From Leptospiraceae bacterium (GTDB taxonomy: Bacteria > Spirochaetota > Leptospiria > Leptospirales > Leptonemataceae): 64,000 nucleotides of DNA. The notes under the pieces were generated by a model that was not told the DNA's origin, did not search any database, and saw only the letters and a list, made by a program, of their open reading frames with translations. Below are positions 1-64,000 of this stretch, piece by piece. Positions within the stretch are counted from its first letter, which is position 1. Each line of letters starts with the position of its first letter. The position numbers and the translations under genes were made by a program. Location: assembly GCA_025059995.1 (NCBI GenBank), contig JANXCF010000001.1, positions 62,001-126,000 of the forward strand. Reading direction: 5' to 3'.

Positions 1-101
1 AGATAAGGATTCGAAAAAAATGGACGAAACACATTATCGATAAGTTCATGGGTTTGTTTTCCACCATTTCCATGAGAAAGCGTAATGATATTCGTTTTCA
101 T
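1..101 (-). CDS. hypE: HypE, hydrogenase maturation protein (5' part only)
   Basis: The first 33 codons run off the window edge and begin MKTNIITLSHGNGGKQTHEL, the typical start of HypE (ITLxHGxGGxxTHEL). In this family HypE dehydrates a carbamoyl group passed to its C-terminal cysteine by HypF, making the thiocyanate that supplies CN ligands to the NiFe site. Its ATG overlaps the hypC stop (ATGA), so the two are probably translationally coupled. hypD, which often lies between hypC and hypE, is not there. Identification rests on a short but characteristic N-terminus. Confidence 0.8.
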   Translation of the reverse strand, partial: MKTNIITLSHGNGGKQTHELIDNVFRPFFSNPY

Positions 102-388
102 GATGAAGGAAATTTGATGAATTTGGGTTCTGGATCATCTAAGTCCCAATCTTGAGGGAAAAGTTCTTCTCGAATTTTACTTTCTTCTTCTAAGATTTCC
201 ATTGTTTTTTGGAATTCTTCTTCGTCGATTTTCTGGATGGCAAATCCTGTGTGAACTAACACAAACTCACCTTCGCAAACGGGTTGAACCAGAGAAACAT
301 CAATCTTTTTTTCGATACCCTTATACTCCACCAATGCTTCTTGAGAATCAAACACCTTGATAACTTTCATAGGAATTGCTAAACACAT
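98..388 (-). CDS. hypC: HypC/HupF hydrogenase maturation chaperone
   Basis: Small acidic protein of about 96 residues starting MCLAIPMKV. HypC proteins begin with Met-Cys; Met is removed and Cys2 binds the Fe(CN)2CO precursor carried with HypD to the hydrogenase large subunit. I chose the ATG at 388 over an in-frame GTG two codons upstream because it puts the cysteine at position 2 and has a strong GGAGGTG ribosome site just upstream. The 5' end lies 41 bases inside the end of hypF, and the stop overlaps the hypE start. The C-terminal tail after about residue 75 is longer and more acidic than in a minimal HypC. Confidence 0.92.
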   Translation of the reverse strand: MCLAIPMKVIKVFDSQEALVEYKGIEKKIDVSLVQPVCEGEFVLVHTGFAIQKIDEEEFQKTMEILEEESKIREELFPQDWDLDDPEPKFIKFPSS

Positions 389-2846
389 TTTCACCTCCTT
401 TCATAAGTCTTTCGTTGGCAATAAGGATTTGACCAATGGAAAGGGATCCGTCCCCAGGTGGTAGTTCTTTATGCGTATGAACCTTCAAAGTAAAAAGATA
501 TTTTTCGAAAAAATCAAGTAAAAAGGTATTTTGAAAACATCCTCCTGTCAAAACCACATCGTAAACAGAATAAAGTTGAGATAACTCCAACACAAGATCA
601 GAATACGCTTTTGCTAATGTTCGATGAAAACGCAAAGCAATCAAAGATGAAGAAGCCCCTGATTCCAAATCCAGTAGAATATCACGTAGGATGTATCGCC
701 AATCAAGATAACGAATTCCATTTTGATGAAAAACCCACTTGTAAGAATAAATTTTTTCATCCTCAACATCTTGAGGTTGAATGATTTGCTCTAATGAAAT
801 TGCTGCTTGTCCCTCATAATCCGAAAAAAGACATACATTCAAAATGGCGGAAATCCCATCGAAAAGTCGACCACAGCTCGAGGTAGAAACCAACGATAAG
901 TTTTTTTCCATCAAGGAAAGTAGGAGTCTGATTCGTTCAGAGTTTTCAAACAAGTGGGCTAGATATGGCTTTGATTTGAACCATTCCCAGAAATTTCCAT
1001 CCTTGTAGAAATATTGATAAAATTCATACAATAACGCAGTTCCAATTCTATCTACTTCTTTGATAGCTTTTTCTCCACCAATGAGCTTCATGGGAAGCAA
1101 ACTTCCCAGATGTTTAAAATCAAGATAGTCTGCAAGATATACTTCTCCTCCAACAACCTCTGGATGATCTTTCGTAATTCCAAATCCCGTTCCATCTAAA
1201 GCAATCCCTAAAACTTTATTTTGAAGGTGATTTTCCCACATGCACGCAGCAATATGAGAGTGATGATGTTGAACAAAAAGAATCTTTTCTTTTTGATGGG
1301 AAAATTTTTCTTTTGCCCATTGAGTGGATAAATAGTTAGGATGATAATCAGCTACAATAAATTCAGGTTCAAAACGATAAAGTTTTTTAAATAACTGCAT
1401 GGTTTCTAAAAAAGACTGAAAGGTATCCCAATTATCTAAATCTCCAATATAATGAGAAGTGATGAGCTTGTGATCCACTAAAATAGAGATGGAATTTTTT
1501 AATTCTCCTCCCAGAGCCAAGATCGGTTTATGGGGTTTGTCATAGGAAAATACTTTTGGGGTATATCCACGACTCATACGAAAAATGATGCTTTTCTTTC
1601 GATGAACTTTGATTACTGAGTCATCACACCTTGTGTGAATCCTTCGATTGTGGATAAGGACATAATCAGCAAGCTCGAAAATCTTTAAAAAATTCTCATC
1701 CTCTTGATAAAAAATAGGCTCATCAGAAAGATTCCCGCTGGTCATAATCAATGGTTTTTGATAGAAATGCATGATGAGAAAATGCATTGGAGCATATGGC
1801 AAAAAAGCTCCTATGTAATTTTGTGATCCTGGTATTCGTGGTATCACATAAGAAGAAAAAGGAAATTTGGACCTTAAAAGCACAATGGGTGCTTGAGGAG
1901 AAAGAAGTAATGCTTTTTCTTCCTCATTCACGTAAGCATACGCCTCAATAGACGAAATATCCTTGAACATCAGAGCAAAGGGTTTTTGTTTTCGTTTTTT
2001 TCTTTCCCGAAGAAGTTTGGTAACTTCATCATGAAAAGGATCACATGCTAAGTGATAACCACCAATTCCTTTGATTGCCAAGATGGACGGCTTTTGTAAG
2101 ATTTCTATGATTTGAAAAATCAAACTTTGATTATACTTGATTCTATCTTGTTTGCTGGGGAATGAACTCGAGATTTTTTTGAACTGATTTTGAATGTAAT
2201 TAAGGGTTTCATTTTTTGACAATCCCAAAATTTCTTTCTTTGACAACAATATATAAATAGGTCCACATTGATGGCATGCTATCGTCTCGGCATGAAACCT
2301 TCTATCTTCTGGATTATGATATTCTTCTTGGCAATTCTCGCACAAGTCGAAAACCGCCATCGTGGTCTGAATCCGATCATAGGGATGATTCTCAATGATA
2401 GTATACCTAGGACCGCAATGAGTGCAGGTAATGAAAGGAAAAAAGTACCTTTCATTATGAGGATTCAATAACTCATGCTTACAATCATCACAGATGGCAA
2501 TATCAGGCAAAATATCAGAAAAGGCTTTCGCATTGTCTTCGTTTGATTTTTGTATTTTGAATTCGCTTTCGCTTTCTTGAAGTTCTTTTTCTTCGATTTT
2601 TATTTTCGTAATTTGGGATAAGGAAGGTTTTTTTTGTTGAAGGTCGTCGATAAAGTTTATGATGTTTTCTTCTTTACCTTGAACTTCGATTATTACTTTA
2701 CCATAATCATTCAACACAAATCCCGTGAGTTGATGGTTTTTTGCCAAACGATACACAAAAGGACGAAATCCAATCCCTTGAACATACCCATAGACTTCGA
2801 TTCTTCTTCGAGTGATTTTTTTATTTTGCAAGACAGAACGATTCAT
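348..2846 (-). CDS. hypF: HypF carbamoyltransferase
   Basis: 832-residue maturation factor that uses carbamoyl phosphate and ATP to carbamoylate HypE, the first step of CN ligand synthesis. Visible domains in order: acylphosphatase (GYVQGIGFRPF at 20-30); two zinc fingers with CX2C pairs at C119/C122, C141/C144, C169/C172 and C191/C194; a YrdC/Sua5-like nucleotide domain (about 240-430); and a Kae1-like domain with a histidine cluster (VQHHHSHIAA) and ALDGTGFG. It is longer than many HypF proteins (about 750), mostly through an insertion before the YrdC domain. Its start overlaps the protease stop by 4 bases and its end overlaps hypC by 41 bases. Confidence 0.95.
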   Translation of the reverse strand: MNRSVLQNKKITRRRIEVYGYVQGIGFRPFVYRLAKNHQLTGFVLNDYGKVIIEVQGKEENIINFIDDLQQKKPSLSQITKIKIEEKELQESESEFKIQKSNEDNAKAFSDILPDIAICDDCKHELLNPHNERYFFPFITCTHCGPRYTIIENHPYDRIQTTMAVFDLCENCQEEYHNPEDRRFHAETIACHQCGPIYILLSKKEILGLSKNETLNYIQNQFKKISSSFPSKQDRIKYNQSLIFQIIEILQKPSILAIKGIGGYHLACDPFHDEVTKLLRERKKRKQKPFALMFKDISSIEAYAYVNEEEKALLLSPQAPIVLLRSKFPFSSYVIPRIPGSQNYIGAFLPYAPMHFLIMHFYQKPLIMTSGNLSDEPIFYQEDENFLKIFELADYVLIHNRRIHTRCDDSVIKVHRKKSIIFRMSRGYTPKVFSYDKPHKPILALGGELKNSISILVDHKLITSHYIGDLDNWDTFQSFLETMQLFKKLYRFEPEFIVADYHPNYLSTQWAKEKFSHQKEKILFVQHHHSHIAACMWENHLQNKVLGIALDGTGFGITKDHPEVVGGEVYLADYLDFKHLGSLLPMKLIGGEKAIKEVDRIGTALLYEFYQYFYKDGNFWEWFKSKPYLAHLFENSERIRLLLSLMEKNLSLVSTSSCGRLFDGISAILNVCLFSDYEGQAAISLEQIIQPQDVEDEKIYSYKWVFHQNGIRYLDWRYILRDILLDLESGASSSLIALRFHRTLAKAYSDLVLELSQLYSVYDVVLTGGCFQNTFLLDFFEKYLFTLKVHTHKELPPGDGSLSIGQILIANERLMKGGENVFSNSYESYQGV

Positions 2847-3331
2847 GATCTTTTGGACTCGAGTATGTTTTGGATTTCTTTTTTTACTTCATCACACAAA
2901 ATGGGCAGGACGTTTTTCATCTCGGGTGAAAGTTCTGTGGTCAAACTCTCGGGCAAAGAATCAATACTTACAGTAAATAAAACCACGTTGGGTAGCTGCT
3001 TTCCAGTCAAATAGAATGCATCGAGTAGGTCCTTTAAACCAATGTCGTGAGCTGTCAAGGTTCGAGGATAATCCGAAGAAAACTTGGGAAAGATTTTCGA
3101 AATTGTTCCTTTAGGTTTACCATCACTTGCAGCATCAATCAAAATCAAGTTTTCACAAGACTCCATTGATTCTAACAAAAGAAAATTCCCAACTCCTCCA
3201 TCGAGGAGTTGGACCTCAGGCGGAAACTTCTCTTGTTCTAAACATTGAATTGTATGAACCCCTATTCCTTCATCTCCCATTAAATAATTCCCAATTCCTA
3301 AAACTAGGACCTTGATACCATTAGGCTTCAT
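2843..3331 (-). CDS. hyaD: Hydrogenase maturation endopeptidase (HyaD/HybD family)
   Basis: 162-residue peptidase family M52 protein that, after Ni insertion, removes the C-terminal tail of the large subunit. The nickel-sensing ligands of HybD (E16, D62, H93) correspond to E21 (GDEGIGVH), D66 (LILIDA) and H95 (TAHDIG). Its expected substrate is the large subunit two genes upstream, which ends DPCLACAVH plus 15 residues. ATGA overlaps link it to the cytochrome b gene upstream and hypF downstream. Confidence 0.92.
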   Translation of the reverse strand: MKPNGIKVLVLGIGNYLMGDEGIGVHTIQCLEQEKFPPEVQLLDGGVGNFLLLESMESCENLILIDAASDGKPKGTISKIFPKFSSDYPRTLTAHDIGLKDLLDAFYLTGKQLPNVVLFTVSIDSLPESLTTELSPEMKNVLPILCDEVKKEIQNILESKRS

Positions 3332-4002
3332 TCTTTTTCGGTTTCTTTTTTGGGAATAAATTTCCAGCCACTAATCATCGAAGAAATGATACCAGTTCCC
3401 TCAACATAATCATGATAGGCAGCAATGTAGACATGTATCATAGCAAAGATAATAAAAAACCAGGTAGTTATATGATGGAGAAATCGAACATTATATTCAC
3501 CACCCAAAATCACCGTCACCCAACTAAATAACTGAGGAAACCAAGCATCACTCATTTGGGAATAATAAGCAAAACCCGTCGCAGTCTGAAAAACCAACAA
3601 GAAGAAAAATACCCAATAACTCAGATAAGCAACAGGATTATGCCCTACAAAGGGACGACCTTCAAGTTTTACTAAGAGAATATCTGTCCTCAAGACATCT
3701 TTGATAGCTTCCCAATCTTCTTTTGTTCTTGGGAAATTTGAAAATATCTTAGCATATTCATTTCCCACAACACCCCAGTAAAAACGAAAAACAAAATTCA
3801 AAACCAAAACATATGCCAAGATAAAGTGAATCATCCTCACTGTTCCGAACCAGAATTGCTGGGAAGCTTCCAACTCCGATAGAACGGCAGGAGGGTTACC
3901 TATGATAAAACCAGTAGCTGTTAAACCCACAATACAAAAAACATTAATCCAATGAAATAATCGAACAGGCCATTCCCAAACGTATTTTCGTTCAAATTTC
4001 AT
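3328..4002 (-). CDS. hyaC: Ni/Fe-hydrogenase b-type cytochrome subunit
   Basis: 224-residue integral membrane protein with about four hydrophobic helices. It has the usual haem-ligand histidines of HyaC/HupC: H17 in helix 1, H59 in helix 2, and a His-rich last helix (LHHITTW...IHVYIAAYHDY), plus the C-terminal SGWKFIPK motif. In this family it anchors the dimer to the cytoplasmic membrane and passes electrons from the distal FeS cluster to quinone. It sits between the large subunit (20 bases upstream) and the protease (4-base overlap), as in group 1 uptake hydrogenase operons. Confidence 0.94.
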   Translation of the reverse strand: MKFERKYVWEWPVRLFHWINVFCIVGLTATGFIIGNPPAVLSELEASQQFWFGTVRMIHFILAYVLVLNFVFRFYWGVVGNEYAKIFSNFPRTKEDWEAIKDVLRTDILLVKLEGRPFVGHNPVAYLSYWVFFFLLVFQTATGFAYYSQMSDAWFPQLFSWVTVILGGEYNVRFLHHITTWFFIIFAMIHVYIAAYHDYVEGTGIISSMISGWKFIPKKETEKE

Positions 4003-4022
4003 GCTTCCCTCCTTGTTTGATT

Positions 4023-5747
4023 TTACATCACTCGAACTTGGGTTATGTGTTTTCCTTCAGAGTCATACAAATGAACCGCACAAGCAAGGCAGGGATCAAA
4101 AGAATGAATTGTTCGTAAAATTTCCACTGGCTGATCTAAGCGAGCAATTTTCGTTCCAATCAGGGATTCTTCATAGGCGGATCTTATGCCATTCGGATCT
4201 TTGGGAGAACCATTCCATGTAGAAGGAACCACTAGTTGATAATTTTCAATTTTTTTGTCTTTGATCACAATCCAGTGAGCCAATGCACCACGTGGAGCTT
4301 CTGTCATTCCCACACCTCTTGCTTCTTTTGGCCATGTTTCAGGATCCCATTTCTCCTTCGCATGAGTTGTGGTGTTTCCATTCTTGATGTTCTGGATTAA
4401 CATATCATAAAGTTGTAAGGACCACTCTGCAACAAGTTGAGTTTCGATACCTCTTGCAGCTGTTCTTCCCAAGGTAGAAAAAAGTGCCTCAACTGGTGCA
4501 TTAAGTTTTCTCAGCGCAGCGTTAACCGCCTCTTGGATATCTTTTCTTCCAGAAGCATAGCCTACGACTAATCTTGCCAAAGGTCCTACTTCCATTGGTT
4601 TTCCTTTCCATCGAGGTGTTTTCAACCAGGAATATTTGCCTTCTACGTTTAAATACTGATATGGTGGTTTTGGACCTGTATAATTGAGTTTTGTTTCTCC
4701 TTCCCAAGGATGTAATCCTTCTTTATCACCCTTAGAGTATTCATACCAAGAATGAGCAATGTATTCTTTTATTCCATCTTTATCTGTAGGATCAACTTCA
4801 TGAACCTTCGTCAAATCTCGATCCAATACTATACCTCTCGGAAAGAGGAAGCTTGATGGTTCATTAATACTTTTTGTAGGTAGATCACCATATGCTAAGT
4901 AATTTTTGAGTCCACCACCATATTTTGTCCATTCATTCTTATAAAACTCAGCAATTGCTAATAAGTCAGGAATATAAACTTGTTCTACGAATTCTTTTGC
5001 TTCCTTGAATAGCCTTCCTACTAGGTTTAATCTTTCGGAGTTCAAGGCATTGGCTTCGTTAATATTGATGGCATATGGAACACCACCAACTAAGTAATTA
5101 GGATGGGGGTTTTTTCCACCAAAAACTGCATGAACTTTTATAATCTCTTTTTGCCACTCCAATGCTTCTAAATAATGAGCAACCGCTAAAAGATTGACCT
5201 CAGGTGGAAGTTTATAAGCAGGATGTCCCCAATAGCCATTCGCGAAAATACCCAATTGTCCACTCTCTACAAAAGACTTTAATCGTTTTTGTAAATCCGA
5301 AAAATAACCAACAGAGCTCTTAGGCCACTTAGAGAGAGATTGAGCCAGTTGTGATGTTTGTCTGGGGTCGGCTTTGAGAGCACTCACCACATCCACCCAA
5401 TCCAAAGCATGAAGGTGATAGAAATGAACCACGTGATCTTGTAAATACTGAGCACAAAACATCAAGTTTCGAATCAACTCCGCATTGTGAGGAACTTGGA
5501 TTTTTAATGCATCTTCGACTGCACGAACACTTGCTAAAGCATGAACGGTCGTGCACACTCCACATGCCCGCTCAGTAATTGCCCATGCATCTCGGGGATC
5601 TCTTCCTTTAAGGATGATTTCAAGTCCCCTTACCATAGTTCCTGAACTGTATGCTTCTGTGATTATGCCATTTTCATCAACTATTGCTTCTATTCGTAAG
5701 TGTCCTTCAATTCTTGTAATGGGATCTACTACTAATCTTTTTGCCAT
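4023..5747 (-). CDS. hyaB: [NiFe] hydrogenase large subunit (group 1)
   Basis: 574-residue catalytic subunit. The NiFe ligands are visible as two cysteine pairs: C62/C65 with H69 (RACGVCTTVH) and C553/C556 with H559 (DPCLACAVH). Fifteen residues follow H559 and should be cut off by the neighbouring protease. The N-terminus MAKRLVVDPITRIEGHLRIE is typical of group 1 enzymes. It oxidises H2 on the periplasmic side and travels with the Tat-exported small subunit. A good GGAGG site precedes the ATG at 5747. It is 18 bases downstream of the small subunit gene. Confidence 0.97.
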   Translation of the reverse strand: MAKRLVVDPITRIEGHLRIEAIVDENGIITEAYSSGTMVRGLEIILKGRDPRDAWAITERACGVCTTVHALASVRAVEDALKIQVPHNAELIRNLMFCAQYLQDHVVHFYHLHALDWVDVVSALKADPRQTSQLAQSLSKWPKSSVGYFSDLQKRLKSFVESGQLGIFANGYWGHPAYKLPPEVNLLAVAHYLEALEWQKEIIKVHAVFGGKNPHPNYLVGGVPYAININEANALNSERLNLVGRLFKEAKEFVEQVYIPDLLAIAEFYKNEWTKYGGGLKNYLAYGDLPTKSINEPSSFLFPRGIVLDRDLTKVHEVDPTDKDGIKEYIAHSWYEYSKGDKEGLHPWEGETKLNYTGPKPPYQYLNVEGKYSWLKTPRWKGKPMEVGPLARLVVGYASGRKDIQEAVNAALRKLNAPVEALFSTLGRTAARGIETQLVAEWSLQLYDMLIQNIKNGNTTTHAKEKWDPETWPKEARGVGMTEAPRGALAHWIVIKDKKIENYQLVVPSTWNGSPKDPNGIRSAYEESLIGTKIARLDQPVEILRTIHSFDPCLACAVHLYDSEGKHITQVRVM

Positions 5748-5765
5748 AGGATACCTCCTTATTGA

Positions 5766-6929
5766 TTACTTTTCTTTTTCTTTATGGGATTCTGATTCAC
5801 TGTCTGATTGTTGAGTGATTAATTTACGTTTTCTTAAATTTGTGGCTATAGCATGAGCTGCTATACCCGCACCAACACCAACGGTTAAAGCAATACCAAT
5901 GGTATCGGCGGTTTCTTCCGCACTGAGTTCAGTAACTCCACCCAATCGTTGATAGAACGGTGCATTGTCCCAGAAATTATCTTCACTACAACCAATACAT
6001 GGATGACCAGACTTGATAGGAAAACTCACACCACCATTCCATTCCATAGTTCCACAAGCATTATAGGTTGTTGGACCTCTACATCCCATTTTGTACAAGC
6101 AATATCCTTTTCTTGCATTTTCATCATCCCATGACTCAACAAATAACCCTGCATCAAAATTCGCTCTTCGATAGCAAGTATCATGAACTCGTCGAGAATA
6201 AAATTCCTTTGGACGACCCCGAGAATCCAAATCAGGGATTTTTCCGAAAACAAGGATATGTGTCAAAATACCCGTCATCACGTCAGCAATCGGAGGACAA
6301 CCCGGCACTCGAATCACTGGCTTCGAGGTTAACTTATGAACAGGCGTAGCACCCGTAGGATTAGGCCTTGCCGATTGTACACAACCAAAAGACGCACAAC
6401 TACCCCATGCTACAATAGCCGCAGCATGCTCTGTGACTTCTTCTAAAATTTGTAGAGCTGTTTTCCCTGCTATTGTGCAATAAACTCCACCATCTTTTGT
6501 GGGAATAGAACCTTCCACAAGAACAATGTATTCTCCTTTGTAATTTTTTATGGTATCTTCTAACGACTTCTCAGCTTGAAAACCTGCCGCTGCTTGTAAT
6601 GTTTCTGTGTAATCCAATGAAATTTTATCTAAAATAACGTCGGCTACAATAGGATGGCTAGCTCGAATGAAAGACTCACTACAACACGTGCATTCTTGGA
6701 AATGCATCCAAACCACTGGTGGTCGCTTTTTTCGCTCCATCGCATGTATGACTTTATCCAAATCAGAAAGTGCGATTCCTGCTGTTGCTGCTGCGTAAGC
6801 ACAAAACTGTAAAAATTCTTTTCGCGAATAACCTTTATTCATCATGCGTCCCCAAATAGAGTTTCTCTCTATTTGAGAACTTTCATACTCATTAGCCTTT
6901 GATGCCTTAGTTTTGACTTGGGATTTCAT
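5766..6929 (-). CDS. hyaA: [NiFe] hydrogenase small subunit, oxygen-tolerant type
   Basis: 387-residue FeS subunit. Proximal-cluster cysteines are C80, C83, C178 and C211, and the two extra cysteines of oxygen-tolerant [4Fe-3S] enzymes are also present: C82 (ECTCC) and C183 (CASFGC). Distal-cluster ligands are H249, C252, C277 and C283; the medial cluster has C292, C311 and C314. A Tat-like leader is present, but the motif reads S35-R-K-E-F-L-Q rather than SRRxFLK. A C-terminal hydrophobic helix (about 341-364) should anchor it beside the cytochrome b. The start at 6929 has a GGGGTG site about 6 bases upstream; the N-terminal length before the Tat motif matches E. coli HyaA roughly. Confidence 0.96.
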   Translation of the reverse strand: MKSQVKTKASKANEYESSQIERNSIWGRMMNKGYSRKEFLQFCAYAAATAGIALSDLDKVIHAMERKKRPPVVWMHFQECTCCSESFIRASHPIVADVILDKISLDYTETLQAAAGFQAEKSLEDTIKNYKGEYIVLVEGSIPTKDGGVYCTIAGKTALQILEEVTEHAAAIVAWGSCASFGCVQSARPNPTGATPVHKLTSKPVIRVPGCPPIADVMTGILTHILVFGKIPDLDSRGRPKEFYSRRVHDTCYRRANFDAGLFVESWDDENARKGYCLYKMGCRGPTTYNACGTMEWNGGVSFPIKSGHPCIGCSEDNFWDNAPFYQRLGGVTELSAEETADTIGIALTVGVGAGIAAHAIATNLRKRKLITQQSDSESESHKEKEK

Positions 6930-7261
6930 ATTTCACCCCTATGATCTGAATTTTGATTTAATACTCTATTAATCCAAAATAAAAAAGCAAGACATTTTAG
7001 AATTCATCTCAGAAAAATGACAAAAATTTTTCATAAAATGATTCTAAATCTCAATAACACAAAATATGATTTTTTCTCGAAGATTAGCTTTGATGGAGTA
7101 GGAATTTAAAGAATTCCATTGGGTTATTTGATTCTCGTTCAGAGCAAGTGAATGACAAATACTACGTATTTTTTGTATTTTTAAACTTTTTGACTTTTCT
7201 TAGATATCGCTCTGCATCAATACGAATTGACATAAAAATCAATTTTTAAAACCTACTCCTA
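6930..7261. other. Divergent intergenic region between hydrogenase operon and hydrolase
   Basis: About 330 bases with no convincing gene. It must hold the promoter of the seven-gene hydrogenase operon and that of the rightward hydrolase. It contains an imperfect palindrome GGAATTTAAAGAATTCC at 7101-7117 and a TTGACA-like box about 35 bases before the ATG at 7262. I see no sigma-54 (GG-N10-GC) element and no clear -10 partner, so promoter positions are not assigned. Confidence 0.4.
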
Positions 7262-8536
7262 ATGCAGAAAAACCAAGAATCAGTCATTTCTCTTTTTTTT
7301 GCTTTTTTGGTGATTATTCTTCTGATTCTTCTTTCTGGTAGCATTACGATTGCCCTCATTGTGGGATTATTTACTTACTTTCTTTTTTTGCCCTTAAGTT
7401 ATCCACTAATAAGAAAAAAGCTACATCGTTCGGATTTAGCAGATAAAATCTTTTTTGCTCGCACAGAAGATAATTGGTATCTTCCTTTGCATTACCACGA
7501 AGCACGATATCCGAGAAAAAAAGCTCTACCTGTAATTTTAGTTCATGGCATTGCTCAAAACAAATATGCCTTGGATCTAGATGAATTTCACAGTTTAGCG
7601 GTTTTTTTGAAGGTTCGAGGGTTTCCCGTTTTTGTTGTGAGTCTTCGAGGTTCTGGATTAGCTTTTTTCAAAGGCAGCAAACAAAAAGGCAAATACTTTA
7701 CTTTTGATGATCATGTTCTTTACGATGCTCCCGCAATCATAAGAAAAGTGATAGAACTCACGGAAGCTCCAGCTGTGAACTGGGTAGGCTTTAGCTTAGG
7801 AGGCATGATTGGCTATGGGATTTGTGGAATGGGACTACCTGAGTCAAAAAAAATCCAAACTCTTATCACGTTAGGTAGTCCCGGAAAAGCTGACTATATT
7901 AATAACAAAGTTCTACAACATGTCATTCAACATCCCTGGATAAATAAACTTGTGCCTCTACGTTCGGGTTCTCGACTGATTTCCCCATTAGGAAAGTTTT
8001 TATTTACTCCTATGGATCGATTTTTATACAATCCCGAAAACACAAAAAGAAAAACCATCAAAGATTTATTAGCGAATTGCATTGAACCTATAAATCAAGG
8101 AATTATTGATCAATTCTCACTATGGGCTAAAACCAAACAAGAGCTCTCGCTGGATAAAACTATCAATTATCGAAAGAATTTAGAAAACATCAAAATTCCC
8201 ACACTGCTAATTGCTGGTTCCGTGGATCATGTTGTTCCCGTATCTCAGATTCGATTTGTGTATGAAACCATCAAATCTCCTAACAAAAAATTCGTAATCG
8301 CTGGAAAACGATACCAATTCAAAGAAGATTATGGTCATTTGTGTTTGTCGGTAGGAGAATATGCCCCCGAAGAAATCTTTCCCATTATTTTAAACTGGTT
8401 AGAAACTCATGGCATGGAAAAACCCAAAATCATCAGAACATGGATCCAAAGGTGGAAACGAAAAAGGGAATTGAAAAAGGTCCTCAAACAATCCATAAAA
8501 TCGAATCGACAACAAAATTCATTCGAAAATAAATAA
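7262..8536 (+). CDS. Membrane-anchored alpha/beta hydrolase
   Basis: 424 residues. The N-terminal 45 residues are strongly hydrophobic (one long or two short membrane segments), followed by an alpha/beta hydrolase fold: VHG oxyanion motif at 94-96, nucleophile S178 in GFSLGG, acid D322 in GSVDHVVP, and H359 in EDYGH. The basic C-terminal tail (RTWIQRWKRKRELKK) is unusual. The layout recalls PHA-synthase-like and lipase-like hydrolases, but the nucleophile is Ser, not the Cys of PHA synthases. Substrate unknown. Its TAA shares a base with the ATG of the next hydrolase gene, so the two are probably one operon. Confidence 0.85.
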   Translation: MQKNQESVISLFFAFLVIILLILLSGSITIALIVGLFTYFLFLPLSYPLIRKKLHRSDLADKIFFARTEDNWYLPLHYHEARYPRKKALPVILVHGIAQNKYALDLDEFHSLAVFLKVRGFPVFVVSLRGSGLAFFKGSKQKGKYFTFDDHVLYDAPAIIRKVIELTEAPAVNWVGFSLGGMIGYGICGMGLPESKKIQTLITLGSPGKADYINNKVLQHVIQHPWINKLVPLRSGSRLISPLGKFLFTPMDRFLYNPENTKRKTIKDLLANCIEPINQGIIDQFSLWAKTKQELSLDKTINYRKNLENIKIPTLLIAGSVDHVVPVSQIRFVYETIKSPNKKFVIAGKRYQFKEDYGHLCLSVGEYAPEEIFPIILNWLETHGMEKPKIIRTWIQRWKRKRELKKVLKQSIKSNRQQNSFENK

Positions 8537-9336
8537 TGCAAATGAAAAAAGTAAAATTCTTTATTGTCTTCATATTTTTTATTTTTAGCTATTGCAAAAC
8601 CCTTGGGGAAGAGTTCGATCAATCAGAACCAGGAAAAAATTATTTTGAGCCAGGTTTTGAGTGCAAAAGGGGATTCTTAGAAAAAGAAACCAATGTTTTT
8701 TATTTAAAACTTCGAGAAAATATCCGAAAGAACTTCCCTCCTGTAAAAGAAAAACCTTTTTTAGTTATTGCAGGAGAATCCACCTCAGCTCTATTTGAAT
8801 CAGAGATTTATCGTTCCTACTTTCCTGAGTATAATGTAGTCAATCGTGCCATTGGAGGAGAAACCACAATTCTGTTTCTTACCTCTATGGACGAAGACAT
8901 TTTAGCATTAAAGCCTGATGTCATTTTTCTTTCCATAGGAGGGAATGATTTACTCGGAGGGAGATGTTTGAATTTAATTATAAATAATTTAAATTTAATT
9001 TTTTATAAAATTTCTCAACAATCTCCTGATACCTATATCATTTTTGCAAGTATCCCACCCGTTTTATCATGGAAAGTCAATACTATAACTCCTTACTTTA
9101 ATCAAAAAATCCAAAATTTACTTAAACAATATCCCAAAGCTATATATTTTGATCTATGGGAAATCCTTTCTGATGAAGAGGTTCCAAAACTCAGAGAAGA
9201 ATACTATCGAAAAAACACTGATTTTCTATCAACAGGATACGACAAACTACACTTCAACCAAAAAGGATATGAAGAGATCGCAAAAAAACTCAAACCTATC
9301 TTGGATCAAATCTACAAAGAAAAATACAAGAAATAG
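8536..9336 (+). CDS. SGNH/GDSL-family hydrolase, probable lipoprotein
   Basis: 266 residues with an export signal ending in a loose lipobox (FSYC, C20). SGNH blocks are visible: S82 in AGESTS (block I, GES instead of GDS), glycine in NRAIGGE (block II), N137 in GGNDL (block III), and D236/H239 in YDKLHF (block V). The family contains esterases and acyl hydrolases; this one would be held in the periplasm or on the membrane by a lipid anchor. The start overlaps the preceding stop (TAATG); a second ATG lies two codons downstream. The substrate cannot be read from the sequence. Confidence 0.85.
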   Translation: MQMKKVKFFIVFIFFIFSYCKTLGEEFDQSEPGKNYFEPGFECKRGFLEKETNVFYLKLRENIRKNFPPVKEKPFLVIAGESTSALFESEIYRSYFPEYNVVNRAIGGETTILFLTSMDEDILALKPDVIFLSIGGNDLLGGRCLNLIINNLNLIFYKISQQSPDTYIIFASIPPVLSWKVNTITPYFNQKIQNLLKQYPKAIYFDLWEILSDEEVPKLREEYYRKNTDFLSTGYDKLHFNQKGYEEIAKKLKPILDQIYKEKYKK

Positions 9337-9346
9337 TTAAAGATAT

Positions 9347-9988
9347 TTATAAATATTTTTCAATAATGAAGTTAGGATCCACATCAATGTTTGTGTCTTT
9401 ATGAATATCAAAATAGCTAATAACAGGAAGTTTCGTTAATTCGGAAATGATTTTTCGATTGTCATGAATATAGGGTTCATCATATCTACCACAGAATACA
9501 ATGCCAATAATCGGGATGTTTCGTTTACTTAGAGCTTCTACGGTTAGTAAAGTATGATTGATGGTTCCTAAGGTGCTTCTTGCCACAATCAAAACAGGGA
9601 TTTTCAATTCTTGAACCCAATCAATCCAGAGGTAAGTTCTACTTAAAGGCACAAGAATTCCCCCAGCTCCTTCTATCAATAACGAATATTCTTTTGAATA
9701 ATTGTAGTATGCTTCTTTCAAAGTTGACAAAGGAACTTCTGTGTTTTCGAGTTCAGCAGCGAAATGGGGACTTACGGGAGCTCGATACTTCCAACCCGGC
9801 AAAATCCAGCTTTCCGATAAATTGCTAATTTCAAGAACTGTTTTGGCATCATCATCAGGTGGGAAGCCCGTCTGCACAGGCTTCCAGTATCGAAGGTTTT
9901 TGTACTTCTGATGGTATTTTTTTAGTATGTAGCCGCTTGTGATGGTTTTTCCAACACCTGTATCCGTGCCAGTGACAAAAACTGGCAT
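9347..9988 (-). CDS. bioD: Dethiobiotin synthetase
   Basis: 213-residue ATP-dependent carboxylase that closes the ureido ring of dethiobiotin, the penultimate step of biotin synthesis. It has the P-loop GTDTGVGKT (7-15), the KPVQTG substrate motif, and EGAGGILVPL. Length is normal for BioD. The ATG follows the stop of the acyl-CoA carboxylase beta subunit directly, so a biotin-synthesis enzyme is co-transcribed with a component of a biotin-dependent enzyme. No other bio gene is visible in the window. Confidence 0.93.
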   Translation of the reverse strand: MPVFVTGTDTGVGKTITSGYILKKYHQKYKNLRYWKPVQTGFPPDDDAKTVLEISNLSESWILPGWKYRAPVSPHFAAELENTEVPLSTLKEAYYNYSKEYSLLIEGAGGILVPLSRTYLWIDWVQELKIPVLIVARSTLGTINHTLLTVEALSKRNIPIIGIVFCGRYDEPYIHDNRKIISELTKLPVISYFDIHKDTNIDVDPNFIIEKYL

Positions 9989-9989
9989 A

Positions 9990-11702
9990 TTAATGAAATT
10001 CTCTTTGAGGTTCTGTAAACGGCGTTGGTTTGTAGTGGCGTAAAAAGAAATTGAGATTTTCCGCTAAAACTCTTCTACTTTCACCCGGCATGATGATTTG
10101 AGAAATTGAACCCAACGAAAGGGCTTCCTTGGGGTTCATGAGTTCTTCTTCATATCGTTCGGAAAGTTCTTTAGTGACTTTTTGGAGTAGTTGTTTGGCT
10201 TCTTCGAATTTTCCTTGAGCTTCTAATTTTCTGGCTTCGGCTCTTGCGGCTTTGAGTTCTTCTTTATAAACAAAGTCTTTACCCGCAGGACCCATCACAG
10301 CTACTCGAGCTGTTGGGAAAGCAAAAACCATATCTGCTCCCACATGATAGGAGTTAAAAGATGCATACGCACCACCAAAAGCATTTCGAACAATCACTAA
10401 AAATCGTGGTGTTCGTAAATCAATGATTGCATCCAAGAGAGCTCTACCAGCTTGAACGATACCTCCTGTTTCCTGTTCTTTACCGGGTAAAAATCCAGTC
10501 GTGTCTTCGAAGAAAATCATTGGGATGTTGTAGAGATTACAGAAACGAACGAACCTTGCTCCTTTATATGCAGCATGAATATCAATCTGGCCACTTGCCA
10601 CAGCAGAGTTGTTTGCCATAATTCCCACTACATGTCCACCAATACGACCAAAGGCACAAATCAAGTTTCGTGCTCGATATTTTTGAATCTCAAAAAATTC
10701 ACCATGATCGACAATGTTTTGAATCAAAAGGGTAATATCAAAAGGAGTGTTATAACCTGTCGGAGAGTTAATGGTTTTTCTCAAAAGGATGTCTTCTTCG
10801 TAGATGAAACGATCAATGGGATCACTAGTAGGAACATAAGGTGCCATACTGTGGTTATTATCAGGTAGATAACTTAAAAGTCGGAGTGCTTTTCGTAGAG
10901 CTCCCAGTTCATCATTGGCAACTACATCCACTACACCACTCTGGCTATGAACCTTTGGACCTCCCAAATCATCAGGTGTAACTTCTTCTCCCAAAACATC
11001 TTTGATAACTTGAGGTCCCGTCAATCCAAAGAAAGTATCTTGAGGTTGGATGACAAAAGAACCTTGTCTTGGCAAATAGGAACCACCCCCAGCATTAAAA
11101 CCAAACATGAGCATGATGCTTGGAACCACTCCAGAAATTTTCCTCATAGCATAAAAGGCTTCCGAATACCCATCCAATCCCCCTACACCTGCAGGAACAT
11201 ATGCTCCCGCAGAGTCATTCATTCCAATCAAAGGGATTCCTTTTTCTCCAGCAAGGTAAATCAAACGAGCTAATTTCTCTCCATTTGTGGCATCCATTGA
11301 ACCAGCACGATTTGTAAAGTCATGACCATAAATTGCTACATCCCTTCCGTCGATATTGATGATTGCTGTGACGATGCTTGCACCATCTAAATATTTACCC
11401 CAGTTTTGGTATAAGTAGGTTGGATATTGCTTTGTTAGGACCTGAATCCTTTCAAAAACTGTCATTCGGTTTTTATGATGTTGAATGATGATTCTGGATA
11501 TTCCACCTCCTTCTAAAGGTTTTTGTATTAGTTCTCTTCCCATCTTTAAGGCTTTGTCATAGGGAGTGAGGAATTCCTTTTTTTCTTCTGTTTGATTTTG
11601 TTTTCGAAATGGATTATCCAATGTAGGAACAATATTATCGATTACTTGGACTTGATTTTCTGCTTTTAGTAATGTTGCAGTGACCATGCTGAAAAAAAAC
11701 AC
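9990..11702 (-). CDS. Acyl-CoA carboxylase beta (carboxyltransferase) subunit
   Basis: About 570 residues of the acetyl/propionyl/methylcrotonyl-CoA carboxylase beta family. It has both carboxyltransferase halves: an N-terminal part with [24 protein letters not shown] and LTGPQVIK, and a C-terminal part with [11 protein letters not shown] and [11 protein letters not shown]. It moves CO2 from biotin carried on a separate BCCP to the acyl-CoA. The biotin carboxylase/BCCP subunit is not in the window. The start is uncertain: GTG at 11702 or ATG at 11687, five codons later. Residues 475-510 hold a Lys/Glu-rich helical insertion. The exact substrate cannot be assigned without phylogeny. Confidence 0.9.
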
Positions 11703-11770
11703 TCTTTCATTTCTTTGTCTATCTTTTTTTAGTTGAAGGATATTACATAGTTTCTAATTTTCCCTTTGGA

Positions 11771-13012
11771 ATGGAAGCATTCATACCACCAAGTTTTAAT
11801 TTACCTTTACTTTGGATAATTGATTTGACTTTTCCTATTTTAGCAAAACTCATACAAAATTTGGATGGAATTGAAATCTCACGAGAACATCAAAATTACT
11901 TAAGAACTTTAAGGAACCATCGCTTGATTTATGCAAGTAATCATCCTACGACTACTGAACCTATTGTTGCTTATTATGTAGCAAATGTGATTGGTTCTAG
12001 ATTTTATTACATGGCTTCTCGACAAGTTTTCGATTGGGGAAACGGACTTGTCGGAAAGTTTATTCAAAACGTTGGTGCATTTTCAGTGCTACCCGGAGCC
12101 ACAGATTTAGAATCCATAAAAACTTCACGAAAAATTTTATCACAACGTGGTAGTAAATTGGTATTATTTCCCGAAGGCGAACCCACCAGCGGAGAAAACG
12201 ATAACCTCATGCCGTTTCAGCCTGGAGTTGTCCAGTTGGCATTTTGGGCTTACGAAGATATAAGAAAACAAGAACCAGACGAAGACATTTTTATTCTTCC
12301 AGCATTTGTAAAATACATTCTGACTGGCACAGATGCTCAAATCAAAGGGGAGCTCCATCAATCATTACAACGAATAGAAAAGCTATTAGGTATCGATCCC
12401 AAAAACAAGAATTTTCTTCAAAGAATACTCACAATAGGAAGAATTTTACTCGAGCAAGCAGAGAAAGAATACCAAATCACACCAGAGGTTGAAAAAGGAT
12501 GGGATTATCGCATTGGAAGAATCCGACATGAGATTTTAGATCAAATCGCAAAAAAATTTCAAATTCAAGGATATGATTATTCAGCAAATGCCATCGAAAA
12601 ATTACGTTACTTATTGTCAATCATCGAAATGAAGCTTGTGAATTATCCAGACCCAAGACTCCCAAACATGTCAAAAAAAGAGATTGAATGGGCGCAAAAG
12701 GAATGTTTGAAGGCTTATAGCTTCATCACAATCCACACAGAATATCTAATTTCCTATCCTACTGCCGAAAGAATGTTTGAATGGTTAAAACATTATGAAG
12801 AATACTTATTCGGTCAGTCCCCCTTTCGTCCGAGAAAAGCAATTGTTCGTTTTAGCCCTGTCATCTCTATAAAAAACTCATACGAAGAATACAAAAAATC
12901 CAAGAAAACCGCAGTGAAAAATCTGACGGATCTTCTGAGAAGAGAAATTCAAATCCTTTTGGAAGAATGCAAAAGTTTGACTAAACCCATTGTGCGACCT
13001 TATGATGTTTAA
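11771..13012 (+). CDS. PlsC-like acyltransferase domain protein
   Basis: 413 residues. The N-terminal half has glycerolipid acyltransferase motifs: N57-H58-PTTT-E63 (HX4E in place of the common HX4D) and FPEGEPTSG at 133-141. The C-terminal half is helical, charged and not recognised. It probably transfers an acyl chain to a glycerophosphate-like or other lipid acceptor at the membrane; I see no clear transmembrane helix. Divergent from the carboxylase gene, with only about 70 bases between them. Confidence 0.8.
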   Translation: MEAFIPPSFNLPLLWIIDLTFPILAKLIQNLDGIEISREHQNYLRTLRNHRLIYASNHPTTTEPIVAYYVANVIGSRFYYMASRQVFDWGNGLVGKFIQNVGAFSVLPGATDLESIKTSRKILSQRGSKLVLFPEGEPTSGENDNLMPFQPGVVQLAFWAYEDIRKQEPDEDIFILPAFVKYILTGTDAQIKGELHQSLQRIEKLLGIDPKNKNFLQRILTIGRILLEQAEKEYQITPEVEKGWDYRIGRIRHEILDQIAKKFQIQGYDYSANAIEKLRYLLSIIEMKLVNYPDPRLPNMSKKEIEWAQKECLKAYSFITIHTEYLISYPTAERMFEWLKHYEEYLFGQSPFRPRKAIVRFSPVISIKNSYEEYKKSKKTAVKNLTDLLRREIQILLEECKSLTKPIVRPYDV

Positions 13013-13041
13013 AGAAATTTATAAATTATATTTAGCAATTC

Positions 13042-13722
13042 TTATTCTATTTGATCAATTACTTTTTCTCTTGGCCAACGAGCTTTTTTTCCTGGATTTT
13101 CGACTCGATATCCAAATGCTACAAAAGCTGCAAGCCCCCACTCATCCCAACTCACATCATACCAATTTTTGATGATTTCTTGTGCATTTTTTCGATTAAA
13201 ACCTTCAATAGCACAAGAATCAATCTTCAATAGTGCAGCTATAGTCATCATGTTTGCCAAAGCAATATAACTTTGTCGAACCGACCATTCCCAAAGAGCT
13301 GTCGGAGAAGACAAAAGCTCAAATTGTGTTTCTTGGAATGAGCGTATCCTCTCAATTCTGGATTTGATACTTTCCGCATCTAACTTTCGAACTTCTTTCA
13401 TATGAGAGAGTAGATATTCAGAATCCCACCTAACATTTTTTCTTGCTAAAATCGCTACTACATGACTGGCTGTAAGAAATTGGGTTTTTGCTCCCCAACA
13501 CGCTGGAATGAGTTCTTCTCGCATTTTCGGATTTTGTATCACCAAGAATTTCCATGGTTCCAAACCAAAAGAACTAGGCGAAAGTCTTCCTGATTCTAAT
13601 ATCACATCCCAATGTTTTTCTAAGATTTTTTTATCAGGATCAAATTTCTTGCAAGCATGACGAAAATTCAGAACCTCAAGGATTTTTTCCGGTTCCAAAT
13701 AGACATCTTCGAGGAGCTTCAT
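13042..13722 (-). CDS. Nitroreductase-family NAD(P)H oxidoreductase
   Basis: 226-residue flavoprotein of the NfsB/nitroreductase type. N-terminal RHACKKFDPDKK and SPSSFGLEPWKFLVI match the FMN-binding segments, and the C-terminal part has WDEWGLAAFVAFGYR and a basic end (KKARWP). Such enzymes reduce quinones or nitro compounds using FMN in the cytoplasm. It converges on the acyltransferase gene with about 30 bases between stops. No specific partner is apparent. Confidence 0.9.
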   Translation of the reverse strand: MKLLEDVYLEPEKILEVLNFRHACKKFDPDKKILEKHWDVILESGRLSPSSFGLEPWKFLVIQNPKMREELIPACWGAKTQFLTASHVVAILARKNVRWDSEYLLSHMKEVRKLDAESIKSRIERIRSFQETQFELLSSPTALWEWSVRQSYIALANMMTIAALLKIDSCAIEGFNRKNAQEIIKNWYDVSWDEWGLAAFVAFGYRVENPGKKARWPREKVIDQIE

Positions 13723-13863
13723 GATTTCACATCGTTAGATTCTCTTTTAGCATCAAGTGTATTTTGACATTTTCTTACATTGACTTTTGATCACTTTTAT
13801 CCATTTGAAAAAAGACCTGAGCTCAATTAAACCAAAAATTCTTTTGATGTTTTTAGCTCGATG

Positions 13864-14796
13864 TTATCGTAAGGGCTCAGCATTTCGGATAGCTTCTTCT
13901 ATTTCTTTTAGCTGTGTGGAAATCCTTGCATCGATTGCTCCCACATCAGTTTCAATGATACATCCTCCTCTATCAACTCTTGAGTCTTCGTAAATATTTA
14001 CTTTCCTCAAAGACTCCATCATCTTGATTAGTTCATCTTTATGAGCTGTAGTCAATTCTAGATCAGCAAAGTTGACCCGAATGTTGACACGATCTCGATC
14101 TTTAATTCGTTTGAGAGCTTCACGGATGTTATTGAGAACTACTTCTTTTCGTTCTGCAATTTCGTCTTTGATAACTTTCCTTGCAATCATTAAAATCATC
14201 TCCACCATTTGTTTTTCTGATGCAGCGATGATTTCTTCTCGAATGTCAATTGCTTGTCCAATGATTACCCCTAATCGATCAATAAGCCTTCGAACCTCAG
14301 CTTGACCTTTTTTGAAACCCACTTCTCTTCCAGCTTCATATCCTTTTTGGTAAGCTTCATGTTCAATCTCTGCAACTCTCATCTCAGCTTCTTTGATCAT
14401 TCTTTCTACTTCGGTCTTTGCTCTTTGTATGAGTTGCTCTGCCTCCAGTCGAGCTTTCTCGATTTCCCGCTTCGCTTTTTCATTTGCTTCTTGTGTCAGT
14501 TGAAAGGCTAAGTTTCTCCCTTGATCTTCGATTTCTTTCGCTCTTCGCTGAGACTCTTCCAATTGTTTTTGTATTTGTTCCTCAACTTCACGTTTATATC
14601 TTTCTAATTCTTGTTCAATCTCTTCGATGGTTGGTCCGTGATATTGTTCGATAATTTGACCTTCTGTATCGATGGCATATTCAACACTTTCATCCATCCC
14701 TTGAAACTTTTTATATTTTTCTGGCAATTGCATGGATAATTTTTCTTGAGGTTTGCCAATCTTTTGTGTTTTGAAAATCAATCGATTCCCAGCCAT
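13864..14796 (-). CDS. fliH: Flagellar assembly protein FliH
   Basis: 310 residues with a long Glu/Lys/Arg-rich coiled coil (about 60-150) and a C-terminal FliH domain ending in RGGCIIETDVGAIDARI, the conserved FliH/YscL signature. FliH binds and restrains the FliI ATPase and docks it at the flagellar C-ring during type III export. The N-terminal extension is long, as in spirochaetes. No other flagellar gene is next to it: dcd is divergent upstream and a nitroreductase follows about 140 bases downstream, so it appears detached from the main flagellar cluster. Confidence 0.9.
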   Translation of the reverse strand: MAGNRLIFKTQKIGKPQEKLSMQLPEKYKKFQGMDESVEYAIDTEGQIIEQYHGPTIEEIEQELERYKREVEEQIQKQLEESQRRAKEIEDQGRNLAFQLTQEANEKAKREIEKARLEAEQLIQRAKTEVERMIKEAEMRVAEIEHEAYQKGYEAGREVGFKKGQAEVRRLIDRLGVIIGQAIDIREEIIAASEKQMVEMILMIARKVIKDEIAERKEVVLNNIREALKRIKDRDRVNIRVNFADLELTTAHKDELIKMMESLRKVNIYEDSRVDRGGCIIETDVGAIDARISTQLKEIEEAIRNAEPLR

Positions 14797-14877
14797 GCTT
14801 CATAATTATATCGACTTTGAAAATAATGCAATTCATTTTTTTATTGATTTTTTAAGTTTAATATATTTGTTGTTGTT

Positions 14878-15429
14878 GTGATTCTATCAGGATTAGAAAT
14901 AAAGAGAAGACTGGGGAAAGACATTATCATTGATCCCTTTGAAGAAAAATTATTGAATCCGAATTCCTATAACTTGAGGCTTCACAATGAACTTCTCGTA
15001 TACAAAAACGAGATATTAGATATGAAAACTCCCAACGAAACCGAAACCATCACTATTCCCCCAGAAGGATATATTCTCGAACCCAATAGACTTTATTTAG
15101 GAAGAACTTATGAATACACGGAAACCTATAATCTAGTTCCTATGTTGGAAGGACGTTCATCGATCGGAAGGTTGGGGATTTTCATTCACATCACTGCGGG
15201 TTTTGGAGATGTGGGATTCAAAGGCTATTGGACCTTAGAAATCTTTGCTATACAGCGTGTTCGAATTTATCCTTTTGTTCCTGTTTGTCAAATCTTTTAT
15301 CATACTATCGAAGGTGAATTTTTTGAATACAAACATGGTAAGTACCAAAACAACAGAGGTATCCAACCCAGTTTCTTATACAAAGAAATCCACGAGTGGG
15401 ATATGTATGGCAAAAAGAATTTGGGCTAG
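14878..15429 (+). CDS. dcd: dCTP deaminase
   Basis: 183 residues beginning MILSGLEIKRRLG, the usual Dcd start, from a GTG codon. It has NPNSYNLRL, the phosphate-binding loop EGRSSIGRLG, and GFKGYWTLEI with the catalytic glutamate. It deaminates dCTP to dUTP (or to dUMP if bifunctional), feeding dTTP synthesis. Sequence alone does not let me separate the mono- from the bifunctional type. The end overlaps the next gene by 23 bases. Confidence 0.92.
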   Translation: MILSGLEIKRRLGKDIIIDPFEEKLLNPNSYNLRLHNELLVYKNEILDMKTPNETETITIPPEGYILEPNRLYLGRTYEYTETYNLVPMLEGRSSIGRLGIFIHITAGFGDVGFKGYWTLEIFAIQRVRIYPFVPVCQIFYHTIEGEFFEYKHGKYQNNRGIQPSFLYKEIHEWDMYGKKNLG

Positions 15430-15805
15430 TAAGTTTCGATTTTATTTGTGGATGGGAGCTCTTCCTTTTCTTTTTGTGGGATTTCTTTTTTTGTTTTTCC
15501 CAGGATTTACTTTCCTATGGTTGAATATCGAACAAACCGAATTTTTAATTTTACTTTTTCGTTTTTTGGGAGTCGGTCTAATTTACATTTTTTTGTCGTT
15601 CATTTATATAGGTAATCAACCTAACCTCCACAGAGATTTAGCTCTTTACCAATCCATTTTTTTGTTTTTGATTTCTATCTTGACAGGTTGGTATGTCTTT
15701 ACGGGTCGGCTAAGCTGGTTTTGGATTCTTGCGATTATTTATGGTTTTGGATATGGTTTATTCTTATTTTTATTTGCTTCAAAAAATTTATTGATTAGAG
15801 AATGA
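15407..15805 (+). CDS. Small integral membrane protein, unknown function
   Basis: About 132 residues, [17 protein letters not shown]..., with four predicted membrane segments ([66 protein letters not shown]). The open frame extends further upstream, but that part lies inside dcd in another frame, so I start at the ATG at 15407. No family recognised; the four-helix plan resembles several small uncharacterised inner-membrane families. Overlap with dcd suggests translational coupling; cysE follows within about 20 bases. Confidence 0.6.
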
Positions 15806-15827
15806 TTTCTTGCTTATATATATTACC

Positions 15828-16505
15828 ATGAAGTCTTTCCTTTTCAAATTTTTTGAGGTTTTCTTTTATTTGTATGAAGATATTAAAGCCATTTATAGAA
15901 ATGACCCTGCGGCCAGAGGTTTAGAAGTAATTCTGTATCCCAGCTTACATGCCATGATTTTCCATCGTTTGATTTGCCATCCTTTGTATAAAATCAAACT
16001 TTACTTTTTAGCAAGGCTATTTTCTCAAATTTCACGGTTTTTGACTGGCTTGGAAATCCATCCAGGAGCGAAGATCGGACCAGGTTTTTTTTGCGATCAC
16101 GGCATGGGGGTTGTGATTGGTGAAACAGCAGAAATTGGGAAAAACTGCGTGATGTTTCATGGTGTGACATTGGGTGGGACCGGAAAACACAAAACCAAAC
16201 GTCATCCTACCATTGGAGATAATGTTTTCATTGGAACCCATAGCACTCTTTTGGGTCCTATCTATGTGGGAGATAATGTGAAAATTGGTGCCGAAACCGT
16301 GATTGTGAACCGAGACGTTCCCCCTAATTGCACTGTCGTCGGAGCTCCAGGAGTTATCGTGAAAAGAGGGAATCGCAGAGTCAATCCACCTGAGTCCCTC
16401 CCTCTGAGTGAATATCGTCTCTCAGAACTCCAACGAGAAGAAAAGGAAACCAAAGAGAAAAGCACGAGCATTTCGTGGAATTTCATGGATGGAGATGGAA
16501 TTTGA
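15828..16505 (+). CDS. cysE: Serine O-acetyltransferase
   Basis: About 225 residues; acetylates serine with acetyl-CoA as the first step of cysteine synthesis. The N-terminal helical part ([11 protein letters not shown]...[12 protein letters not shown]) is the short type lacking most of the E. coli N-terminal domain. A left-handed beta-helix follows, with hexapeptide repeats, active-site D90-H91 ([12 protein letters not shown]), H111 ([11 protein letters not shown]), and a C-terminal [11 protein letters not shown]. The ATG at 15828 is preferred over an in-frame TTG six codons upstream because the protein then begins like its relatives. Confidence 0.94.
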
Positions 16506-16507
16506 TT

Positions 16508-16795
16508 TTATCGCAAATTCAAACTAAATAATTGACAACTATCGGGAAATAAATTGTTTATCCACTTTTCACAACTCAAAAAATACAGTTCATAAAAACA
16601 CATATCTACTTCTTTTTTGTTTAAAGGAAAAAATATCCACTCCATTTCTTTTTGAGTTGAGCATTCTGTATTTTTTAGAACCACCATAGAATACAGCTTT
16701 AAATTAGATTCTTCAATGGAATAAAGTGATTCTTCTTTCGTCGTGCAGTAAAAGAACCCCAAAACAAGAAAAGAAAAAAGTAAAAAAATCTTCAC
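16508..16795 (-). CDS. Small probable lipoprotein
   Basis: 95 residues with a hydrophobic leader [17 protein letters not shown] that ends in a loose spirochaete-type lipobox (C17). The mature part is about 78 residues and contains four further cysteines (C45, C66, C75, C87), which could form two disulfides in the periplasm. No family recognised. It lies between cysE and a glycosyltransferase on the opposite strand and fills the gap almost completely, which supports a real gene. Confidence 0.6.
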   Translation of the reverse strand: MKIFLLFSFLVLGFFYCTTKEESLYSIEESNLKLYSMVVLKNTECSTQKEMEWIFFPLNKKEVDMCFYELYFLSCEKWINNLFPDSCQLFSLNLR

Positions 16796-16824
16796 AATGA
16801 AAAAGAAAAAAATATCATAGGTTC

Positions 16825-17928
16825 ATGTCAAATGCTTTAACGATTTATTTTGATGCAAGGATGTTAGGACACTCAGGAATAGGAACCCAGATCGAAGAAG
16901 TGATCTCAAACCTCCTCAAGTCTCCCGGAATCGAACTATATTTGATTGGGAAAAATCAAACTATCTATGAGTTTTTTCCTCACTTGCCCTCATCCCAAGT
17001 TATTGATTATGATGCCCCCATCTATTCCATTAAAGAACAGATCCGTTATCCAAAAAGAAAAACCAACAAAGGGTTATATCATTTCCCCCATTATAATGCC
17101 AATTTATTTCAACTTTCAAATGGAATCGTTGTTATTCATGACTTGATTCATTTGGACTCTGATGAATTCAAAAAAATTCATTATCAAGCCTACGCGAAAC
17201 TACTTCTGAGTAATATTGTAAGAAGAGCGAAAGCTATCGTGACTGTTTCCCGCTACACAAAGCAAAGATTACAAGAAGTATTTCCCTTTCACAAAGATAA
17301 TATTTATGTTGTGCATAATGGAATTAATCATGAAGTTTTCTACCCAGCAACCAAAAACGAAATTTCCGAATTCAAAAACAAATACCATTTACCCAATGAA
17401 TTTTTGCTGGTTGTAGGAATCGGCAAAAAGCACAAAAACTTAGACACACTTCTCATCGCCTTAAAAAGACTATGGAAAGAAAAGAACTTCAAGCTCCCCT
17501 TAGTTGTTGCTGGCACTAATCGTAAAGTACCTAATTATGTGAAGGATCTGATTACAAAAGACATTGAAAAAAATCTTTTATTTCTACCCTTCATACCAAA
17601 ACAAGAGATTCGTTTGCTCTATGCATCTTCTTTGGCTTTTATAATGCCATCGAAAATTGAAGGCTTTGGCTTTCCTTTATTAGAGGCAATGGCATGTGGT
17701 GTCCCTACGATTTCTTCTAACAAGGCAAGCCTACCAGAAATAGCCGAAAAAGCTACTCTTTATTTCGACCCATATAACCCCGAAGAAATCGAACAATCTA
17801 TTTTAAAAATCACACATGATAGTAAATTAAGAAACCATCTCATCCAAGAAGGGAAAAAACAAGCAAAGAAATTCGATTGGAAAACCCATGTAAGAAAATT
17901 AATAGAAATTTATAAAAAATATTATTAA
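16825..17928 (+). CDS. Glycosyltransferase family 4
   Basis: 367 residues with the GT-B fold of family GT4: an N-terminal acceptor domain beginning IYFDARMLGHSGIGTQIEE, a linker with VVHNGINHEVFYP, and a C-terminal nucleotide-sugar domain with LLVVGIGKKHKNLDTL and the EX7E motif EGFGFPLLEAMACGVP. It transfers a sugar from a nucleotide donor with retention of configuration, usually in polysaccharide or lipopolysaccharide synthesis. No other glycan genes flank it directly. Donor and acceptor are unknown. Confidence 0.9.
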   Translation: MSNALTIYFDARMLGHSGIGTQIEEVISNLLKSPGIELYLIGKNQTIYEFFPHLPSSQVIDYDAPIYSIKEQIRYPKRKTNKGLYHFPHYNANLFQLSNGIVVIHDLIHLDSDEFKKIHYQAYAKLLLSNIVRRAKAIVTVSRYTKQRLQEVFPFHKDNIYVVHNGINHEVFYPATKNEISEFKNKYHLPNEFLLVVGIGKKHKNLDTLLIALKRLWKEKNFKLPLVVAGTNRKVPNYVKDLITKDIEKNLLFLPFIPKQEIRLLYASSLAFIMPSKIEGFGFPLLEAMACGVPTISSNKASLPEIAEKATLYFDPYNPEEIEQSILKITHDSKLRNHLIQEGKKQAKKFDWKTHVRKLIEIYKKYY

Positions 17929-17975
17929 ATTTAATTTTGAAATAGAAACCTCAAAAACTTACAAAGTAATTAAAA

Positions 17976-18662
17976 CTAATTTGATTTTCCAAAAATACTT
18001 TTGATACGATTCAAAATACGTTTCCACCATGGCTCTTGTTGTTGTGCTTGGGATTCTACGATAATAACTTCTTTTTTCGTTGGAATGGTTCTTTTGATTT
18101 CTTTTTTCATGGATTTGTGAATTTTTTCTTTTTTTCGTGCTACTTTCTTGGTTTGACCTTTTTTCGGTTTTTTGATGAATTTTGGTAGCTCGAGGTGCTT
18201 AGGTATGATTTTCCCAACGATGAACTTTTTATCAAAGTAAACTTCAATTGCTTTTAAATCCTGATGCTCCCTTTCATTACAATATAGATGTATCTTTTTG
18301 ATCACCTCTTGATTCTTGATTATCTCATTTCTTTTTGAATAGTTTATGGGATGAGATGGAATATCATAATGGATAACTTCATCACAGTTGTAAATATAAA
18401 ATGATTTTGATTCTATGTTTTCATCACTTATTAAAAAAACTTTACTTTTCCCTTCATTAAAGTTTTTAAAAGATAAATTTTGATTTGCTGTGTATAAATG
18501 GCTATAGGGGATTGCATAGTCTTTGAAGTAATCAAAGAACGTATTCAATCGTTGTCTGTCTTTTATAAATAGAACAATACGATTCTTTGAAAAGTAGATT
18601 TTATTTAATACAAGTGGCAATTTTTCTTCTTCAGAGACATGATACACAAACTCTTTTGTCAT
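17976..18662 (-). CDS. Orphan degenerate helicase C-terminal (RecA2-like) domain protein
   Basis: 228 residues. The first 140 resemble the second RecA domain of DEAD-box helicases: RIVLFIKDRQRLNTFFDYF (motif IV-like strand and helix), NFNEGKSKVFLISDENIES in place of the fxxGxxxvLvaTdvaaRG segment, CDEVIHYDIPSHPINYSKR in place of VINYDlP...YvHRiGRtgR, and a following IHLYCNEREHQDLKAIE. The motif VI arginine fingers are lost and there is no N-terminal ATPase domain. The C-terminal 80 residues are Lys/Arg-rich, ending WWKRILNRIKSIFGK. It could be an RNA-binding helicase derivative; ATP hydrolysis is unlikely. The fold assignment is inferred by reading and needs a profile search. Confidence 0.65.
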   Translation of the reverse strand: MTKEFVYHVSEEEKLPLVLNKIYFSKNRIVLFIKDRQRLNTFFDYFKDYAIPYSHLYTANQNLSFKNFNEGKSKVFLISDENIESKSFYIYNCDEVIHYDIPSHPINYSKRNEIIKNQEVIKKIHLYCNEREHQDLKAIEVYFDKKFIVGKIIPKHLELPKFIKKPKKGQTKKVARKKEKIHKSMKKEIKRTIPTKKEVIIVESQAQQQEPWWKRILNRIKSIFGKSN

Positions 18663-18777
18663 TCCAGTTAACCTTTTTATTTTTATATAATCAATATCAA
18701 TTCTTTTTTTCTACTTTGAGTTTGAGGAGTTGTTCGATATGTAGTTTGTGTGCTATATGTTCTGATTTTTCTGACTA

Positions 18778-18861
18778 TGCTCGGAGGGGGACTTGAACCC
18801 CCACGCCATTGCTGGCACTACCACCTCAAAGTAGCGTGTCTACCAGTTCCACCATCCGAGC
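18778..18861 (-). tRNA. tRNA-Leu (anticodon GAG)
   Basis: 84 bases reading GCTCGGATGGTGGAACTGG... on the minus strand. Acceptor stem GCTCGGA pairs with TCCGAGC; the T-arm GTTCAAGTC is canonical. The anticodon stem CTACT/GGTAG encloses the loop TTGAGGT with anticodon GAG, and a long class II variable arm is present, as expected for leucine. The 3' CCA is not encoded (ATAG follows the discriminator), unlike the tRNA-Val in this window. Confidence 0.95.
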
Positions 18862-18919
18862 TCTTCTCATGATGACGAAAAATCATCGATTTTGTGAACG
18901 TCTACTAAAATTTCAATCT

Positions 18920-19705
18920 ATGCCAAAGAAAATTCTTTGGATATTTTTAGCAAATACTTTGATAGCAAATGAGCTTAGAATAGAATCCATCACCATTCAA
19001 TCTTATCCCATCGAGTATTATGTAGGTGGCAAAAATGAACCTTATTTTCTTTTTCTTTCGGGATTGGGAGTTGACAAAAATAGCATGCTGATTTTAGCAA
19101 AAACCTTAATCCAAAAATATCCCTATCGAGCTCTCTTGCCAGACATACCCGGACAAGGAAGAACAAAAAGAATTCCTGAACAAAACTACTCGATTGAGTT
19201 TTTGGCTGATTTTTTCCATACAATGTTAAAAGAAATCAAGCCCAGAAAAAAAGTTATTTTGGTGGGAAACTCCATGGGAGGACACATTGCAACCGTATTT
19301 GCACTCAAATACCACGAACAAGTGGACTCCTTGATTTTGATTAATCCTGCTGGGATTGAATTCGAAAACCAAAAGCCCTACCAACTTCTACCAGATGAAC
19401 TCATCATAAACGAAAAAAATCCAAAAGTTATTGATGATTTCCGCTGGAACAACAAAATCCGAAAAGACATTCAATCTTGTCGATACTACATTCTGAATCC
19501 TTACTTAAAAGAAGTAAAAGTTCATACTTTCCTATTTTGGGGAACGCAAGATAAAAACATTCCCTATTCCTATTCACAAGTTTGGGCTTCCGAAATACCT
19601 GATATCCTGTTTTTTGTTCTGCCAGGAGGTCATCTTTTACAAAACGATCAACCTGAAAAGATTTGGGAAAAATTCTTTCTCTATTGGAGAAAAAATCAAT
19701 TTTGA
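18920..19705 (+). CDS. Exported alpha/beta hydrolase
   Basis: About 261 residues from the ATG at 18920, which gives a leader (KKILWIFLANTLIANEL) resembling a signal peptide. Earlier in-frame codons reach into the tRNA-Leu gene and are rejected; the ATGATG at 18869/18872 remains possible. The catalytic triad is visible: Ser in VGNSMGGHIA, Asp in WGTQDKNIPYS, His in LPGGHLLQND. The substrate is unknown. Its last 10 bases overlap the 3' end of the convergent ferredoxin gene. Confidence 0.82.
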   Translation: MPKKILWIFLANTLIANELRIESITIQSYPIEYYVGGKNEPYFLFLSGLGVDKNSMLILAKTLIQKYPYRALLPDIPGQGRTKRIPEQNYSIEFLADFFHTMLKEIKPRKKVILVGNSMGGHIATVFALKYHEQVDSLILINPAGIEFENQKPYQLLPDELIINEKNPKVIDDFRWNNKIRKDIQSCRYYILNPYLKEVKVHTFLFWGTQDKNIPYSYSQVWASEIPDILFFVLPGGHLLQNDQPEKIWEKFFLYWRKNQF

Positions 19706-20034
19706 ACTTTTGATCTTGTGGTTACTGCGGCTCTGGGGTTTTCAATGATCAAATCTGACTTTGGAATAGATTGGCAGATCAAAATGTAATTTTCTTTTAG
19801 ACTTTCTTCATCTAAAACAAAAGTCTTGTCTGTAAGTTCTTTCACTTGACCTTCTATTAGTTTAGAAGCACAAGTGGTGCAGCTTCCTACTCTACAACGA
19901 TGAGGAAAAGCTATCCCCTGATCTAAAAGGGATTGCAAGATGGTTTTCTCTGAGTCTATGGTTAGGGTCAAATTCAAAGGAAGTATTGTTAATCGAAATA
20001 TTTTTTCTTTCTTCTGGAAGAGATTTTTCAACAC
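19696..20034 (-). CDS. [2Fe-2S] ferredoxin
   Basis: 112 residues with the plant-type [2Fe-2S] pattern: C47, C52, C55 (CRVGSCTTC) and C87 (ILICQS), preceded by the usual beta-grasp fold and a short basic N-terminal extension. It starts 12 bases after the stop of the alkane hydroxylase gene and is certainly in the same transcript, which makes it the likely electron donor to that enzyme; most AlkB enzymes are described with rubredoxin. No reductase gene is adjacent. Confidence 0.9.
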   Translation of the reverse strand: MLKNLFQKKEKIFRLTILPLNLTLTIDSEKTILQSLLDQGIAFPHRCRVGSCTTCASKLIEGQVKELTDKTFVLDEESLKENYILICQSIPKSDLIIENPRAAVTTRSKVQN

Positions 20035-20046
20035 TGGCTTTTTCCG

Positions 20047-21195
20047 CTAAGCAAAGTTGGGATTTGGTTTGGACATTTCAGAGATCAATTCTATCTCCTC
20101 TGGACTTGCAAAATGCTTATCCCATTCTTCCAATTTTGGTTTTATAATACGAAACCACAAGGGTGGTATTAATGATAAATAAATCGTTGTCAAATAGCCA
20201 TAAGGCATCTCTGGAGCCTTAGGATAAGGCTCAAGCTCCCAAAAGGGTAAATCTCCTTTTTCGTGATGAGCGGAATGACGAGTTAAAGAAAACAAGATGT
20301 AAAATGAGATACGTCGGTTGGTATTCCATGAATGTTTTGGCTCTACAGGAGAATTTTCTACCCTTACAAGTCCATAATGTTCAATGTAGTTAACTATCTC
20401 AAGTAAAGCCCTCGCCCAAAAAGCTTGCAATAAAAAGAGAGTAGCCCCTTTCCATCCACCAAAAACCATAAAAAAAATCAATACAGAAAAGCTCATTAAA
20501 TGTCCACGAAGGACCTGATTATGAAAACTCAAAACAGGTTTTTTGATTTTTTTCAAACGTTGAGCCTCAAAATCCCAAGAATTTTTGATGCTTCCAAACC
20601 AAGATCGAAAAATGAAGTGATAAACATTTTCCCCTCTTCTTGCTGTAGCGGGGTCTTTTTTAGTACCCACATTTTCATGATGTCCATATACATGTTCGAT
20701 AGAAAAATCCGTGGACATTGAAAGTGCTAAGATCCACCTTCCCCATATTTTAGAAAACCTATTCCAAGTTCGATGGGTTAGTTCATGAGCTACGTTAATA
20801 CCATAACCACCTGTTAGATAACCAGTAAAATGGACAAGTCCCATCAAATGATACCACTTCGTATCCTGTCGTATTTCAAAAACTGGGATTTCAAAAACTT
20901 CAATCACCAAACTCCCCAAAAACAAAAGGTCCTGATCACCTGACTGAGAAAACCAAAGTAAAATCAAAAGCCCCATTACTCCAATCGGAAGTGCTAAATA
21001 CAATGGAAGATTTAAAAGAAATACGTATTGATACTTTGGTTTGGATAAGTCATTTCCACTTATGCTGTCGCCCACAATCATGATTATTGTAATTATAAGG
21101 CTTGGCACCCATAACCACCAACCACCGAAAAAAACAATCGGAAACAATGACAAAAAAAGTAAAGGTGTAATGTAAAACCTAAAATACTTCCACAT
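20047..21195 (-). CDS. alkB: AlkB-type alkane 1-monooxygenase
   Basis: 382-residue integral membrane di-iron enzyme that hydroxylates the terminal carbon of n-alkanes. All diagnostic motifs are present: box 1 H137ELTH, box 2 E167HVYGHH, the alkane-hydroxylase signature NYIEHYG (269-275) and box 3 RHSAHH (306-311). Several hydrophobic segments lie before box 1 and between boxes. The NYIEHYG motif separates it from fatty-acid desaturases. It is first in a two-gene operon with a ferredoxin. Substrate chain length cannot be inferred here. Confidence 0.93.
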   Translation of the reverse strand: MWKYFRFYITPLLFLSLFPIVFFGGWWLWVPSLIITIIMIVGDSISGNDLSKPKYQYVFLLNLPLYLALPIGVMGLLILLWFSQSGDQDLLFLGSLVIEVFEIPVFEIRQDTKWYHLMGLVHFTGYLTGGYGINVAHELTHRTWNRFSKIWGRWILALSMSTDFSIEHVYGHHENVGTKKDPATARRGENVYHFIFRSWFGSIKNSWDFEAQRLKKIKKPVLSFHNQVLRGHLMSFSVLIFFMVFGGWKGATLFLLQAFWARALLEIVNYIEHYGLVRVENSPVEPKHSWNTNRRISFYILFSLTRHSAHHEKGDLPFWELEPYPKAPEMPYGYLTTIYLSLIPPLWFRIIKPKLEEWDKHFASPEEIELISEMSKPNPNFA

Positions 21196-21230
21196 AAAAC
21201 ACCTATGAAAGTAAAAATATCATACTATCA

Positions 21231-21258
21231 ATCATATAGCAATTATCAAAAAAAGCAA
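21231..21258 (-). promoter_or_regulatory. Possible sigma-70 promoter of alkB-ferredoxin
   Basis: On the minus strand TTGCTT and TATGAT are separated by 16 bases, with the -10 ending about 36 bases before the alkB ATG. A TTGATA lies in between and offers an alternative -35 at 19-base spacing. Read by eye only, in an AT-rich region where such matches arise often. Confidence 0.35.
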
Positions 21259-21344
21259 GAACAATAACATGAACATAGTTCCGAACTTATTGATAATTTT
21301 TCCAGTTCTAGTTTTTCTGATTAAAAAGTTGAGATAACCTTCTT

Positions 21345-21797
21345 TTATTTTTTATTCTTTTTGTTTATGAACTTTAGAAAGTCTGAGGCTGTTTTGAACA
21401 GAACTTTGTAATCTTTTCCCACACGAGAACATGAAGAAGGATCATATTCTCTGCATATTTTAGGACGTTTTTCGTAAATACTACACAAGCCATTCGGAAG
21501 CAGATTTTCGCAAGGTGTTTTTACAAGTAACTGCCATTGATCGTTGTGATCGAGATAAACTTCAATATTTCGATGATATAAATACCAAAGATAATTCTCG
21601 ATAGTTTCTTCATTATCAGGAGGATCTAACGGAACGGTGATATACATACAACAACCATGGCATAAAATACATTTTTCTTGGGACGTTAGGCTTTTTTCTT
21701 CTTTTCGTGAAAACTTAGGGAAATATAGTTCAATCTCGGGAACAGCTCTTGCTTCTATTTGGTTTGACTTAACTCCATTTCGTTTTTGAAATTTCAT
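21345..21797 (-). CDS. YkgJ-family cysteine-cluster protein
   Basis: 150 residues with the cysteine pattern of the YkgJ zinc/iron-chelating family: CILCHGCC near residues 42-49, then CENLLPNGLCSIYEKRPKICREYDP with further cysteines. The family is thought to bind Zn or Fe-S and its biochemical role is not established. It sits upstream of alkB on the same strand but about 150 bases away, with the putative alkB promoter between them. Confidence 0.82.
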   Translation of the reverse strand: MKFQKRNGVKSNQIEARAVPEIELYFPKFSRKEEKSLTSQEKCILCHGCCMYITVPLDPPDNEETIENYLWYLYHRNIEVYLDHNDQWQLLVKTPCENLLPNGLCSIYEKRPKICREYDPSSCSRVGKDYKVLFKTASDFLKFINKKNKK

Positions 21798-21857
21798 AAC
21801 ACCTCAGAGCATGAAATCGTTTACTTGTAAATAGAATTTTTCCGAAATGGATTAAGG

Positions 21858-22562
21858 ATGAAACACCGAATAATCATTTTTAGTATTTTGTTATTGACTT
21901 TAATAAAAAATATCGAAGCCATCGGAACCTATGCAGAGGGAAGAGCAATCGTAAAAGTAATCCAACTAATTTCCAAAGGAATTTTTGTCGAATCCTATGA
22001 AGGTGTTTTCGAAATCGCCTCTTACAATGAAGATGAAGAATGCTCAGACTTTCAGAATTGTTATACTCCCCAAATTGAAAAAGTAGAATTCAGCATCAGA
22101 ATAGAAAACAAAGAAACCATCAAGTTTATCCAAGAAAACCTCAATAAAGTAATATTGATTGACTACAAAATCCATCGAATCGAACCGATTGCTTTAGGAA
22201 CAAATTTCGAAGTGTTGAAAGCATATCCCTTCAAGCTCAATCTTCCGATAGATTTTCCTGAGAAATTCATCGTTACCAAAAGTGGCGTAGAAAATTATTC
22301 ATTTTTTGGAAAAGTCTTACAGCTTGAATATCGGGGAACTGCGATTAAATCTTACGAAGGAATCTACTACGATCGTCAAAGGGATAAAATACGTCCCTTT
22401 TCTCTTACCAACGAAGATATGGCAAATTTCATAAAAACCGCTATGGAATACACGAAAGAATACCACATTGGCGTATCCAAAGCTCTCATTGCGGGATTAC
22501 GAGAAACAAAGTTTGACATTTTTGAAATCAATTATGTTCGTCCTGCTGGTGGAGTAGAATAA
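21858..22562 (+). CDS. Exported protein with an internal duplication, unknown function
   Basis: 234 residues with a signal peptide (MKHRIIIFSILLLTLIKNIEA). Two segments look alike: residues about 24-52 (EGRAIVKVIQLISKGIFVESYEGVFE) and about 149-170 (SFFGKVLQLEYRGTAIKSYEGIYYD). Each has a GxV..l...G...kSYEG core, similar to a KTWEG-type motif found in assorted bacterial and phage proteins of unknown role. This suggests two copies of a small beta-rich domain in the periplasm. Not assigned to a named family. Confidence 0.65.
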   Translation: MKHRIIIFSILLLTLIKNIEAIGTYAEGRAIVKVIQLISKGIFVESYEGVFEIASYNEDEECSDFQNCYTPQIEKVEFSIRIENKETIKFIQENLNKVILIDYKIHRIEPIALGTNFEVLKAYPFKLNLPIDFPEKFIVTKSGVENYSFFGKVLQLEYRGTAIKSYEGIYYDRQRDKIRPFSLTNEDMANFIKTAMEYTKEYHIGVSKALIAGLRETKFDIFEINYVRPAGGVE

Positions 22563-22636
22563 AGTTCTAAAAACAGATTTTGTGAGATAAATTTTTTTCA
22601 TTGTCTCATGAATCTTTTAAAATAATATGGTACTCT

Positions 22637-23851
22637 ATGAATTTTTTAGCAAAAAGGATGCAAAATATCACTCCTTCCCTCACCCTTGCCATAACAGCAA
22701 AAGCAAGAGAACTCCAATCCATGGGAAAAGACGTGATTGGCTTTGGTGCTGGTGAACCTGATTTTGATACCCCAGTGAATATAAAAAATTCTGCCATCAA
22801 AGCTATCCAAGAAGGCTTCACGAAATACACAGCTGTCGGAGGAATCCCTGAACTCAAAAAAGCCATCATCCAAAAATACGAAAAAGAATTTAAACTAAAT
22901 TATAGCATGAAAGAGGTTGTCGTAAGTGTTGGTGGCAAACAAGCCCTTTATAATTTGTTTTTTGCTATACTCAATCCCGGAGATGAAGTAATCATATTTT
23001 CTCCGTATTGGGTTTCTTATATCGATATTGTGCAGTTTGCTGAGGGAAAACCCGTCATCATCACTACCAAACATGAAGATGAATTTTTACCTAAAGTCGA
23101 GGACATCAAAAATGCCATAACCCCGAAAACCAAAGCCATCATCATCAATTCTCCTTCCAATCCTACTGGTTCCTACTATCACAAAGAATTATTGGAAGAA
23201 ATAGTTAAACTACTGAAACTACACCCTCATATTTTGATAGTTTCGGATGACATTTACGAAAAACTTCTTTATGACGGTTTAAAGTTCGACAACGTTCTTA
23301 CAGTAGATCCTTCATTAAAGGATCGAACCATCATTATCAATGGCGTTAGCAAAACTTATAGCATGACGGGATGGCGTATCGGCTACGCTCTTGGTCCAGC
23401 TGAAATCATAGAAGCGATGGATACCATTCAAGGACAAAGCACATCAAACCCAACATCGATTGCTCAAAAAGCATCGGTTGAAGCCCTAACGGGGGATCAA
23501 TCCTTCATTGAAACCTTTAAAAAAATCTTTAGTGAACGACGAGATTTGATGTATCGTATCCTCAAATCCATAAACAAAATCAAAGTTTTTAAGCCCAAAG
23601 GAGCCTTCTATATCTTTCCTGATATATCCGAAATTTATTCATATGATAGTTTTCAAAAACAAAAACTTCCCAACGAATCCAATTCCATGGCGTTTAGTCG
23701 GCTCTTGTTAGAACATCACAATGTTGCCGTTGTTCCTGGGATTGCGTTTGGTGATGATAATTGCATAAGGTTATCTTATGCTCTAAGCGAAGAAAATATC
23801 CGAAAAGGATTGGAAAGATTAGGGAACTTTATTCATGATTTGATTCATTAA
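22637..23851 (+). CDS. aspC: Class I aminotransferase (aspartate aminotransferase-like)
   Basis: About 404 residues. Fold-type I PLP enzyme with FGAGEPDFDTP near the N-terminus, the NSPSNPTG motif, the Schiff-base lysine in SKTYSMTGWRIGY and the substrate arginine in CIRLSYA near the end. It closely follows the Igamma aspartate aminotransferase pattern, linking oxaloacetate and aspartate; related enzymes use prephenate or other acids. I start at the ATG at 22637 rather than a TTG 36 bases upstream because NFLAKRMQNITPS aligns with the usual start. Stop and next start overlap (TAATG). Confidence 0.92.
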   Translation: MNFLAKRMQNITPSLTLAITAKARELQSMGKDVIGFGAGEPDFDTPVNIKNSAIKAIQEGFTKYTAVGGIPELKKAIIQKYEKEFKLNYSMKEVVVSVGGKQALYNLFFAILNPGDEVIIFSPYWVSYIDIVQFAEGKPVIITTKHEDEFLPKVEDIKNAITPKTKAIIINSPSNPTGSYYHKELLEEIVKLLKLHPHILIVSDDIYEKLLYDGLKFDNVLTVDPSLKDRTIIINGVSKTYSMTGWRIGYALGPAEIIEAMDTIQGQSTSNPTSIAQKASVEALTGDQSFIETFKKIFSERRDLMYRILKSINKIKVFKPKGAFYIFPDISEIYSYDSFQKQKLPNESNSMAFSRLLLEHHNVAVVPGIAFGDDNCIRLSYALSEENIRKGLERLGNFIHDLIH

Positions 23852-24855
23852 TGGATCTTTCTGATCAAGATTTAAAAAGTTTTATAGAAACATACATAAA
23901 AAATTATACTATCACAGAAATTTCAGAAGAAGGTTCCAACCGAAAATACTATCGTGTCTCGAACCAGAATCAAAGCTTGATTTTGTGCATAACCTATCCC
24001 TTTATAAAAGAACATGATGATTTTTTAGAACTCAACCTTTACTTGATTTCAAAAAACTTAAGAGTTCCTAAAATCATTGACTCTATGCCACAAAAGGGAT
24101 GGCTTCTAATAGAAGATGGAGGTTCACTTTATTTAGAAGATATCATTCGTTCTTTCAGAAAAGAACAGCGCTGGGATGAAATCCAAAACTTTTATCAAGA
24201 AATCATAAAAGAATTGATACGCTGGCATGAGCTCAAGGATATTCCACTTTTTGTAAAAAAGAGGTATTTTGACTTAGAAAAATTTGATTTTGAATGGAAA
24301 TTTTTTTTGGAAAGATTAAAAAGAAATCAACTTCCTCTACCTACTTTTGAGTTTCATAGCTTTATGCAAGAATGCTTAGATTTTTTGACAAAACAAAAAA
24401 CGTTTGTTTTCACCCATCGAGACTTCCATGCAAGAAATATTCTTTTTCAGAACATCCAAACAAAGAATTTTTATGTAATAGATTATCAAGATGCGAGAAT
24501 GGGACTTCCCTGGTATGATTTGAGTTCTCTTCTTTTTGATCCTTACGTAGAGCTTCCTTTCTCGTTGATAAATGGATTATTTTTTTTCTACTATGACTTA
24601 CGAAACATGCCAAAAAGAAAGATAGACCACTCACTACATACTTTTTATTTGCAGGCATTCCAACGAGTTATCAAAGCCATTGGAAGTTTTTTGTATTTGG
24701 GAGTAGAATTAAACAAAAAGCATTTTTTATCATACCTTTTACCAGCCATCAATCAACTTATAAACCTCCAAAAAGAAGCAAAATTCCCTGACGTTATTTA
24801 TCTTTATCTTTTTGATTTGAAAGCTAAAATCAAGCAAAGATTTTCTCATGTATAA
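23851..24855 (+). CDS. APH-family sugar kinase resembling AmgK
   Basis: 334 residues of the aminoglycoside-phosphotransferase fold. Catalytic loop H189RDFHARN and metal-binding D211YQDA match the HRDFHxxN and IDxQDA motifs of AmgK, the anomeric kinase for MurNAc/GlcNAc. The next gene overlaps by 8 bases and encodes a MurU-like nucleotidyltransferase, which strengthens the reading. In Pseudomonas this pair turns recycled MurNAc into UDP-MurNAc, bypassing de novo synthesis. The assignment is by motif plus context; the sugar preference is untested. Confidence 0.75.
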   Translation: MDLSDQDLKSFIETYIKNYTITEISEEGSNRKYYRVSNQNQSLILCITYPFIKEHDDFLELNLYLISKNLRVPKIIDSMPQKGWLLIEDGGSLYLEDIIRSFRKEQRWDEIQNFYQEIIKELIRWHELKDIPLFVKKRYFDLEKFDFEWKFFLERLKRNQLPLPTFEFHSFMQECLDFLTKQKTFVFTHRDFHARNILFQNIQTKNFYVIDYQDARMGLPWYDLSSLLFDPYVELPFSLINGLFFFYYDLRNMPKRKIDHSLHTFYLQAFQRVIKAIGSFLYLGVELNKKHFLSYLLPAINQLINLQKEAKFPDVIYLYLFDLKAKIKQRFSHV

Positions 24856-25657
24856 AAAACAAGCCATGATATTGGCAGCGGGTTTTGGAACTCGCATGGG
24901 GGAACTAACAAAAACCAAGCCCAAACCACTACTTCCGATTGCGGGGTATCCCATGATTACGTATTCTTTGTTTTTGCTTTATTTATGGCAGGTAGATTCA
25001 GTTGTTATCAATCTTCATTACCAAAAAGAAAAAATTAAAGAATACCTCAAGAACTTTCCATATTTTCGGATTTTCTTTTCAGAAGAAGAAATCCTTTTGG
25101 GAACCGCTGGAGGGATTTCTTATGCCATCTACCAAAACTTTCTTGATGATTATTTTTTAGTCATTAACTCCGACATACTTTTATTTCCAAGTTTAAACCC
25201 TTTTACTTTTCTTCCTGACATCCAAAAAAGGAATCTCATTTGTGTTCTATTTTTGAAAGAAAAAGATCAAGAACACCAGAAAGAAAAAGGATTTGTTTTA
25301 AAGAAAAAAATTATAAATAATATTTATAAGATAAATTTATCAAATTTACAAAGTATTGATGAATATTATTACATTGGCTTATCTTTTTTTCATCAAAGTT
25401 TTTTTGATTACTACAAAAAGAATATGATGGATCAAGAGAAGCATTCGATTGATTCTATCTTTAAAAAAGAACTCTTAGAGGTTATGCAAAATCGTGAGTT
25501 ATACGGTATTCTTTATGAAGGAATAGTTCTCGATTGTGGAAGCAAACAAAAATACGAAGTTGTCAATCATGCATATCCCATCATAAAGGAATTGATTCCA
25601 GAATCACTTCATCAAGAGTGGCAAAAATTCATCAAAGGGTGGAAATTTGATTCTTGA
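24848..25657 (+). CDS. Sugar-phosphate nucleotidyltransferase resembling MurU
   Basis: 269 residues with the nucleotidyltransferase signature LAAGFGTRM (9-17) and KPKPLLPIAGYPMI, then a second conserved part with EEILLGTAGGI and NSDILLF (metal-binding aspartate). MurU joins UTP and MurNAc-1-phosphate; other members use GlcNAc-1-P, mannose-1-P or glucose-1-P. Overlap with the AmgK-like kinase is the main reason to favour amino-sugar salvage. The C-terminal part is longer than in compact MurU proteins (about 225 residues). Confidence 0.75.
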   Translation: MYKKQAMILAAGFGTRMGELTKTKPKPLLPIAGYPMITYSLFLLYLWQVDSVVINLHYQKEKIKEYLKNFPYFRIFFSEEEILLGTAGGISYAIYQNFLDDYFLVINSDILLFPSLNPFTFLPDIQKRNLICVLFLKEKDQEHQKEKGFVLKKKIINNIYKINLSNLQSIDEYYYIGLSFFHQSFFDYYKKNMMDQEKHSIDSIFKKELLEVMQNRELYGILYEGIVLDCGSKQKYEVVNHAYPIIKELIPESLHQEWQKFIKGWKFDS

Positions 25658-26711
25658 CATTTTTGTCCCTTTGTTTTTTTTCTTGAATGACGTCAATACC
25701 CATATTAAGAATTACAAGACCAATAAGTATTACGTCCCTCTTGAGCATTTTTTGAAAAAAGAAGATCTCGAAAAAATCGAAAAGAAACTACAGATTCAAT
25801 CCATCCTCGCAGAGATGAATTCTTTATTGCTTCTTGACAATTATCAAGACTTTTCAAAAAAATTAGACATTTTGAAAACTTACCCAGAAGCCGAAAGTTA
25901 CTACTTATACTACTTGGCTGTTTTTGAAACCAAGCAAAAAAATTACATCAAATCAAGAATGTATCTTGAGCAATCAATTTCTCTTAATCCTGATTTTGAT
26001 CCTGCTTGGAATTTGTTAGGTTACATTCAAAGTATTAATTTTGATTATGAAAATGCTTTGAAATCTTTTCAAAAAGCTGTATTGTTAAATCGCTTCCATC
26101 CTGTGTATTGTTTTAACTTAGCAAAGACCTACTATCTCGTAAATGAAACATCAAAGGCGCTAAATGAAATCCAGCGTTGTATAAAAATGAGGGACAATTA
26201 TGGCGAGTTTTTTTATCTAAAAGGTTTGATTTTAGAAAAAAGTTCTCCTGAACAAGCACTTGAATCTTATTATGAAGCTCTGAATCGAAATTTTCAACAT
26301 GAAGAATTTTTGGTTTCTTATTTTGAATTATCTTTAAAACACCAAAACACCAAATCTATCGCTAAGTTGATTGATGTTACAAAAAACTCTCGTCTTCCCA
26401 TAATGATTGTTTTACGCTTTCAAGCTTTTATTAGGTTTGGAGAAATCGAAAATGCAAGTAAAGAATTCTTCAACATGTTTCTGAATCATTTCAAAACCGA
26501 AAAAGAGTTTCAAGAGATCCAAACCAAAATCACAGAAGATGTAAAAAAGTTCTATTGTGCAAATACGAAAGAATTTTTGTTGTTCGTAAATCAAAATCAA
26601 AAACACCTCCAAAAATACAAATTAGATTTTTTGCAAGAAGCTCAAAACGCTACTTGTCCACAGATAATTCCTATCACGCCAAAGGATCCTATTGTTCAGC
26701 CGGCACTTTGA
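25647..26711 (+). CDS. TPR-repeat protein
   Basis: 354 residues from a TTG codon that overlaps the preceding stop and has GGGTGG a few bases upstream. The N-terminus (ILDIFVPLFFFLNDV) is hydrophobic and may be an export signal. Helical repeats follow from about residue 90 (SYYLYYLAVFETKQ, PAWNLLGYIQSINFDYENAL, PVYCFNLAKTYYLVNETSKAL, GEFFYLKGLILEKSSPEQAL), typical TPR. Function not known; TPR arrays mediate protein contacts. Its last 23 bases overlap the convergent CapA-like gene. Confidence 0.75.
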   Translation: MILDIFVPLFFFLNDVNTHIKNYKTNKYYVPLEHFLKKEDLEKIEKKLQIQSILAEMNSLLLLDNYQDFSKKLDILKTYPEAESYYLYYLAVFETKQKNYIKSRMYLEQSISLNPDFDPAWNLLGYIQSINFDYENALKSFQKAVLLNRFHPVYCFNLAKTYYLVNETSKALNEIQRCIKMRDNYGEFFYLKGLILEKSSPEQALESYYEALNRNFQHEEFLVSYFELSLKHQNTKSIAKLIDVTKNSRLPIMIVLRFQAFIRFGEIENASKEFFNMFLNHFKTEKEFQEIQTKITEDVKKFYCANTKEFLLFVNQNQKHLQKYKLDFLQEAQNATCPQIIPITPKDPIVQPAL

Positions 26712-27762
26712 AAAACATACTATCCCATGTGTTAGAAATCAAGATTGTTTGATTGGGCTGTTCTTTTTTACTCAAAATATATAATTTTTGGAATAGTTCT
26801 TTTCTATCTTCGTATGTTGGCAGTTTCGGCTGGAAGTCATACTTGCGGTTTTTACCCGAAATGGGAAAGACTTCGATCCCAATAAATTTCTTAGAAGCTC
26901 TATCGAAATGAAAAACAGCAACGATGTTATTATCTTGATAGTAGTTCAATGAACCAAACAGAAAATTTCCTAATGAATAAACAATTGCTTTATCGTTATA
27001 GACTTCAATCCCTTGAGGGATGTGGGGGTGGTGTCCTATAATGAAATTCACGCCTTGCTGAAAAAACTGATTCTTCCAACGTTTTTGTTCTTCCGAAGGA
27101 AAGGGTTGATATTCCATGCCCCAATGCACAGAAAGAAAAACGTAATCTACTTTTTGTTTTGTTTTTGCATCTTTTATTTTCTGAAACAAGAGAGGATGAA
27201 CTTTTCCTATGCCTGATTTTTTTCCATCAGCAAAATCTTCTTTTCTTCCTATGAAAGAAATGGCAAAAAAAGCAAACTTTACACCGTGAATTTCGACAAT
27301 ATAGGGTTCCAACGCTTGGTTGAGATCATTTCCCATCCCCACAAAAGGAATTTGATATTCCTGAAAGTGTTTAATCGTATCCTGTAAACCCTGCAAACCT
27401 AAATCCATTGAGTGATTATTGGCAAAAATAGCCAGATTCAAACCTAAGTCTTTTAATACTTGAATCTGCTCTGGTGAACTTCGAAAAACGTAGTTGGTAA
27501 AGTCAACCGACTTTGCATTTTTTGAAAAGGCTGTTTCTAAATTCAGAGCTCGAAAGTCAAACTGTTGTAGCAATTCTTTGATATACGATATTTGAGAGTT
27601 AATTCCTTTTCTCTCTTGATATTCCTCTATCCCCCAAACAAAATGAGTATCGCCACCAAAAGCGATTTTTACGGTATCGCTCTGTAGCTGGTAGCGATAC
27701 TCTTGATTGGAAAAAACAGGATTTATGAAAAGAAATATTAAAAAAAATTTATAGAATTTCAC
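26689..27762 (-). CDS. CapA-family (poly-gamma-glutamate type) metallophosphatase-like protein
   Basis: 357 residues with a signal peptide (MKFYKFFLIFLFINPVFS). The CapA/PGA_cap fold is shown by FGGDTHFVWG, NLETAFS, FANNHSMD, VHWGMEY, GHHPHIPQGIE and YSLGNFLFG, which together form a calcineurin-like metal centre. Members include the CapA subunit of poly-gamma-glutamate synthesis and many exported phosphatases of unknown role. There are no capB/capC genes here, so capsule synthesis should not be assumed. Five bases downstream of the FecR-domain lipoprotein gene. Confidence 0.87.
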   Translation of the reverse strand: MKFYKFFLIFLFINPVFSNQEYRYQLQSDTVKIAFGGDTHFVWGIEEYQERKGINSQISYIKELLQQFDFRALNLETAFSKNAKSVDFTNYVFRSSPEQIQVLKDLGLNLAIFANNHSMDLGLQGLQDTIKHFQEYQIPFVGMGNDLNQALEPYIVEIHGVKFAFFAISFIGRKEDFADGKKSGIGKVHPLLFQKIKDAKTKQKVDYVFLSVHWGMEYQPFPSEEQKRWKNQFFQQGVNFIIGHHPHIPQGIEVYNDKAIVYSLGNFLFGSLNYYQDNNIVAVFHFDRASKKFIGIEVFPISGKNRKYDFQPKLPTYEDRKELFQKLYILSKKEQPNQTILISNTWDSMFFKVPAEQ

Positions 27763-27767
27763 TTACT

Positions 27768-28640
27768 TTAATTATCCTTTCGATAATCCTCATTTACTGG
27801 GATTTTTAAAGGATCATTTTGAGTATTTCTTTTGATGACTAACTTTTCTGCTGACTGGACTTTTTCAACAGACTTTTTATTTTGTTTAAAGACGGACTCA
27901 CTTACTTTTTTTTCATAATCTTCATCAATTGCGATTTCTTTCAAAGCAGTAGAATTTTTGATTTCTTGAATGAAGCTTGCGTATTCTTGAACATTTCCTA
28001 CATCACTTGCTGCAATTTCTTTTAGTATCTGTATTGATTCTTTTGAAAGTGGTTTCAATAAATCTTCTTTGAGCTCCTTGTCTTGTTCTATCGTTATTTC
28101 TCCAGGCTTATCTATGATTACTTTTTGTCCTTTTTGATTTTGGATCTCAATTTTACCTTCAATTAAAGCAAATTCTGTTTTTCTTGAATCCTTAACCTTT
28201 ACGATGAAACTTGTTCCCCTCACCGCTGCTATTGAAGTTGGAGTGGTGATTGTATAGGATTCTTTATCACTTAGTTTTTTCAAATGGTTAATGACTGTTC
28301 CTGAGTCTTGACGAAGTTGTATTTTATCTTCTGACAAAACTTGGAGTTCTATTTTCGTATTTTGATTAAGTCGGACGATCCCTTTATTTCTAAAAATGAT
28401 ATCCACTATTGAATTTTTTTCAGTTTGGATTGCATCGCTCATGAATAAGAATTCGTTGATTTGGAGTTTTCGTTTTTCCTCTCCTCTAAACAAATACACA
28501 TCGCCTTGAATAAACTGCACTTTTGCTATAGGTTCACTGATTTGGGGATTTTGCACCTCTTGAACCTTCTGCTTGCAATCTAAAAACACTACTAAAATCA
28601 ATACTACCCAAAAACTTGCTATGACCATTTTTTTATTCAT
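27768..28640 (-). CDS. FecR-domain lipoprotein
   Basis: 290 residues with a lipoprotein leader ending FLDC (C22). Residues about 40-170 form a FecR-like beta domain (VQFIQGDVYLFRGEEKRKL, DAIQTEKNSIVDIIF, GIVRLNQNTKIEL, TPTSIAAVRGTSFIV), with the AVRGTsF motif typical of FecR domains not tied to iron signalling. The rest is charged and helical. It is probably a periplasm-facing structural or peptidoglycan/ligand-binding lipoprotein. It heads a two-gene unit with the CapA-like gene. Confidence 0.83.
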   Translation of the reverse strand: MNKKMVIASFWVVLILVVFLDCKQKVQEVQNPQISEPIAKVQFIQGDVYLFRGEEKRKLQINEFLFMSDAIQTEKNSIVDIIFRNKGIVRLNQNTKIELQVLSEDKIQLRQDSGTVINHLKKLSDKESYTITTPTSIAAVRGTSFIVKVKDSRKTEFALIEGKIEIQNQKGQKVIIDKPGEITIEQDKELKEDLLKPLSKESIQILKEIAASDVGNVQEYASFIQEIKNSTALKEIAIDEDYEKKVSESVFKQNKKSVEKVQSAEKLVIKRNTQNDPLKIPVNEDYRKDN

Positions 28641-28722
28641 TTTTTGTTTCTCCTTGTGATGATCAGAAAAAATGGTGTTTTACTATAAAGACAAACAAAA
28701 TCTTAAATTTTGCAAAAATTCT

Positions 28723-29565
28723 TCATTCTGTAACTTTCATGGTTCCTTTGTAATAAGAGCTACCAAATACAGGGTAGTTTTTCAATAACTTCAAACCTGA
28801 GTTTTTCAACTCTGGAACATCTGGGTAATATGCACTTCGAAAATAGAGTCCTTCTGCTGGAGCTGTCCTTCCTGCTTTAGTTCGGTCCTTTGAGTCCAAA
28901 ATTTCTTTTAGCGAATAAGGTAGTTTTCCCAAAATACGGTCAACCATTGAACCCACAATAATCCGCACCATATTGTGAAGAAATGCATTTCCACGAAAAC
29001 GGATCGAATATAGTGATAGTCCCAGAAATGGTTCTTCTATCTGTTGGATTTTGATATATTCCAAATATCTGATCGTAACTTCACTCGACTTTTTACTAAA
29101 GGCTTTGAAGTCATGTTCTCCAATCAGAGCTTCTGCTTCTTTTTGGATTTCGAAAAGATTGATCTCTTCGTATATATGCCAGACTTTATTTTCCAAAAAA
29201 ATGGGATTTTTTTTCCCGCAATAAATCAGATACTCATACTCTCGGGCAATACAATCAAACCTCGCATGGAAATTGTTCGGAACTTGATGTACGTCTATCA
29301 CACTAATATGGGGACCTGCTAAGGCATGGAACGAACTAATGAATTTTTCTAAATGATGAATTTCTCCTGGAGCTCGAAAACTAATAACCTGACCTGTTGC
29401 ATGTACCCCAGAATCAGTTCTACCTGCCATAGCAATCCGTTCTTCATAACGAAAGAGGATTTTGAGAGCCTCTTCGATTTTTCCTTGAACGGTGATATCA
29501 TCCTTTTGAATTTGCATTCCTACGAATTTAGTTCCATCATAAGCGATGGTTAAAGCATACTTCAT
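28723..29565 (-). CDS. truA: tRNA pseudouridine(38-40) synthase
   Basis: 280 residues. Begins MKYALTIAYDGTKFVGMQIQ, carries the catalytic aspartate D51 in AGRTDSGVHA, and has FLHNMVRIIVGS and RTAPAEGLYF near the end, all diagnostic of TruA, which modifies U38-40 in the anticodon stem-loop of many tRNAs. It starts two bases after the stop of the DUF2225 gene, so the two are co-transcribed. Confidence 0.95.
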   Translation of the reverse strand: MKYALTIAYDGTKFVGMQIQKDDITVQGKIEEALKILFRYEERIAMAGRTDSGVHATGQVISFRAPGEIHHLEKFISSFHALAGPHISVIDVHQVPNNFHARFDCIAREYEYLIYCGKKNPIFLENKVWHIYEEINLFEIQKEAEALIGEHDFKAFSKKSSEVTIRYLEYIKIQQIEEPFLGLSLYSIRFRGNAFLHNMVRIIVGSMVDRILGKLPYSLKEILDSKDRTKAGRTAPAEGLYFRSAYYPDVPELKNSGLKLLKNYPVFGSSYYKGTMKVTE

Positions 29566-29567
29566 TT

Positions 29568-30449
29568 TTACTCGGTTACTTTTTCCCCAGTGATTTCTTC
29601 TATTTTTTTATTAATGGATTCGTATAAATCTCTTGCTAAGTTCATAATGGTAGAAGGTTTTGCTTTTGATGCTTTTCCCATCCCATAAAGTTTTCCAATC
29701 ATTCGTTTAGAATTTTCCAGTAGCTTTAATTTTTCTTGATCGTTAGATGTCAATTCTTCTATGAATTTAAAATTCAAATATCCATTCAAATAGATCACAC
29801 CATCAAATCCCCAGTTTTTGTCGGTATCAGGACCCAAAAGATGCACAAACTGATCGTGAGGTTCAACTCCAGAACTCATTATATCCAAAAGGGATTTGTA
29901 GTACACGATTGCTTTATGATACAAAAATTTTTGTATCTTATCATATCCAAGATCGGGGAACTTCTCGTGCAAATCTCCAATCAACCATGCTGCACGCAAG
30001 GAAATAACAGCTTTTTTTGGGGTAGGTGCTACTTGGATACCACGTTTTTGATAACAATCCAATGCCAATATATAAGAAGCCGCTCCAGTTACCAAATTCC
30101 GATTTTCTTCAAAATTCAACATGCCAAAAATTTTTTGGATTCCGTCTTTTCGTTGTGAGGTTTCTAACTTGATTTTACTTACTTCTTCTTCTTGTAGTTT
30201 CGTAAAATCCTCACCAAAGGATGCATAAAAACAACTAGGACAAACCGAAATGGGATAAATCAAAGGAATCACCACCCCAAACTTTTTCGAAGGAACATAA
30301 AGCCTTCTCAATTCAGGAGTCAAGTTTCCCGCAATAAGCCTACCTCCCCCCGTCAATAACATTTCTTTAAAGTATTTCATGCCACAAACTGGGCATATCA
30401 CTGGATCTTTCATTCGATAAGAAATGTTTCTTTGATTGTCAAAACTCAT
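29568..30449 (-). CDS. DUF2225 protein
   Basis: 293 residues with two CX2C pairs (CPVCGMKYF near 19-22 and CPSCFYASFG near 70-73) followed by a helical, TPR-like region (WLIGDLHEKFPDLGYDKIQKFLYHKAIVYYKSLL). This is the pattern of DUF2225, a zinc-ribbon-like family found in spirochaetes and Firmicutes whose function is unknown. It lies directly upstream of truA. Confidence 0.85.
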   Translation of the reverse strand: MSFDNQRNISYRMKDPVICPVCGMKYFKEMLLTGGGRLIAGNLTPELRRLYVPSKKFGVVIPLIYPISVCPSCFYASFGEDFTKLQEEEVSKIKLETSQRKDGIQKIFGMLNFEENRNLVTGAASYILALDCYQKRGIQVAPTPKKAVISLRAAWLIGDLHEKFPDLGYDKIQKFLYHKAIVYYKSLLDIMSSGVEPHDQFVHLLGPDTDKNWGFDGVIYLNGYLNFKFIEELTSNDQEKLKLLENSKRMIGKLYGMGKASKAKPSTIMNLARDLYESINKKIEEITGEKVTE

Positions 30450-30596
30450 ACTTTTTTCCCATTAGCCTTCATATTACCAAATGTCAAAGAGGATTTAAAA
30501 AAATAACCAATTCAAATTTAAGTTTTTCGTTATGATATCACGAATGATATTAATTATTGACAAACAAGCTAAAATCAAGAAAAATCAAAGCAAAAT

Positions 30597-31403
30597 ATGA
30601 ATGAAATAGCCATAAATATAAAAGAGTTTTTAAAACAAAAAAAAAGAACAACGAATTTAATTTTGTCTTTGTATTACTGGCTCGGAATGATTTTGATCAC
30701 CATAGTTTATAGTATCATTGCTGCTCCCTATATCATCACCAAAAACGAAGAAAAAGTGCATAAGTTTGCTATTCGTTGGGCTAGAACTATATTGAAATTT
30801 TCAAAAATCCAAATAGAAGTTTATAACAAAGAGATGATATACACAGCTGGTCCTTCCATTATCATAAGCAATCATCAAAGTTTGTTTGATATTTTTATAT
30901 TTTATAGCTTCTTAGATATTTCCTTCCGATGGATGGCAAAAAAGTCTCTTTTTAGTATTCCCATTATCGGTCCTTCGATGAAAGCAGCAGGCTATATTCC
31001 CGTAGAACGTGAAGATAAAAAAAAAGCAATGCAATCCATGTTTGAAGCCGCAGAACAAATCAGAAACGGAAAGTCGGTGATTATCTTTCCCGAAGGAACG
31101 AGAGGAAAGATTGATGGCAAACTCCTACCATTTAAGAAGGGTTCTTTTATACTTGCTAAAAAAGCAAATGTAGTCTTACAACCTATTGTGATTTGGGGTT
31201 CTCAATACATTATACCAGTAGATCGAATAAGAAAAATTCCAAGAATTTACCCCGGAAAGGTTTGGGCTATGGTTTGTAATCCCGTTTATCCTGATGAATA
31301 TAAAAACATGAGTGTGGATGAACTTTCTGATCACATAAGAAACATTCTTGAAGCTCATATCGAAATCCTCAAAAAGAAAGAACTCGAAGAACTACAAACC
31401 TAA
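30597..31403 (+). CDS. plsC: 1-acyl-sn-glycerol-3-phosphate acyltransferase
   Basis: 268 residues. An N-terminal hydrophobic segment (about 22-46) anchors it in the membrane. Motif I N92HQSLFD and motif III FPEGTRG (164-170) identify a PlsC-type enzyme that acylates lysophosphatidic acid to phosphatidic acid. Length and motif order are normal. Its TAA overlaps the TAG of the convergent SDR gene (CTAA). Confidence 0.92.
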   Translation: MNEIAINIKEFLKQKKRTTNLILSLYYWLGMILITIVYSIIAAPYIITKNEEKVHKFAIRWARTILKFSKIQIEVYNKEMIYTAGPSIIISNHQSLFDIFIFYSFLDISFRWMAKKSLFSIPIIGPSMKAAGYIPVEREDKKKAMQSMFEAAEQIRNGKSVIIFPEGTRGKIDGKLLPFKKGSFILAKKANVVLQPIVIWGSQYIIPVDRIRKIPRIYPGKVWAMVCNPVYPDEYKNMSVDELSDHIRNILEAHIEILKKKELEELQT

Positions 31404-32206
31404 TTTTTAGCCGTTTTCTTTAAGATCAATTTTTCTAAAAACTCCGGAAAAAGAACCCTGCCATAAAAGATAAATTTTCCCGTGAGATTTGTAAAGGCAT
31501 ATTTCTTTTCTTTTTGAATGGCATTGACTATGATTTTCGCTACTTCTTCGGGAGATTTTGCGTTTTTTTCTTGTTCTTCATCCAATGGTCGTCCATCACT
31601 TGTGATTCCGCTTTTTCTCAAATTGGTCTTTGTATAGCCGGGAAAAACAATACAAGTTTTGATTTGATAAGGAAGGAGTTCGTAAGAAATACTTTCTATA
31701 AAGAGTTGAGCTGCTGCTTTACTTGATGAGTAGGCAAAACGCTCAGGAATTCCAAATAAACCACTTGGTGTAGAAACCAAAACAATCATTTTCTTTTCAT
31801 TGGATGATTGAGACATTGATTTCATTTTTGGTAAGACTATCCTCGTGATTTCTACCACAGAAAAAAAGTTGATCTCGAATGTTTTTCTCAAAGCTTCTTC
31901 CGTTGAAACTTCGAATTTCCCATGATTGGTTATTCCCGCATTATGTATCAATAAATCAATCTTCGTGAATTCCTCTAAAAACTGTTTGAGATTTTTTCTA
32001 TCTGACGAAGAAGTAATATCACACGGAAAAGAAAATGAGTTTATGCCATAACGTGAACTAATTTCACTTTGAACTCGTTTAAGTTCATTTTCTTTTCTCG
32101 CAATCAAAATTGGGATTGAGCCTACACTGGCGAGTTCATAAGCAAGAGCTTCACCAATCCCAGAAGAACCACCCGTAATCAAAGCATATTTGTTTTTCAA
32201 TTCCAT
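31400..32206 (-). CDS. Short-chain dehydrogenase/reductase
   Basis: 268 residues of the classical SDR family: nucleotide motif GGSSGIGE (12-19), NAG motif HNAGITNHG, and the active-site Ser plus YxxxK in STPSG...YSSSK. The C-terminal hydrophobic stretch (FIFYGRVLFPEFLEKLILKK) may attach it to the membrane, as in 3-ketosphinganine or lipid-related reductases. The exact substrate is unknown. Confidence 0.9.
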   Translation of the reverse strand: MELKNKYALITGGSSGIGEALAYELASVGSIPILIARKENELKRVQSEISSRYGINSFSFPCDITSSSDRKNLKQFLEEFTKIDLLIHNAGITNHGKFEVSTEEALRKTFEINFFSVVEITRIVLPKMKSMSQSSNEKKMIVLVSTPSGLFGIPERFAYSSSKAAAQLFIESISYELLPYQIKTCIVFPGYTKTNLRKSGITSDGRPLDEEQEKNAKSPEEVAKIIVNAIQKEKKYAFTNLTGKFIFYGRVLFPEFLEKLILKKTAKN

Positions 32207-32310
32207 TTGGCTTTGGAATTTAATTTAACTAATTCTTAGTCAACTCAATCTTCAAAAGAAAGAAAAATCTATCGACTTCTACATCATAACTAAAAAAAAG
32301 AATTAAAACT

Positions 32311-32934
32311 ATGAGGAAACATTTTGTTTTCTTCTTGTTGGTCATGATTTTTTCTTTTGAGATTTTTGGTCAAAATCTGAACGATGATCTCGAATCAGAA
32401 ATAGGATTTTGGGTTGGGGGAACGTTCCCTGCACCTAACACACCCATGGATGAGCTTTTAGAGTCGAGCATGGGATTTGGGTTGTTCTATCGAAACCACT
32501 CGTTTGCTCCTGTTTTGACCGAAATCGGAACGTCCTACGGAAACTATACTTCATTATCCATGCAGAAATTATTGAGCGTTCCTCTTTATCTTTCTCTAAA
32601 TTATTTGTTTCAACTATACAATCGTTTTAGTTTGCAAACGAAAATAGGGGGAGGTTTTACTTATCTGCAAATTCGCCCAAACAATCTTAGTGGATGGAAT
32701 CCTATTCTATATGGGGGGGTAGAATTCTCTATTTCTGCCAGCCGTAGATTTAAAGTGGGTCTTCGCTTTGACGGATACTATATCTATGAAAGACTTCGAA
32801 GAGAACCCAAAATCATACGTTATCTTTATTTCTTTCCCGGCACTTACGATCCCAGAATCCAAAATAGCTTGAATTATAAATTACGTGATGGTGCTGTCTA
32901 CAATTTTGGTTTGATGGTTTCATTTTTATACTGA
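32311..32934 (+). CDS. Probable outer-membrane beta-barrel protein
   Basis: 207 residues with a cleavable signal (ends FEIFGQ). The rest alternates polar and hydrophobic residues with many aromatics (GIGFWVGG-like strands, TKIGGGFTYLQIRP, FKVGLRFDGYYIYERL) and ends in a hydrophobic strand LMVSFLY with an aromatic last residue, as outer-membrane barrels do. Twelve bases before the next lipoprotein gene. No named family recognised. Confidence 0.7.
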   Translation: MRKHFVFFLLVMIFSFEIFGQNLNDDLESEIGFWVGGTFPAPNTPMDELLESSMGFGLFYRNHSFAPVLTEIGTSYGNYTSLSMQKLLSVPLYLSLNYLFQLYNRFSLQTKIGGGFTYLQIRPNNLSGWNPILYGGVEFSISASRRFKVGLRFDGYYIYERLRREPKIIRYLYFFPGTYDPRIQNSLNYKLRDGAVYNFGLMVSFLY

Positions 32935-32947
32935 TCGTTTAAGAACT

Positions 32948-34177
32948 ATGAAGATCAAAATCATTTTTTTTATTCTTATAGTAGCTCTGATTTCTTGCAA
33001 GGGCTCAAACTCACTAAATCCAAATTTAGCTCTCCTTAGTGCGCTATTCAATAACAAAATCATAGTAATTCTTAAAGCCACTTATGCAAGTGATCGTCCT
33101 CTGGAATTCTATGAAATCAACAATAACAAGATTTTTGTGGATGTTGGTTCCAATGAAAACCCTAACACGAACGGACTTCCCAATTACGATAACCTGCCCA
33201 TTTTCTTTGACATCGGAGAAATACGTGTTTCCACAAAATCACCTCTTATTGACTTAGCGTTAATTAATACTCAGAAAGCATCCGAAGATTTTTGGGACGT
33301 ATTATCTCCTACCAGACAAGTTTATTGTAACAGAATTTATACGTCTAACCCTGATTTGAATAGCTGCATTAGAAGCAATGGGTTTTTGGGTTTTGAGCTC
33401 TTGATGAACGGAACCGGAGTTGTTTATCCATCCAGAGACGTCGGAGCTGGAACCTATACTCATGGTGGGATTTTCTTTCGAAGTGTGTTTACAGGATATG
33501 CAAAGTTAGGTGAAAGCGATATCACATCAAAATTTGACGGAATCGATTATACAGGTTTGGATATTCTGAAAATTCTACATTATGATCCAACTACAGATAG
33601 CGGTTCCATCTCTATATTACCACCACAACTTTTTCCTTTACATCACAAGTCTTACCCAGGAAGCGAAAACATCACAATATATCAAGAATATATACCTACC
33701 ATTATTGAATTCCGATTCAACTTCAAAGAAAACTTAATGGTGCATGCGTTTCAAAGCTCCACAACGGGCGCAATTCAAACCTTTGTTGGTATTAGTGATT
33801 GGAGGCGACCTCATAACGGAGAAAATTATGCAGGGGGAAATTTGCTTCTTAGAATGAAAATGATATATCCTTCTATTAAAAACACCCTCGTGATCGAAGG
33901 AGGAACTTACACCACACGGCATTACTATGCATTATATTACGCTCGTGAATGTAGCGATGGGCTATGCAACCGAGATATTGATTTACTTCCCGTTTCCGCA
34001 ACACCAACAAGAAATGGAAGCGACAACATTTTGCATGACATCATGCCAGGAGAATACATCTTACAATGTAGATATGATGAAGTCCATGACGGTTATCCAG
34101 AAAAAGTACTTAACGAAATTCCACTAAAAATTCACACTCACAATGAAACACACTATATCAAGTTTTCTTGCCCATGA
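32948..34177 (+). CDS. Large surface lipoprotein, unknown function
   Basis: 409 residues with lipobox ALISC (C17). The mature part is rich in beta-type sequence and includes four cysteines in NRIYTSNPDLNSC and ARECSDGLCN, suggesting disulfides, plus a last cysteine in IKFSCP. No domain recognised. Downstream of a barrel gene and upstream of another exported protein, so the three may form one surface-associated unit. Confidence 0.65.
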   Translation: MKIKIIFFILIVALISCKGSNSLNPNLALLSALFNNKIIVILKATYASDRPLEFYEINNNKIFVDVGSNENPNTNGLPNYDNLPIFFDIGEIRVSTKSPLIDLALINTQKASEDFWDVLSPTRQVYCNRIYTSNPDLNSCIRSNGFLGFELLMNGTGVVYPSRDVGAGTYTHGGIFFRSVFTGYAKLGESDITSKFDGIDYTGLDILKILHYDPTTDSGSISILPPQLFPLHHKSYPGSENITIYQEYIPTIIEFRFNFKENLMVHAFQSSTTGAIQTFVGISDWRRPHNGENYAGGNLLLRMKMIYPSIKNTLVIEGGTYTTRHYYALYYARECSDGLCNRDIDLLPVSATPTRNGSDNILHDIMPGEYILQCRYDEVHDGYPEKVLNEIPLKIHTHNETHYIKFSCP

Positions 34178-34282
34178 AATTAGAGTTTCCATCTCTTCAA
34201 AATGTGATTAATTTCTAACCGAAAATCTAAGTTCAAAAAAACAAAAACCGATACATAAAAAAAACAAAGCAGGAAAATAGCA

Positions 34283-35389
34283 ATGAGAAAAAAAAGAAAT
34301 ATCTTACTTCTTTTGGTTGTGGGTTGCATTGTTTTCTTTTTTGTTGATAATCTATATTCCGAATCTGTGAGTGAAAAGGCAACCCTTCAGAGAAATGAGC
34401 TGATTCAAACCTTAAGACTTTTGAAACCAATGGTGTTTAATTTTCCTTGTGATCCTTATCCTGAGTGTTTGCCACAAAATCCAGATGAAAGAATTCGTAA
34501 TCCAGGAATTCATGTAGCCCTTTATCGAAAAGCTAAAAGAATCTACCAAGAAGGAATTATTTACTACTTCGAGAAAAACTATATAAATGCATATTCAAAA
34601 TTTTTAGAAAGTCAAGCAGTCGTGGATAAGATTTTGGAATCCCTTAGTCAACAGTATATTGATCGAGCAGAGATGATGTTTCGAGAAGCAATGGAAAAAA
34701 AGAATCCCAATGATCCAAATGACATGTCATATGTTGATATATCAATGGATTTTGGACCAGGTTCAAAAATTCGAAAAGACTTCGAACGTGCTCGCGAAAT
34801 CCCTCTTGATTTACGCAGATACGATCCAAGAAATTTCCACTGGGCTATCAATAAATATAAGATTGAACAAGCAGCTCAGAAAGGGTATGAATATTTGTCT
34901 CTTGCCAAAGAATATCGAATGAAGGCTATTGCTCTTGAAAAAGACGTTGCTAAAACAAAAGAAATAGAACCAGAAATGCTTTTAAAGAGAATTGATTACT
35001 ATAAAAAATCAATCGAATATTCAAGACAGGCTAAGTTGAATGCAGAGTTTGTATTTGGTTTGAAGTATCCCTACGATAACTATCCACTACACAACCAGTT
35101 CGGCAAAACAGAAAAACGTGATGATCAGCCTGGTGAAATCCCCTCACTACATGGAGTGAAAATGAACTGGTCAAAAAATCCTTATGTCCTCCCCAAGAAC
35201 CTACATCCTATCTTTGATTTTCGCGTTCCTGAAAAATGGCACGTTGATACAGTTGATGCACGAGGTTTGAATTTTGAGGATGAAGTTGATGTGATGATTA
35301 GATTTCGTTATTACAAAGACAAAAAGCCTGTTGAAATTATAGAAGATAAAAGTCCACCAAAACCTGCCAAACCTATACCTGACACATAA
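34283..35389 (+). CDS. Exported helical protein, unknown function
   Basis: 368 residues with a signal peptide (ends VDNLYSES). The body is helical and charged with TPR-like spacing (YRKAKRIYQEGIIYYFEKNYINAYSKFLESQ; KGYEYLSLAKEYRMKAIALEK), and the C-terminal 90 residues are Pro-rich with VPEKWHVDTVDARG. Two cysteines lie close together (PCDPYPEC). No family recognised. A strong terminator hairpin begins at its stop codon. Confidence 0.65.
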   Translation: MRKKRNILLLLVVGCIVFFFVDNLYSESVSEKATLQRNELIQTLRLLKPMVFNFPCDPYPECLPQNPDERIRNPGIHVALYRKAKRIYQEGIIYYFEKNYINAYSKFLESQAVVDKILESLSQQYIDRAEMMFREAMEKKNPNDPNDMSYVDISMDFGPGSKIRKDFERAREIPLDLRRYDPRNFHWAINKYKIEQAAQKGYEYLSLAKEYRMKAIALEKDVAKTKEIEPEMLLKRIDYYKKSIEYSRQAKLNAEFVFGLKYPYDNYPLHNQFGKTEKRDDQPGEIPSLHGVKMNWSKNPYVLPKNLHPIFDFRVPEKWHVDTVDARGLNFEDEVDVMIRFRYYKDKKPVEIIEDKSPPKPAKPIPDT

Positions 35390-35426
35390 ACCTTATGGTA
35401 TTCACCATAAGGTTATTTTTGTTTTT
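35388..35426. terminator. Bidirectional rho-independent terminator
   Basis: Perfect 11-bp stem AACCTTATGGT / ACCATAAGGTT (35389-35399 with 35404-35414), 4-base loop ATTC, then ATTTTTGTTTTT on the plus strand. It begins at the stop of the rightward gene and overlaps the stop of the leftward GH18-like gene, so it can serve both. Confidence 0.85.
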
Positions 35427-36381
35427 CATAACCTAACCTCCAATAGGCTACACCTTTTAAGTTGTTTTTTTTAGCGAGTTCTATAGCATTTTGGCGAAAT
35501 TCCTCATCTGGATAAAACAAAATTTTATTTCGATTTTGATATACAAGTTTGTATCCATAGTTTGATGATTTTGTGATTTGAATATCCTTAAAATCATTTA
35601 AAATCCTTATGAATTTGGTATAATCAATAACAGAAACTTTTTTCTTTTCGAAATCCCAACTATAACCATACAAAGGAAGTCCTAACCAAACCTGTTCGGG
35701 TTGAAAGAACTTTAAGATTTCTTGAATGTTTTTTTCAATCCAAGACAATTCACTAACAGGTCCAGGTTGAGTTTTCGGATTGTGATAATCATACATCATG
35801 ACAACAACTTCATCTACATAAGGTGAAAGAACCTTCAGATTATGAAAATCCTTATATTTCATATCCCAGATAGGAGGGAAAACTGCTATTGTCAAGGGAC
35901 GGTTTTCTTTTCGTAGTTCTTTTTGTAAATCTCGTAGAAAAAAAGAAAAGGGTAAAGTTTCTTTTTCTGAAAGATATTCAAAATCAATATGAACATTAAA
36001 ATAATTATATTTTTTTATAAATTCCATTATATTTTTTATACCGGCAAAACGAGTCTTCTCTGATTGCAAGAATTCCTTTCCGTCCTTTGTGCTTTTTAAT
36101 GATATTAACATAAAAACTCGTTTGTTTTCTAAAAGTTTCTGATATGAATTCAAATCGAAGAGAACTAAGAGATTTCCTTTGGAGTCAATTTGAAATCCCG
36201 TGATACACAAATTTTGGTAATCATTCAATCTTTTTTGTATGTAGGCTTGATTCAAGGTTCGATGATAGACATACATCCATTCTTCGAAACCTAAAAGAGA
36301 AGATAGAGCACTACCTAAAAGCATAATAAAAAGTATATTTTTTTTATTTATGATTTTTAATAAAATTAACTGAATCATCAT
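35413..36381 (-). CDS. GH18-like glycoside hydrolase, degenerate active-site motif
   Basis: 322 residues with an N-terminal hydrophobic leader. The fold is family 18: VMMYDYHNPKTQPGPVS, WLGLPLYGYSW and GVAYWRLGYE match the spore-type YaaH/chitinase-like branch. The DGxDxDxE motif reads F128-N-V-H-I-D133-F-E135: the last Asp and the catalytic Glu remain, the first two Asp are replaced. It may cleave a glycan weakly or only bind it. Convergent with the preceding gene through a shared terminator. Confidence 0.78.
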   Translation of the reverse strand: MMIQLILLKIINKKNILFIMLLGSALSSLLGFEEWMYVYHRTLNQAYIQKRLNDYQNLCITGFQIDSKGNLLVLFDLNSYQKLLENKRVFMLISLKSTKDGKEFLQSEKTRFAGIKNIMEFIKKYNYFNVHIDFEYLSEKETLPFSFFLRDLQKELRKENRPLTIAVFPPIWDMKYKDFHNLKVLSPYVDEVVVMMYDYHNPKTQPGPVSELSWIEKNIQEILKFFQPEQVWLGLPLYGYSWDFEKKKVSVIDYTKFIRILNDFKDIQITKSSNYGYKLVYQNRNKILFYPDEEFRQNAIELAKKNNLKGVAYWRLGYEKQK

Positions 36382-36514
36382 GAAGGTTATTCAAAAAGCC
36401 AATCACAAAGAATAAACTTTTTTTCTCAAAATCTTTTCCTTGGGAAATTTAAAGAATTGACGAAATCTATATTGATATTTTTACATTTATATTAAACCCT
36501 TATGAAGGTGAAGT

Positions 36515-37114
36515 ATGATACACCCAGACACGGAGATCCGTTACGTCAATCCTATAATAGGGTATGGTGTTTTCGCCACGAAAAAAATTCCCATGGGAAC
36601 CATAGTGTATGTGAAAGATGAATTCGAGATCATGATTTCACAAGAGGATTTTCAAAAAATCAAAGAACCTCTCCGAAGTATAATCGATCGATACTCTTAT
36701 ATCGATCCTGAAGGCTATCGCATCATAAGCTGGGATATAGCCAAGTATACAAATCATTGCTGTGATCCAAACACCATCAGCACAGGATATGGCTTTGAAA
36801 TAGCCATCAAAGACATCGAACCGGGGGAACAAATCACTGATGAGTATGGTATTTTTAATCTTGAGAGAACCATGGAACTCTACTGTGATAAGCCCTATTG
36901 TAGGAATCAACTCACACCAGACGATTTTGATCTATATTACGAAGAATGGGATAGAAAGATCATACCAGCTCTTCTGAGAATTCCGTATGTTCCTCAACCT
37001 CTCTATGACATAATTGATGAAGTAACAAAAATGGAATTAGAAGAATTTTTGAGAGACCACTCCAAATACAAAACCGTTTATCACTTAAAGTTCAAAAAGC
37101 CAGTTAAGGTTTAA
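36515..37114 (+). CDS. SET-domain protein
   Basis: 199 residues with a SET lysine-methyltransferase fold: GYGVFATKKIPMGTIVYV at the start, YTNHCCDPNT (the NHxCxPN pseudoknot motif), EPGEQITDEYG, and a post-SET-like cysteine in CDKPYCRN. SAM-dependent protein lysine methylation is the family activity; bacterial members have few known substrates. A sharp terminator follows. Neighbours give no hint to the target. Confidence 0.83.
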   Translation: MIHPDTEIRYVNPIIGYGVFATKKIPMGTIVYVKDEFEIMISQEDFQKIKEPLRSIIDRYSYIDPEGYRIISWDIAKYTNHCCDPNTISTGYGFEIAIKDIEPGEQITDEYGIFNLERTMELYCDKPYCRNQLTPDDFDLYYEEWDRKIIPALLRIPYVPQPLYDIIDEVTKMELEEFLRDHSKYKTVYHLKFKKPVKV

Positions 37115-37138
37115 GCCCCGGATTTTCGGGGTTTTTTC
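37115..37138 (+). terminator. Rho-independent terminator after the SET gene
   Basis: Stem CCCCG/CGGGG (37116-37120 with 37127-37131), loop GATTTT, then six T. It begins one base after the stop codon. Confidence 0.85.
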
Positions 37139-37157
37139 CTTAAATAGAAAGCAAAAC

Positions 37158-37622
37158 CTAATCTAACAATTCGGGTTGATACATAAAAACTAGAATCCCT
37201 TCAAGCCTTTGGATATTTGTTAGATTAATACCGATCATACCACCTGTAGAAACGTAGAGATTATTGGATGGTAATTTCAAAATACGAGCCGCAATCTCAG
37301 CAACATCCGGCATATGGAACACAATGATGATCGCATCATTAGCATGATACGAAGCTAATAATGAATCAAAATAAACAAGAGCATTATTCGGTTTTAATTC
37401 TACTCTTTGGACAATTGGAAGATGAAATTCTTGATTAAAAACTTCACATGTTTGCACAGCTCTCAAGATTGGGCTAGTTAAAATTTCTTTGAATTTCCAA
37501 TTTGTTTTTTTTAGTAATCGAGCTACTATTTTTGCTTCTTGAATACCCTGTTCATTTAATCTTCTTTCTGGATCCTCGTATGACTCATAAGCTTTACAAT
37601 GGCGAATCAGAACTAATTTCAT
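37158..37622 (-). CDS. sixA: SixA-like histidine phosphatase
   Basis: 154 residues. RHG-type motif R7-H8-C at the N-terminus (LVLIRHCKA), second half with TSPILRAVQTCEVF and a later conserved histidine in IIVFHMPDVAEIA. Matches SixA and related small phosphatases that remove phosphate from histidine-containing phosphotransfer proteins; an equally small phosphatase on another target is possible. It converges on the SET gene and its terminator. Confidence 0.8.
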   Translation of the reverse strand: MKLVLIRHCKAYESYEDPERRLNEQGIQEAKIVARLLKKTNWKFKEILTSPILRAVQTCEVFNQEFHLPIVQRVELKPNNALVYFDSLLASYHANDAIIIVFHMPDVAEIAARILKLPSNNLYVSTGGMIGINLTNIQRLEGILVFMYQPELLD

Positions 37623-37701
37623 ATAATGAGGAATTTTGATTCATCACTTAAAAATCAAACAAAATCAGTTTTTTGTTGATTTTATTGATATCATGTAGAT
37701 T

Positions 37702-38406
37702 TTGAAAGAGATGACAGAAACCATCATCCAGAAAATTAATGAAAATATCGAATTCGTTGTCAAAAATGGAAAATACTTATCTTTAAAAACACATAGGATG
37801 ACAGACTCTGTAGAAAAACATATACTCTTTGCTTTAGAAACCATATTAAAGAAAACTGAGCATGAACGATACATTCATTCATTATATACCATATTGAAAG
37901 AACTAGTCATCAATGGTTGTAAAGCCAATCAAAAACGTATATTTTTCGAAGAAAGAGGGTATGACATTAATAATTCCGAGCATTATGCTATCGGAATTGA
38001 AGAATACAAGAAATCATTCAGTGAGGAAATGGCTATTGAGTATGGTAAGAAATCCAAAGAAAAAGGACTTTATGTTCTAATGGATTTTGAGTTTGATGAA
38101 GATGGCATTAGGATCGAAGTCATCAATAACTCAACTATTTCTCCTCAAGAAGAACGATTAATGAGGGAAAAACTAAAAAAGGCAATGGGTTATAATGACT
38201 TAGCGGAGTTTTACATGGATCAAGCCATGAGCGGTGAAGCGGAAGGAGCTGGACTTGGACTCGCACTTGTAATCATCTTACTCAAAGGTGAAGGAATTGA
38301 TCCCAATTATTTTCGTATCATTATCGAGAAAGACAAAACCATAGCAAGACTTGAGATTCCATTCACAGAAAACTTCGTTTCAAAGAGAAAATCACAACAA
38401 CATTAA
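37702..38406 (+). CDS. Orphan histidine-kinase-like ATPase (HATPase_c)
   Basis: 234 residues with a GHKL ATP-binding fold: N box LKELVINGCKAN and G box EGAGLGLALV. There is no phospho-accepting histidine domain, receiver or membrane segment, so it is not a complete sensor kinase. Such stand-alone ATPases include anti-sigma-factor kinases of the RsbW/SpoIIAB type, which pair with PP2C phosphatases like the two in this window. The pairing is only a guess. TTG at 37702 or ATG at 37711 may be the start. Confidence 0.75.
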   Translation: MKEMTETIIQKINENIEFVVKNGKYLSLKTHRMTDSVEKHILFALETILKKTEHERYIHSLYTILKELVINGCKANQKRIFFEERGYDINNSEHYAIGIEEYKKSFSEEMAIEYGKKSKEKGLYVLMDFEFDEDGIRIEVINNSTISPQEERLMREKLKKAMGYNDLAEFYMDQAMSGEAEGAGLGLALVIILLKGEGIDPNYFRIIIEKDKTIARLEIPFTENFVSKRKSQQH

Positions 38407-38442
38407 CCTCAAACTTTTTTTGAAAATACCGAAATAGCAATT

Positions 38443-39213
38443 ATGAAGTTTTACCGTATTTTTATTTTACCGTTCTTTTTATTACTCTTTTTTTTCGGAG
38501 GAGAAAAACTTTTTTCCTTAGAAAAAGCAGCTGGATATGATCTCTATGAACCAGGAATTTTTAATCCTTTAGGACCGACATTACTTTACGGAAATAGCAA
38601 TATCAAAAAACGTCCATATTATTTATTAGCTTACGATGAAGAGGGAAGACTTTTAGAAAAATCTTTTTTAATATACAATCGGGAAGGGCGATTGATTGCT
38701 GAGAAAATCTATAACTCAAACAACCAATTCACTGGTGAGGTTCAATACACTTATGACACTTTCGGAAATATCATTGAAGAAAAATATATTGACTCACAAG
38801 GCTTTGAAATAGCCACAAAGAAAAGAAATTATCAAAACGGAAAACTCATACGAATTGATTTTTTTGAAAAAGGGAATTTTACATTTTCACGTTTTTACTC
38901 TTACGATAAGAATCAAATCGTCGGCAAAGAAAAAGATTCGTCATTTTCGGATCCTTTTATTATCACCCTTGAGAACGGTTTAGTCAAATCAATCGTATTT
39001 AAAGAGAAAAACCAAATCTTGATGGAAATACGCTACAAATACGAAAATGGAAACTTGACGGAAAGAATAAAAAAATCAGGAAACCTATATTCCAAATGTG
39101 TCTATGAATACGATTCTGAAAATCGCATAAAAAAATATACTTACTTTGATCAGAAAAGCCAAAATTGGAAAAAAACAAAAACCATAGAATTTGTATACGC
39201 TGATCAAATCTAA
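38443..39213 (+). CDS. Exported YD-repeat-like protein
   Basis: 256 residues with a hydrophobic leader (FILPFFLLLFFFGG). The body has repeats of the form YDxxGxlxxKxxY: YDEEGRLLEKS, YNREGRLIAEKIY, YDTFGNIIEEKYI, YENGNLTERI, YDSENRIKKYTYF. These resemble the YD/RHS repeats that form beta-sheet coils, but the protein is far too short for an RHS toxin. Role unknown. Overlaps the 3' end of the convergent methyltransferase by 4 bases. Confidence 0.68.
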   Translation: MKFYRIFILPFFLLLFFFGGEKLFSLEKAAGYDLYEPGIFNPLGPTLLYGNSNIKKRPYYLLAYDEEGRLLEKSFLIYNREGRLIAEKIYNSNNQFTGEVQYTYDTFGNIIEEKYIDSQGFEIATKKRNYQNGKLIRIDFFEKGNFTFSRFYSYDKNQIVGKEKDSSFSDPFIITLENGLVKSIVFKEKNQILMEIRYKYENGNLTERIKKSGNLYSKCVYEYDSENRIKKYTYFDQKSQNWKKTKTIEFVYADQI

Positions 39214-39821
39214 GATCGTTTTTTTAGTTTAGCAAGATAAAAATCAACACCAGCGAAAAAGTATTCTTCAAATAAAGGATAAAAAAATTGTTTTAATACT
39301 TTATCAGTTTCTCGGTTGATGTGGCAACCATCTCCTATGAGCTTCCAAGCAGGTGAAATCACATCTTGAAATTTTCCGTAAAGCTTTTTATCTGAGCGGA
39401 TATGTTCCATCACATAAAAGGTCCCATCATCAGAAAGAGAAAAAAGAACATTTCTAATTGATTTCTCTAAATTAGAAACAGAACACAATGTCAATGTCGA
39501 AACAATCGATTTGAATTTCGGTAGACTCTTTATTAGAGCTTCATTTTCAATGGAGTCTACATAAATTACCACATTTTGGTTTTTTGGGAATTTTTTATAA
39601 AATTTCTCTATCATGAAGGGGGATCTTTCTATCACTGTCAAATTTAAATCCGCTCTATCTTGATAAGCAAAATAATTTGCTCCTGTTCCAAAACCAATTT
39701 CAAGCACGGGCATCTCCACATCACGCAGTAGAAACTTTCTTTTTTCGTGCAAAACACCTTTCTCTAAACCTTGCATAACAGGATCATATAAATGAGAAAA
39801 AATCTTAGAATAAATCCTCAT
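39210..39821 (-). CDS. SAM-dependent methyltransferase (class I)
   Basis: 203 residues. SAM-binding motif I VLEIGFGTGANYFAY, motif II with TVIERSP, and later VSTLTLCSVSN and YVMEHIRSD in the typical order. The family includes small-molecule methyltransferases; the sequence resembles UbiE/phosphatidylethanolamine-type enzymes but not closely enough to name the substrate. It lies between a convergent gene and the acs promoter region. Confidence 0.85.
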   Translation of the reverse strand: MRIYSKIFSHLYDPVMQGLEKGVLHEKRKFLLRDVEMPVLEIGFGTGANYFAYQDRADLNLTVIERSPFMIEKFYKKFPKNQNVVIYVDSIENEALIKSLPKFKSIVSTLTLCSVSNLEKSIRNVLFSLSDDGTFYVMEHIRSDKKLYGKFQDVISPAWKLIGDGCHINRETDKVLKQFFYPLFEEYFFAGVDFYLAKLKKRS

Positions 39822-39912
39822 ATTTTTAAGTTATCATAGTTAGATTTTTTAGAAAAGTCTTTTTGAGTTAAATCAAATCATCATAAAAATAAGAATGAGG
39901 TCGTAATTATTA

Positions 39913-39942
39913 TTGACTTCAAAATAACATTGCATTTATAGT
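39913..39942 (+). promoter_or_regulatory. Probable sigma-70 promoter of acetyl-CoA synthetase
   Basis: TTGACT at 39913-39918 and TATAGT at 39937-39942, 18 bases apart, ending 38 bases before the ATG at 39981. An AAGGAGAG ribosome site follows at the right distance from the start. It is the clearest promoter I can read in the window. Confidence 0.6.
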
Positions 39943-39980
39943 TATATTTCGATTCATACATCACTTCACAAGGAGAGACT

Positions 39981-41897
39981 ATGACAGTAGCGAATGTTTC
40001 CCAGACAATAGAAACCCTTTCCCAAAAAGAACAAATCATTGAGCCACCTGAATTTTTAAAAAAAGGCGCTTTAATCCAAGATTATGAAGCCGTGTATTTA
40101 TACTCCATCACACAACCTGAGAAATTTTGGGCAAGCATTGCCAATGAATTATTTTGGTATCAAAAATGGGATAAAGTCTTAGAATTCAATCCTCCCTATC
40201 ATAAATGGTTCATCAACGGAAAAACAAATATAACCGTAAATGCTCTCGATCGACATGTGGTTGGTGAAAAACGTGCCAACCGTAATCGTGTGGCTCTTAT
40301 CTGGATGTCTGAAACTGGTGAAGAAGTTTTGATTACTTATGATCGATTGCTCAGAAGAGTAAGTCAAGTCGCTAATGCTCTAAAAAGCATTGGAGTCAAA
40401 AAAGGTGATCGGGTAATTATCTACATGCCTCTAACTTTGCAGGGTATTTATGCTATGCTAGCATGTGCGCGAATTGGAGCTATCCATTCGGTGGTTTACG
40501 CTGGCATGGGGGTTCAAGCACTGAGAAGTCGAATTGAAGACTCAAAAGCAAAAGTGGTGATTTGTTCTGATGTGACGTATCGAAATGGGAAAGTAATCCC
40601 CTTAAAACCCATCGTTGATGAAGCAATCGAAGGGTTAGAATACATCGAAAAAATCGTTGTTCATCGACGACAAAAACCACCCATTGATTTATCATCAGAA
40701 AGAGAAATCGATTTTGAAGAGTGGATAGAACATCAGCCTCAAACTTGCGATCCTGAAATCATGGATGCAGAAGATCCATTATTCATCCTCTATACGAGTG
40801 GAACAACAGGAAAACCCAAAGGAGTCGTTCACGTTCATGGTGGATACATGGTTGGAACTTATTATCTTTCCCGGGCTTTTTATGATATAAAAGATGGTGA
40901 TATTTTCTGGAGCACATCAGATATTGGCTGGATTGTAGGACATAGTTATATCGTTTATGGACCTCTGATTGCTGGTGCAACTGTGGTAGCAAGAGAAGGA
41001 GCCATTAACTACCCTGACCCAGGTATTGTTTGGAAAATTGTAGAAAGACATGGAGTCAATATTCTATTCACAGCTCCTACTGCTATTCGTATGTTCATGA
41101 GGTTTGGTGAAGAATATGTAAATAAATATGACACATCGAGTTTGAGACTTTTGGCATCGGCAGGAGAGCCCCTCAACCCAGAAGCTCAAGCATGGGCACA
41201 ACGAGTCATATTGAAAGATCATGGTATGGTGGTTGATAATTTCTGGCAAACAGAAGTAGCTTCCCCTATTTTAGGAACACTTCCTTCTATGAAAGCCAAA
41301 TTAGGAAAAGCTGGAAAACCAATGCCCGGTATTGTCGCTGAAGTGGTCGATGCTCAAGGAAACAAGGTTCCACCCAATAAAGGAGGACTTTTAGTCATTC
41401 GAAGACCAGTTCCTTACATGCTACGAACTGTTTGGAACAATGACGCAAGGTATCGGGAATATTGGAATCAAATTCCAGGTTCTTATTCCTGCGGTGATAT
41501 TTCCTATTATGATGAAGAAGGCTATTTTGCTGTTCTTGGTAGAGCCGACGATGTAATGAATGTTGCCGGACATAGAATCGGAACTGCTGAAGTTGAAAGT
41601 GCTTTTGTTTCTCATCCAGCAGTTGCAGAAGCAGCTGTGATTGGATTACCAGACGAAGTAAAAGGAGAAAGAATCAAAGCCTTTTTGGTATTACGTCCAG
41701 GACATGAGGCTAGCGAAAACCTAAAGGCAATCTTGCGAGATCATGTCCGAAGAGAATTGGGTCCTATTGCAACACCATCAGAAATCGATTTCGTCGATAT
41801 GCTTCCAAAAACAAGAAGCGGAAAGATCATGAGAAGATTACTCAAAGCAAAAGAATTAGGATTGGATCCAGGTGATATTTCGACCTTAGAAGAATAA
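39981..41897 (+). CDS. acs: Acetyl-CoA synthetase (AMP-forming)
   Basis: 638 residues. Activates acetate (or a short acyl acid) to acyl-CoA via an acyl-adenylate. Present motifs: YTSGTTGKPKGVVHVHGGY for ATP, WSTSDIGWIVGHSYIVYGPL, DNFWQTE, DGxxS-like SCGDIS with the ADDVMNVAGHRIG hinge, and the C-terminal catalytic lysine in PKTRSGKIMRR, which is the usual acetylation site. Length fits Acs/PrpE. Propionate use cannot be excluded, particularly as an acyl-CoA carboxylase beta subunit is encoded elsewhere in the window. Confidence 0.93.
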   Translation: MTVANVSQTIETLSQKEQIIEPPEFLKKGALIQDYEAVYLYSITQPEKFWASIANELFWYQKWDKVLEFNPPYHKWFINGKTNITVNALDRHVVGEKRANRNRVALIWMSETGEEVLITYDRLLRRVSQVANALKSIGVKKGDRVIIYMPLTLQGIYAMLACARIGAIHSVVYAGMGVQALRSRIEDSKAKVVICSDVTYRNGKVIPLKPIVDEAIEGLEYIEKIVVHRRQKPPIDLSSEREIDFEEWIEHQPQTCDPEIMDAEDPLFILYTSGTTGKPKGVVHVHGGYMVGTYYLSRAFYDIKDGDIFWSTSDIGWIVGHSYIVYGPLIAGATVVAREGAINYPDPGIVWKIVERHGVNILFTAPTAIRMFMRFGEEYVNKYDTSSLRLLASAGEPLNPEAQAWAQRVILKDHGMVVDNFWQTEVASPILGTLPSMKAKLGKAGKPMPGIVAEVVDAQGNKVPPNKGGLLVIRRPVPYMLRTVWNNDARYREYWNQIPGSYSCGDISYYDEEGYFAVLGRADDVMNVAGHRIGTAEVESAFVSHPAVAEAAVIGLPDEVKGERIKAFLVLRPGHEASENLKAILRDHVRRELGPIATPSEIDFVDMLPKTRSGKIMRRLLKAKELGLDPGDISTLEE

Positions 41898-41900
41898 CCC

Positions 41901-42869
41901 ATGAGGTGGGAGCCCCCCACCTTTTCATTCCACTTAACGAAGTTTTTTTTATTTTCGCTTTCTTTCTTACCACTCAGAGGTGAAGATTTTTCTTTTTTGA
42001 AACACGAAATTTATGGAGAGATTTCAAATTTAAGAAAAATCATCGAAGCTCCTGCGATAGAAAAAAGGATATATGATTCAAAGTTCCGAGAGTTTTTCTT
42101 GGATTTACAAAGCTCATCGTTAGAGTTTTCATGGAATGAATTTAAAAAAAATTATGCTGATTCTACCACTCAATGGCAATTGTTGATCCCTGTTGACGGG
42201 GAATGCGACTTTTATCTCGCCGAAAGCCAAAATCTATGGAAAAGAAAAAGAATTCAAGAAGCTTTATTTCTTTGGAAAAGCTTAGAACATTGCTCTGATC
42301 GAAAAATCCAAATCGAAGCGTCAAAATTAATCAGCAACATGATAAAAAACGAAACTTACAAACAACTTTACCTAAAAATGGATCCCATATTTTTCTTTGA
42401 AGATACAAGCTCTAAAACTAAAATCATCTCTAATCTTTTTGGCTTTACGTTAAAAATTCCAAACTATTGGTATATCTATCAAGATCCAAGATTTAAGTGG
42501 TTTTATTTGATTGAAAAAACCCCATCAAACATGTCTTTTGTATTATACAACACCGAACTCTTATTATACTTTCACTTTTTCCTCGTGAAACAAAAAGATA
42601 GAATGAAAATAAAACCCCAAGAAGTTCTTGATTTTATTGATGTGAAATTTTCATGGAATCAAAACACAAAGGAACACTACAACTATCTACGAAAATCGTT
42701 GGAAAAAGAAATCTATTTTGTTTCATACGAAAAATCAAATCAGACAAAATCCTACTACGAAATGTTACTCTTTGATGCAAACGTAATCATTTATATTCGA
42801 ATTTATCCATTGAAGGATTTTTCCCAAAAGGAAGTTGTTGAATTTTTGAAAAACATACATTTTTCGTAA
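41901..42869 (+). CDS. Exported protein, unknown function
   Basis: 322 residues; the only usable start I see is the ATG at 41901, three bases after the acs stop. It gives MRWEPPTFSFHLTKFFLFSL..., a signal peptide ending near LRGEDF. The rest is charged and helical and has no recognised domain. Its start codon and first seven codons coincide with a terminator-like hairpin. Eight bases separate it from the following phosphatase gene. Confidence 0.6.
   Translation: MRWEPPTFSFHLTKFFLFSLSFLPLRGEDFSFLKHEIYGEISNLRKIIEAPAIEKRIYDSKFREFFLDLQSSSLEFSWNEFKKNYADSTTQWQLLIPVDGECDFYLAESQNLWKRKRIQEALFLWKSLEHCSDRKIQIEASKLISNMIKNETYKQLYLKMDPIFFFEDTSSKTKIISNLFGFTLKIPNYWYIYQDPRFKWFYLIEKTPSNMSFVLYNTELLLYFHFFLVKQKDRMKIKPQEVLDFIDVKFSWNQNTKEHYNYLRKSLEKEIYFVSYEKSNQTKSYYEMLLFDANVIIYIRIYPLKDFSQKEVVEFLKNIHFS
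41904..41925 (+). terminator. Terminator-like hairpin after acs, overlapping the next gene's start
   Basis: Stem AGGTGGG/CCCACCT (41904-41910 with 41916-41922), loop AGCCC, then TTTT (from 41922). It looks like a short rho-independent terminator just behind acs but lies within the first codons of the downstream gene, so it may act as a partial terminator that lowers expression of that gene. Confidence 0.5.
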
Positions 42870-42876
42870 ATACTCA

Positions 42877-44268
42877 ATGAAAAAAATTTATCTAAAAATT
42901 TTCCAAAAAAGGGAATTTTTTTTTGATTTGGGGAGTCGATTCCTTGATGGCTTTTTAAGAGCTGATCACAAATTTCTTTTATCTCATAGCAAACGCCAAC
43001 GCTTAAGAATCTACAATGGTCTTACTGTGTTTCTTATCATAAACATTTTACTTTACATTATCTTTCATCTCAAATCTGATATTAACTTAATCATTACATT
43101 TTCATATTTTTCTATAGTTATTATTTCTTACATCATCAATCTTTCCTATAGCTTTGAATACTTTGAAGCAACCTTACTTTTTTTGATTTTAACTGGTATT
43201 ATTATCAATACCTATCAACTTTTTTCGAATTTCATCATCCCACCTCTAAATCTTTTGTCTTTTATTTCTATTATTGTTATTTTGCACTTTACCTATAGTC
43301 GTAAAGTTTCTTTGATATATATTATTCTTCTGATTTTTGTTTATCTAAGTTTGATTTTAATCAAATTTGCTGATGGAATACAAAGCCATCAGAAGGAACT
43401 AATGCTTCAATACTTTAATGACCTTGTTTTTAATTCTTTATTACTATGGTTTTTGTTAGAAATTTATGGGCATTTTCGAGAAGAATTAGAACTCAAACTA
43501 AAAGAAGTCAATATAACGAGAGAAAAGGATTTAGAGCTGGCACGAGAAATCCAAATTCAACTTTACCCGCCAAAAATCCAATCAATGAATTTCCAAATTG
43601 ATTACTTTATCGAACCTCTGGATAAAGTCTCAGGTGACCTCATTGAAATCATAGAGAAAAAAGAAAACTATTTTTTGATATTTGGCGATGTAACAGGGCA
43701 TGGTATTCAATCAGGTATGTTAACAATGCAAATCAATACCCTTGTGAATTACCTAATCATAGATAAAGAAATAGAAGACATATTTGAAATTTATTTTGAA
43801 TTAAACAATCATTATCATCAAATCCTAAAAAAACTCGAAATCAAAAACTTTGCTGTATTAACTATATTAAAAATCCACAAAAACGGTTTGATCTATGCTA
43901 TCGGTTCGTTAAATAACATCTACCATTTTGATTCCAACTTAAACTTGATTGAGACATTTCAACACAATCAAACACTAGGTATGCTGCCATTAAAATCAAA
44001 AGACGAGATTTTATACACCAAGATACAACTGAAAAAAGGAGATTTTCTTTTTATTTGCACTGATGGACTTTATGAAATCCCTACTACTGATAACGAAATC
44101 CTTAAGTATGAACAATTTATCACGCTTTTAAAGAAATACTTCAAATTACAAAAAATCAATAATAAAGAACTCTCGCTTTCAGAACTCACGACTTTCTTAA
44201 AAAAAGAATTAAAAATTTTGAATTTTAATGATGATGCCTCAGCGATTATGATTCGTAAAATCAATTAA
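42877..44268 (+). CDS. Membrane-bound PP2C/SpoIIE-type serine phosphatase
   Basis: 463 residues. N-terminal half has about six hydrophobic helices (from VFLIINILLYIIFHL near 50 to FNSLLLWFLLEIYGHF near 200) with no periplasmic domain; the C-terminal half is an RsbU/SpoIIE phosphatase: LAREIQIQLYPP linker, KVSGDLIEII, FGDVTGHGIQSGM with metal-binding Asp, and FICTDGLYEIP, ending LNFNDDASAIMI. Such proteins dephosphorylate anti-sigma-factor antagonists. No antagonist or anti-sigma gene is adjacent. Confidence 0.88.
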   Translation: MKKIYLKIFQKREFFFDLGSRFLDGFLRADHKFLLSHSKRQRLRIYNGLTVFLIINILLYIIFHLKSDINLIITFSYFSIVIISYIINLSYSFEYFEATLLFLILTGIIINTYQLFSNFIIPPLNLLSFISIIVILHFTYSRKVSLIYIILLIFVYLSLILIKFADGIQSHQKELMLQYFNDLVFNSLLLWFLLEIYGHFREELELKLKEVNITREKDLELAREIQIQLYPPKIQSMNFQIDYFIEPLDKVSGDLIEIIEKKENYFLIFGDVTGHGIQSGMLTMQINTLVNYLIIDKEIEDIFEIYFELNNHYHQILKKLEIKNFAVLTILKIHKNGLIYAIGSLNNIYHFDSNLNLIETFQHNQTLGMLPLKSKDEILYTKIQLKKGDFLFICTDGLYEIPTTDNEILKYEQFITLLKKYFKLQKINNKELSLSELTTFLKKELKILNFNDDASAIMIRKIN

Positions 44269-44270
44269 AT

Positions 44271-45629
44271 TCACTTTTGACCATTTGTTCTTATTTTGAT
44301 AGAATAACCATGCTCTTCTAAACCTTCGATCCGACTCATTGTATCGATATATTCTGATGATTCCTTTAAGCCCTGCTTTGTAGTATTCTGCCATGTGATT
44401 CTTTTTAAAAATGTTTCCACACCAACTCCCGAATAGATTTTCGCAGCTCCACCCGTTGGAAGGATATGGTTTGTGCCACTAAAATAATCCCCCAAAGCCA
44501 CGGGTGCATATTTTCCTATAAAAACACTTCCAGCCGAGTGAACATATTCTAAATAAGCCTCAGGTTCATCAAAAATGTTCAAACAAATTTCTAAATGTTC
44601 TGGAGCAAATTCATTCACAAAATCAAAGGCTTTCCGAAAGTTATCAGTAACCGTTTTTATATTTTTCTCTTGAATTTCTTCAACAAAACTATCAAAAAGA
44701 ATAATGTATGAATTTTTCGTTATACTTTCTTTTTTGATTTCATTACGAGAGGGTCGATCTATCAATCCCCTTTCGATTTCTTTTATCACGCTCTCTGCCA
44801 AAACCAAACTATCTGTTAGCAACACAGATATACTATCTTCTCCATGTTCTGATTGTGCCAACATGTCTGCTGCAATAAACTTTGGATTTGCGGTGTGATC
44901 AGCTACAATTAGAACTTCTGAAGGTCCTGCGGGCTGATCAATCTTTACTTTTCCTGTTGAAGCCAAAATGCTTTTTGCAGCTGTGACGAATCGATTACCC
45001 GGACCAATCAGGATTTCCGCTGGTGGAACATCTATTCCAAAATACGCCGCTGCAATCCCATGAGCACCACCTACTTTTAGTATTGAAGTAGCCCCCGCAA
45101 TCATGGCACAGTAAAGAATAGATGGGTGAATTTCGCCTCGTTCATTTGCTGGTGTTATGACGGTGATGTTTTCAACTCCAGCTATTTTTGCTGGTATTAC
45201 CCCCATCAAAACTGAAGAGGGATAAAGAGCTTTTCCGCCTGGAACGTAAATGCCCGCTGATTTTATTGGTCGATAAATATATCCCAACGTAATGTCTGAA
45301 TTCACGATTTTATCATCTTTTAGATTTTTCTTTTGGAATTCATGAAAGAGATAAATATTATGAGCTGCTTTTTGAAAGGCTTTTTTTTCTTCCTCTGAAA
45401 GGAGTTTTTCAGAAATTTTGAATTCTTCTCTTTCTATTACGAGAGGATTGGGGGTATAATGATCCAATCTTTGAGTGATTCTGATTAGAGCTTCTTTTCC
45501 CCCCACTCGTATTTCCTCGATGATTTCGTTTGCAATCCTATAAGCTTCTGGATCCTCGAAAGAAGGACGAAAACAAAGTTCTTTGATCTTTTTTTCTGTT
45601 AATTCATTATAGTAATAAACTGGTATCAT
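44271..45629 (-). CDS. hisD: Histidinol dehydrogenase
   Basis: 452 residues. Catalyses the two NAD-dependent oxidations that make histidine from histidinol. Conserved parts visible: YVPGGKALYPSSVLMG, GGAHGIAAAYFG, GPGNRFVTAAK, GPSEVLIVAD, AQSEHGEDS (Zn/catalytic His and Glu) and NHILPTGGAAKIYSG. Length is slightly above the usual 430-440. Its start follows the yjbQ stop by 6 bases and it is the only histidine gene seen here. Confidence 0.95.
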   Translation of the reverse strand: MIPVYYYNELTEKKIKELCFRPSFEDPEAYRIANEIIEEIRVGGKEALIRITQRLDHYTPNPLVIEREEFKISEKLLSEEEKKAFQKAAHNIYLFHEFQKKNLKDDKIVNSDITLGYIYRPIKSAGIYVPGGKALYPSSVLMGVIPAKIAGVENITVITPANERGEIHPSILYCAMIAGATSILKVGGAHGIAAAYFGIDVPPAEILIGPGNRFVTAAKSILASTGKVKIDQPAGPSEVLIVADHTANPKFIAADMLAQSEHGEDSISVLLTDSLVLAESVIKEIERGLIDRPSRNEIKKESITKNSYIILFDSFVEEIQEKNIKTVTDNFRKAFDFVNEFAPEHLEICLNIFDEPEAYLEYVHSAGSVFIGKYAPVALGDYFSGTNHILPTGGAAKIYSGVGVETFLKRITWQNTTKQGLKESSEYIDTMSRIEGLEEHGYSIKIRTNGQK

Positions 45630-45635
45630 CTTCTT

Positions 45636-46052
45636 TTATTCTCCGATGATGGTAATTTGTAAATTTCTCGAGTGCGTCCCATCCCGAAATTCACAGAGAT
45701 AAATTCCCTGCCAGGTCCCCAGAACCAATCTTCCATTTTCAATGGGTATCTGAAGTTGCGTTCCAATCAAACTTGAAAGTATATGAGCTGGCATGTCATC
45801 ATCACCTTCAATTGAGTGCGTAAAGGGAAAGTTTCTAGGAACAAGTTTTTGCAAAAATGATTTAAAATCAGTTCTTACCTCAGGAGATGCATTTTCATTT
45901 ATGGTAATCGCTGCTGAAGTATGGAGTAAATTCAAAAAACAAATTCCTTTTTTGACTTGAGCGATTTCCTTTGCAGAATCTATAACTTCGTTTGTGATGA
46001 TGTGGATACCATAGGATTTTGGCTTCAGTCGAATAGTTTTTGTAATAATCAT
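45636..46052 (-). CDS. yjbQ: YjbQ-family protein (UPF0047)
   Basis: 138 residues with the family's HTSAAITINENASPEV, DDMPAHILSSLIG, and LGTWQGIYLCEFRD...R near the end. The family is annotated as secondary thiamine-phosphate synthase because some members complement a ThiE defect; the true role is unsettled. The ATG begins only six bases after the tRNA-Val 3' end, with no recognisable ribosome site other than sequence inside the tRNA. Confidence 0.88.
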   Translation of the reverse strand: MIITKTIRLKPKSYGIHIITNEVIDSAKEIAQVKKGICFLNLLHTSAAITINENASPEVRTDFKSFLQKLVPRNFPFTHSIEGDDDMPAHILSSLIGTQLQIPIENGRLVLGTWQGIYLCEFRDGTHSRNLQITIIGE

Positions 46053-46058
46053 AAAAAG

Positions 46059-46134
46059 TGGTGGGCGATAGAAGATTCGAACTTCTGACCTCCTGCTTGT
46101 AAGGCAGGCGCTCTTCCAGCTGAGCTAATCGCCC
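46059..46134 (-). tRNA. tRNA-Val (anticodon TAC)
   Basis: 76 bases with the CCA end encoded. Acceptor GGGCGAT pairs with ATCGCCC, followed by discriminator A and CCA; D-arm AGCTCAGCTGGAAGAGC and T-arm AAGTTCGAATCTT are canonical. The anticodon stem CTGCC/AGCAG-like region encloses loop CTTACAA, anticodon TAC. It is four bases after the rpsT stop and six bases before the yjbQ start. Confidence 0.97.
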
Positions 46135-46138
46135 ACAT

Positions 46139-46426
46139 TTATGATTTCGCCGATAATAATTCTTTTTCTTTTTTGTTTATGAGTAGTGCAGCTCTACTTT
46201 TTTTTCTTGAAGCTTGTTTCCAATGAATTAGGTTTCTTTTTGCCGCTCGATCTAAATATCGACAATAATCTCTAAATGCTATTTTTGCTTCTTCTATCTT
46301 TTTTTCTTCTAATAACTTAATGATTTTTTTTCTTAAATTCTTAATTCTTGATTTTTGTGCTTTGTTTCTTTCTCTTCGTCTTTCAATCCTTCTTATGTCT
46401 TTTTTCGATGATTTAAGATTTGCCAC
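46139..46426 (-). CDS. rpsT: 30S ribosomal protein S20
   Basis: 95 residues, very basic: MANLKSSKKDIRRIERRRERNK at the start and KKIIKLLEEKKIEEAK later, ending with KSRAALLINKK. This is the helical-hairpin S20 pattern (MANxKSAxKRxR...). It binds 16S rRNA at the 5' domain. An upstream gap of about 90 bases to murI may hold a promoter; none was recognised. Confidence 0.95.
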   Translation of the reverse strand: MANLKSSKKDIRRIERRRERNKAQKSRIKNLRKKIIKLLEEKKIEEAKIAFRDYCRYLDRAAKRNLIHWKQASRKKSRAALLINKKEKELLSAKS

Positions 46427-46517
46427 TTCTCGCTTCTCCTAAAAGAACGTAAAATTCTTCACTGTGATTTAGTCAACTCAAATCTTCACTGATTGAGACT
46501 TTAATTTTTCTAACAAA

Positions 46518-47390
46518 CTAAGACATTATCAGTCGTTCTAACGAGAGTTCTTGGATGTAAACGGGAAACTTGACTTCCGGCTTTTTTCTTAGCAATACGT
46601 GAGAATCCTTCACAATCAGAAACCCATCCTTTTCGAGAAACAACTTTTCTAAAAAACTCACCTTGTCAGTGATATCAGTAAGAAAGATTTTGATGGTTGC
46701 ATATTCTTCTCGATGACTCATGATGTTGTGTTCTATGAGAGTTCTTTTTACAAACTTTGCGGTTTCTTTTGAGGAGTCAATCAACCGAAGGTGGGGATAA
46801 ACCTCCAAAATTGCTTTTTTCAACAAAGGATAATGGGTGCATCCCAAAATCACATCTTCAATCTCTAAATCCACAATTTCTTGCAAATATTCTTTTATGA
46901 CTTCTTTTGTAACCACATCATGAATTTTTCCTTCTTCTACTAGAGGAACGAACAAAGGACATGCTTTGCCATAGACCTTGATTTCTGGATCAATGCTATG
47001 AATCAGATTGGGATAAGCTTCGGATTTGATGGTAGCTCTTGTTCCAATCACCGCCACTGAAGAATTCGGAGATTGTTCAAAAAACGACTCTACTGCTGGT
47101 TCTATCACACCAATAACTGGCACAGAAAATTTTTCTTTCAAAATCGGGAGAGCATAGGACGAGGAAGTATTGCATGCAACAACCAAGAGTTTAATGTTTT
47201 GCTGAACGAGGAAAGAGGCATTCTCTAAACTATACCGTATGATAGTCTCTTTTGAACGAGAACCATAAGGGACTCTCGCCGTATCACCTAAATAAACGAA
47301 ATCCTCGTGAGGTAGTAGATGAACCAACTCTGCCAAGACGGTAAGGCCACCTAGTCCTGAGTCAAAAATACCAATCGATCTTGAATCCAT
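46518..47390 (-). CDS. murI: Glutamate racemase
   Basis: 290 residues; makes D-glutamate for peptidoglycan. The two catalytic cysteines are in VVACNTSSSYALP and LGCTHYPLL, with IGIFDSGLGGLTVL at the N-terminus and YLGDTARVPYG. Slightly longer than many MurI proteins because of a C-terminal tail. It begins eight bases after the lysC stop, linking amino-acid and cell-wall supply (aspartokinase also feeds diaminopimelate). Confidence 0.94.
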   Translation of the reverse strand: MDSRSIGIFDSGLGGLTVLAELVHLLPHEDFVYLGDTARVPYGSRSKETIIRYSLENASFLVQQNIKLLVVACNTSSSYALPILKEKFSVPVIGVIEPAVESFFEQSPNSSVAVIGTRATIKSEAYPNLIHSIDPEIKVYGKACPLFVPLVEEGKIHDVVTKEVIKEYLQEIVDLEIEDVILGCTHYPLLKKAILEVYPHLRLIDSSKETAKFVKRTLIEHNIMSHREEYATIKIFLTDITDKVSFLEKLFLEKDGFLIVKDSHVLLRKKPEVKFPVYIQELSLERLIMS

Positions 47391-47398
47391 CTACTTGT

Positions 47399-47884
47399 TT
47401 ATTGAACCTTATCTAATTCAAAGGCATCATGGACTGCCTGCAATGCTTGAATACCTGCATCTTTTTTGACTACGACCGAAATTTTGATTTCGGAAGTGCT
47501 TATCATTTCAATATTGATATTCCGTTTTGCAATTGCCTCGAACATCCTCGCTGCAACTCCTGAATGAGATTTCATCCCAATTCCTACAACTGACACAATC
47601 GAGATATTTTCATCAATATCGTAAGAACCACTCCCCATTTCTTTAATAAAAGACTCAACAATCTCTTTCGTTATGTGGATTGAATTCACTGGAACGGTAA
47701 ATGAAATGGTGTTTTTTTGATCTTTCCCAGTGCTTTGGACAATCATATCAACGTTGATGTCTGCACGAGCAATGCGATTAAACAAATCAGCTGCAAGCCC
47801 AGGTCTATCAGGAATATCCATCACAGAAACACGGGCTTCATCAGTTTTCAACGTAACACCACGAACAACAACCTTTTCCATCAT
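47399..47884 (-). CDS. Probable aspartokinase beta subunit from an internal in-frame start
   Basis: Codon 246 of lysC is ATG (followed by a second ATG) and is preceded by GGAGG at 5-base spacing (GGAGGATCAAATG), one of the better ribosome sites in the window. Starting there gives a 161-residue protein that contains the two ACT regulatory domains only. In B. subtilis aspartokinase II and C. glutamicum LysC, an equivalent internal start at about the same codon produces the beta subunit of an alpha2beta2 enzyme. The arrangement is inferred from that analogy. Confidence 0.6.
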
Positions 47885-48619
47885 TTGATCCTCCGGTACA
47901 ACTAAGGTTCCTGGATTGTTATTAAAACTCGAACGAACATGAATAATGACGTTATACTTGGATGCCACTTCCACACTTCTTGAATGCAAAACTCCCGCAC
48001 CCAACCTTGCTAATTCTAACATTTCTTCGTAGCTGATTCTTGATAATTTCCTTGCATTAGGAACCTTATTGGGATCGGTCGTGTAAACCCCATCTACGTC
48101 TGTATAGATTTCACAGGAATCTGCTTTTAAAGCCGCAGCTAGAGCTACAGCTGTCAAATCAGAACCACCCCTTCCCAACGTTGTGATATTGAAATCTTCG
48201 TCAACCCCCTGAAAACCCGCCACAATACAAACTCGCCGTTGTCGTAAATTCTCCCAGAGTCTTGAAGTATCTATTTCTTGGATTCTTGCCATAGAATGTT
48301 TGCTATCCGTCAATATTCGAACTTGTGCCCCGGTAAAACTGATTGCTGGTACACCAATGTAATCTAATGCTATCGCAAGTAAAGCTATCGATACCTGTTC
48401 TCCTGTTGAAAGTAATACATCCATTTCTCTGGCTTTGGGGTAAGGGTGTATCTTTTTTGCCATTTCGATGAGTTCATCAGTAGTATGCCCCATCGCAGAA
48501 ACTACTACTACTAAATCATGACCTTGGTCGTAATACATTTTGATCCGGTTTGCAACATTCTTGATTCGATCTACATCACCAACAGAAGTTCCACCGTACT
48601 TTTGAACAATGAGTGCCAT
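47399..48619 (-). CDS. lysC: Aspartate kinase
   Basis: 406 residues. N-terminal amino-acid kinase domain with [41 protein letters not shown] and [11 protein letters not shown]-terminal part with two ACT domains (from about 262 on: [25 protein letters not shown] and [21 protein letters not shown]). It phosphorylates aspartate to start lysine/diaminopimelate, threonine and methionine synthesis. Length and structure match the Bacillus/Corynebacterium alpha-beta type. An internal start with a strong ribosome site is present (see separate entry). First gene of the murI-rpsT run. Confidence 0.95.
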
Positions 48620-48649
48620 CCTTTTGTCAATTTTTTCATTGCATATGAA

Positions 48650-50761
48650 ATGAAAATAAAAAAAACAACTCTAATGACTCAAAGGTTTTTTGGATTCTAT
48701 CTATTTTTTTATGTTATAAGTATTTCCCTTGTTTTCTTCGTTTTGTTTGAACTTGTGTCTTTAAAGACCCTAAACTATTATTTGTTATTAGACCTCATTT
48801 TTTTAGGCATTTTCTTCAAAAAATTGAAACCCCCTACTCGAAAAAGTTGGCTCATTATCTCAATCATTTCTGAAATATTTTTGATTCTACTCCTTTACAA
48901 TTTAGCCGTAAGTCTTGCTTTTCGAAATGTTGAATATCATGACGTAAAAATACGCTATGAACTCATCTTTCAATTTTTGATTTTTGTTATTTTGAGTATT
49001 TCTGACAAAAAATATTTTCGATGGAGTCCGTTTTTTCTTCTGTTTTCCTTTCTTGTTCCTCCCATTTCTATTTTTTATTTAATCAACCAAGAATTGATAA
49101 CCGTTGCTTTAATACCTATTTTTTTAATCCTTTCCAAATACAAAAAACAAACATTTCGAATTCTACGAAAAAAGTTCTTTTTGAAACTCATTTTATCTAC
49201 CCTTGTTTTCCTTGTTGTTTTTATTACACTACAAACAATTATCAATACATCTTATAGTAATAGTTTTCTTGCTTTTTTCGTAATTTTAGTTTACCTTACA
49301 TCCCTTTTTTGTTTTTATTTAATTTTTTCTGATTATCGTATCCGCAAAGAAGAATTAGCTAACTATTTTTTTTATAAGTCGGGGTATTTTGCTCTTTTAG
49401 GTTTTTTTATTGCTCTGAATCTTTATCTTTACCATAACAGAATTAGAGTTATGGTAAACGAAAACCATGTAAGCATGTTCTTTGATTGGGTTATCATTTT
49501 TTCTTTTTTACCTCTCATTGTAATTAAAAAAGATTGGAAAAAACTCCTTTATGGAATTTATCTTTTCTATTTTTTTGTATTTGCCTTTTTCACTCTATGG
49601 CTATTTAGGAACGAGACTTCAATATATGGGTTTTTGTTGATATTGATTTTTTTTATTATTGTTTCTCTTATAGAAAAACTTCCCCTAAATACAAATAAGA
49701 AAAATCTGATTCTTATCGTTTTTTTCCTTATAACCTTTGTTTTGATTTATATCTATATTTGGAAGTTGGCAAAGAACGGGAACGGTTCATTAATAAACCG
49801 ATTCTTTTACTGGCAAGTAGCTCTTGCTTACCTTTTCCATCATCCCTTTGGTTTATTATTTGGCACGTCTGAATTTCAATCCTTTTTTTTGTTTAAGTAT
49901 CTCACTTTCGAAATAAATAAATTCCCCTACCATCATATGATTGATATTTTTAGTTCTTTTCACAACCATCTACACAATGATCTGGTTTCGTTTTGGTTTG
50001 CAGGAGGATTACTTTTTTTAAGTATATACCTACTAACTATTTACAAAACCATCTTTTCCTTTTTCGATGCTATCCAAAATCATCCCATATTTATTGTTTT
50101 TGGTGGCATTGTTTTAATTAGTATACTTCACGGCATTACTGAACCCTTTGCTTTTAGCATTTCTACGGGGTTTGTTTTCTGGTTCTTTTCTTTTGTGATT
50201 TTGATTTCTAAAAATTCCCACAATCAAACCAACTCAAGAAATGAAAGTCTTAATTCTGATTTAGTAAAGAAAATTTATAAATATTTTTCAATTCTAATAT
50301 TGATTGCGATTTCATATTTTTCTTTAGTTCTTTTTGTTCAAATCAAAATATTTAAAAAATACAATTCAATATACATCCACCAGTTTTATTTTTATGCTCA
50401 CCATCGACACATACAAAATCCGAATCCAAACGAAACAAATGAACTCATAAGATTAGCCAGACTCAAAAATTTTCTTTTTCCTTTTGATTCTGTTAATCAT
50501 AGAATTTTAGGTGATCTTTATATCATCAAATACTCCATAACGAACGAAGAAAAACTTTTGAACTTAGCAAGACAAAGTTATTGTTCTGCTTTTTCCCTTA
50601 GAAATACAGAAGCCCATTATTTACGTTTGAAGTGGTTTTCCGCTTTTTTTCAAAAGAACTTTGATGAAATTTGTGAAGAAAAAAGCAAAATTTTAAAGAA
50701 ATTCGATCCTTATAAGATCATTCCTGAATATGTCTATCATCCTGTGATGTTGCAGTATTAA
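48650..50761 (+). CDS. O-antigen ligase/polymerase-like membrane protein
   Basis: About 703 residues. Eleven to twelve hydrophobic segments cover residues 10-580. The large periplasmic loop carries the Wzy_C/WaaL hallmark [18 protein letters not shown], where conserved His residues act in glycan transfer. The C-terminal 130 residues are soluble and look TPR-like. The family joins polysaccharide to lipid A or polymerises repeat units. I start at the ATG at 48650; an open frame upstream overlaps lysC antisense and is not used. It is divergent from lysC with about 30 bases between. Confidence 0.82.
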
Positions 50762-50763
50762 AG

Positions 50764-50785
50764 CAAAAACGGGCAAAGCCCGTTA
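50764..50785 (-). terminator. Rho-independent terminator of the superoxide dismutase gene
   Basis: Minus-strand stem AACGGGC/GCCCGTT (50778-50784 with 50768-50774), loop TTT, then a T run (A tract at 50765-50769 on the plus strand). It overlaps the dismutase stop codon. The hairpin also sits just after the convergent ligase gene, but has no T run in that direction. Confidence 0.8.
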
Positions 50786-51385
50786 TGACTCGAGATTTTT
50801 TAAAGCAAATTCCCAATTAATTAAGTGATTGATAAAAATATCAATATAGTCGGGTCTTCGGTTTTGGTAGTCTAAATAATATGCATGTTCCCAAACATCA
50901 ATTGTGATGAGTGGCTTTAAGCCTTTTGTGAAGGGGGTTTCGGCATTAGGGGTTTTCATCACTTTGAGTTTATTTTCTTTTGGATCCAGAACTAACCAAG
51001 CCCAGCCACTACCAAATTGTGTTGCCGCTGCTTGCTTGAATTCATTTTTGAAGTTCTCAAAACTCCCGAAATCACTTATGATTTTATCGAGAAGAGCTTT
51101 AGGGGGTTCACCTCCTCCATTAGGTTTCATGGAATGCCAATAAAATGTGTGATTCCAAACTTGAGCTGAATTATTGAAAATCCCTACTTTCGTAGAATCT
51201 TTTTCACTTTCTTTGATGATGGTTTCTAAGTCAGCTTTTTCCAAGGGCGTTCCTTGTATTAAATTATTGGTGTTGTTTACGTAAGCAGCGTGATGCTTCC
51301 CATGGTGAAACTCCAACGTTCTTTCAGAAATATGAGGCTCAAGGGCTTTTTTAGAATAAGGTAAATCAGGCAAAGTAATAGGCAT
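50783..51385 (-). CDS. sodB: Iron superoxide dismutase
   Basis: 200 residues. Metal ligands H27, H79, D163 and H167 (TIDVWEHAYYLDYQ) are all visible. AQVWNHTFYW with Gln in the N-terminal half, and Ala in KTPNAETPF where Mn enzymes have Gln, favour the Fe type. It turns superoxide into H2O2 in the cytoplasm (no signal peptide). GGAGGAT lies just before the ATG. Its own terminator overlaps the stop. The metal assignment is inferred from these positions. Confidence 0.94.
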   Translation of the reverse strand: MPITLPDLPYSKKALEPHISERTLEFHHGKHHAAYVNNTNNLIQGTPLEKADLETIIKESEKDSTKVGIFNNSAQVWNHTFYWHSMKPNGGGEPPKALLDKIISDFGSFENFKNEFKQAAATQFGSGWAWLVLDPKENKLKVMKTPNAETPFTKGLKPLITIDVWEHAYYLDYQNRRPDYIDIFINHLINWEFALKNLES

Positions 51386-51574
51386 TTTGATCCTCCTTCA
51401 AAATTTCAGTTATATAAAAAGAAATCGATTCTTCTTTTGAGTCAATACCTTTTAATTAAATACTTATAATCCTGATTTTGAAGGTTTTAAATTTCTTGGG
51501 TATTTTTTCCATTCAAAACATGAAAATACTAAACCAAACTTATAAAAAATTCTTATGATTTCTTTAATCCCCAA

Positions 51575-53512
51575 TTATCGTATATACTCGTTTATCTTCT
51601 CTATAAACTCCGCAAGTTTCTGACTTTGCTGATTCAAATTCATAAATCCCTTTTCCATCTCCCCTATCGTCTTTATTATGTACTCTAAACTCCCTCTCTG
51701 CTCTTCAGATAATTTCTCTACCTCCCTCGTTAATTCATTTACTTTCTTTATCGTCTGAGATATACTTTCCACACTCTCCATCTGACCTATCACCCGATCC
51801 TGCATTGTATTAAATAAACTTAATATCTTCTTCAACTCCTCTATTTGTTTCTCTACCCTTTCGGTCATCTCTGCCATATTCGTTACATTCTTTTCTAAAT
51901 TTTCGTTATTCTCCTTCACTATCTTGTTGATGGATTTCGCATTCTCCTGACTACTTTCCGCCAACTTGTTGATCTCTTGTGCTACCACCGCAAATCCCTT
52001 CCCATATTCCCCTGCTCTCGCCGCCTCAATTGAGGCATTCAATGACAATAAATTCGTTCTATCGGCTATGTCCTTTATCACTTCAACAAATTCTATTATA
52101 CTAAAAAACGAATTCTTTATATTATTCAAACTATCATTCACTCTATCCAATGCTGCCTGAACTTCCGATGTATCTTTCTCACTCTTTATCACCTGTGTCT
52201 TCAATTCTACTAACGAGTTTTTGGTTGCAACGATACTCTCATTCAAACTATCACTCTTCTTGGTTATCAATCCAATCTCATCAAACTGCTTCTTCATCAC
52301 CTCAAATGACCTCATCAAATTGCTAGTAAATTCCTCCATTGTTGCCGAAATCTCTTCTATCGCTGAGGCTTCCTCCTGCATCTCCCTTGTGAATTCATCT
52401 ATAAACTTCTTCAATGCGCCCGCTTGATCCTGCAACAATCTTTTGAACTTTAGTTTCTCTTCTTCCTCAGCTTTTATTCCATTCAACAACCTATTGAAAC
52501 TTCTTATAATCAAACTAATCTCGTCATCGAATTTATCCTCCGTAAGGACTTGAATTTCTTGTCTTTCTTTTCTTCTTTTCTCTTGTTGTTCTACTTCCTC
52601 TGCGATTCTCTGAAGTCTTTTGATCATGTATTTATTTATCTCCCATCGCAAAAAGAAAAACGAAATTACCAACACCAAAAACAAAATTCCAATAATAGCA
52701 CTAAAAACCAAAATCGTTGTTCTCAACAATGTCTTTGGCAACTCCACTGATAGATAAAAAATCGGATTACCATACACGTCTTTGATTACATATACACCCT
52801 CTTGCATAAAGAAACCCTTATCCCTCAAAAATATTTCCTGTCCTCCTGTATCACCCAGATCCATCGCAGAACGTATTTCGATGTTTCTATCCAAGAACAA
52901 TTTTTTCTTTTCCATGAACTTTTCATCAAGAACTCTTCCAAAAATGATTGTTCCATGACTGATTTTATAATCTTCTTTGAACCACATCACGGGTCTTGCT
53001 GTAATCATGATGGGATAGGTATTTGTTGGGATATATCCTACGATAAACTCACCTTTTTGGTTCATGTGTTTGATTTTTCCATCTTTCAGACTTTTCTCAA
53101 GATATTCTATCACCTCTGGAGGAGTCGGAATGATATTTGAGTTTCGATCAAACATCCTCACTTCTTTTATTGTGTTGTCTTTATTGATTGATGCAAAAAA
53201 TTGGATATTGATTCTTTGCGAAGCTATTCTAATGGATTCATCTACAAAATTATCATATTTCCCATTGAAATACAAAACAGGATCCTCGAAGTCAGTCCAA
53301 TCATGGGTTGTCATATTTAAGTCTTCTATTTCTATTAATAGCGTTTTGTTCATTTGTTCCATTTTGTGGAGATTTGCTTCCTCTTGATCTTTACTGTAAA
53401 AGTTAATCATAATCAGCACAACCACTCCTAAAGCAGCTATAAAAGGAAATAAAAACCAAACCAGAAAAGTCCAAAATAATTTCGTTTGTAAGGATGTTTT
53501 TGTTACCATCAT
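51575..53512 (-). CDS. Methyl-accepting chemotaxis protein with CHASE4-like sensor
   Basis: 645 residues. Membrane helix near 13-36; periplasmic domain about 50-260 with the DWTDFED...YF...Y..FV pattern of CHASE4; second helix near 262-290; HAMP about 290-345; and a long coiled signalling domain with hairpin [18 protein letters not shown]...[16 protein letters not shown], which binds CheW/CheA. No CheR-docking tail is seen. The codon use of the signalling half differs from the sensor half (many ATA, AAG, GAG, AGG). About 190 bases upstream of sodB on the same strand. Confidence 0.93.
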
Positions 53513-53712
53513 GTTATTTTTATGTGACGTAATTTGTTGTCAATTTTTAAAAGTTTTTTTTAAAAATAATTATAGCACTATATTTCTTGCGAATCTTGCG
53601 AAAAAAATTTTTCCTTCCAAGTGATTAAAGCTTCTGTCATTTAGAATCATCTTATTTTTATATTGACTCTAAATTGACTTTTTTTTCTTTATCTGATATG
53701 GAGGCAAAAACC

Positions 53713-54708
53713 ATGAAAATGAAAACTTTTTTCGTTTTAACCGCAACTCTTATTTTTCTTACTCATGTTTCTTGTAAGCAGGAAGATCAAAAAGCGAAAG
53801 AACTCATACAAAAAGCCAACCAAATTTTTAAGCCCATTCCTGAAAAAATGCCTGGTTTCGAAAACGTAACCCCTGAACAAATTGAATTAGGAAAGAAATT
53901 GTATTTTGATAAAAGACTTTCTGTTAACGATCAACAATCTTGTAATAGCTGCCATGTCATAGATAATAACGGACCTGGTGTTGATAATAAACCCGTATCA
54001 GATGGCGCCATAGCAGGAAGAAAAGGCGATCGAAACTCACCCACAGTTTTGAATGCCGGATTTCACATCGCTCAATTCTGGGATGGACGTGCGAAGGATT
54101 TGGTGGAACAAGCAAAAGGTCCTATCCTCAACCCTGTCGAAATGGCAATGCCCTCTGAAAAAGAAGTAGTAAAGAAAATCTCGACCATTGCAGAATACAA
54201 AGAAATGTTTCCCAAAGCTTTTCCAAACGAAAAAGACCCCATCACTTATGACAACATCGCGAAGGCAATTGCGGCTTTTGAGTCTACTCTCATCACCAAA
54301 GATCGCTTTGATGATTTCTTAAAAGGAGACACAAAAGCTTTAACAGCTCAGGAAATGAAAGGTTTAGAAACCTTTATAGAAGTAGGATGCGCAAGCTGTC
54401 ATAATGGAGCTCTAGTTGGTGGTTCAATGTATCAAAAAATGGGGGTAATGAATCCCTACGAAAACACAAAAGACTTTGGAAGATACAACGTGACTAAGAA
54501 AGAAGAAGACAAATATGTATTCAAAGTTCCTTCATTGAGAAACGTAGCATTAACAGCTCCTTACTTCCATGATGGTTCTGTGGGAACCTTGGAAGAAGCC
54601 GTAAGAAAAATGGCATGGTTACAGCTCAACAAACAACTAAAAGACGAAGAAGTTCAGAACATCGTAGCTTTCTTAAAAGCTCTTACTGATAAATCTCGAA
54701 GCAAATGA
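53713..54708 (+). CDS. Dihaem cytochrome c peroxidase family lipoprotein
   Basis: About 331 residues from ATG 53713, eight bases behind GGAGG. Leader ends HVSC (C21 lipobox), so probably a periplasmic lipoprotein. Two CXXCH haem sites: C77-N-S-C80-H81 and C226-A-S-C229-H230. The order and the PSLRNVALTAPYFHDGSVGTLEEAV segment match the CcpA/MauG family; peroxide reduction is likely, MauG-like oxidation possible. It shares a hairpin with the convergent phosphatase gene. Confidence 0.9.
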   Translation: MKMKTFFVLTATLIFLTHVSCKQEDQKAKELIQKANQIFKPIPEKMPGFENVTPEQIELGKKLYFDKRLSVNDQQSCNSCHVIDNNGPGVDNKPVSDGAIAGRKGDRNSPTVLNAGFHIAQFWDGRAKDLVEQAKGPILNPVEMAMPSEKEVVKKISTIAEYKEMFPKAFPNEKDPITYDNIAKAIAAFESTLITKDRFDDFLKGDTKALTAQEMKGLETFIEVGCASCHNGALVGGSMYQKMGVMNPYENTKDFGRYNVTKKEEDKYVFKVPSLRNVALTAPYFHDGSVGTLEEAVRKMAWLQLNKQLKDEEVQNIVAFLKALTDKSRSK

Positions 54709-54713
54709 TTTTC

Positions 54714-54751
54714 ATGATTTCCATCCCACAAGTTTGAGGGATGGAAATCAT
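54714..54751. terminator. Inverted repeat between two convergent genes
   Basis: Perfect 14-bp inverted repeat ATGATTTCCATCCC / GGGATGGAAATCAT (54714-54727 with 54738-54751) around a 10-base loop, containing the stop of the leftward gene. It is placed as a shared terminator, but a T run only follows 11 bases later on the plus strand, so this could also be a stabilising 3' hairpin. Confidence 0.55.
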
Positions 54752-57471
54752 CGACTGTAAATTTTTTTTATGATTGCTTTTACCCTTGGATTTTTTGAGT
54801 CCAATACCATAGCCTTTTCAATCAAATACTCCGCTCGGGAAAACTGATTTAATTCAAAATGGCATTGAGCCAATTGAACCAAAAGATTAACATTTTTGGG
54901 ATCTCTCAAATAATGTCGTTCGCCAAATTCCACCGCTTGCGAATAGTTTTTCAATTTATACAAAGAATAAAACACCAAATACAAAATGATGGTGTTCGAA
55001 GGATTTAATTCCAAATATTTACTTCCATACTCAGCTACTTTTTCAAAATCTCTTTGCTTCATATAGTATTTTGTAATTAACTTTATTGCTGTTAGTTCAT
55101 CGGGATATTTTTTATGAAATTCAATCAACTTATGAATCGTTGAGTCTGGATTCTTAGAAAAACCTTTTTTGAGTTGGATTAGAAGTTGCTTATCTTTTTC
55201 TTCTATTTGGAGCTTTTTTGGTGAGTAATAAGTGATCTTCAAGATAGAAATATCATCAACAATTTCTCCTTGTTCTTGCAGGTGTTCATAAATTTTCTTT
55301 ATATTTCCTGATTGAGCCTCTATGACTTTCAAAAATAATTCTGGTTCTGAATTGATTTCCCCATTGGAAAATTTGATGTCGTCTTTTCCATCCGATCCAA
55401 CGAATAAAGTATCTTGATCTTTTAATTTGAATATCTTAATGGTAGTAAAGTCATTACTAACATCGAGAGGTGTATCAACACCTAATCGAGGCAAATGAGT
55501 AGCATTTTCAATAAAAAAAGCTTTACCATTTCGATAGACTATCGCATAAGGATGCTCAGCATTTATGAAATAAATTGTTCCAGACAAATGATCAATCAAC
55601 CCCATGATCATGGTAGCACCCATTGAACCTCGAAATGAATCAAAAATATGTTTTAACTCCCTATAGGTGTTTTTTAGCCATCGTTCTGGAGAATAGTTCT
55701 TAAAAATAAATGCATGGATAGTTCTATCAATGATGGACTCCAAAACAGATCCTATAATCAGTCCCCCAGCAGCACCTTGTAAAGATTTACCCATTGAATC
55801 AGCATTCAAGAAAAAGAGATAAGGACGCTCTTTCAAATAAATTGTTCGAGCCATGCAAAGATCCCCACCGATTTCTCCTTTTTTACCTCGAAAGCTGAAT
55901 TCCTTTTTTTGTTTTAGAAGATACTCTACTTGTATATTCTTTTCTTTGATTTGAAAAGTTCCCAACTCTTTCAACAAAAGATAGGTTAAATAATAATCAC
56001 CGTCTTGAATTTCTTTTAGCCTATGGATTTCTTCAATAGTATCTTTTAGTTTTTTGGTTTGGTTCTCTACCATTTCGTGAAGTTTTTTTGCATAATTTTG
56101 TAATTCTTTATTCTTCTTCCGAATGGAACTCAACATACGATTCAAAGTAGATGCGATATAACCTAACTCATCCTTACTTGTGATTGCGATTCTTGTATAA
56201 TAATCACCTTGATTGACTTTTTTGATCCCTTTAATAATATTTTTAATGGGTATTATAAATGTATACCTTAAAAATAAAAAGTAAAAACCTCCAATCACCC
56301 CCAAAAGTATCAAAGAAAAAATGTATAAAAATATTCTAAATTTTTCTAAATAATGATAACTTTCATCTTCATATGCACCTATTCCTACTATCCAATCCAA
56401 TGTTAGATTTTCATCTGGAATAGAAAACGTAAAGTTTCTAAAATACGCCAATTTGCTTCGTAAACGCTCATCAATTGGATTTTTCCATACATAGCGAAAA
56501 TAACCATTTCTTCGATATACGATCTCCCGTGCTGGGAAAACCTCTCCTTGTTTCGTATTATATAAATTCTCATTTTCGAAATAGGGATGCATTATCGCAT
56601 ATATAGGTTCAGGAGGCTCCTTGATTTTTTTTAGTTCTTCTTTAATGTAATGAAATTGTTCTTCTTCTGTATCTCCAACTATTTTGAGGTATTCGGCTTT
56701 TTCCTGCTCATTTCTGAAATATCCTTGAAAATTTCTTTGAAATCTATCTTTGATTTTTTCCAAAGTATAATCTTCAGGGTATTGGGTATTTGGTAATAAC
56801 CACAAAGGACGATAAGATTGAAGGACAAAAACATATCCTTCATTTCCCATTTTTAGAGAAGAATTACTGAAATCACGAATGAACCTCAATTTATTTTGAG
56901 TCACCAAATCTTTTTGAATTTCTTTTGAAATTTGCTGTAAATTTTTATAAATTCTTTCTGATAATGGCGGAAGGACCTTTACAAAGTTTTGTTTTTCTTT
57001 TTGTTCGAGTATCAACTGAGAGTCATGTTTTGGGATAATATAAAGTTTTTTCCCATTTTCTTCTTTTTGGTAAATCAAATCTGATTCTTTGAGATCAATG
57101 CCCAGCTGCGCTAAAACCTCTAAAAACTTCGATGGATATTCTCCTGCTTCGAACTCAATCTGAGCGTACTCAACAGGACCATAAAAATATATTTTTAGTT
57201 TTTCTAATCCCTCTTCAAAAGTAATATTCCTTTTTTGAACCTCAAGCATTGTATCATGAATTTGTGTGTATGCGATATCGACGTAATTTTTTACATCAAT
57301 TTCCAATCTTTGCAAAGAAATCTTTTTAGCATAAAAATAAAAAACCTCAATTAAGGTAATCACAAAAAATAAACCGGCTGAAATGAAAAAAAGTGTAATG
57401 CGAACCTTCAATGAAACCTCTTTGAAGAATTTTTCAAACAAAGTTCTAACCGAATTGTAAATAAGTTTCAT
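54748..57471 (-). CDS. Sensor PP2C/SpoIIE phosphatase with Cache, HAMP and TPR domains
   Basis: 907 residues, one of the largest proteins in the window. Membrane helix near 25-48, a large Cache-like extracellular region (about 50-370), second helix near 378-402, HAMP about 402-455, coiled linker, PP2C phosphatase domain about 500-740 (KKGEIGGDLCMARTI, FFLNADSMGKSLQGAAGG, FVGSDGKDDIKFS), then TPR repeats to the end (LAQCHFELNQFSRAEYLIEKAM). It probably turns an external signal into Ser/Thr dephosphorylation. Its partner is unknown. Confidence 0.85.
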   Translation of the reverse strand: MKLIYNSVRTLFEKFFKEVSLKVRITLFFISAGLFFVITLIEVFYFYAKKISLQRLEIDVKNYVDIAYTQIHDTMLEVQKRNITFEEGLEKLKIYFYGPVEYAQIEFEAGEYPSKFLEVLAQLGIDLKESDLIYQKEENGKKLYIIPKHDSQLILEQKEKQNFVKVLPPLSERIYKNLQQISKEIQKDLVTQNKLRFIRDFSNSSLKMGNEGYVFVLQSYRPLWLLPNTQYPEDYTLEKIKDRFQRNFQGYFRNEQEKAEYLKIVGDTEEEQFHYIKEELKKIKEPPEPIYAIMHPYFENENLYNTKQGEVFPAREIVYRRNGYFRYVWKNPIDERLRSKLAYFRNFTFSIPDENLTLDWIVGIGAYEDESYHYLEKFRIFLYIFSLILLGVIGGFYFLFLRYTFIIPIKNIIKGIKKVNQGDYYTRIAITSKDELGYIASTLNRMLSSIRKKNKELQNYAKKLHEMVENQTKKLKDTIEEIHRLKEIQDGDYYLTYLLLKELGTFQIKEKNIQVEYLLKQKKEFSFRGKKGEIGGDLCMARTIYLKERPYLFFLNADSMGKSLQGAAGGLIIGSVLESIIDRTIHAFIFKNYSPERWLKNTYRELKHIFDSFRGSMGATMIMGLIDHLSGTIYFINAEHPYAIVYRNGKAFFIENATHLPRLGVDTPLDVSNDFTTIKIFKLKDQDTLFVGSDGKDDIKFSNGEINSEPELFLKVIEAQSGNIKKIYEHLQEQGEIVDDISILKITYYSPKKLQIEEKDKQLLIQLKKGFSKNPDSTIHKLIEFHKKYPDELTAIKLITKYYMKQRDFEKVAEYGSKYLELNPSNTIILYLVFYSLYKLKNYSQAVEFGERHYLRDPKNVNLLVQLAQCHFELNQFSRAEYLIEKAMVLDSKNPRVKAIIKKIYSR

Positions 57472-57598
57472 GCTTATTACATTATTTTTGCTTTTTCTTG
57501 ATTTTCAACTTTAATTTTTTCATTAAATCTTTTATTGAAAAATTCATAAAAACATTGTTTCCCAGAAAATAAGATTTGAAACTGACATCTTGAGCCCC

Positions 57599-58141
57599 AT
57601 GAAATCAAAGCTCAAATTCTATTTTACCTTCTTCCTGATCTTTGTTTTTGCTTTTTGGCTTTTGAAGTATCTATGGGAAGAAAAACGATGGCGATATATT
57701 GTTATTCATCATTCTGCTTCAGATATTGGAAATTTAGAATACTATAAAAAACTTCACCAAGAAGAAAAAGGTTGGGATAACATAGCATATCACTTTGTCA
57801 TCAACAATGGAAGCATGGGAACTATACCAGGACAAATTGAAGAAAGTGAATTATGGAAAAAAAGAAAAAGCGGTTATTCCACGAAAAATTGGCTTGTAAA
57901 TACTTTTGGAATTTCCATCGTAATTGTAGGGAACTTAGAAGAACATCCACCACTTCCACAGCAATACGAAGCTCTACTGAATTTAGTGTTTCAACTCTCA
58001 AAAAAATACGACATTCCTCCAGAGCGAATTTTTGGACATCGAGAAATCCAAAACACAAAATGTCCGGGAAAACACATCAACATGGCGAAACTTCGAAAAG
58101 AAATTGAAGAAATGCACAAACGACAAGATAACATAAGATAG
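57599..58141 (+). CDS. N-acetylmuramoyl-L-alanine amidase (Amidase_2/PGRP fold)
   Basis: About 180 residues with an N-terminal membrane anchor or signal (FYFTFFLIFVFAFWLL). Zinc ligands are recognisable: His in IVIHHSAS, His in FGHREIQ, and the Cys of TKCPGKHI in the usual third position. AYHFVINNGS and GISIVIVGN match the family. It would cleave peptidoglycan between MurNAc and the peptide, in the periplasm. I use the ATG at 57599 rather than the TTG three codons upstream. Confidence 0.87.
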   Translation: MKSKLKFYFTFFLIFVFAFWLLKYLWEEKRWRYIVIHHSASDIGNLEYYKKLHQEEKGWDNIAYHFVINNGSMGTIPGQIEESELWKKRKSGYSTKNWLVNTFGISIVIVGNLEEHPPLPQQYEALLNLVFQLSKKYDIPPERIFGHREIQNTKCPGKHINMAKLRKEIEEMHKRQDNIR

Positions 58142-58191
58142 ATACTTTGCTTCAATTCTTGACTAATCAAATCAATAAACAAAATAGAAAC

Positions 58192-58539
58192 ATGCATGAA
58201 GAAAAAGAACTAGTTCTTCTTCGAATTTTTCTAACAGACAAGGACAAACTAAAAGGCAAGCCTGTGTATAATTTACTTTTAGAAAATTTTCTAAAAGAAG
58301 GGATTGCGGGAGCTACGGTATTTCACGGAATAGCAGGGTATGGGGCAAAAAAAATCATTCACTCCGCTGGGATTTTGGATGTTTCTGATGCTTTGCCAGT
58401 AGTAGTTGAAGTCTGCGACACCTCAGAAAGCATCCAAAAAGCATTAGAAATCACAAAAAAAATTTTTTCCGAAGCGAAGGTTGGTGGGTTTTTGACATAC
58501 GAAAAAGCAAAAGTGATTCTCTTCAAGGAGGAGGCATGA
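58192..58539 (+). CDS. DUF190 protein
   Basis: About 115 residues. KPVYNLLLENFLKEGIAGATVFHGIAGYGA is the family signature; the fold is PII-like. DUF190 genes are very often next to crcB, and here the stop overlaps the crcB start by 4 bases. A role in fluoride resistance or in regulating the channel is inferred from that association only. The ATG at 58192 gives the family's usual N-terminus. Confidence 0.87.
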   Translation: MHEEKELVLLRIFLTDKDKLKGKPVYNLLLENFLKEGIAGATVFHGIAGYGAKKIIHSAGILDVSDALPVVVEVCDTSESIQKALEITKKIFSEAKVGGFLTYEKAKVILFKEEA

Positions 58540-58898
58540 GTTTTTTTCTTGTTTTTTTTGCTGGTGGTATTGGTTCGCTTTTGCGTTTTTTAATATCCAG
58601 AATGAGCGCAAAATACCTCCCCTTGTTTCCTTTGGGAACCATTCTTGCCAACACCATAGGAATGTTTTTGATCGGTTTTTTTTCAGTCATCATTATTGAA
58701 AGAAATCTTATCGTTTCTCCCTATAGAGAAATGATTTTAGTGGGATTTTTGGGCGGACTTACTACTTTTAGTTCCTTCGGATATGAAACTTTTTACCTGA
58801 TGAATCAAGGTCGTTGGTATGAACTTTTTCTTTATTTGGTTGGCAACTTTGTTGTTGGTTTTTCTCTTTTTTTCTTAGGTCGTCTGATCGCAAAATAG
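58536..58898 (+). CDS. crcB: Fluoride channel CrcB/FluC
   Basis: 120 residues with four membrane segments and the FluC signature GGLTTFSSFGYE, plus GGIGSLLRFLIS at the N-terminus and the NTIG loop. It forms a dual-topology dimeric channel that exports fluoride across the inner membrane. It overlaps the DUF190 gene and has an AAGGAGGAGG ribosome site. I saw no fluoride riboswitch upstream of the pair. Confidence 0.93.
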   Translation: MSFFLVFFAGGIGSLLRFLISRMSAKYLPLFPLGTILANTIGMFLIGFFSVIIIERNLIVSPYREMILVGFLGGLTTFSSFGYETFYLMNQGRWYELFLYLVGNFVVGFSLFFLGRLIAK

Positions 58899-58901
58899 CT
58901 T

Positions 58902-60008
58902 TTATTTTTTCTTCACTGAACCCTTAACAAAAGGAGGTTTGATAGTATAGGCTCTTTGTTTTTTCCCTCGAATTTCGATGTGGATTTCTTTTTCTGGTTC
59001 TTTATACAAGAAAGGAAGAAAAGCTGTTCCTATTCCTTTTTTTAAAATGGGCGAGTAGCTCCCACTCAAAACCACACCAATCTCAAGACCACTTGTCGGA
59101 TCAAAAACCAAATTCCCTTTTCGTGGGATGGCAAAATCTGACATCAAAAATGGTATCACCATTTTCTCTGGGTTTGATTTTTTTTGAAGTAGCAATTTTT
59201 CTTTCCCATAGTATGAGATTTCTTTTTCTTTTACCACCCATCCTATGCCAGACTCAATGGGCGTTTTTTCTTCGTCCAGTTCGTTTCCGTAGAGAGGATA
59301 CACGGCTTCTAATCGTAAGCTATCCCTCGCTCCAAGTCCACAAGGAATCACACCCTTTTTGAAAAAAGTTTCCCACAATTCCAAAATGACAGAATGTTCA
59401 GACAAAAATTCAAAACCATCTTCTCCCGTGTATCCTGTTCTTGCAATTCGTAGAGTTGAGTTGCTGTATTCAACATCTATAAAGTGATAATACTGCAATT
59501 CTTTGATGTAGTTTTTTTGAGTAGGAAATACTTCTACTGCTATTTCTTCAGCCTTTGGACCTTGGAGTGCTATCATGGAGATTTCTTCACTTAAATTCTG
59601 GATCTCCACTTGATGTTCTTTTTTTTCATTTCGTAAGTAGTCATAAATCTTTTGCGTATTTGCGGCATTCACAATCAAAAAAAATGAGTATTGATTTTCT
59701 CTAAACATCGTCACATCATCCTTTACACCACCTTCGGGATTTAAAATGACGCTATATCGGATTTGACCTATTTTCTGATCTGCTACGAAATTTGGTGTTA
59801 GTTGTTCCAAAAATTGAATCACATCTTTTCCTTGAATTCGAATTTCCCCCATGTGAGAAACATCAAACATTCCTACGTGATTTCTCACAGCAAGATGCTC
59901 TTCGATAATGGATTGGTATTGAATAGGCATTTCCCATCCCGCAAACTCCACCATCTTGGCTTTTTGACTTATATGAAAAGAATACAAACTCGTCTTTTTC
60001 AGTTCCAT
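58902..60008 (-). CDS. gcvT: Aminomethyltransferase (glycine cleavage T protein)
   Basis: 368 residues. The T protein of the glycine cleavage system, which moves the aminomethyl group to tetrahydrofolate and releases ammonia. Conserved blocks: FAGWEMPIQYQSIIEEH, GMFDVSHMGEI, ARTGYTGEDGFEF, GLGARDSLRLEAVYPLYG. The C-terminus is basic (KGSVKKK). No gcvH or gcvP gene is in the window. It converges on crcB with three bases between stops. Confidence 0.94.
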   Translation of the reverse strand: MELKKTSLYSFHISQKAKMVEFAGWEMPIQYQSIIEEHLAVRNHVGMFDVSHMGEIRIQGKDVIQFLEQLTPNFVADQKIGQIRYSVILNPEGGVKDDVTMFRENQYSFFLIVNAANTQKIYDYLRNEKKEHQVEIQNLSEEISMIALQGPKAEEIAVEVFPTQKNYIKELQYYHFIDVEYSNSTLRIARTGYTGEDGFEFLSEHSVILELWETFFKKGVIPCGLGARDSLRLEAVYPLYGNELDEEKTPIESGIGWVVKEKEISYYGKEKLLLQKKSNPEKMVIPFLMSDFAIPRKGNLVFDPTSGLEIGVVLSGSYSPILKKGIGTAFLPFLYKEPEKEIHIEIRGKKQRAYTIKPPFVKGSVKKK

Positions 60009-60170
60009 AGGAAAGAATTTAGATCAAAAAATAAAAACAAAAACTAAAGCAAACTTTTTTTGATTCGCATATGGTTTGAATCATCCTATCGAATTATGGT
60101 AGGCATGATAGGTATGGTAGAAAATAAAAATTTTGCCCTCTTTTTTTAGCAAAGTAGAACAAAAATTCAT

Positions 60171-60813
60171 GTGCCATTGTCAAAATCAAAAAAATGTATA
60201 TTCTCTTATCTTCAAAACTTATCAATTCAATTTTTCGAAAGGAAAAAAGAAAAACAAACATTAATACCAACGAATTTTCATCTAACAAAAGCATGCAATT
60301 ACAAGTGTATCTATTGCTATGCTACTTTTGAAGATATCAAAGAAAAGGGTCTTTCTTTTGAAGAACAAAAAAAGCTCATCTCTCTTTTGGCAGATTACAA
60401 AGCTTTTAGAAAAATCAATTTTGCCGAAGACGAAACCATTTTAGTCCCACACATAAAAGCATGCGAAAAAGTTGGGTTTTGAAACTAGTCTAGTCACTAA
60501 CGGAAATAGGATCAATCCAGATTGGATAAAGGAAATGAAAAATTATCTCGATATATTTTGGTTTTGAGTATCGATAGCCTAGATCATCAAACTAATTTAT
60601 CGATTGGAAGAAAAACCTCCAAGAATCATACACTAAATAAAAATAGAAGTTGCTAAAACATGCCATACTCATAATATAAACTCGAAGATCAACACCGTAG
60701 TAAGTAAATACAATAAAAACGAAATATTTACTTCTTTTATCAATGAAGTTAAAACTTATTATGTAGAATTAGTAAAAAAACGCTTAAAGAAAACGAATGA
60801 AAAGAATTTATAA
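60171..60813 (+). pseudogene. Decayed prokaryotic viperin-like radical SAM gene (pVip relic)
   Basis: Joined across frames, the region translates to a viperin-like sequence. Segment 1 (60171-60482): NFHLTKACNYKCIYCYATF with the CX3CX2C cluster, then KINFAEDET where radical SAM viperins have KINFxGGEP. Segment 2 (from 60481): TSLVTNGNRINPDWI...YLDIF. Segment 3 (from 60564): LSIDSLDHQTNLSIGRKTSKNH. Segment 4 (from 60643): SKINTVVSKYNKNE. These align in order with viperin YLDI...CDS, IGR...KNH and KINSVINRFN. At least three frame changes (near 60480, 60565, 60640), no GGEP, and the C-terminal third is missing. Intact viperins make antiviral chain-terminating nucleotides (ddhNTPs). Confidence 0.8.
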
Positions 60814-60844
60814 AATGAAAATGAGAATTCCTTAAATCCTTTTA

Positions 60845-62134
60845 TCATTTAAAAAAAGTATCTGAGATTCGATGGATTTTCTTTACGAGTACTTTCACAT
60901 ATCCACCTGAGAGGTGGATGTATAGTTCTTCTTTTTCTTTGATTTCTTCTATGGATTTTTTGATTTGCTGATCCTTGCTTCTCACTATCGCATAGCCTTT
61001 TTCAAGCGGGAGTAGGGGATTTAGGAATTCAATTTTTTCATTTAGAATTTGAAATTTTGAAAAAATCTTGAGGAAAACTTTTTCTGCAAATACAAAGAGG
61101 GATTTTTCCAAATTTTCGAATCTGTTTTGGGATTTTTCTAAGATTTTCTCAGGATGAGTAAAAATGACTCTCTGGGATAAAGCAGTAAATTTCGTTTCTT
61201 TGGATTTTATCTTATTTAATGAGCTGAATTCGATTTGTCGTTGGTATCCATCAAGTTTTTTCATGATTTCCGAAACATCAGGGACAGAAATTTCAACTGC
61301 TTTTGTGGGGGTGATTGCTGATTTATCTGCAGCTAAATCAGATAAAGGTTTATCGATTTGATGTCCAACAGCAGAAACTATAGGAACTTGAGAATTTGCA
61401 AAAGCACGAACTACAATTTCACTACTGAAAGCAATCAAGTCCTCAAAAGAACCACCACCTCTCCCAGCAATGATGACATCTACTTTTCTTTGATTCAAGA
61501 GTTGGATGGCTTGAGCGATACTTTCCTCTGCTCCTTTCCCTTGAACAAAACACGGTGCTATGACAATGTTAATAGGAGGAAAACGTTTTCTTGCAGACTG
61601 AACGATGTCTCGTAAAGCCGCACCAAACAACGAAGTAGCTACTCCCAAGGTTTTGGGGTACTTTGGCAATTCTCGTTTTCTTGCCTCATCAAATAAACCT
61701 TCCTTTTGGAGGGTTTCTTTTAGCTCCTCTATTTTTTTGAGTACTTCTCCTTTATCTAAAACAACGGAAAAACTCCTCACAATAAACTGGCATCTTCCAT
61801 TTTTATCGAATAAAGTGATATATCCCAGAGCTCGTATTTTCCTTCCATCTTTCAACTCAGAGTTGTCTTTTATGGAGCTTGAATTGAATATGACACAATC
61901 CAAGGTTACATCATTTTCTTTTAAAGAGAAAAATATTTTGTCATTGTGGGGTTTGTAATTGACTATTTCTCCTTCAATCCAAATGTTTTTGAATTCACTT
62001 TGAGAGGTAATCAACTTCTTTATTTGGCTCAGGATTTGTTTTGGTGTATATACATTCTCTTCCCACTGCAGGGGAGTTTGAGTTATGTCAATTTGATTGA
62101 TTACGCTGTAACTCTCGATAGTATTAATTTCCAT
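60845..62134 (-). CDS. xseA: Exodeoxyribonuclease VII large subunit
   Basis: 429 residues. An N-terminal OB-fold (KNIWIEGEIVNYKPH...GRCQFIVRSF) precedes the XseA catalytic part with SLFGAALRDIVQSARKRFP, IAGRGGGSFEDLIAFSSE, and SAVGHQIDKPLSDLAADKSA(I)TPT. It degrades single-stranded DNA with the small subunit XseB, which is not next door. It overlaps the start of the transporter gene by 11 bases, which suggests co-transcription in this leftward unit. Confidence 0.94.
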   Translation of the reverse strand: MEINTIESYSVINQIDITQTPLQWEENVYTPKQILSQIKKLITSQSEFKNIWIEGEIVNYKPHNDKIFFSLKENDVTLDCVIFNSSSIKDNSELKDGRKIRALGYITLFDKNGRCQFIVRSFSVVLDKGEVLKKIEELKETLQKEGLFDEARKRELPKYPKTLGVATSLFGAALRDIVQSARKRFPPINIVIAPCFVQGKGAEESIAQAIQLLNQRKVDVIIAGRGGGSFEDLIAFSSEIVVRAFANSQVPIVSAVGHQIDKPLSDLAADKSAITPTKAVEISVPDVSEIMKKLDGYQRQIEFSSLNKIKSKETKFTALSQRVIFTHPEKILEKSQNRFENLEKSLFVFAEKVFLKIFSKFQILNEKIEFLNPLLPLEKGYAIVRSKDQQIKKSIEEIKEKEELYIHLSGGYVKVLVKKIHRISDTFFK

Positions 62135-63260
62135 TCTTTGACTCCGATGCGATTTCAGACTCTTTTTTGAGTTTTCTACTTGTTATTGTTCTCCATAGAA
62201 TAATAAAAACGGACAAAATCAAAGGTCCTAAAACAATCCCAACGGCACCAAATTCCTTCAAACCCCCTAGGATTGCGAAAAACAACACTACCGATGAAAT
62301 CCCCAGTTTTTTGTCTAAAATCTTTGGCTTTACGATATTTTCTAAAATCAAGTAAGAAGCATAGCAATACAAACCCAACACCACGCTGGCAATCAGATCT
62401 TTTTTGATAAAGTATAAATAAAGGGAAGCTGGGATCCAAACAAATCCCGTCCCAATCACGGGAATGACAGAAACCAACGAGGCAATAAACCCATACAAAA
62501 TAACATTAGGAATGCCAGTAACGAAAAATCCCAACGCCAAAAAAAAACCTTGTAATATAGCAATCAAAACGTTTCCTAAGAGAATTGACGACATCGTGAG
62601 CTTGATTTGGTTTTTTAATTCATCAATCAGTTCTCTATCAAAAGGAGAAATATCAAGAAGTGTGTTATAAAGTTTGTCACCATCTCGAAAAAGAAAATAA
62701 AGAATCAAAAAGCCAAACAAAAGATAAACTATGATTTTCAACGTAATCTCTAAACTCAACAAGAACACGTTATAGGCACCACCTACAATTGTGGGAAAGT
62801 TGATCCTATCTAAATAGCTTCCATATTCCATTAAAAAGTTATCCAAGCGATTTAGAAAAGTCACCCAAAAAAAGGAATCCTTTGTAAAAAACTCAACAAG
62901 TGAGTCAAAGTGAAGAAACAATAAAAACAAGCTCCCGGTTTCTATACCCTCTCGAACCAAAAAGACAAAATCAATGATTTGTTGAACCAACAAAACAAAA
63001 AAAATCGAAAGTGGGGTGATGATTAAAGTTATAATTACTACTATACTTGCGAGGGAAGCAAGATCTTTGTTTTTTAGAGTTTTTTGAAGTTTTTTGTTAT
63101 AGCCATCCAGGGTGGAATACAAAAGGACGGCAATCAAGAAGGACCAAAAAAAAGCACGCAAAGTGTAGAATGCCAAAAATACCGAGCCCAGCAAAATCAA
63201 CATTAAAATCAAAATTTGAAAAAACAACTGAAAGTTTTTGGTTGATGTGTTATCATTCAT
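62124..63260 (-). CDS. AI-2E family (YdgG/PerM-like) transporter
   Basis: 378 residues with about eight hydrophobic segments and the family's paired ends: VFLAFYTLRAFFWSFLIAVLLYS near the N-terminus, then IPNVILYGFIASLVSVIPVIGTGFVWIPASLYL and LGLYCYASYLILENIVKPKILDKKLGISS, and GAVGIVLGPLILSVFIILW at the end. Members have been linked to AI-2 or Na+/H+ movement; the substrate is uncertain. The start overlaps the preceding lipoprotein stop by 8 bases. Confidence 0.88.
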   Translation of the reverse strand: MNDNTSTKNFQLFFQILILMLILLGSVFLAFYTLRAFFWSFLIAVLLYSTLDGYNKKLQKTLKNKDLASLASIVVIITLIITPLSIFFVLLVQQIIDFVFLVREGIETGSLFLLFLHFDSLVEFFTKDSFFWVTFLNRLDNFLMEYGSYLDRINFPTIVGGAYNVFLLSLEITLKIIVYLLFGFLILYFLFRDGDKLYNTLLDISPFDRELIDELKNQIKLTMSSILLGNVLIAILQGFFLALGFFVTGIPNVILYGFIASLVSVIPVIGTGFVWIPASLYLYFIKKDLIASVVLGLYCYASYLILENIVKPKILDKKLGISSVVLFFAILGGLKEFGAVGIVLGPLILSVFIILWRTITSRKLKKESEIASESKNGN

Positions 63261-63705
63261 CGGTGCTTTTCTTTATGAACATTTTTACTTTTATCGGAAA
63301 GGTTTTTTCGATCAAAACACTCAAGTTTCGATTAAAAAAATCTTGAGCATTGATGAAGTAAAATTGCTTCTCTTTTGATTTGATTTGTTTAGACTGAAGA
63401 ACCTGCCAACCATAATCCCGTAATAACGATAAATAATCATTCACAACCTCCTCGTAATTCTGATGAGGGAATTCAAGCCGGATGGCGTATTGTTCAGGGG
63501 ACCAAAATCCCATTCGTTCTAAATACAGAAAATGAGTTACTTTCGCTTCTGTTGGTATCAGAGCTATGGGAAAACCACTTTGGATGATTTCATTGGTTTC
63601 TGGATTTTTATACAAAAACAAATAATCAGAAATTACTAATTTCTCGCTTTTTTGGTGATTACATTGCAAAAGCAATAAAAAGAAGAAAAACTTCCAAAGT
63701 TTCAT
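63253..63705 (-). CDS. Small lipoprotein, unknown function
   Basis: 150 residues with leader MKLWKFFFFLLLLQC, C15 in a loose lipobox. The mature part has no recognised domain; it contains a mixed beta-helix pattern (FPIALIPTEAKVTHFLYLERMG, SVLIEKTFPIKVKMFI). Its ATG overlaps the preceding gene's stop by 4 bases, and its end overlaps the transporter start by 8. Confidence 0.65.
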   Translation of the reverse strand: MKLWKFFFFLLLLQCNHQKSEKLVISDYLFLYKNPETNEIIQSGFPIALIPTEAKVTHFLYLERMGFWSPEQYAIRLEFPHQNYEEVVNDYLSLLRDYGWQVLQSKQIKSKEKQFYFINAQDFFNRNLSVLIEKTFPIKVKMFIKKSTDE

Positions 63706-64000
63706 CGATAAAGCTTTACTAATAAATTCATCTTTTCTGCCAATTCAATTAACTCGGGAATGGCTTCTTGTTCGATTATAATAGTGTTTGGGGTTAGTTG
63801 TTCTATAATATAATCTTTGTTGGAAATTTGCCCAATCAAAAGCTCCATATGTTGTGATTCTTTTGTTTTTACCACCACACATTCATCGGTGATGGTTACT
63901 AAGGGGAGATTGTTTTTCCACTCATTGATAGAAAAAAGCAGGTTTTGAGGCAAATCTGTGGGGGATACTTCTTTTAAAAAATTTATAAAATCATTTGGAT
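63702..64000 (-). CDS. Unknown protein, 5' end beyond the window
   Basis: The frame stays open to the window edge (PNDFINFLKEVSPTDLPQNL... upstream of a possible TTG at 63953), so the true start is probably further right. The visible 99 residues end in EAIPELIELAEKMNLLVKLYR and include a TDECVVVKTKESQH segment. No family recognised. Overlap with the small lipoprotein gene places it in the same leftward operon. Confidence 0.55.
   Translation of the reverse strand, partial: PNDFINFLKEVSPTDLPQNLLFSINEWKNNLPLVTITDECVVVKTKESQHMELLIGQISNKDYIIEQLTPNTIIIEQEAIPELIELAEKMNLLVKLYR

What the first reader, a model, noticed from the sequence alone, without database searches (positions are those of the whole stretch)
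60171..60813. Relic of a prokaryotic viperin gene between gcvT and xseA
Read in three frames, this 640-base stretch carries, in the right order, the viperin hallmarks: CX3CX2C in KACNYKCIYC, a KINF strand, TNGNRI, YLDIF, IGR..SKNH and KINTVVSKYN. The GGEP motif, needed for SAM binding, reads EDET; each change is one base away (GGA>GAA, GGC>GAC, CCC>ACC) if the ancestor was GGEP. There are frame changes near 60480, 60565 and 60640, and the C-terminal third is gone. It looks like an antiviral gene in decay, flanked by housekeeping genes, with no nucleotide kinase partner nearby.
Basis: partly seen in the sequence, partly recalled or inferred. Interest (0 to 1): 0.82.

Follow-up and report, generated by a model that had tools for sequence, protein, structure and literature searches.

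The report
Decayed prokaryotic viperin (antiviral) pseudogene
Between two ordinary housekeeping genes this bacterium carries the broken remains of a viperin gene, an antiviral enzyme gene shared by microbes and animals; it is a convincing but unremarkable case of a defence gene being gained and lost.

Summary
Window 60264-60804 (+) encodes about 178 codons of a prokaryotic viperin (pVip, a radical-SAM nucleotide dehydratase), spread over two reading frames with three frame switches. The four open fragments match viperin profiles one after another (positions 5-66, 68-96, 98-124, 128-168). They are the four best hits among 2,565 stop-to-stop fragments of the window; the next best scores 4.5 bits, and 300 shuffles gave at most 9.6. 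Viperin clearly outscores other radical-SAM families. The CX3CX2C motif survives; GGEP reads EDET, no start codon lies at the usual place, and the C-terminal third is absent here and from the rest of the assembly. Even with perfect frames it would be dead, so sequencing error cannot rescue it. The rest of the window is densely and cleanly coded. No other genome searched in the same family (21) has a viperin; intact ones (up to 41% identical) occur in a sister family of the order. The gcvT-xseA junction does not exist in the three congeners; the relic lies at a synteny breakpoint, so an orthologous empty site cannot be shown. Ordinary defence-gene gain and loss; low to moderate interest.

The parts
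60264..60456 (+). Viperin relic, segment 1 (frame 0): N-terminal part with CX3CX2C (60294-60317), KINF strand, and EDET (60426-60437) where intact viperins have GGEP
   Evidence: pVip profile E=3.4e-15, positions 5-66; viperin_w_prok 50.3 bits; frameshift-aware alignment
60460..60557 (+). Viperin relic, segment 2 (frame 1): LGFETSLVTNGNRINPDW...YLDI
   Evidence: pVip E=1.3e-6, positions 68-96; viperin_w_prok E=9e-6
60561..60638 (+). Viperin relic, segment 3 (frame 0): VLSIDSLDHQTNLSIGRKTSKNHTLN
   Evidence: pVip E=3e-5, positions 98-124; viperin_w_prok E=8.5e-5
60643..60804 (+). Viperin relic, segment 4 (frame 1): IEVAKTC...KINTVVSKYNKNE...; homology fades after about 60741-60750; the last third of the gene is missing
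   Evidence: pVip E=3e-6, positions 128-168 of 257; C-terminal profile finds nothing in the own assembly while it finds the C-termini of three control genomes
60171..60263 (+). Unmatched in-frame leader of the mechanical ORF 60171-60482; not part of the clear viperin homology
   Evidence: best pVip match starts at residue 34 of this ORF; codon list
58902..60008 (-). gcvT, aminomethyltransferase, intact flanking gene
   Evidence: NCBIfam NF001567 411 bits, above cut-off
60845..62134 (-). xseA, exodeoxyribonuclease VII large subunit, intact flanking gene
   Evidence: NCBIfam TIGR00237 383 bits, above cut-off

Best explanation
It is a pseudogene of a prokaryotic viperin. Inferred history: an ancestor carried, probably by horizontal acquisition, a viperin that made chain-terminating ddh-ribonucleotides against phage. 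The gene was abandoned, then lost its SAM-binding GGEP motif by missense change, its frame by three small indels in or next to short A or T runs, probably its start codon, and its C-terminal third by deletion, possibly with the rearrangement that joined this spot to the 3' end of xseA. It now makes no enzyme. Shown: the homology, the broken frames, EDET, the missing C-terminus and the synteny break. Inferred: the past antiviral function, horizontal origin, and the order of events.
For: Four collinear fragments in viperin profiles, far above all other window fragments and shuffles; 38-41% identity over about 155 residues to intact viperins of the same order across the frame switches; best PDB matches are all viperins; nine of ten plasmid hits are annotated viperin. 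Decay marks: EDET for GGEP; C-terminal third missing from the whole assembly, with positive controls; total GC 28.6% and GC1 34.5% against 45.6 +/- 6.3% GC1 for window genes, intergenic DNA about 27.5% GC; the only non-coding stretch over about 335 bp in 64 kb of otherwise dense intact genes. No viperin in 21 other genomes of the family; the neighbours of xseA and of gcvT differ in congeners.
Against: Raw reads could not be checked. The tree does not resolve which viperin clade the relic came from, so vertical loss after an older gain is as open as a recent transfer. The GC1 shift is only about 1.8 sd, and low GC could partly be foreign origin. The assembly is about 96% complete, so an intact copy in the missing part cannot be excluded.
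Confidence: 0.94

Rival explanations
1. The gene is intact in the organism and the frameshifts are sequencing or assembly errors.
For: All three shifts lie in or next to short homopolymers (A5, T4GGT4, A5), typical of indel errors; reads are not available.
Against: Neighbouring genes and the rest of the window are intact; GGEP is missense, no start codon sits at the usual place, and the C-terminal third is missing, none of which indel errors explain.
Confidence: 0.02
2. The fragments derive from another radical-SAM family (MoaA, AhbC or a SPASM maturase) rather than viperin.
For: The CX3CX2C segment alone also matches other radical-SAM profiles at E 1e-5 to 1e-7.
Against: Viperin leads by 20 bits on segment 1 and is best for segments 2-4, the only family for 3 and 4; PDB gap from 1e-17 to 0.005; MoaA has the lowest alignment score of the set and is the longest branch in the tree.
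Confidence: 0.02
3. A remaining ORF (103 aa with CX3CX2C, 60171-60482) is still expressed as a small iron-sulfur or regulatory peptide, or the frames are joined by recoding.
For: The ORF is the longest open piece and keeps all three cysteines.
Against: No relative with this truncated architecture was found; promoter-like sites are at chance level; three switches within about 200 bases and a missing third argue against recoding.
Confidence: 0.02

Closest known systems
Prokaryotic viperin (pVip / SAND; PADLOC PDLC02903 and PDLC02904, NCBIfam NF038283)
   Same: Sequence match over about two thirds of the profile in order, CX3CX2C, KINF strand, TNG, GR, KINTVV motifs
   Different: Frame broken three times, GGEP is EDET, C-terminal third and start missing, no adjacent kinase
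Intact viperins of the same order: G027:C220 (L005), G024:C26 (L004), G023:C10 (L006)
   Same: 38-41% identity across the frame switches for G024 and G027, 37% for G023
   Different: Intact, with GGEP and full C-terminus; a thymidylate-kinase-like gene lies directly next to the viperin in G027 and part of one about 1 kb away in G023; different genomic context
Disrupted second viperin copy at G023:C67 (L135) and disrupted copy at G273:C56 (L133)
   Same: Viperin genes with a frame break inside the reading frame
   Different: Only one break and full length, so much younger or possibly artefactual
Animal viperin RSAD2 (PDB 5vsl) and viperin-like enzyme 7n7h
   Same: Best PDB matches, E about 1e-22, including the IGR..KNH region
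   Different: Functional enzymes with GGEP; the tree does not group the relic with them

Membership tests
Prokaryotic viperin (pVip / SAND) | Best match to viperin profiles over other radical-SAM families | tested here: met
   All four fragments, collinear
Prokaryotic viperin (pVip / SAND) | Curated whole-protein cut-off (NF038283, 180 bits) | tested here: not met
   50.3, 25, 21.9 and 26.1 bits for the separate fragments; as expected for a broken, truncated gene
Prokaryotic viperin (pVip / SAND) | CX3CX2C [4Fe-4S] motif | tested here: met
   CNYKCIYC at 60294-60317
Prokaryotic viperin (pVip / SAND) | GGEP-type SAM-binding motif | tested here: not met
   EDET at 60426-60437, aligned under GGEP of intact viperins
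Prokaryotic viperin (pVip / SAND) | C-terminal region that closes the active site | tested here: not met
   Absent here and in the assembly; C-terminal profile works on three control genomes
Prokaryotic viperin (pVip / SAND) | One continuous reading frame | tested here: not met
   Three frame switches
Prokaryotic viperin (pVip / SAND) | Converts NTP to ddhNTP and protects against phage | not testable with these tools
   Enzymatic and phage assays needed; a functional member is excluded by the features above, so it is filed as a pseudogene of the family
Kinase-associated viperin system | Adjacent nucleotide kinase | tested here: not met
   tblastn of four viperin-linked kinases against the window and flank: nothing better than E=0.59 and nothing near the relic
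MoaA and other radical-SAM families | Best profile match | tested here: not met
   Lower than viperin on every segment

The most novel reading that the evidence does not exclude
The 103-aa remnant with an intact CX3CX2C motif is retained and expressed as a non-catalytic iron-sulfur peptide with a new role.
Probability: 0.02. Interest if true: 0.55.

Novelty: new member of a known kind. Interest (0 to 1): 0.25.

Why it matters
It records a lineage that once had a viperin and lost it: no other sampled genome of its family has one. It fits the known pattern of gain and loss of defence genes and gives a fossil of such a loss, but it changes no picture of viperin function. It also shows that annotation by intact ORFs undercounts past defence genes.

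Tried and rejected
Orthologous empty site at gcvT-xseA: not available, because the two genes lie on different contigs or about 165 kb apart in the three congeners. Phylogenetic placement: unresolved, relic branch long. C-terminal piece moved elsewhere by the rearrangement: not found in the assembly. Phage origin: one weak partial hit only; plasmid hits are at most 39% identical. Flanking repeats or mobile-element ends: only short A/T-rich matches. A supposed 448-bp gap at 14797-15244 that might have been a second pseudogene is an intact gene, 14878-15429, that reads like a dCTP deaminase. The primary viperin papers (Fenwick 2017, Bernheim 2021) are not held.

Full report
What is there. The stretch between gcvT (58902-60008, -) and xseA (60845-62134, -), both intact by NCBIfam, holds four viperin-like fragments on the + strand at 60264-60804. 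They were searched separately. PADLOC pVip models match them at E=3.4e-15, 1.3e-6, 3e-5 and 3e-6, at successive profile positions 5-66, 68-96, 98-124 and 128-168. NCBIfam viperin_w_prok is the best family for each. Against a profile built from intact viperins without the relic, the same four fragments are the four best of 2,565 stop-to-stop fragments in the window (58.2, 31.6, 28.0 and 14.1 bits; next 4.5), and 300 dinucleotide shuffles of the region give at most 9.6 bits.

Family. The fragment with the cysteines also resembles other radical-SAM enzymes, but viperin leads by about 20 bits, and for segments 3 and 4 viperin is the only family. Read across its frames for a search, the relic matches nine solved viperin or viperin-like chains at 1e-17 to 1e-22, then nothing better than 0.005. 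It is 38-41% identical over about 155 residues to intact viperins of two genomes of the same order and 29-39% to plasmid-borne viperins. A tree keeps it among viperins but does not resolve its place.

Why it is dead. (1) Three frame switches, at about 60447-60471, 60557 and 60627-60642, in or next to short A or T runs. (2) EDET at 60426-60437 where intact viperins have GGEP; in another radical-SAM enzyme, BlsE, every single GGEP substitution tested abolished activity (PMC3715490), although the same paper notes that BioB tolerates change there. (3) No ATG, GTG or TTG in frame between 60180 and 60275, where viperins begin. (4) Homology ends at about profile position 170 of 257; a C-terminal profile finds nothing in the assembly but finds the C-termini in three control genomes. 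Points 2-4 stand even if every frameshift were a sequencing error. GC is 28.6% against 36-37% in the flanking genes, and GC1 is 34.5% against 45.6 +/- 6.3%, as expected of drift toward intergenic composition, though only about 1.8 sd.

Assembly quality. The window is densely packed with intact genes. Apart from the relic's region (836 bp between gcvT and xseA) no non-coding stretch exceeds about 335 bp, so a general excess of indel errors is unlikely.

Context and history. No viperin was found in the other 21 genomes of the family; in the phylum 21 of 393 genomes have one at E <= 1e-28, including three of the sister family in the same order. The gcvT-xseA junction is not found elsewhere in the genus: in G003 the two genes are about 165 kb apart, and in G001 and G002 they are on different contigs. 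In G002 and G003 a convergent gene adjoins the 3' end of xseA; its homologue in the own genome lies about 156 kb away. The relic therefore sits at a synteny breakpoint, and loss of its 3' part with a rearrangement is plausible but not shown. No kinase match lies near it, whereas G027 and two plasmid viperins have a kinase beside them. Asgard viperins protect E. coli from T7 (PMC11291487), and bacterial viperins make ddhCTP, ddhUTP and ddhGTP (PMC10732462); that this ancestor did so is inference.

Verdict. A real, well-supported viperin pseudogene. Ordinary in kind; modest interest as a fossil of defence-gene turnover.

Noticed in passing
L135 (G023:C67:21285-21959 and upstream): A second viperin copy in a genome of the same order that also has an intact one; its frame breaks once, right before the GGEP motif. 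A further disrupted viperin is at L133 (G273:C56). Viperin disruption recurs in this phylum.
   Followed up: partly
L134 (G319:C124): A truncated viperin that ends at the end of the held contig stretch; probably an assembly edge, not decay.
   Followed up: partly
window 58902-62134: Synteny breakpoint: the conserved block xseA, AI-2E-type permease and next genes is shared with G002, G003 and G008, but the gcvT side is not.
   Followed up: partly
window 14878-15429: Intact gene that reads like a dCTP deaminase (by eye, not profiled), overlapped by a slightly longer out-of-frame ORF (15245-15805) without a Pfam match.
   Followed up: partly
L006:99-1373 and L004:1375-2565: Genes next to intact viperins in G023 and G024 encode long proteins without a Pfam family over its cut-off; L004's has weak NERD and Card1-like nuclease matches. 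Possible viperin partners.
   Followed up: no
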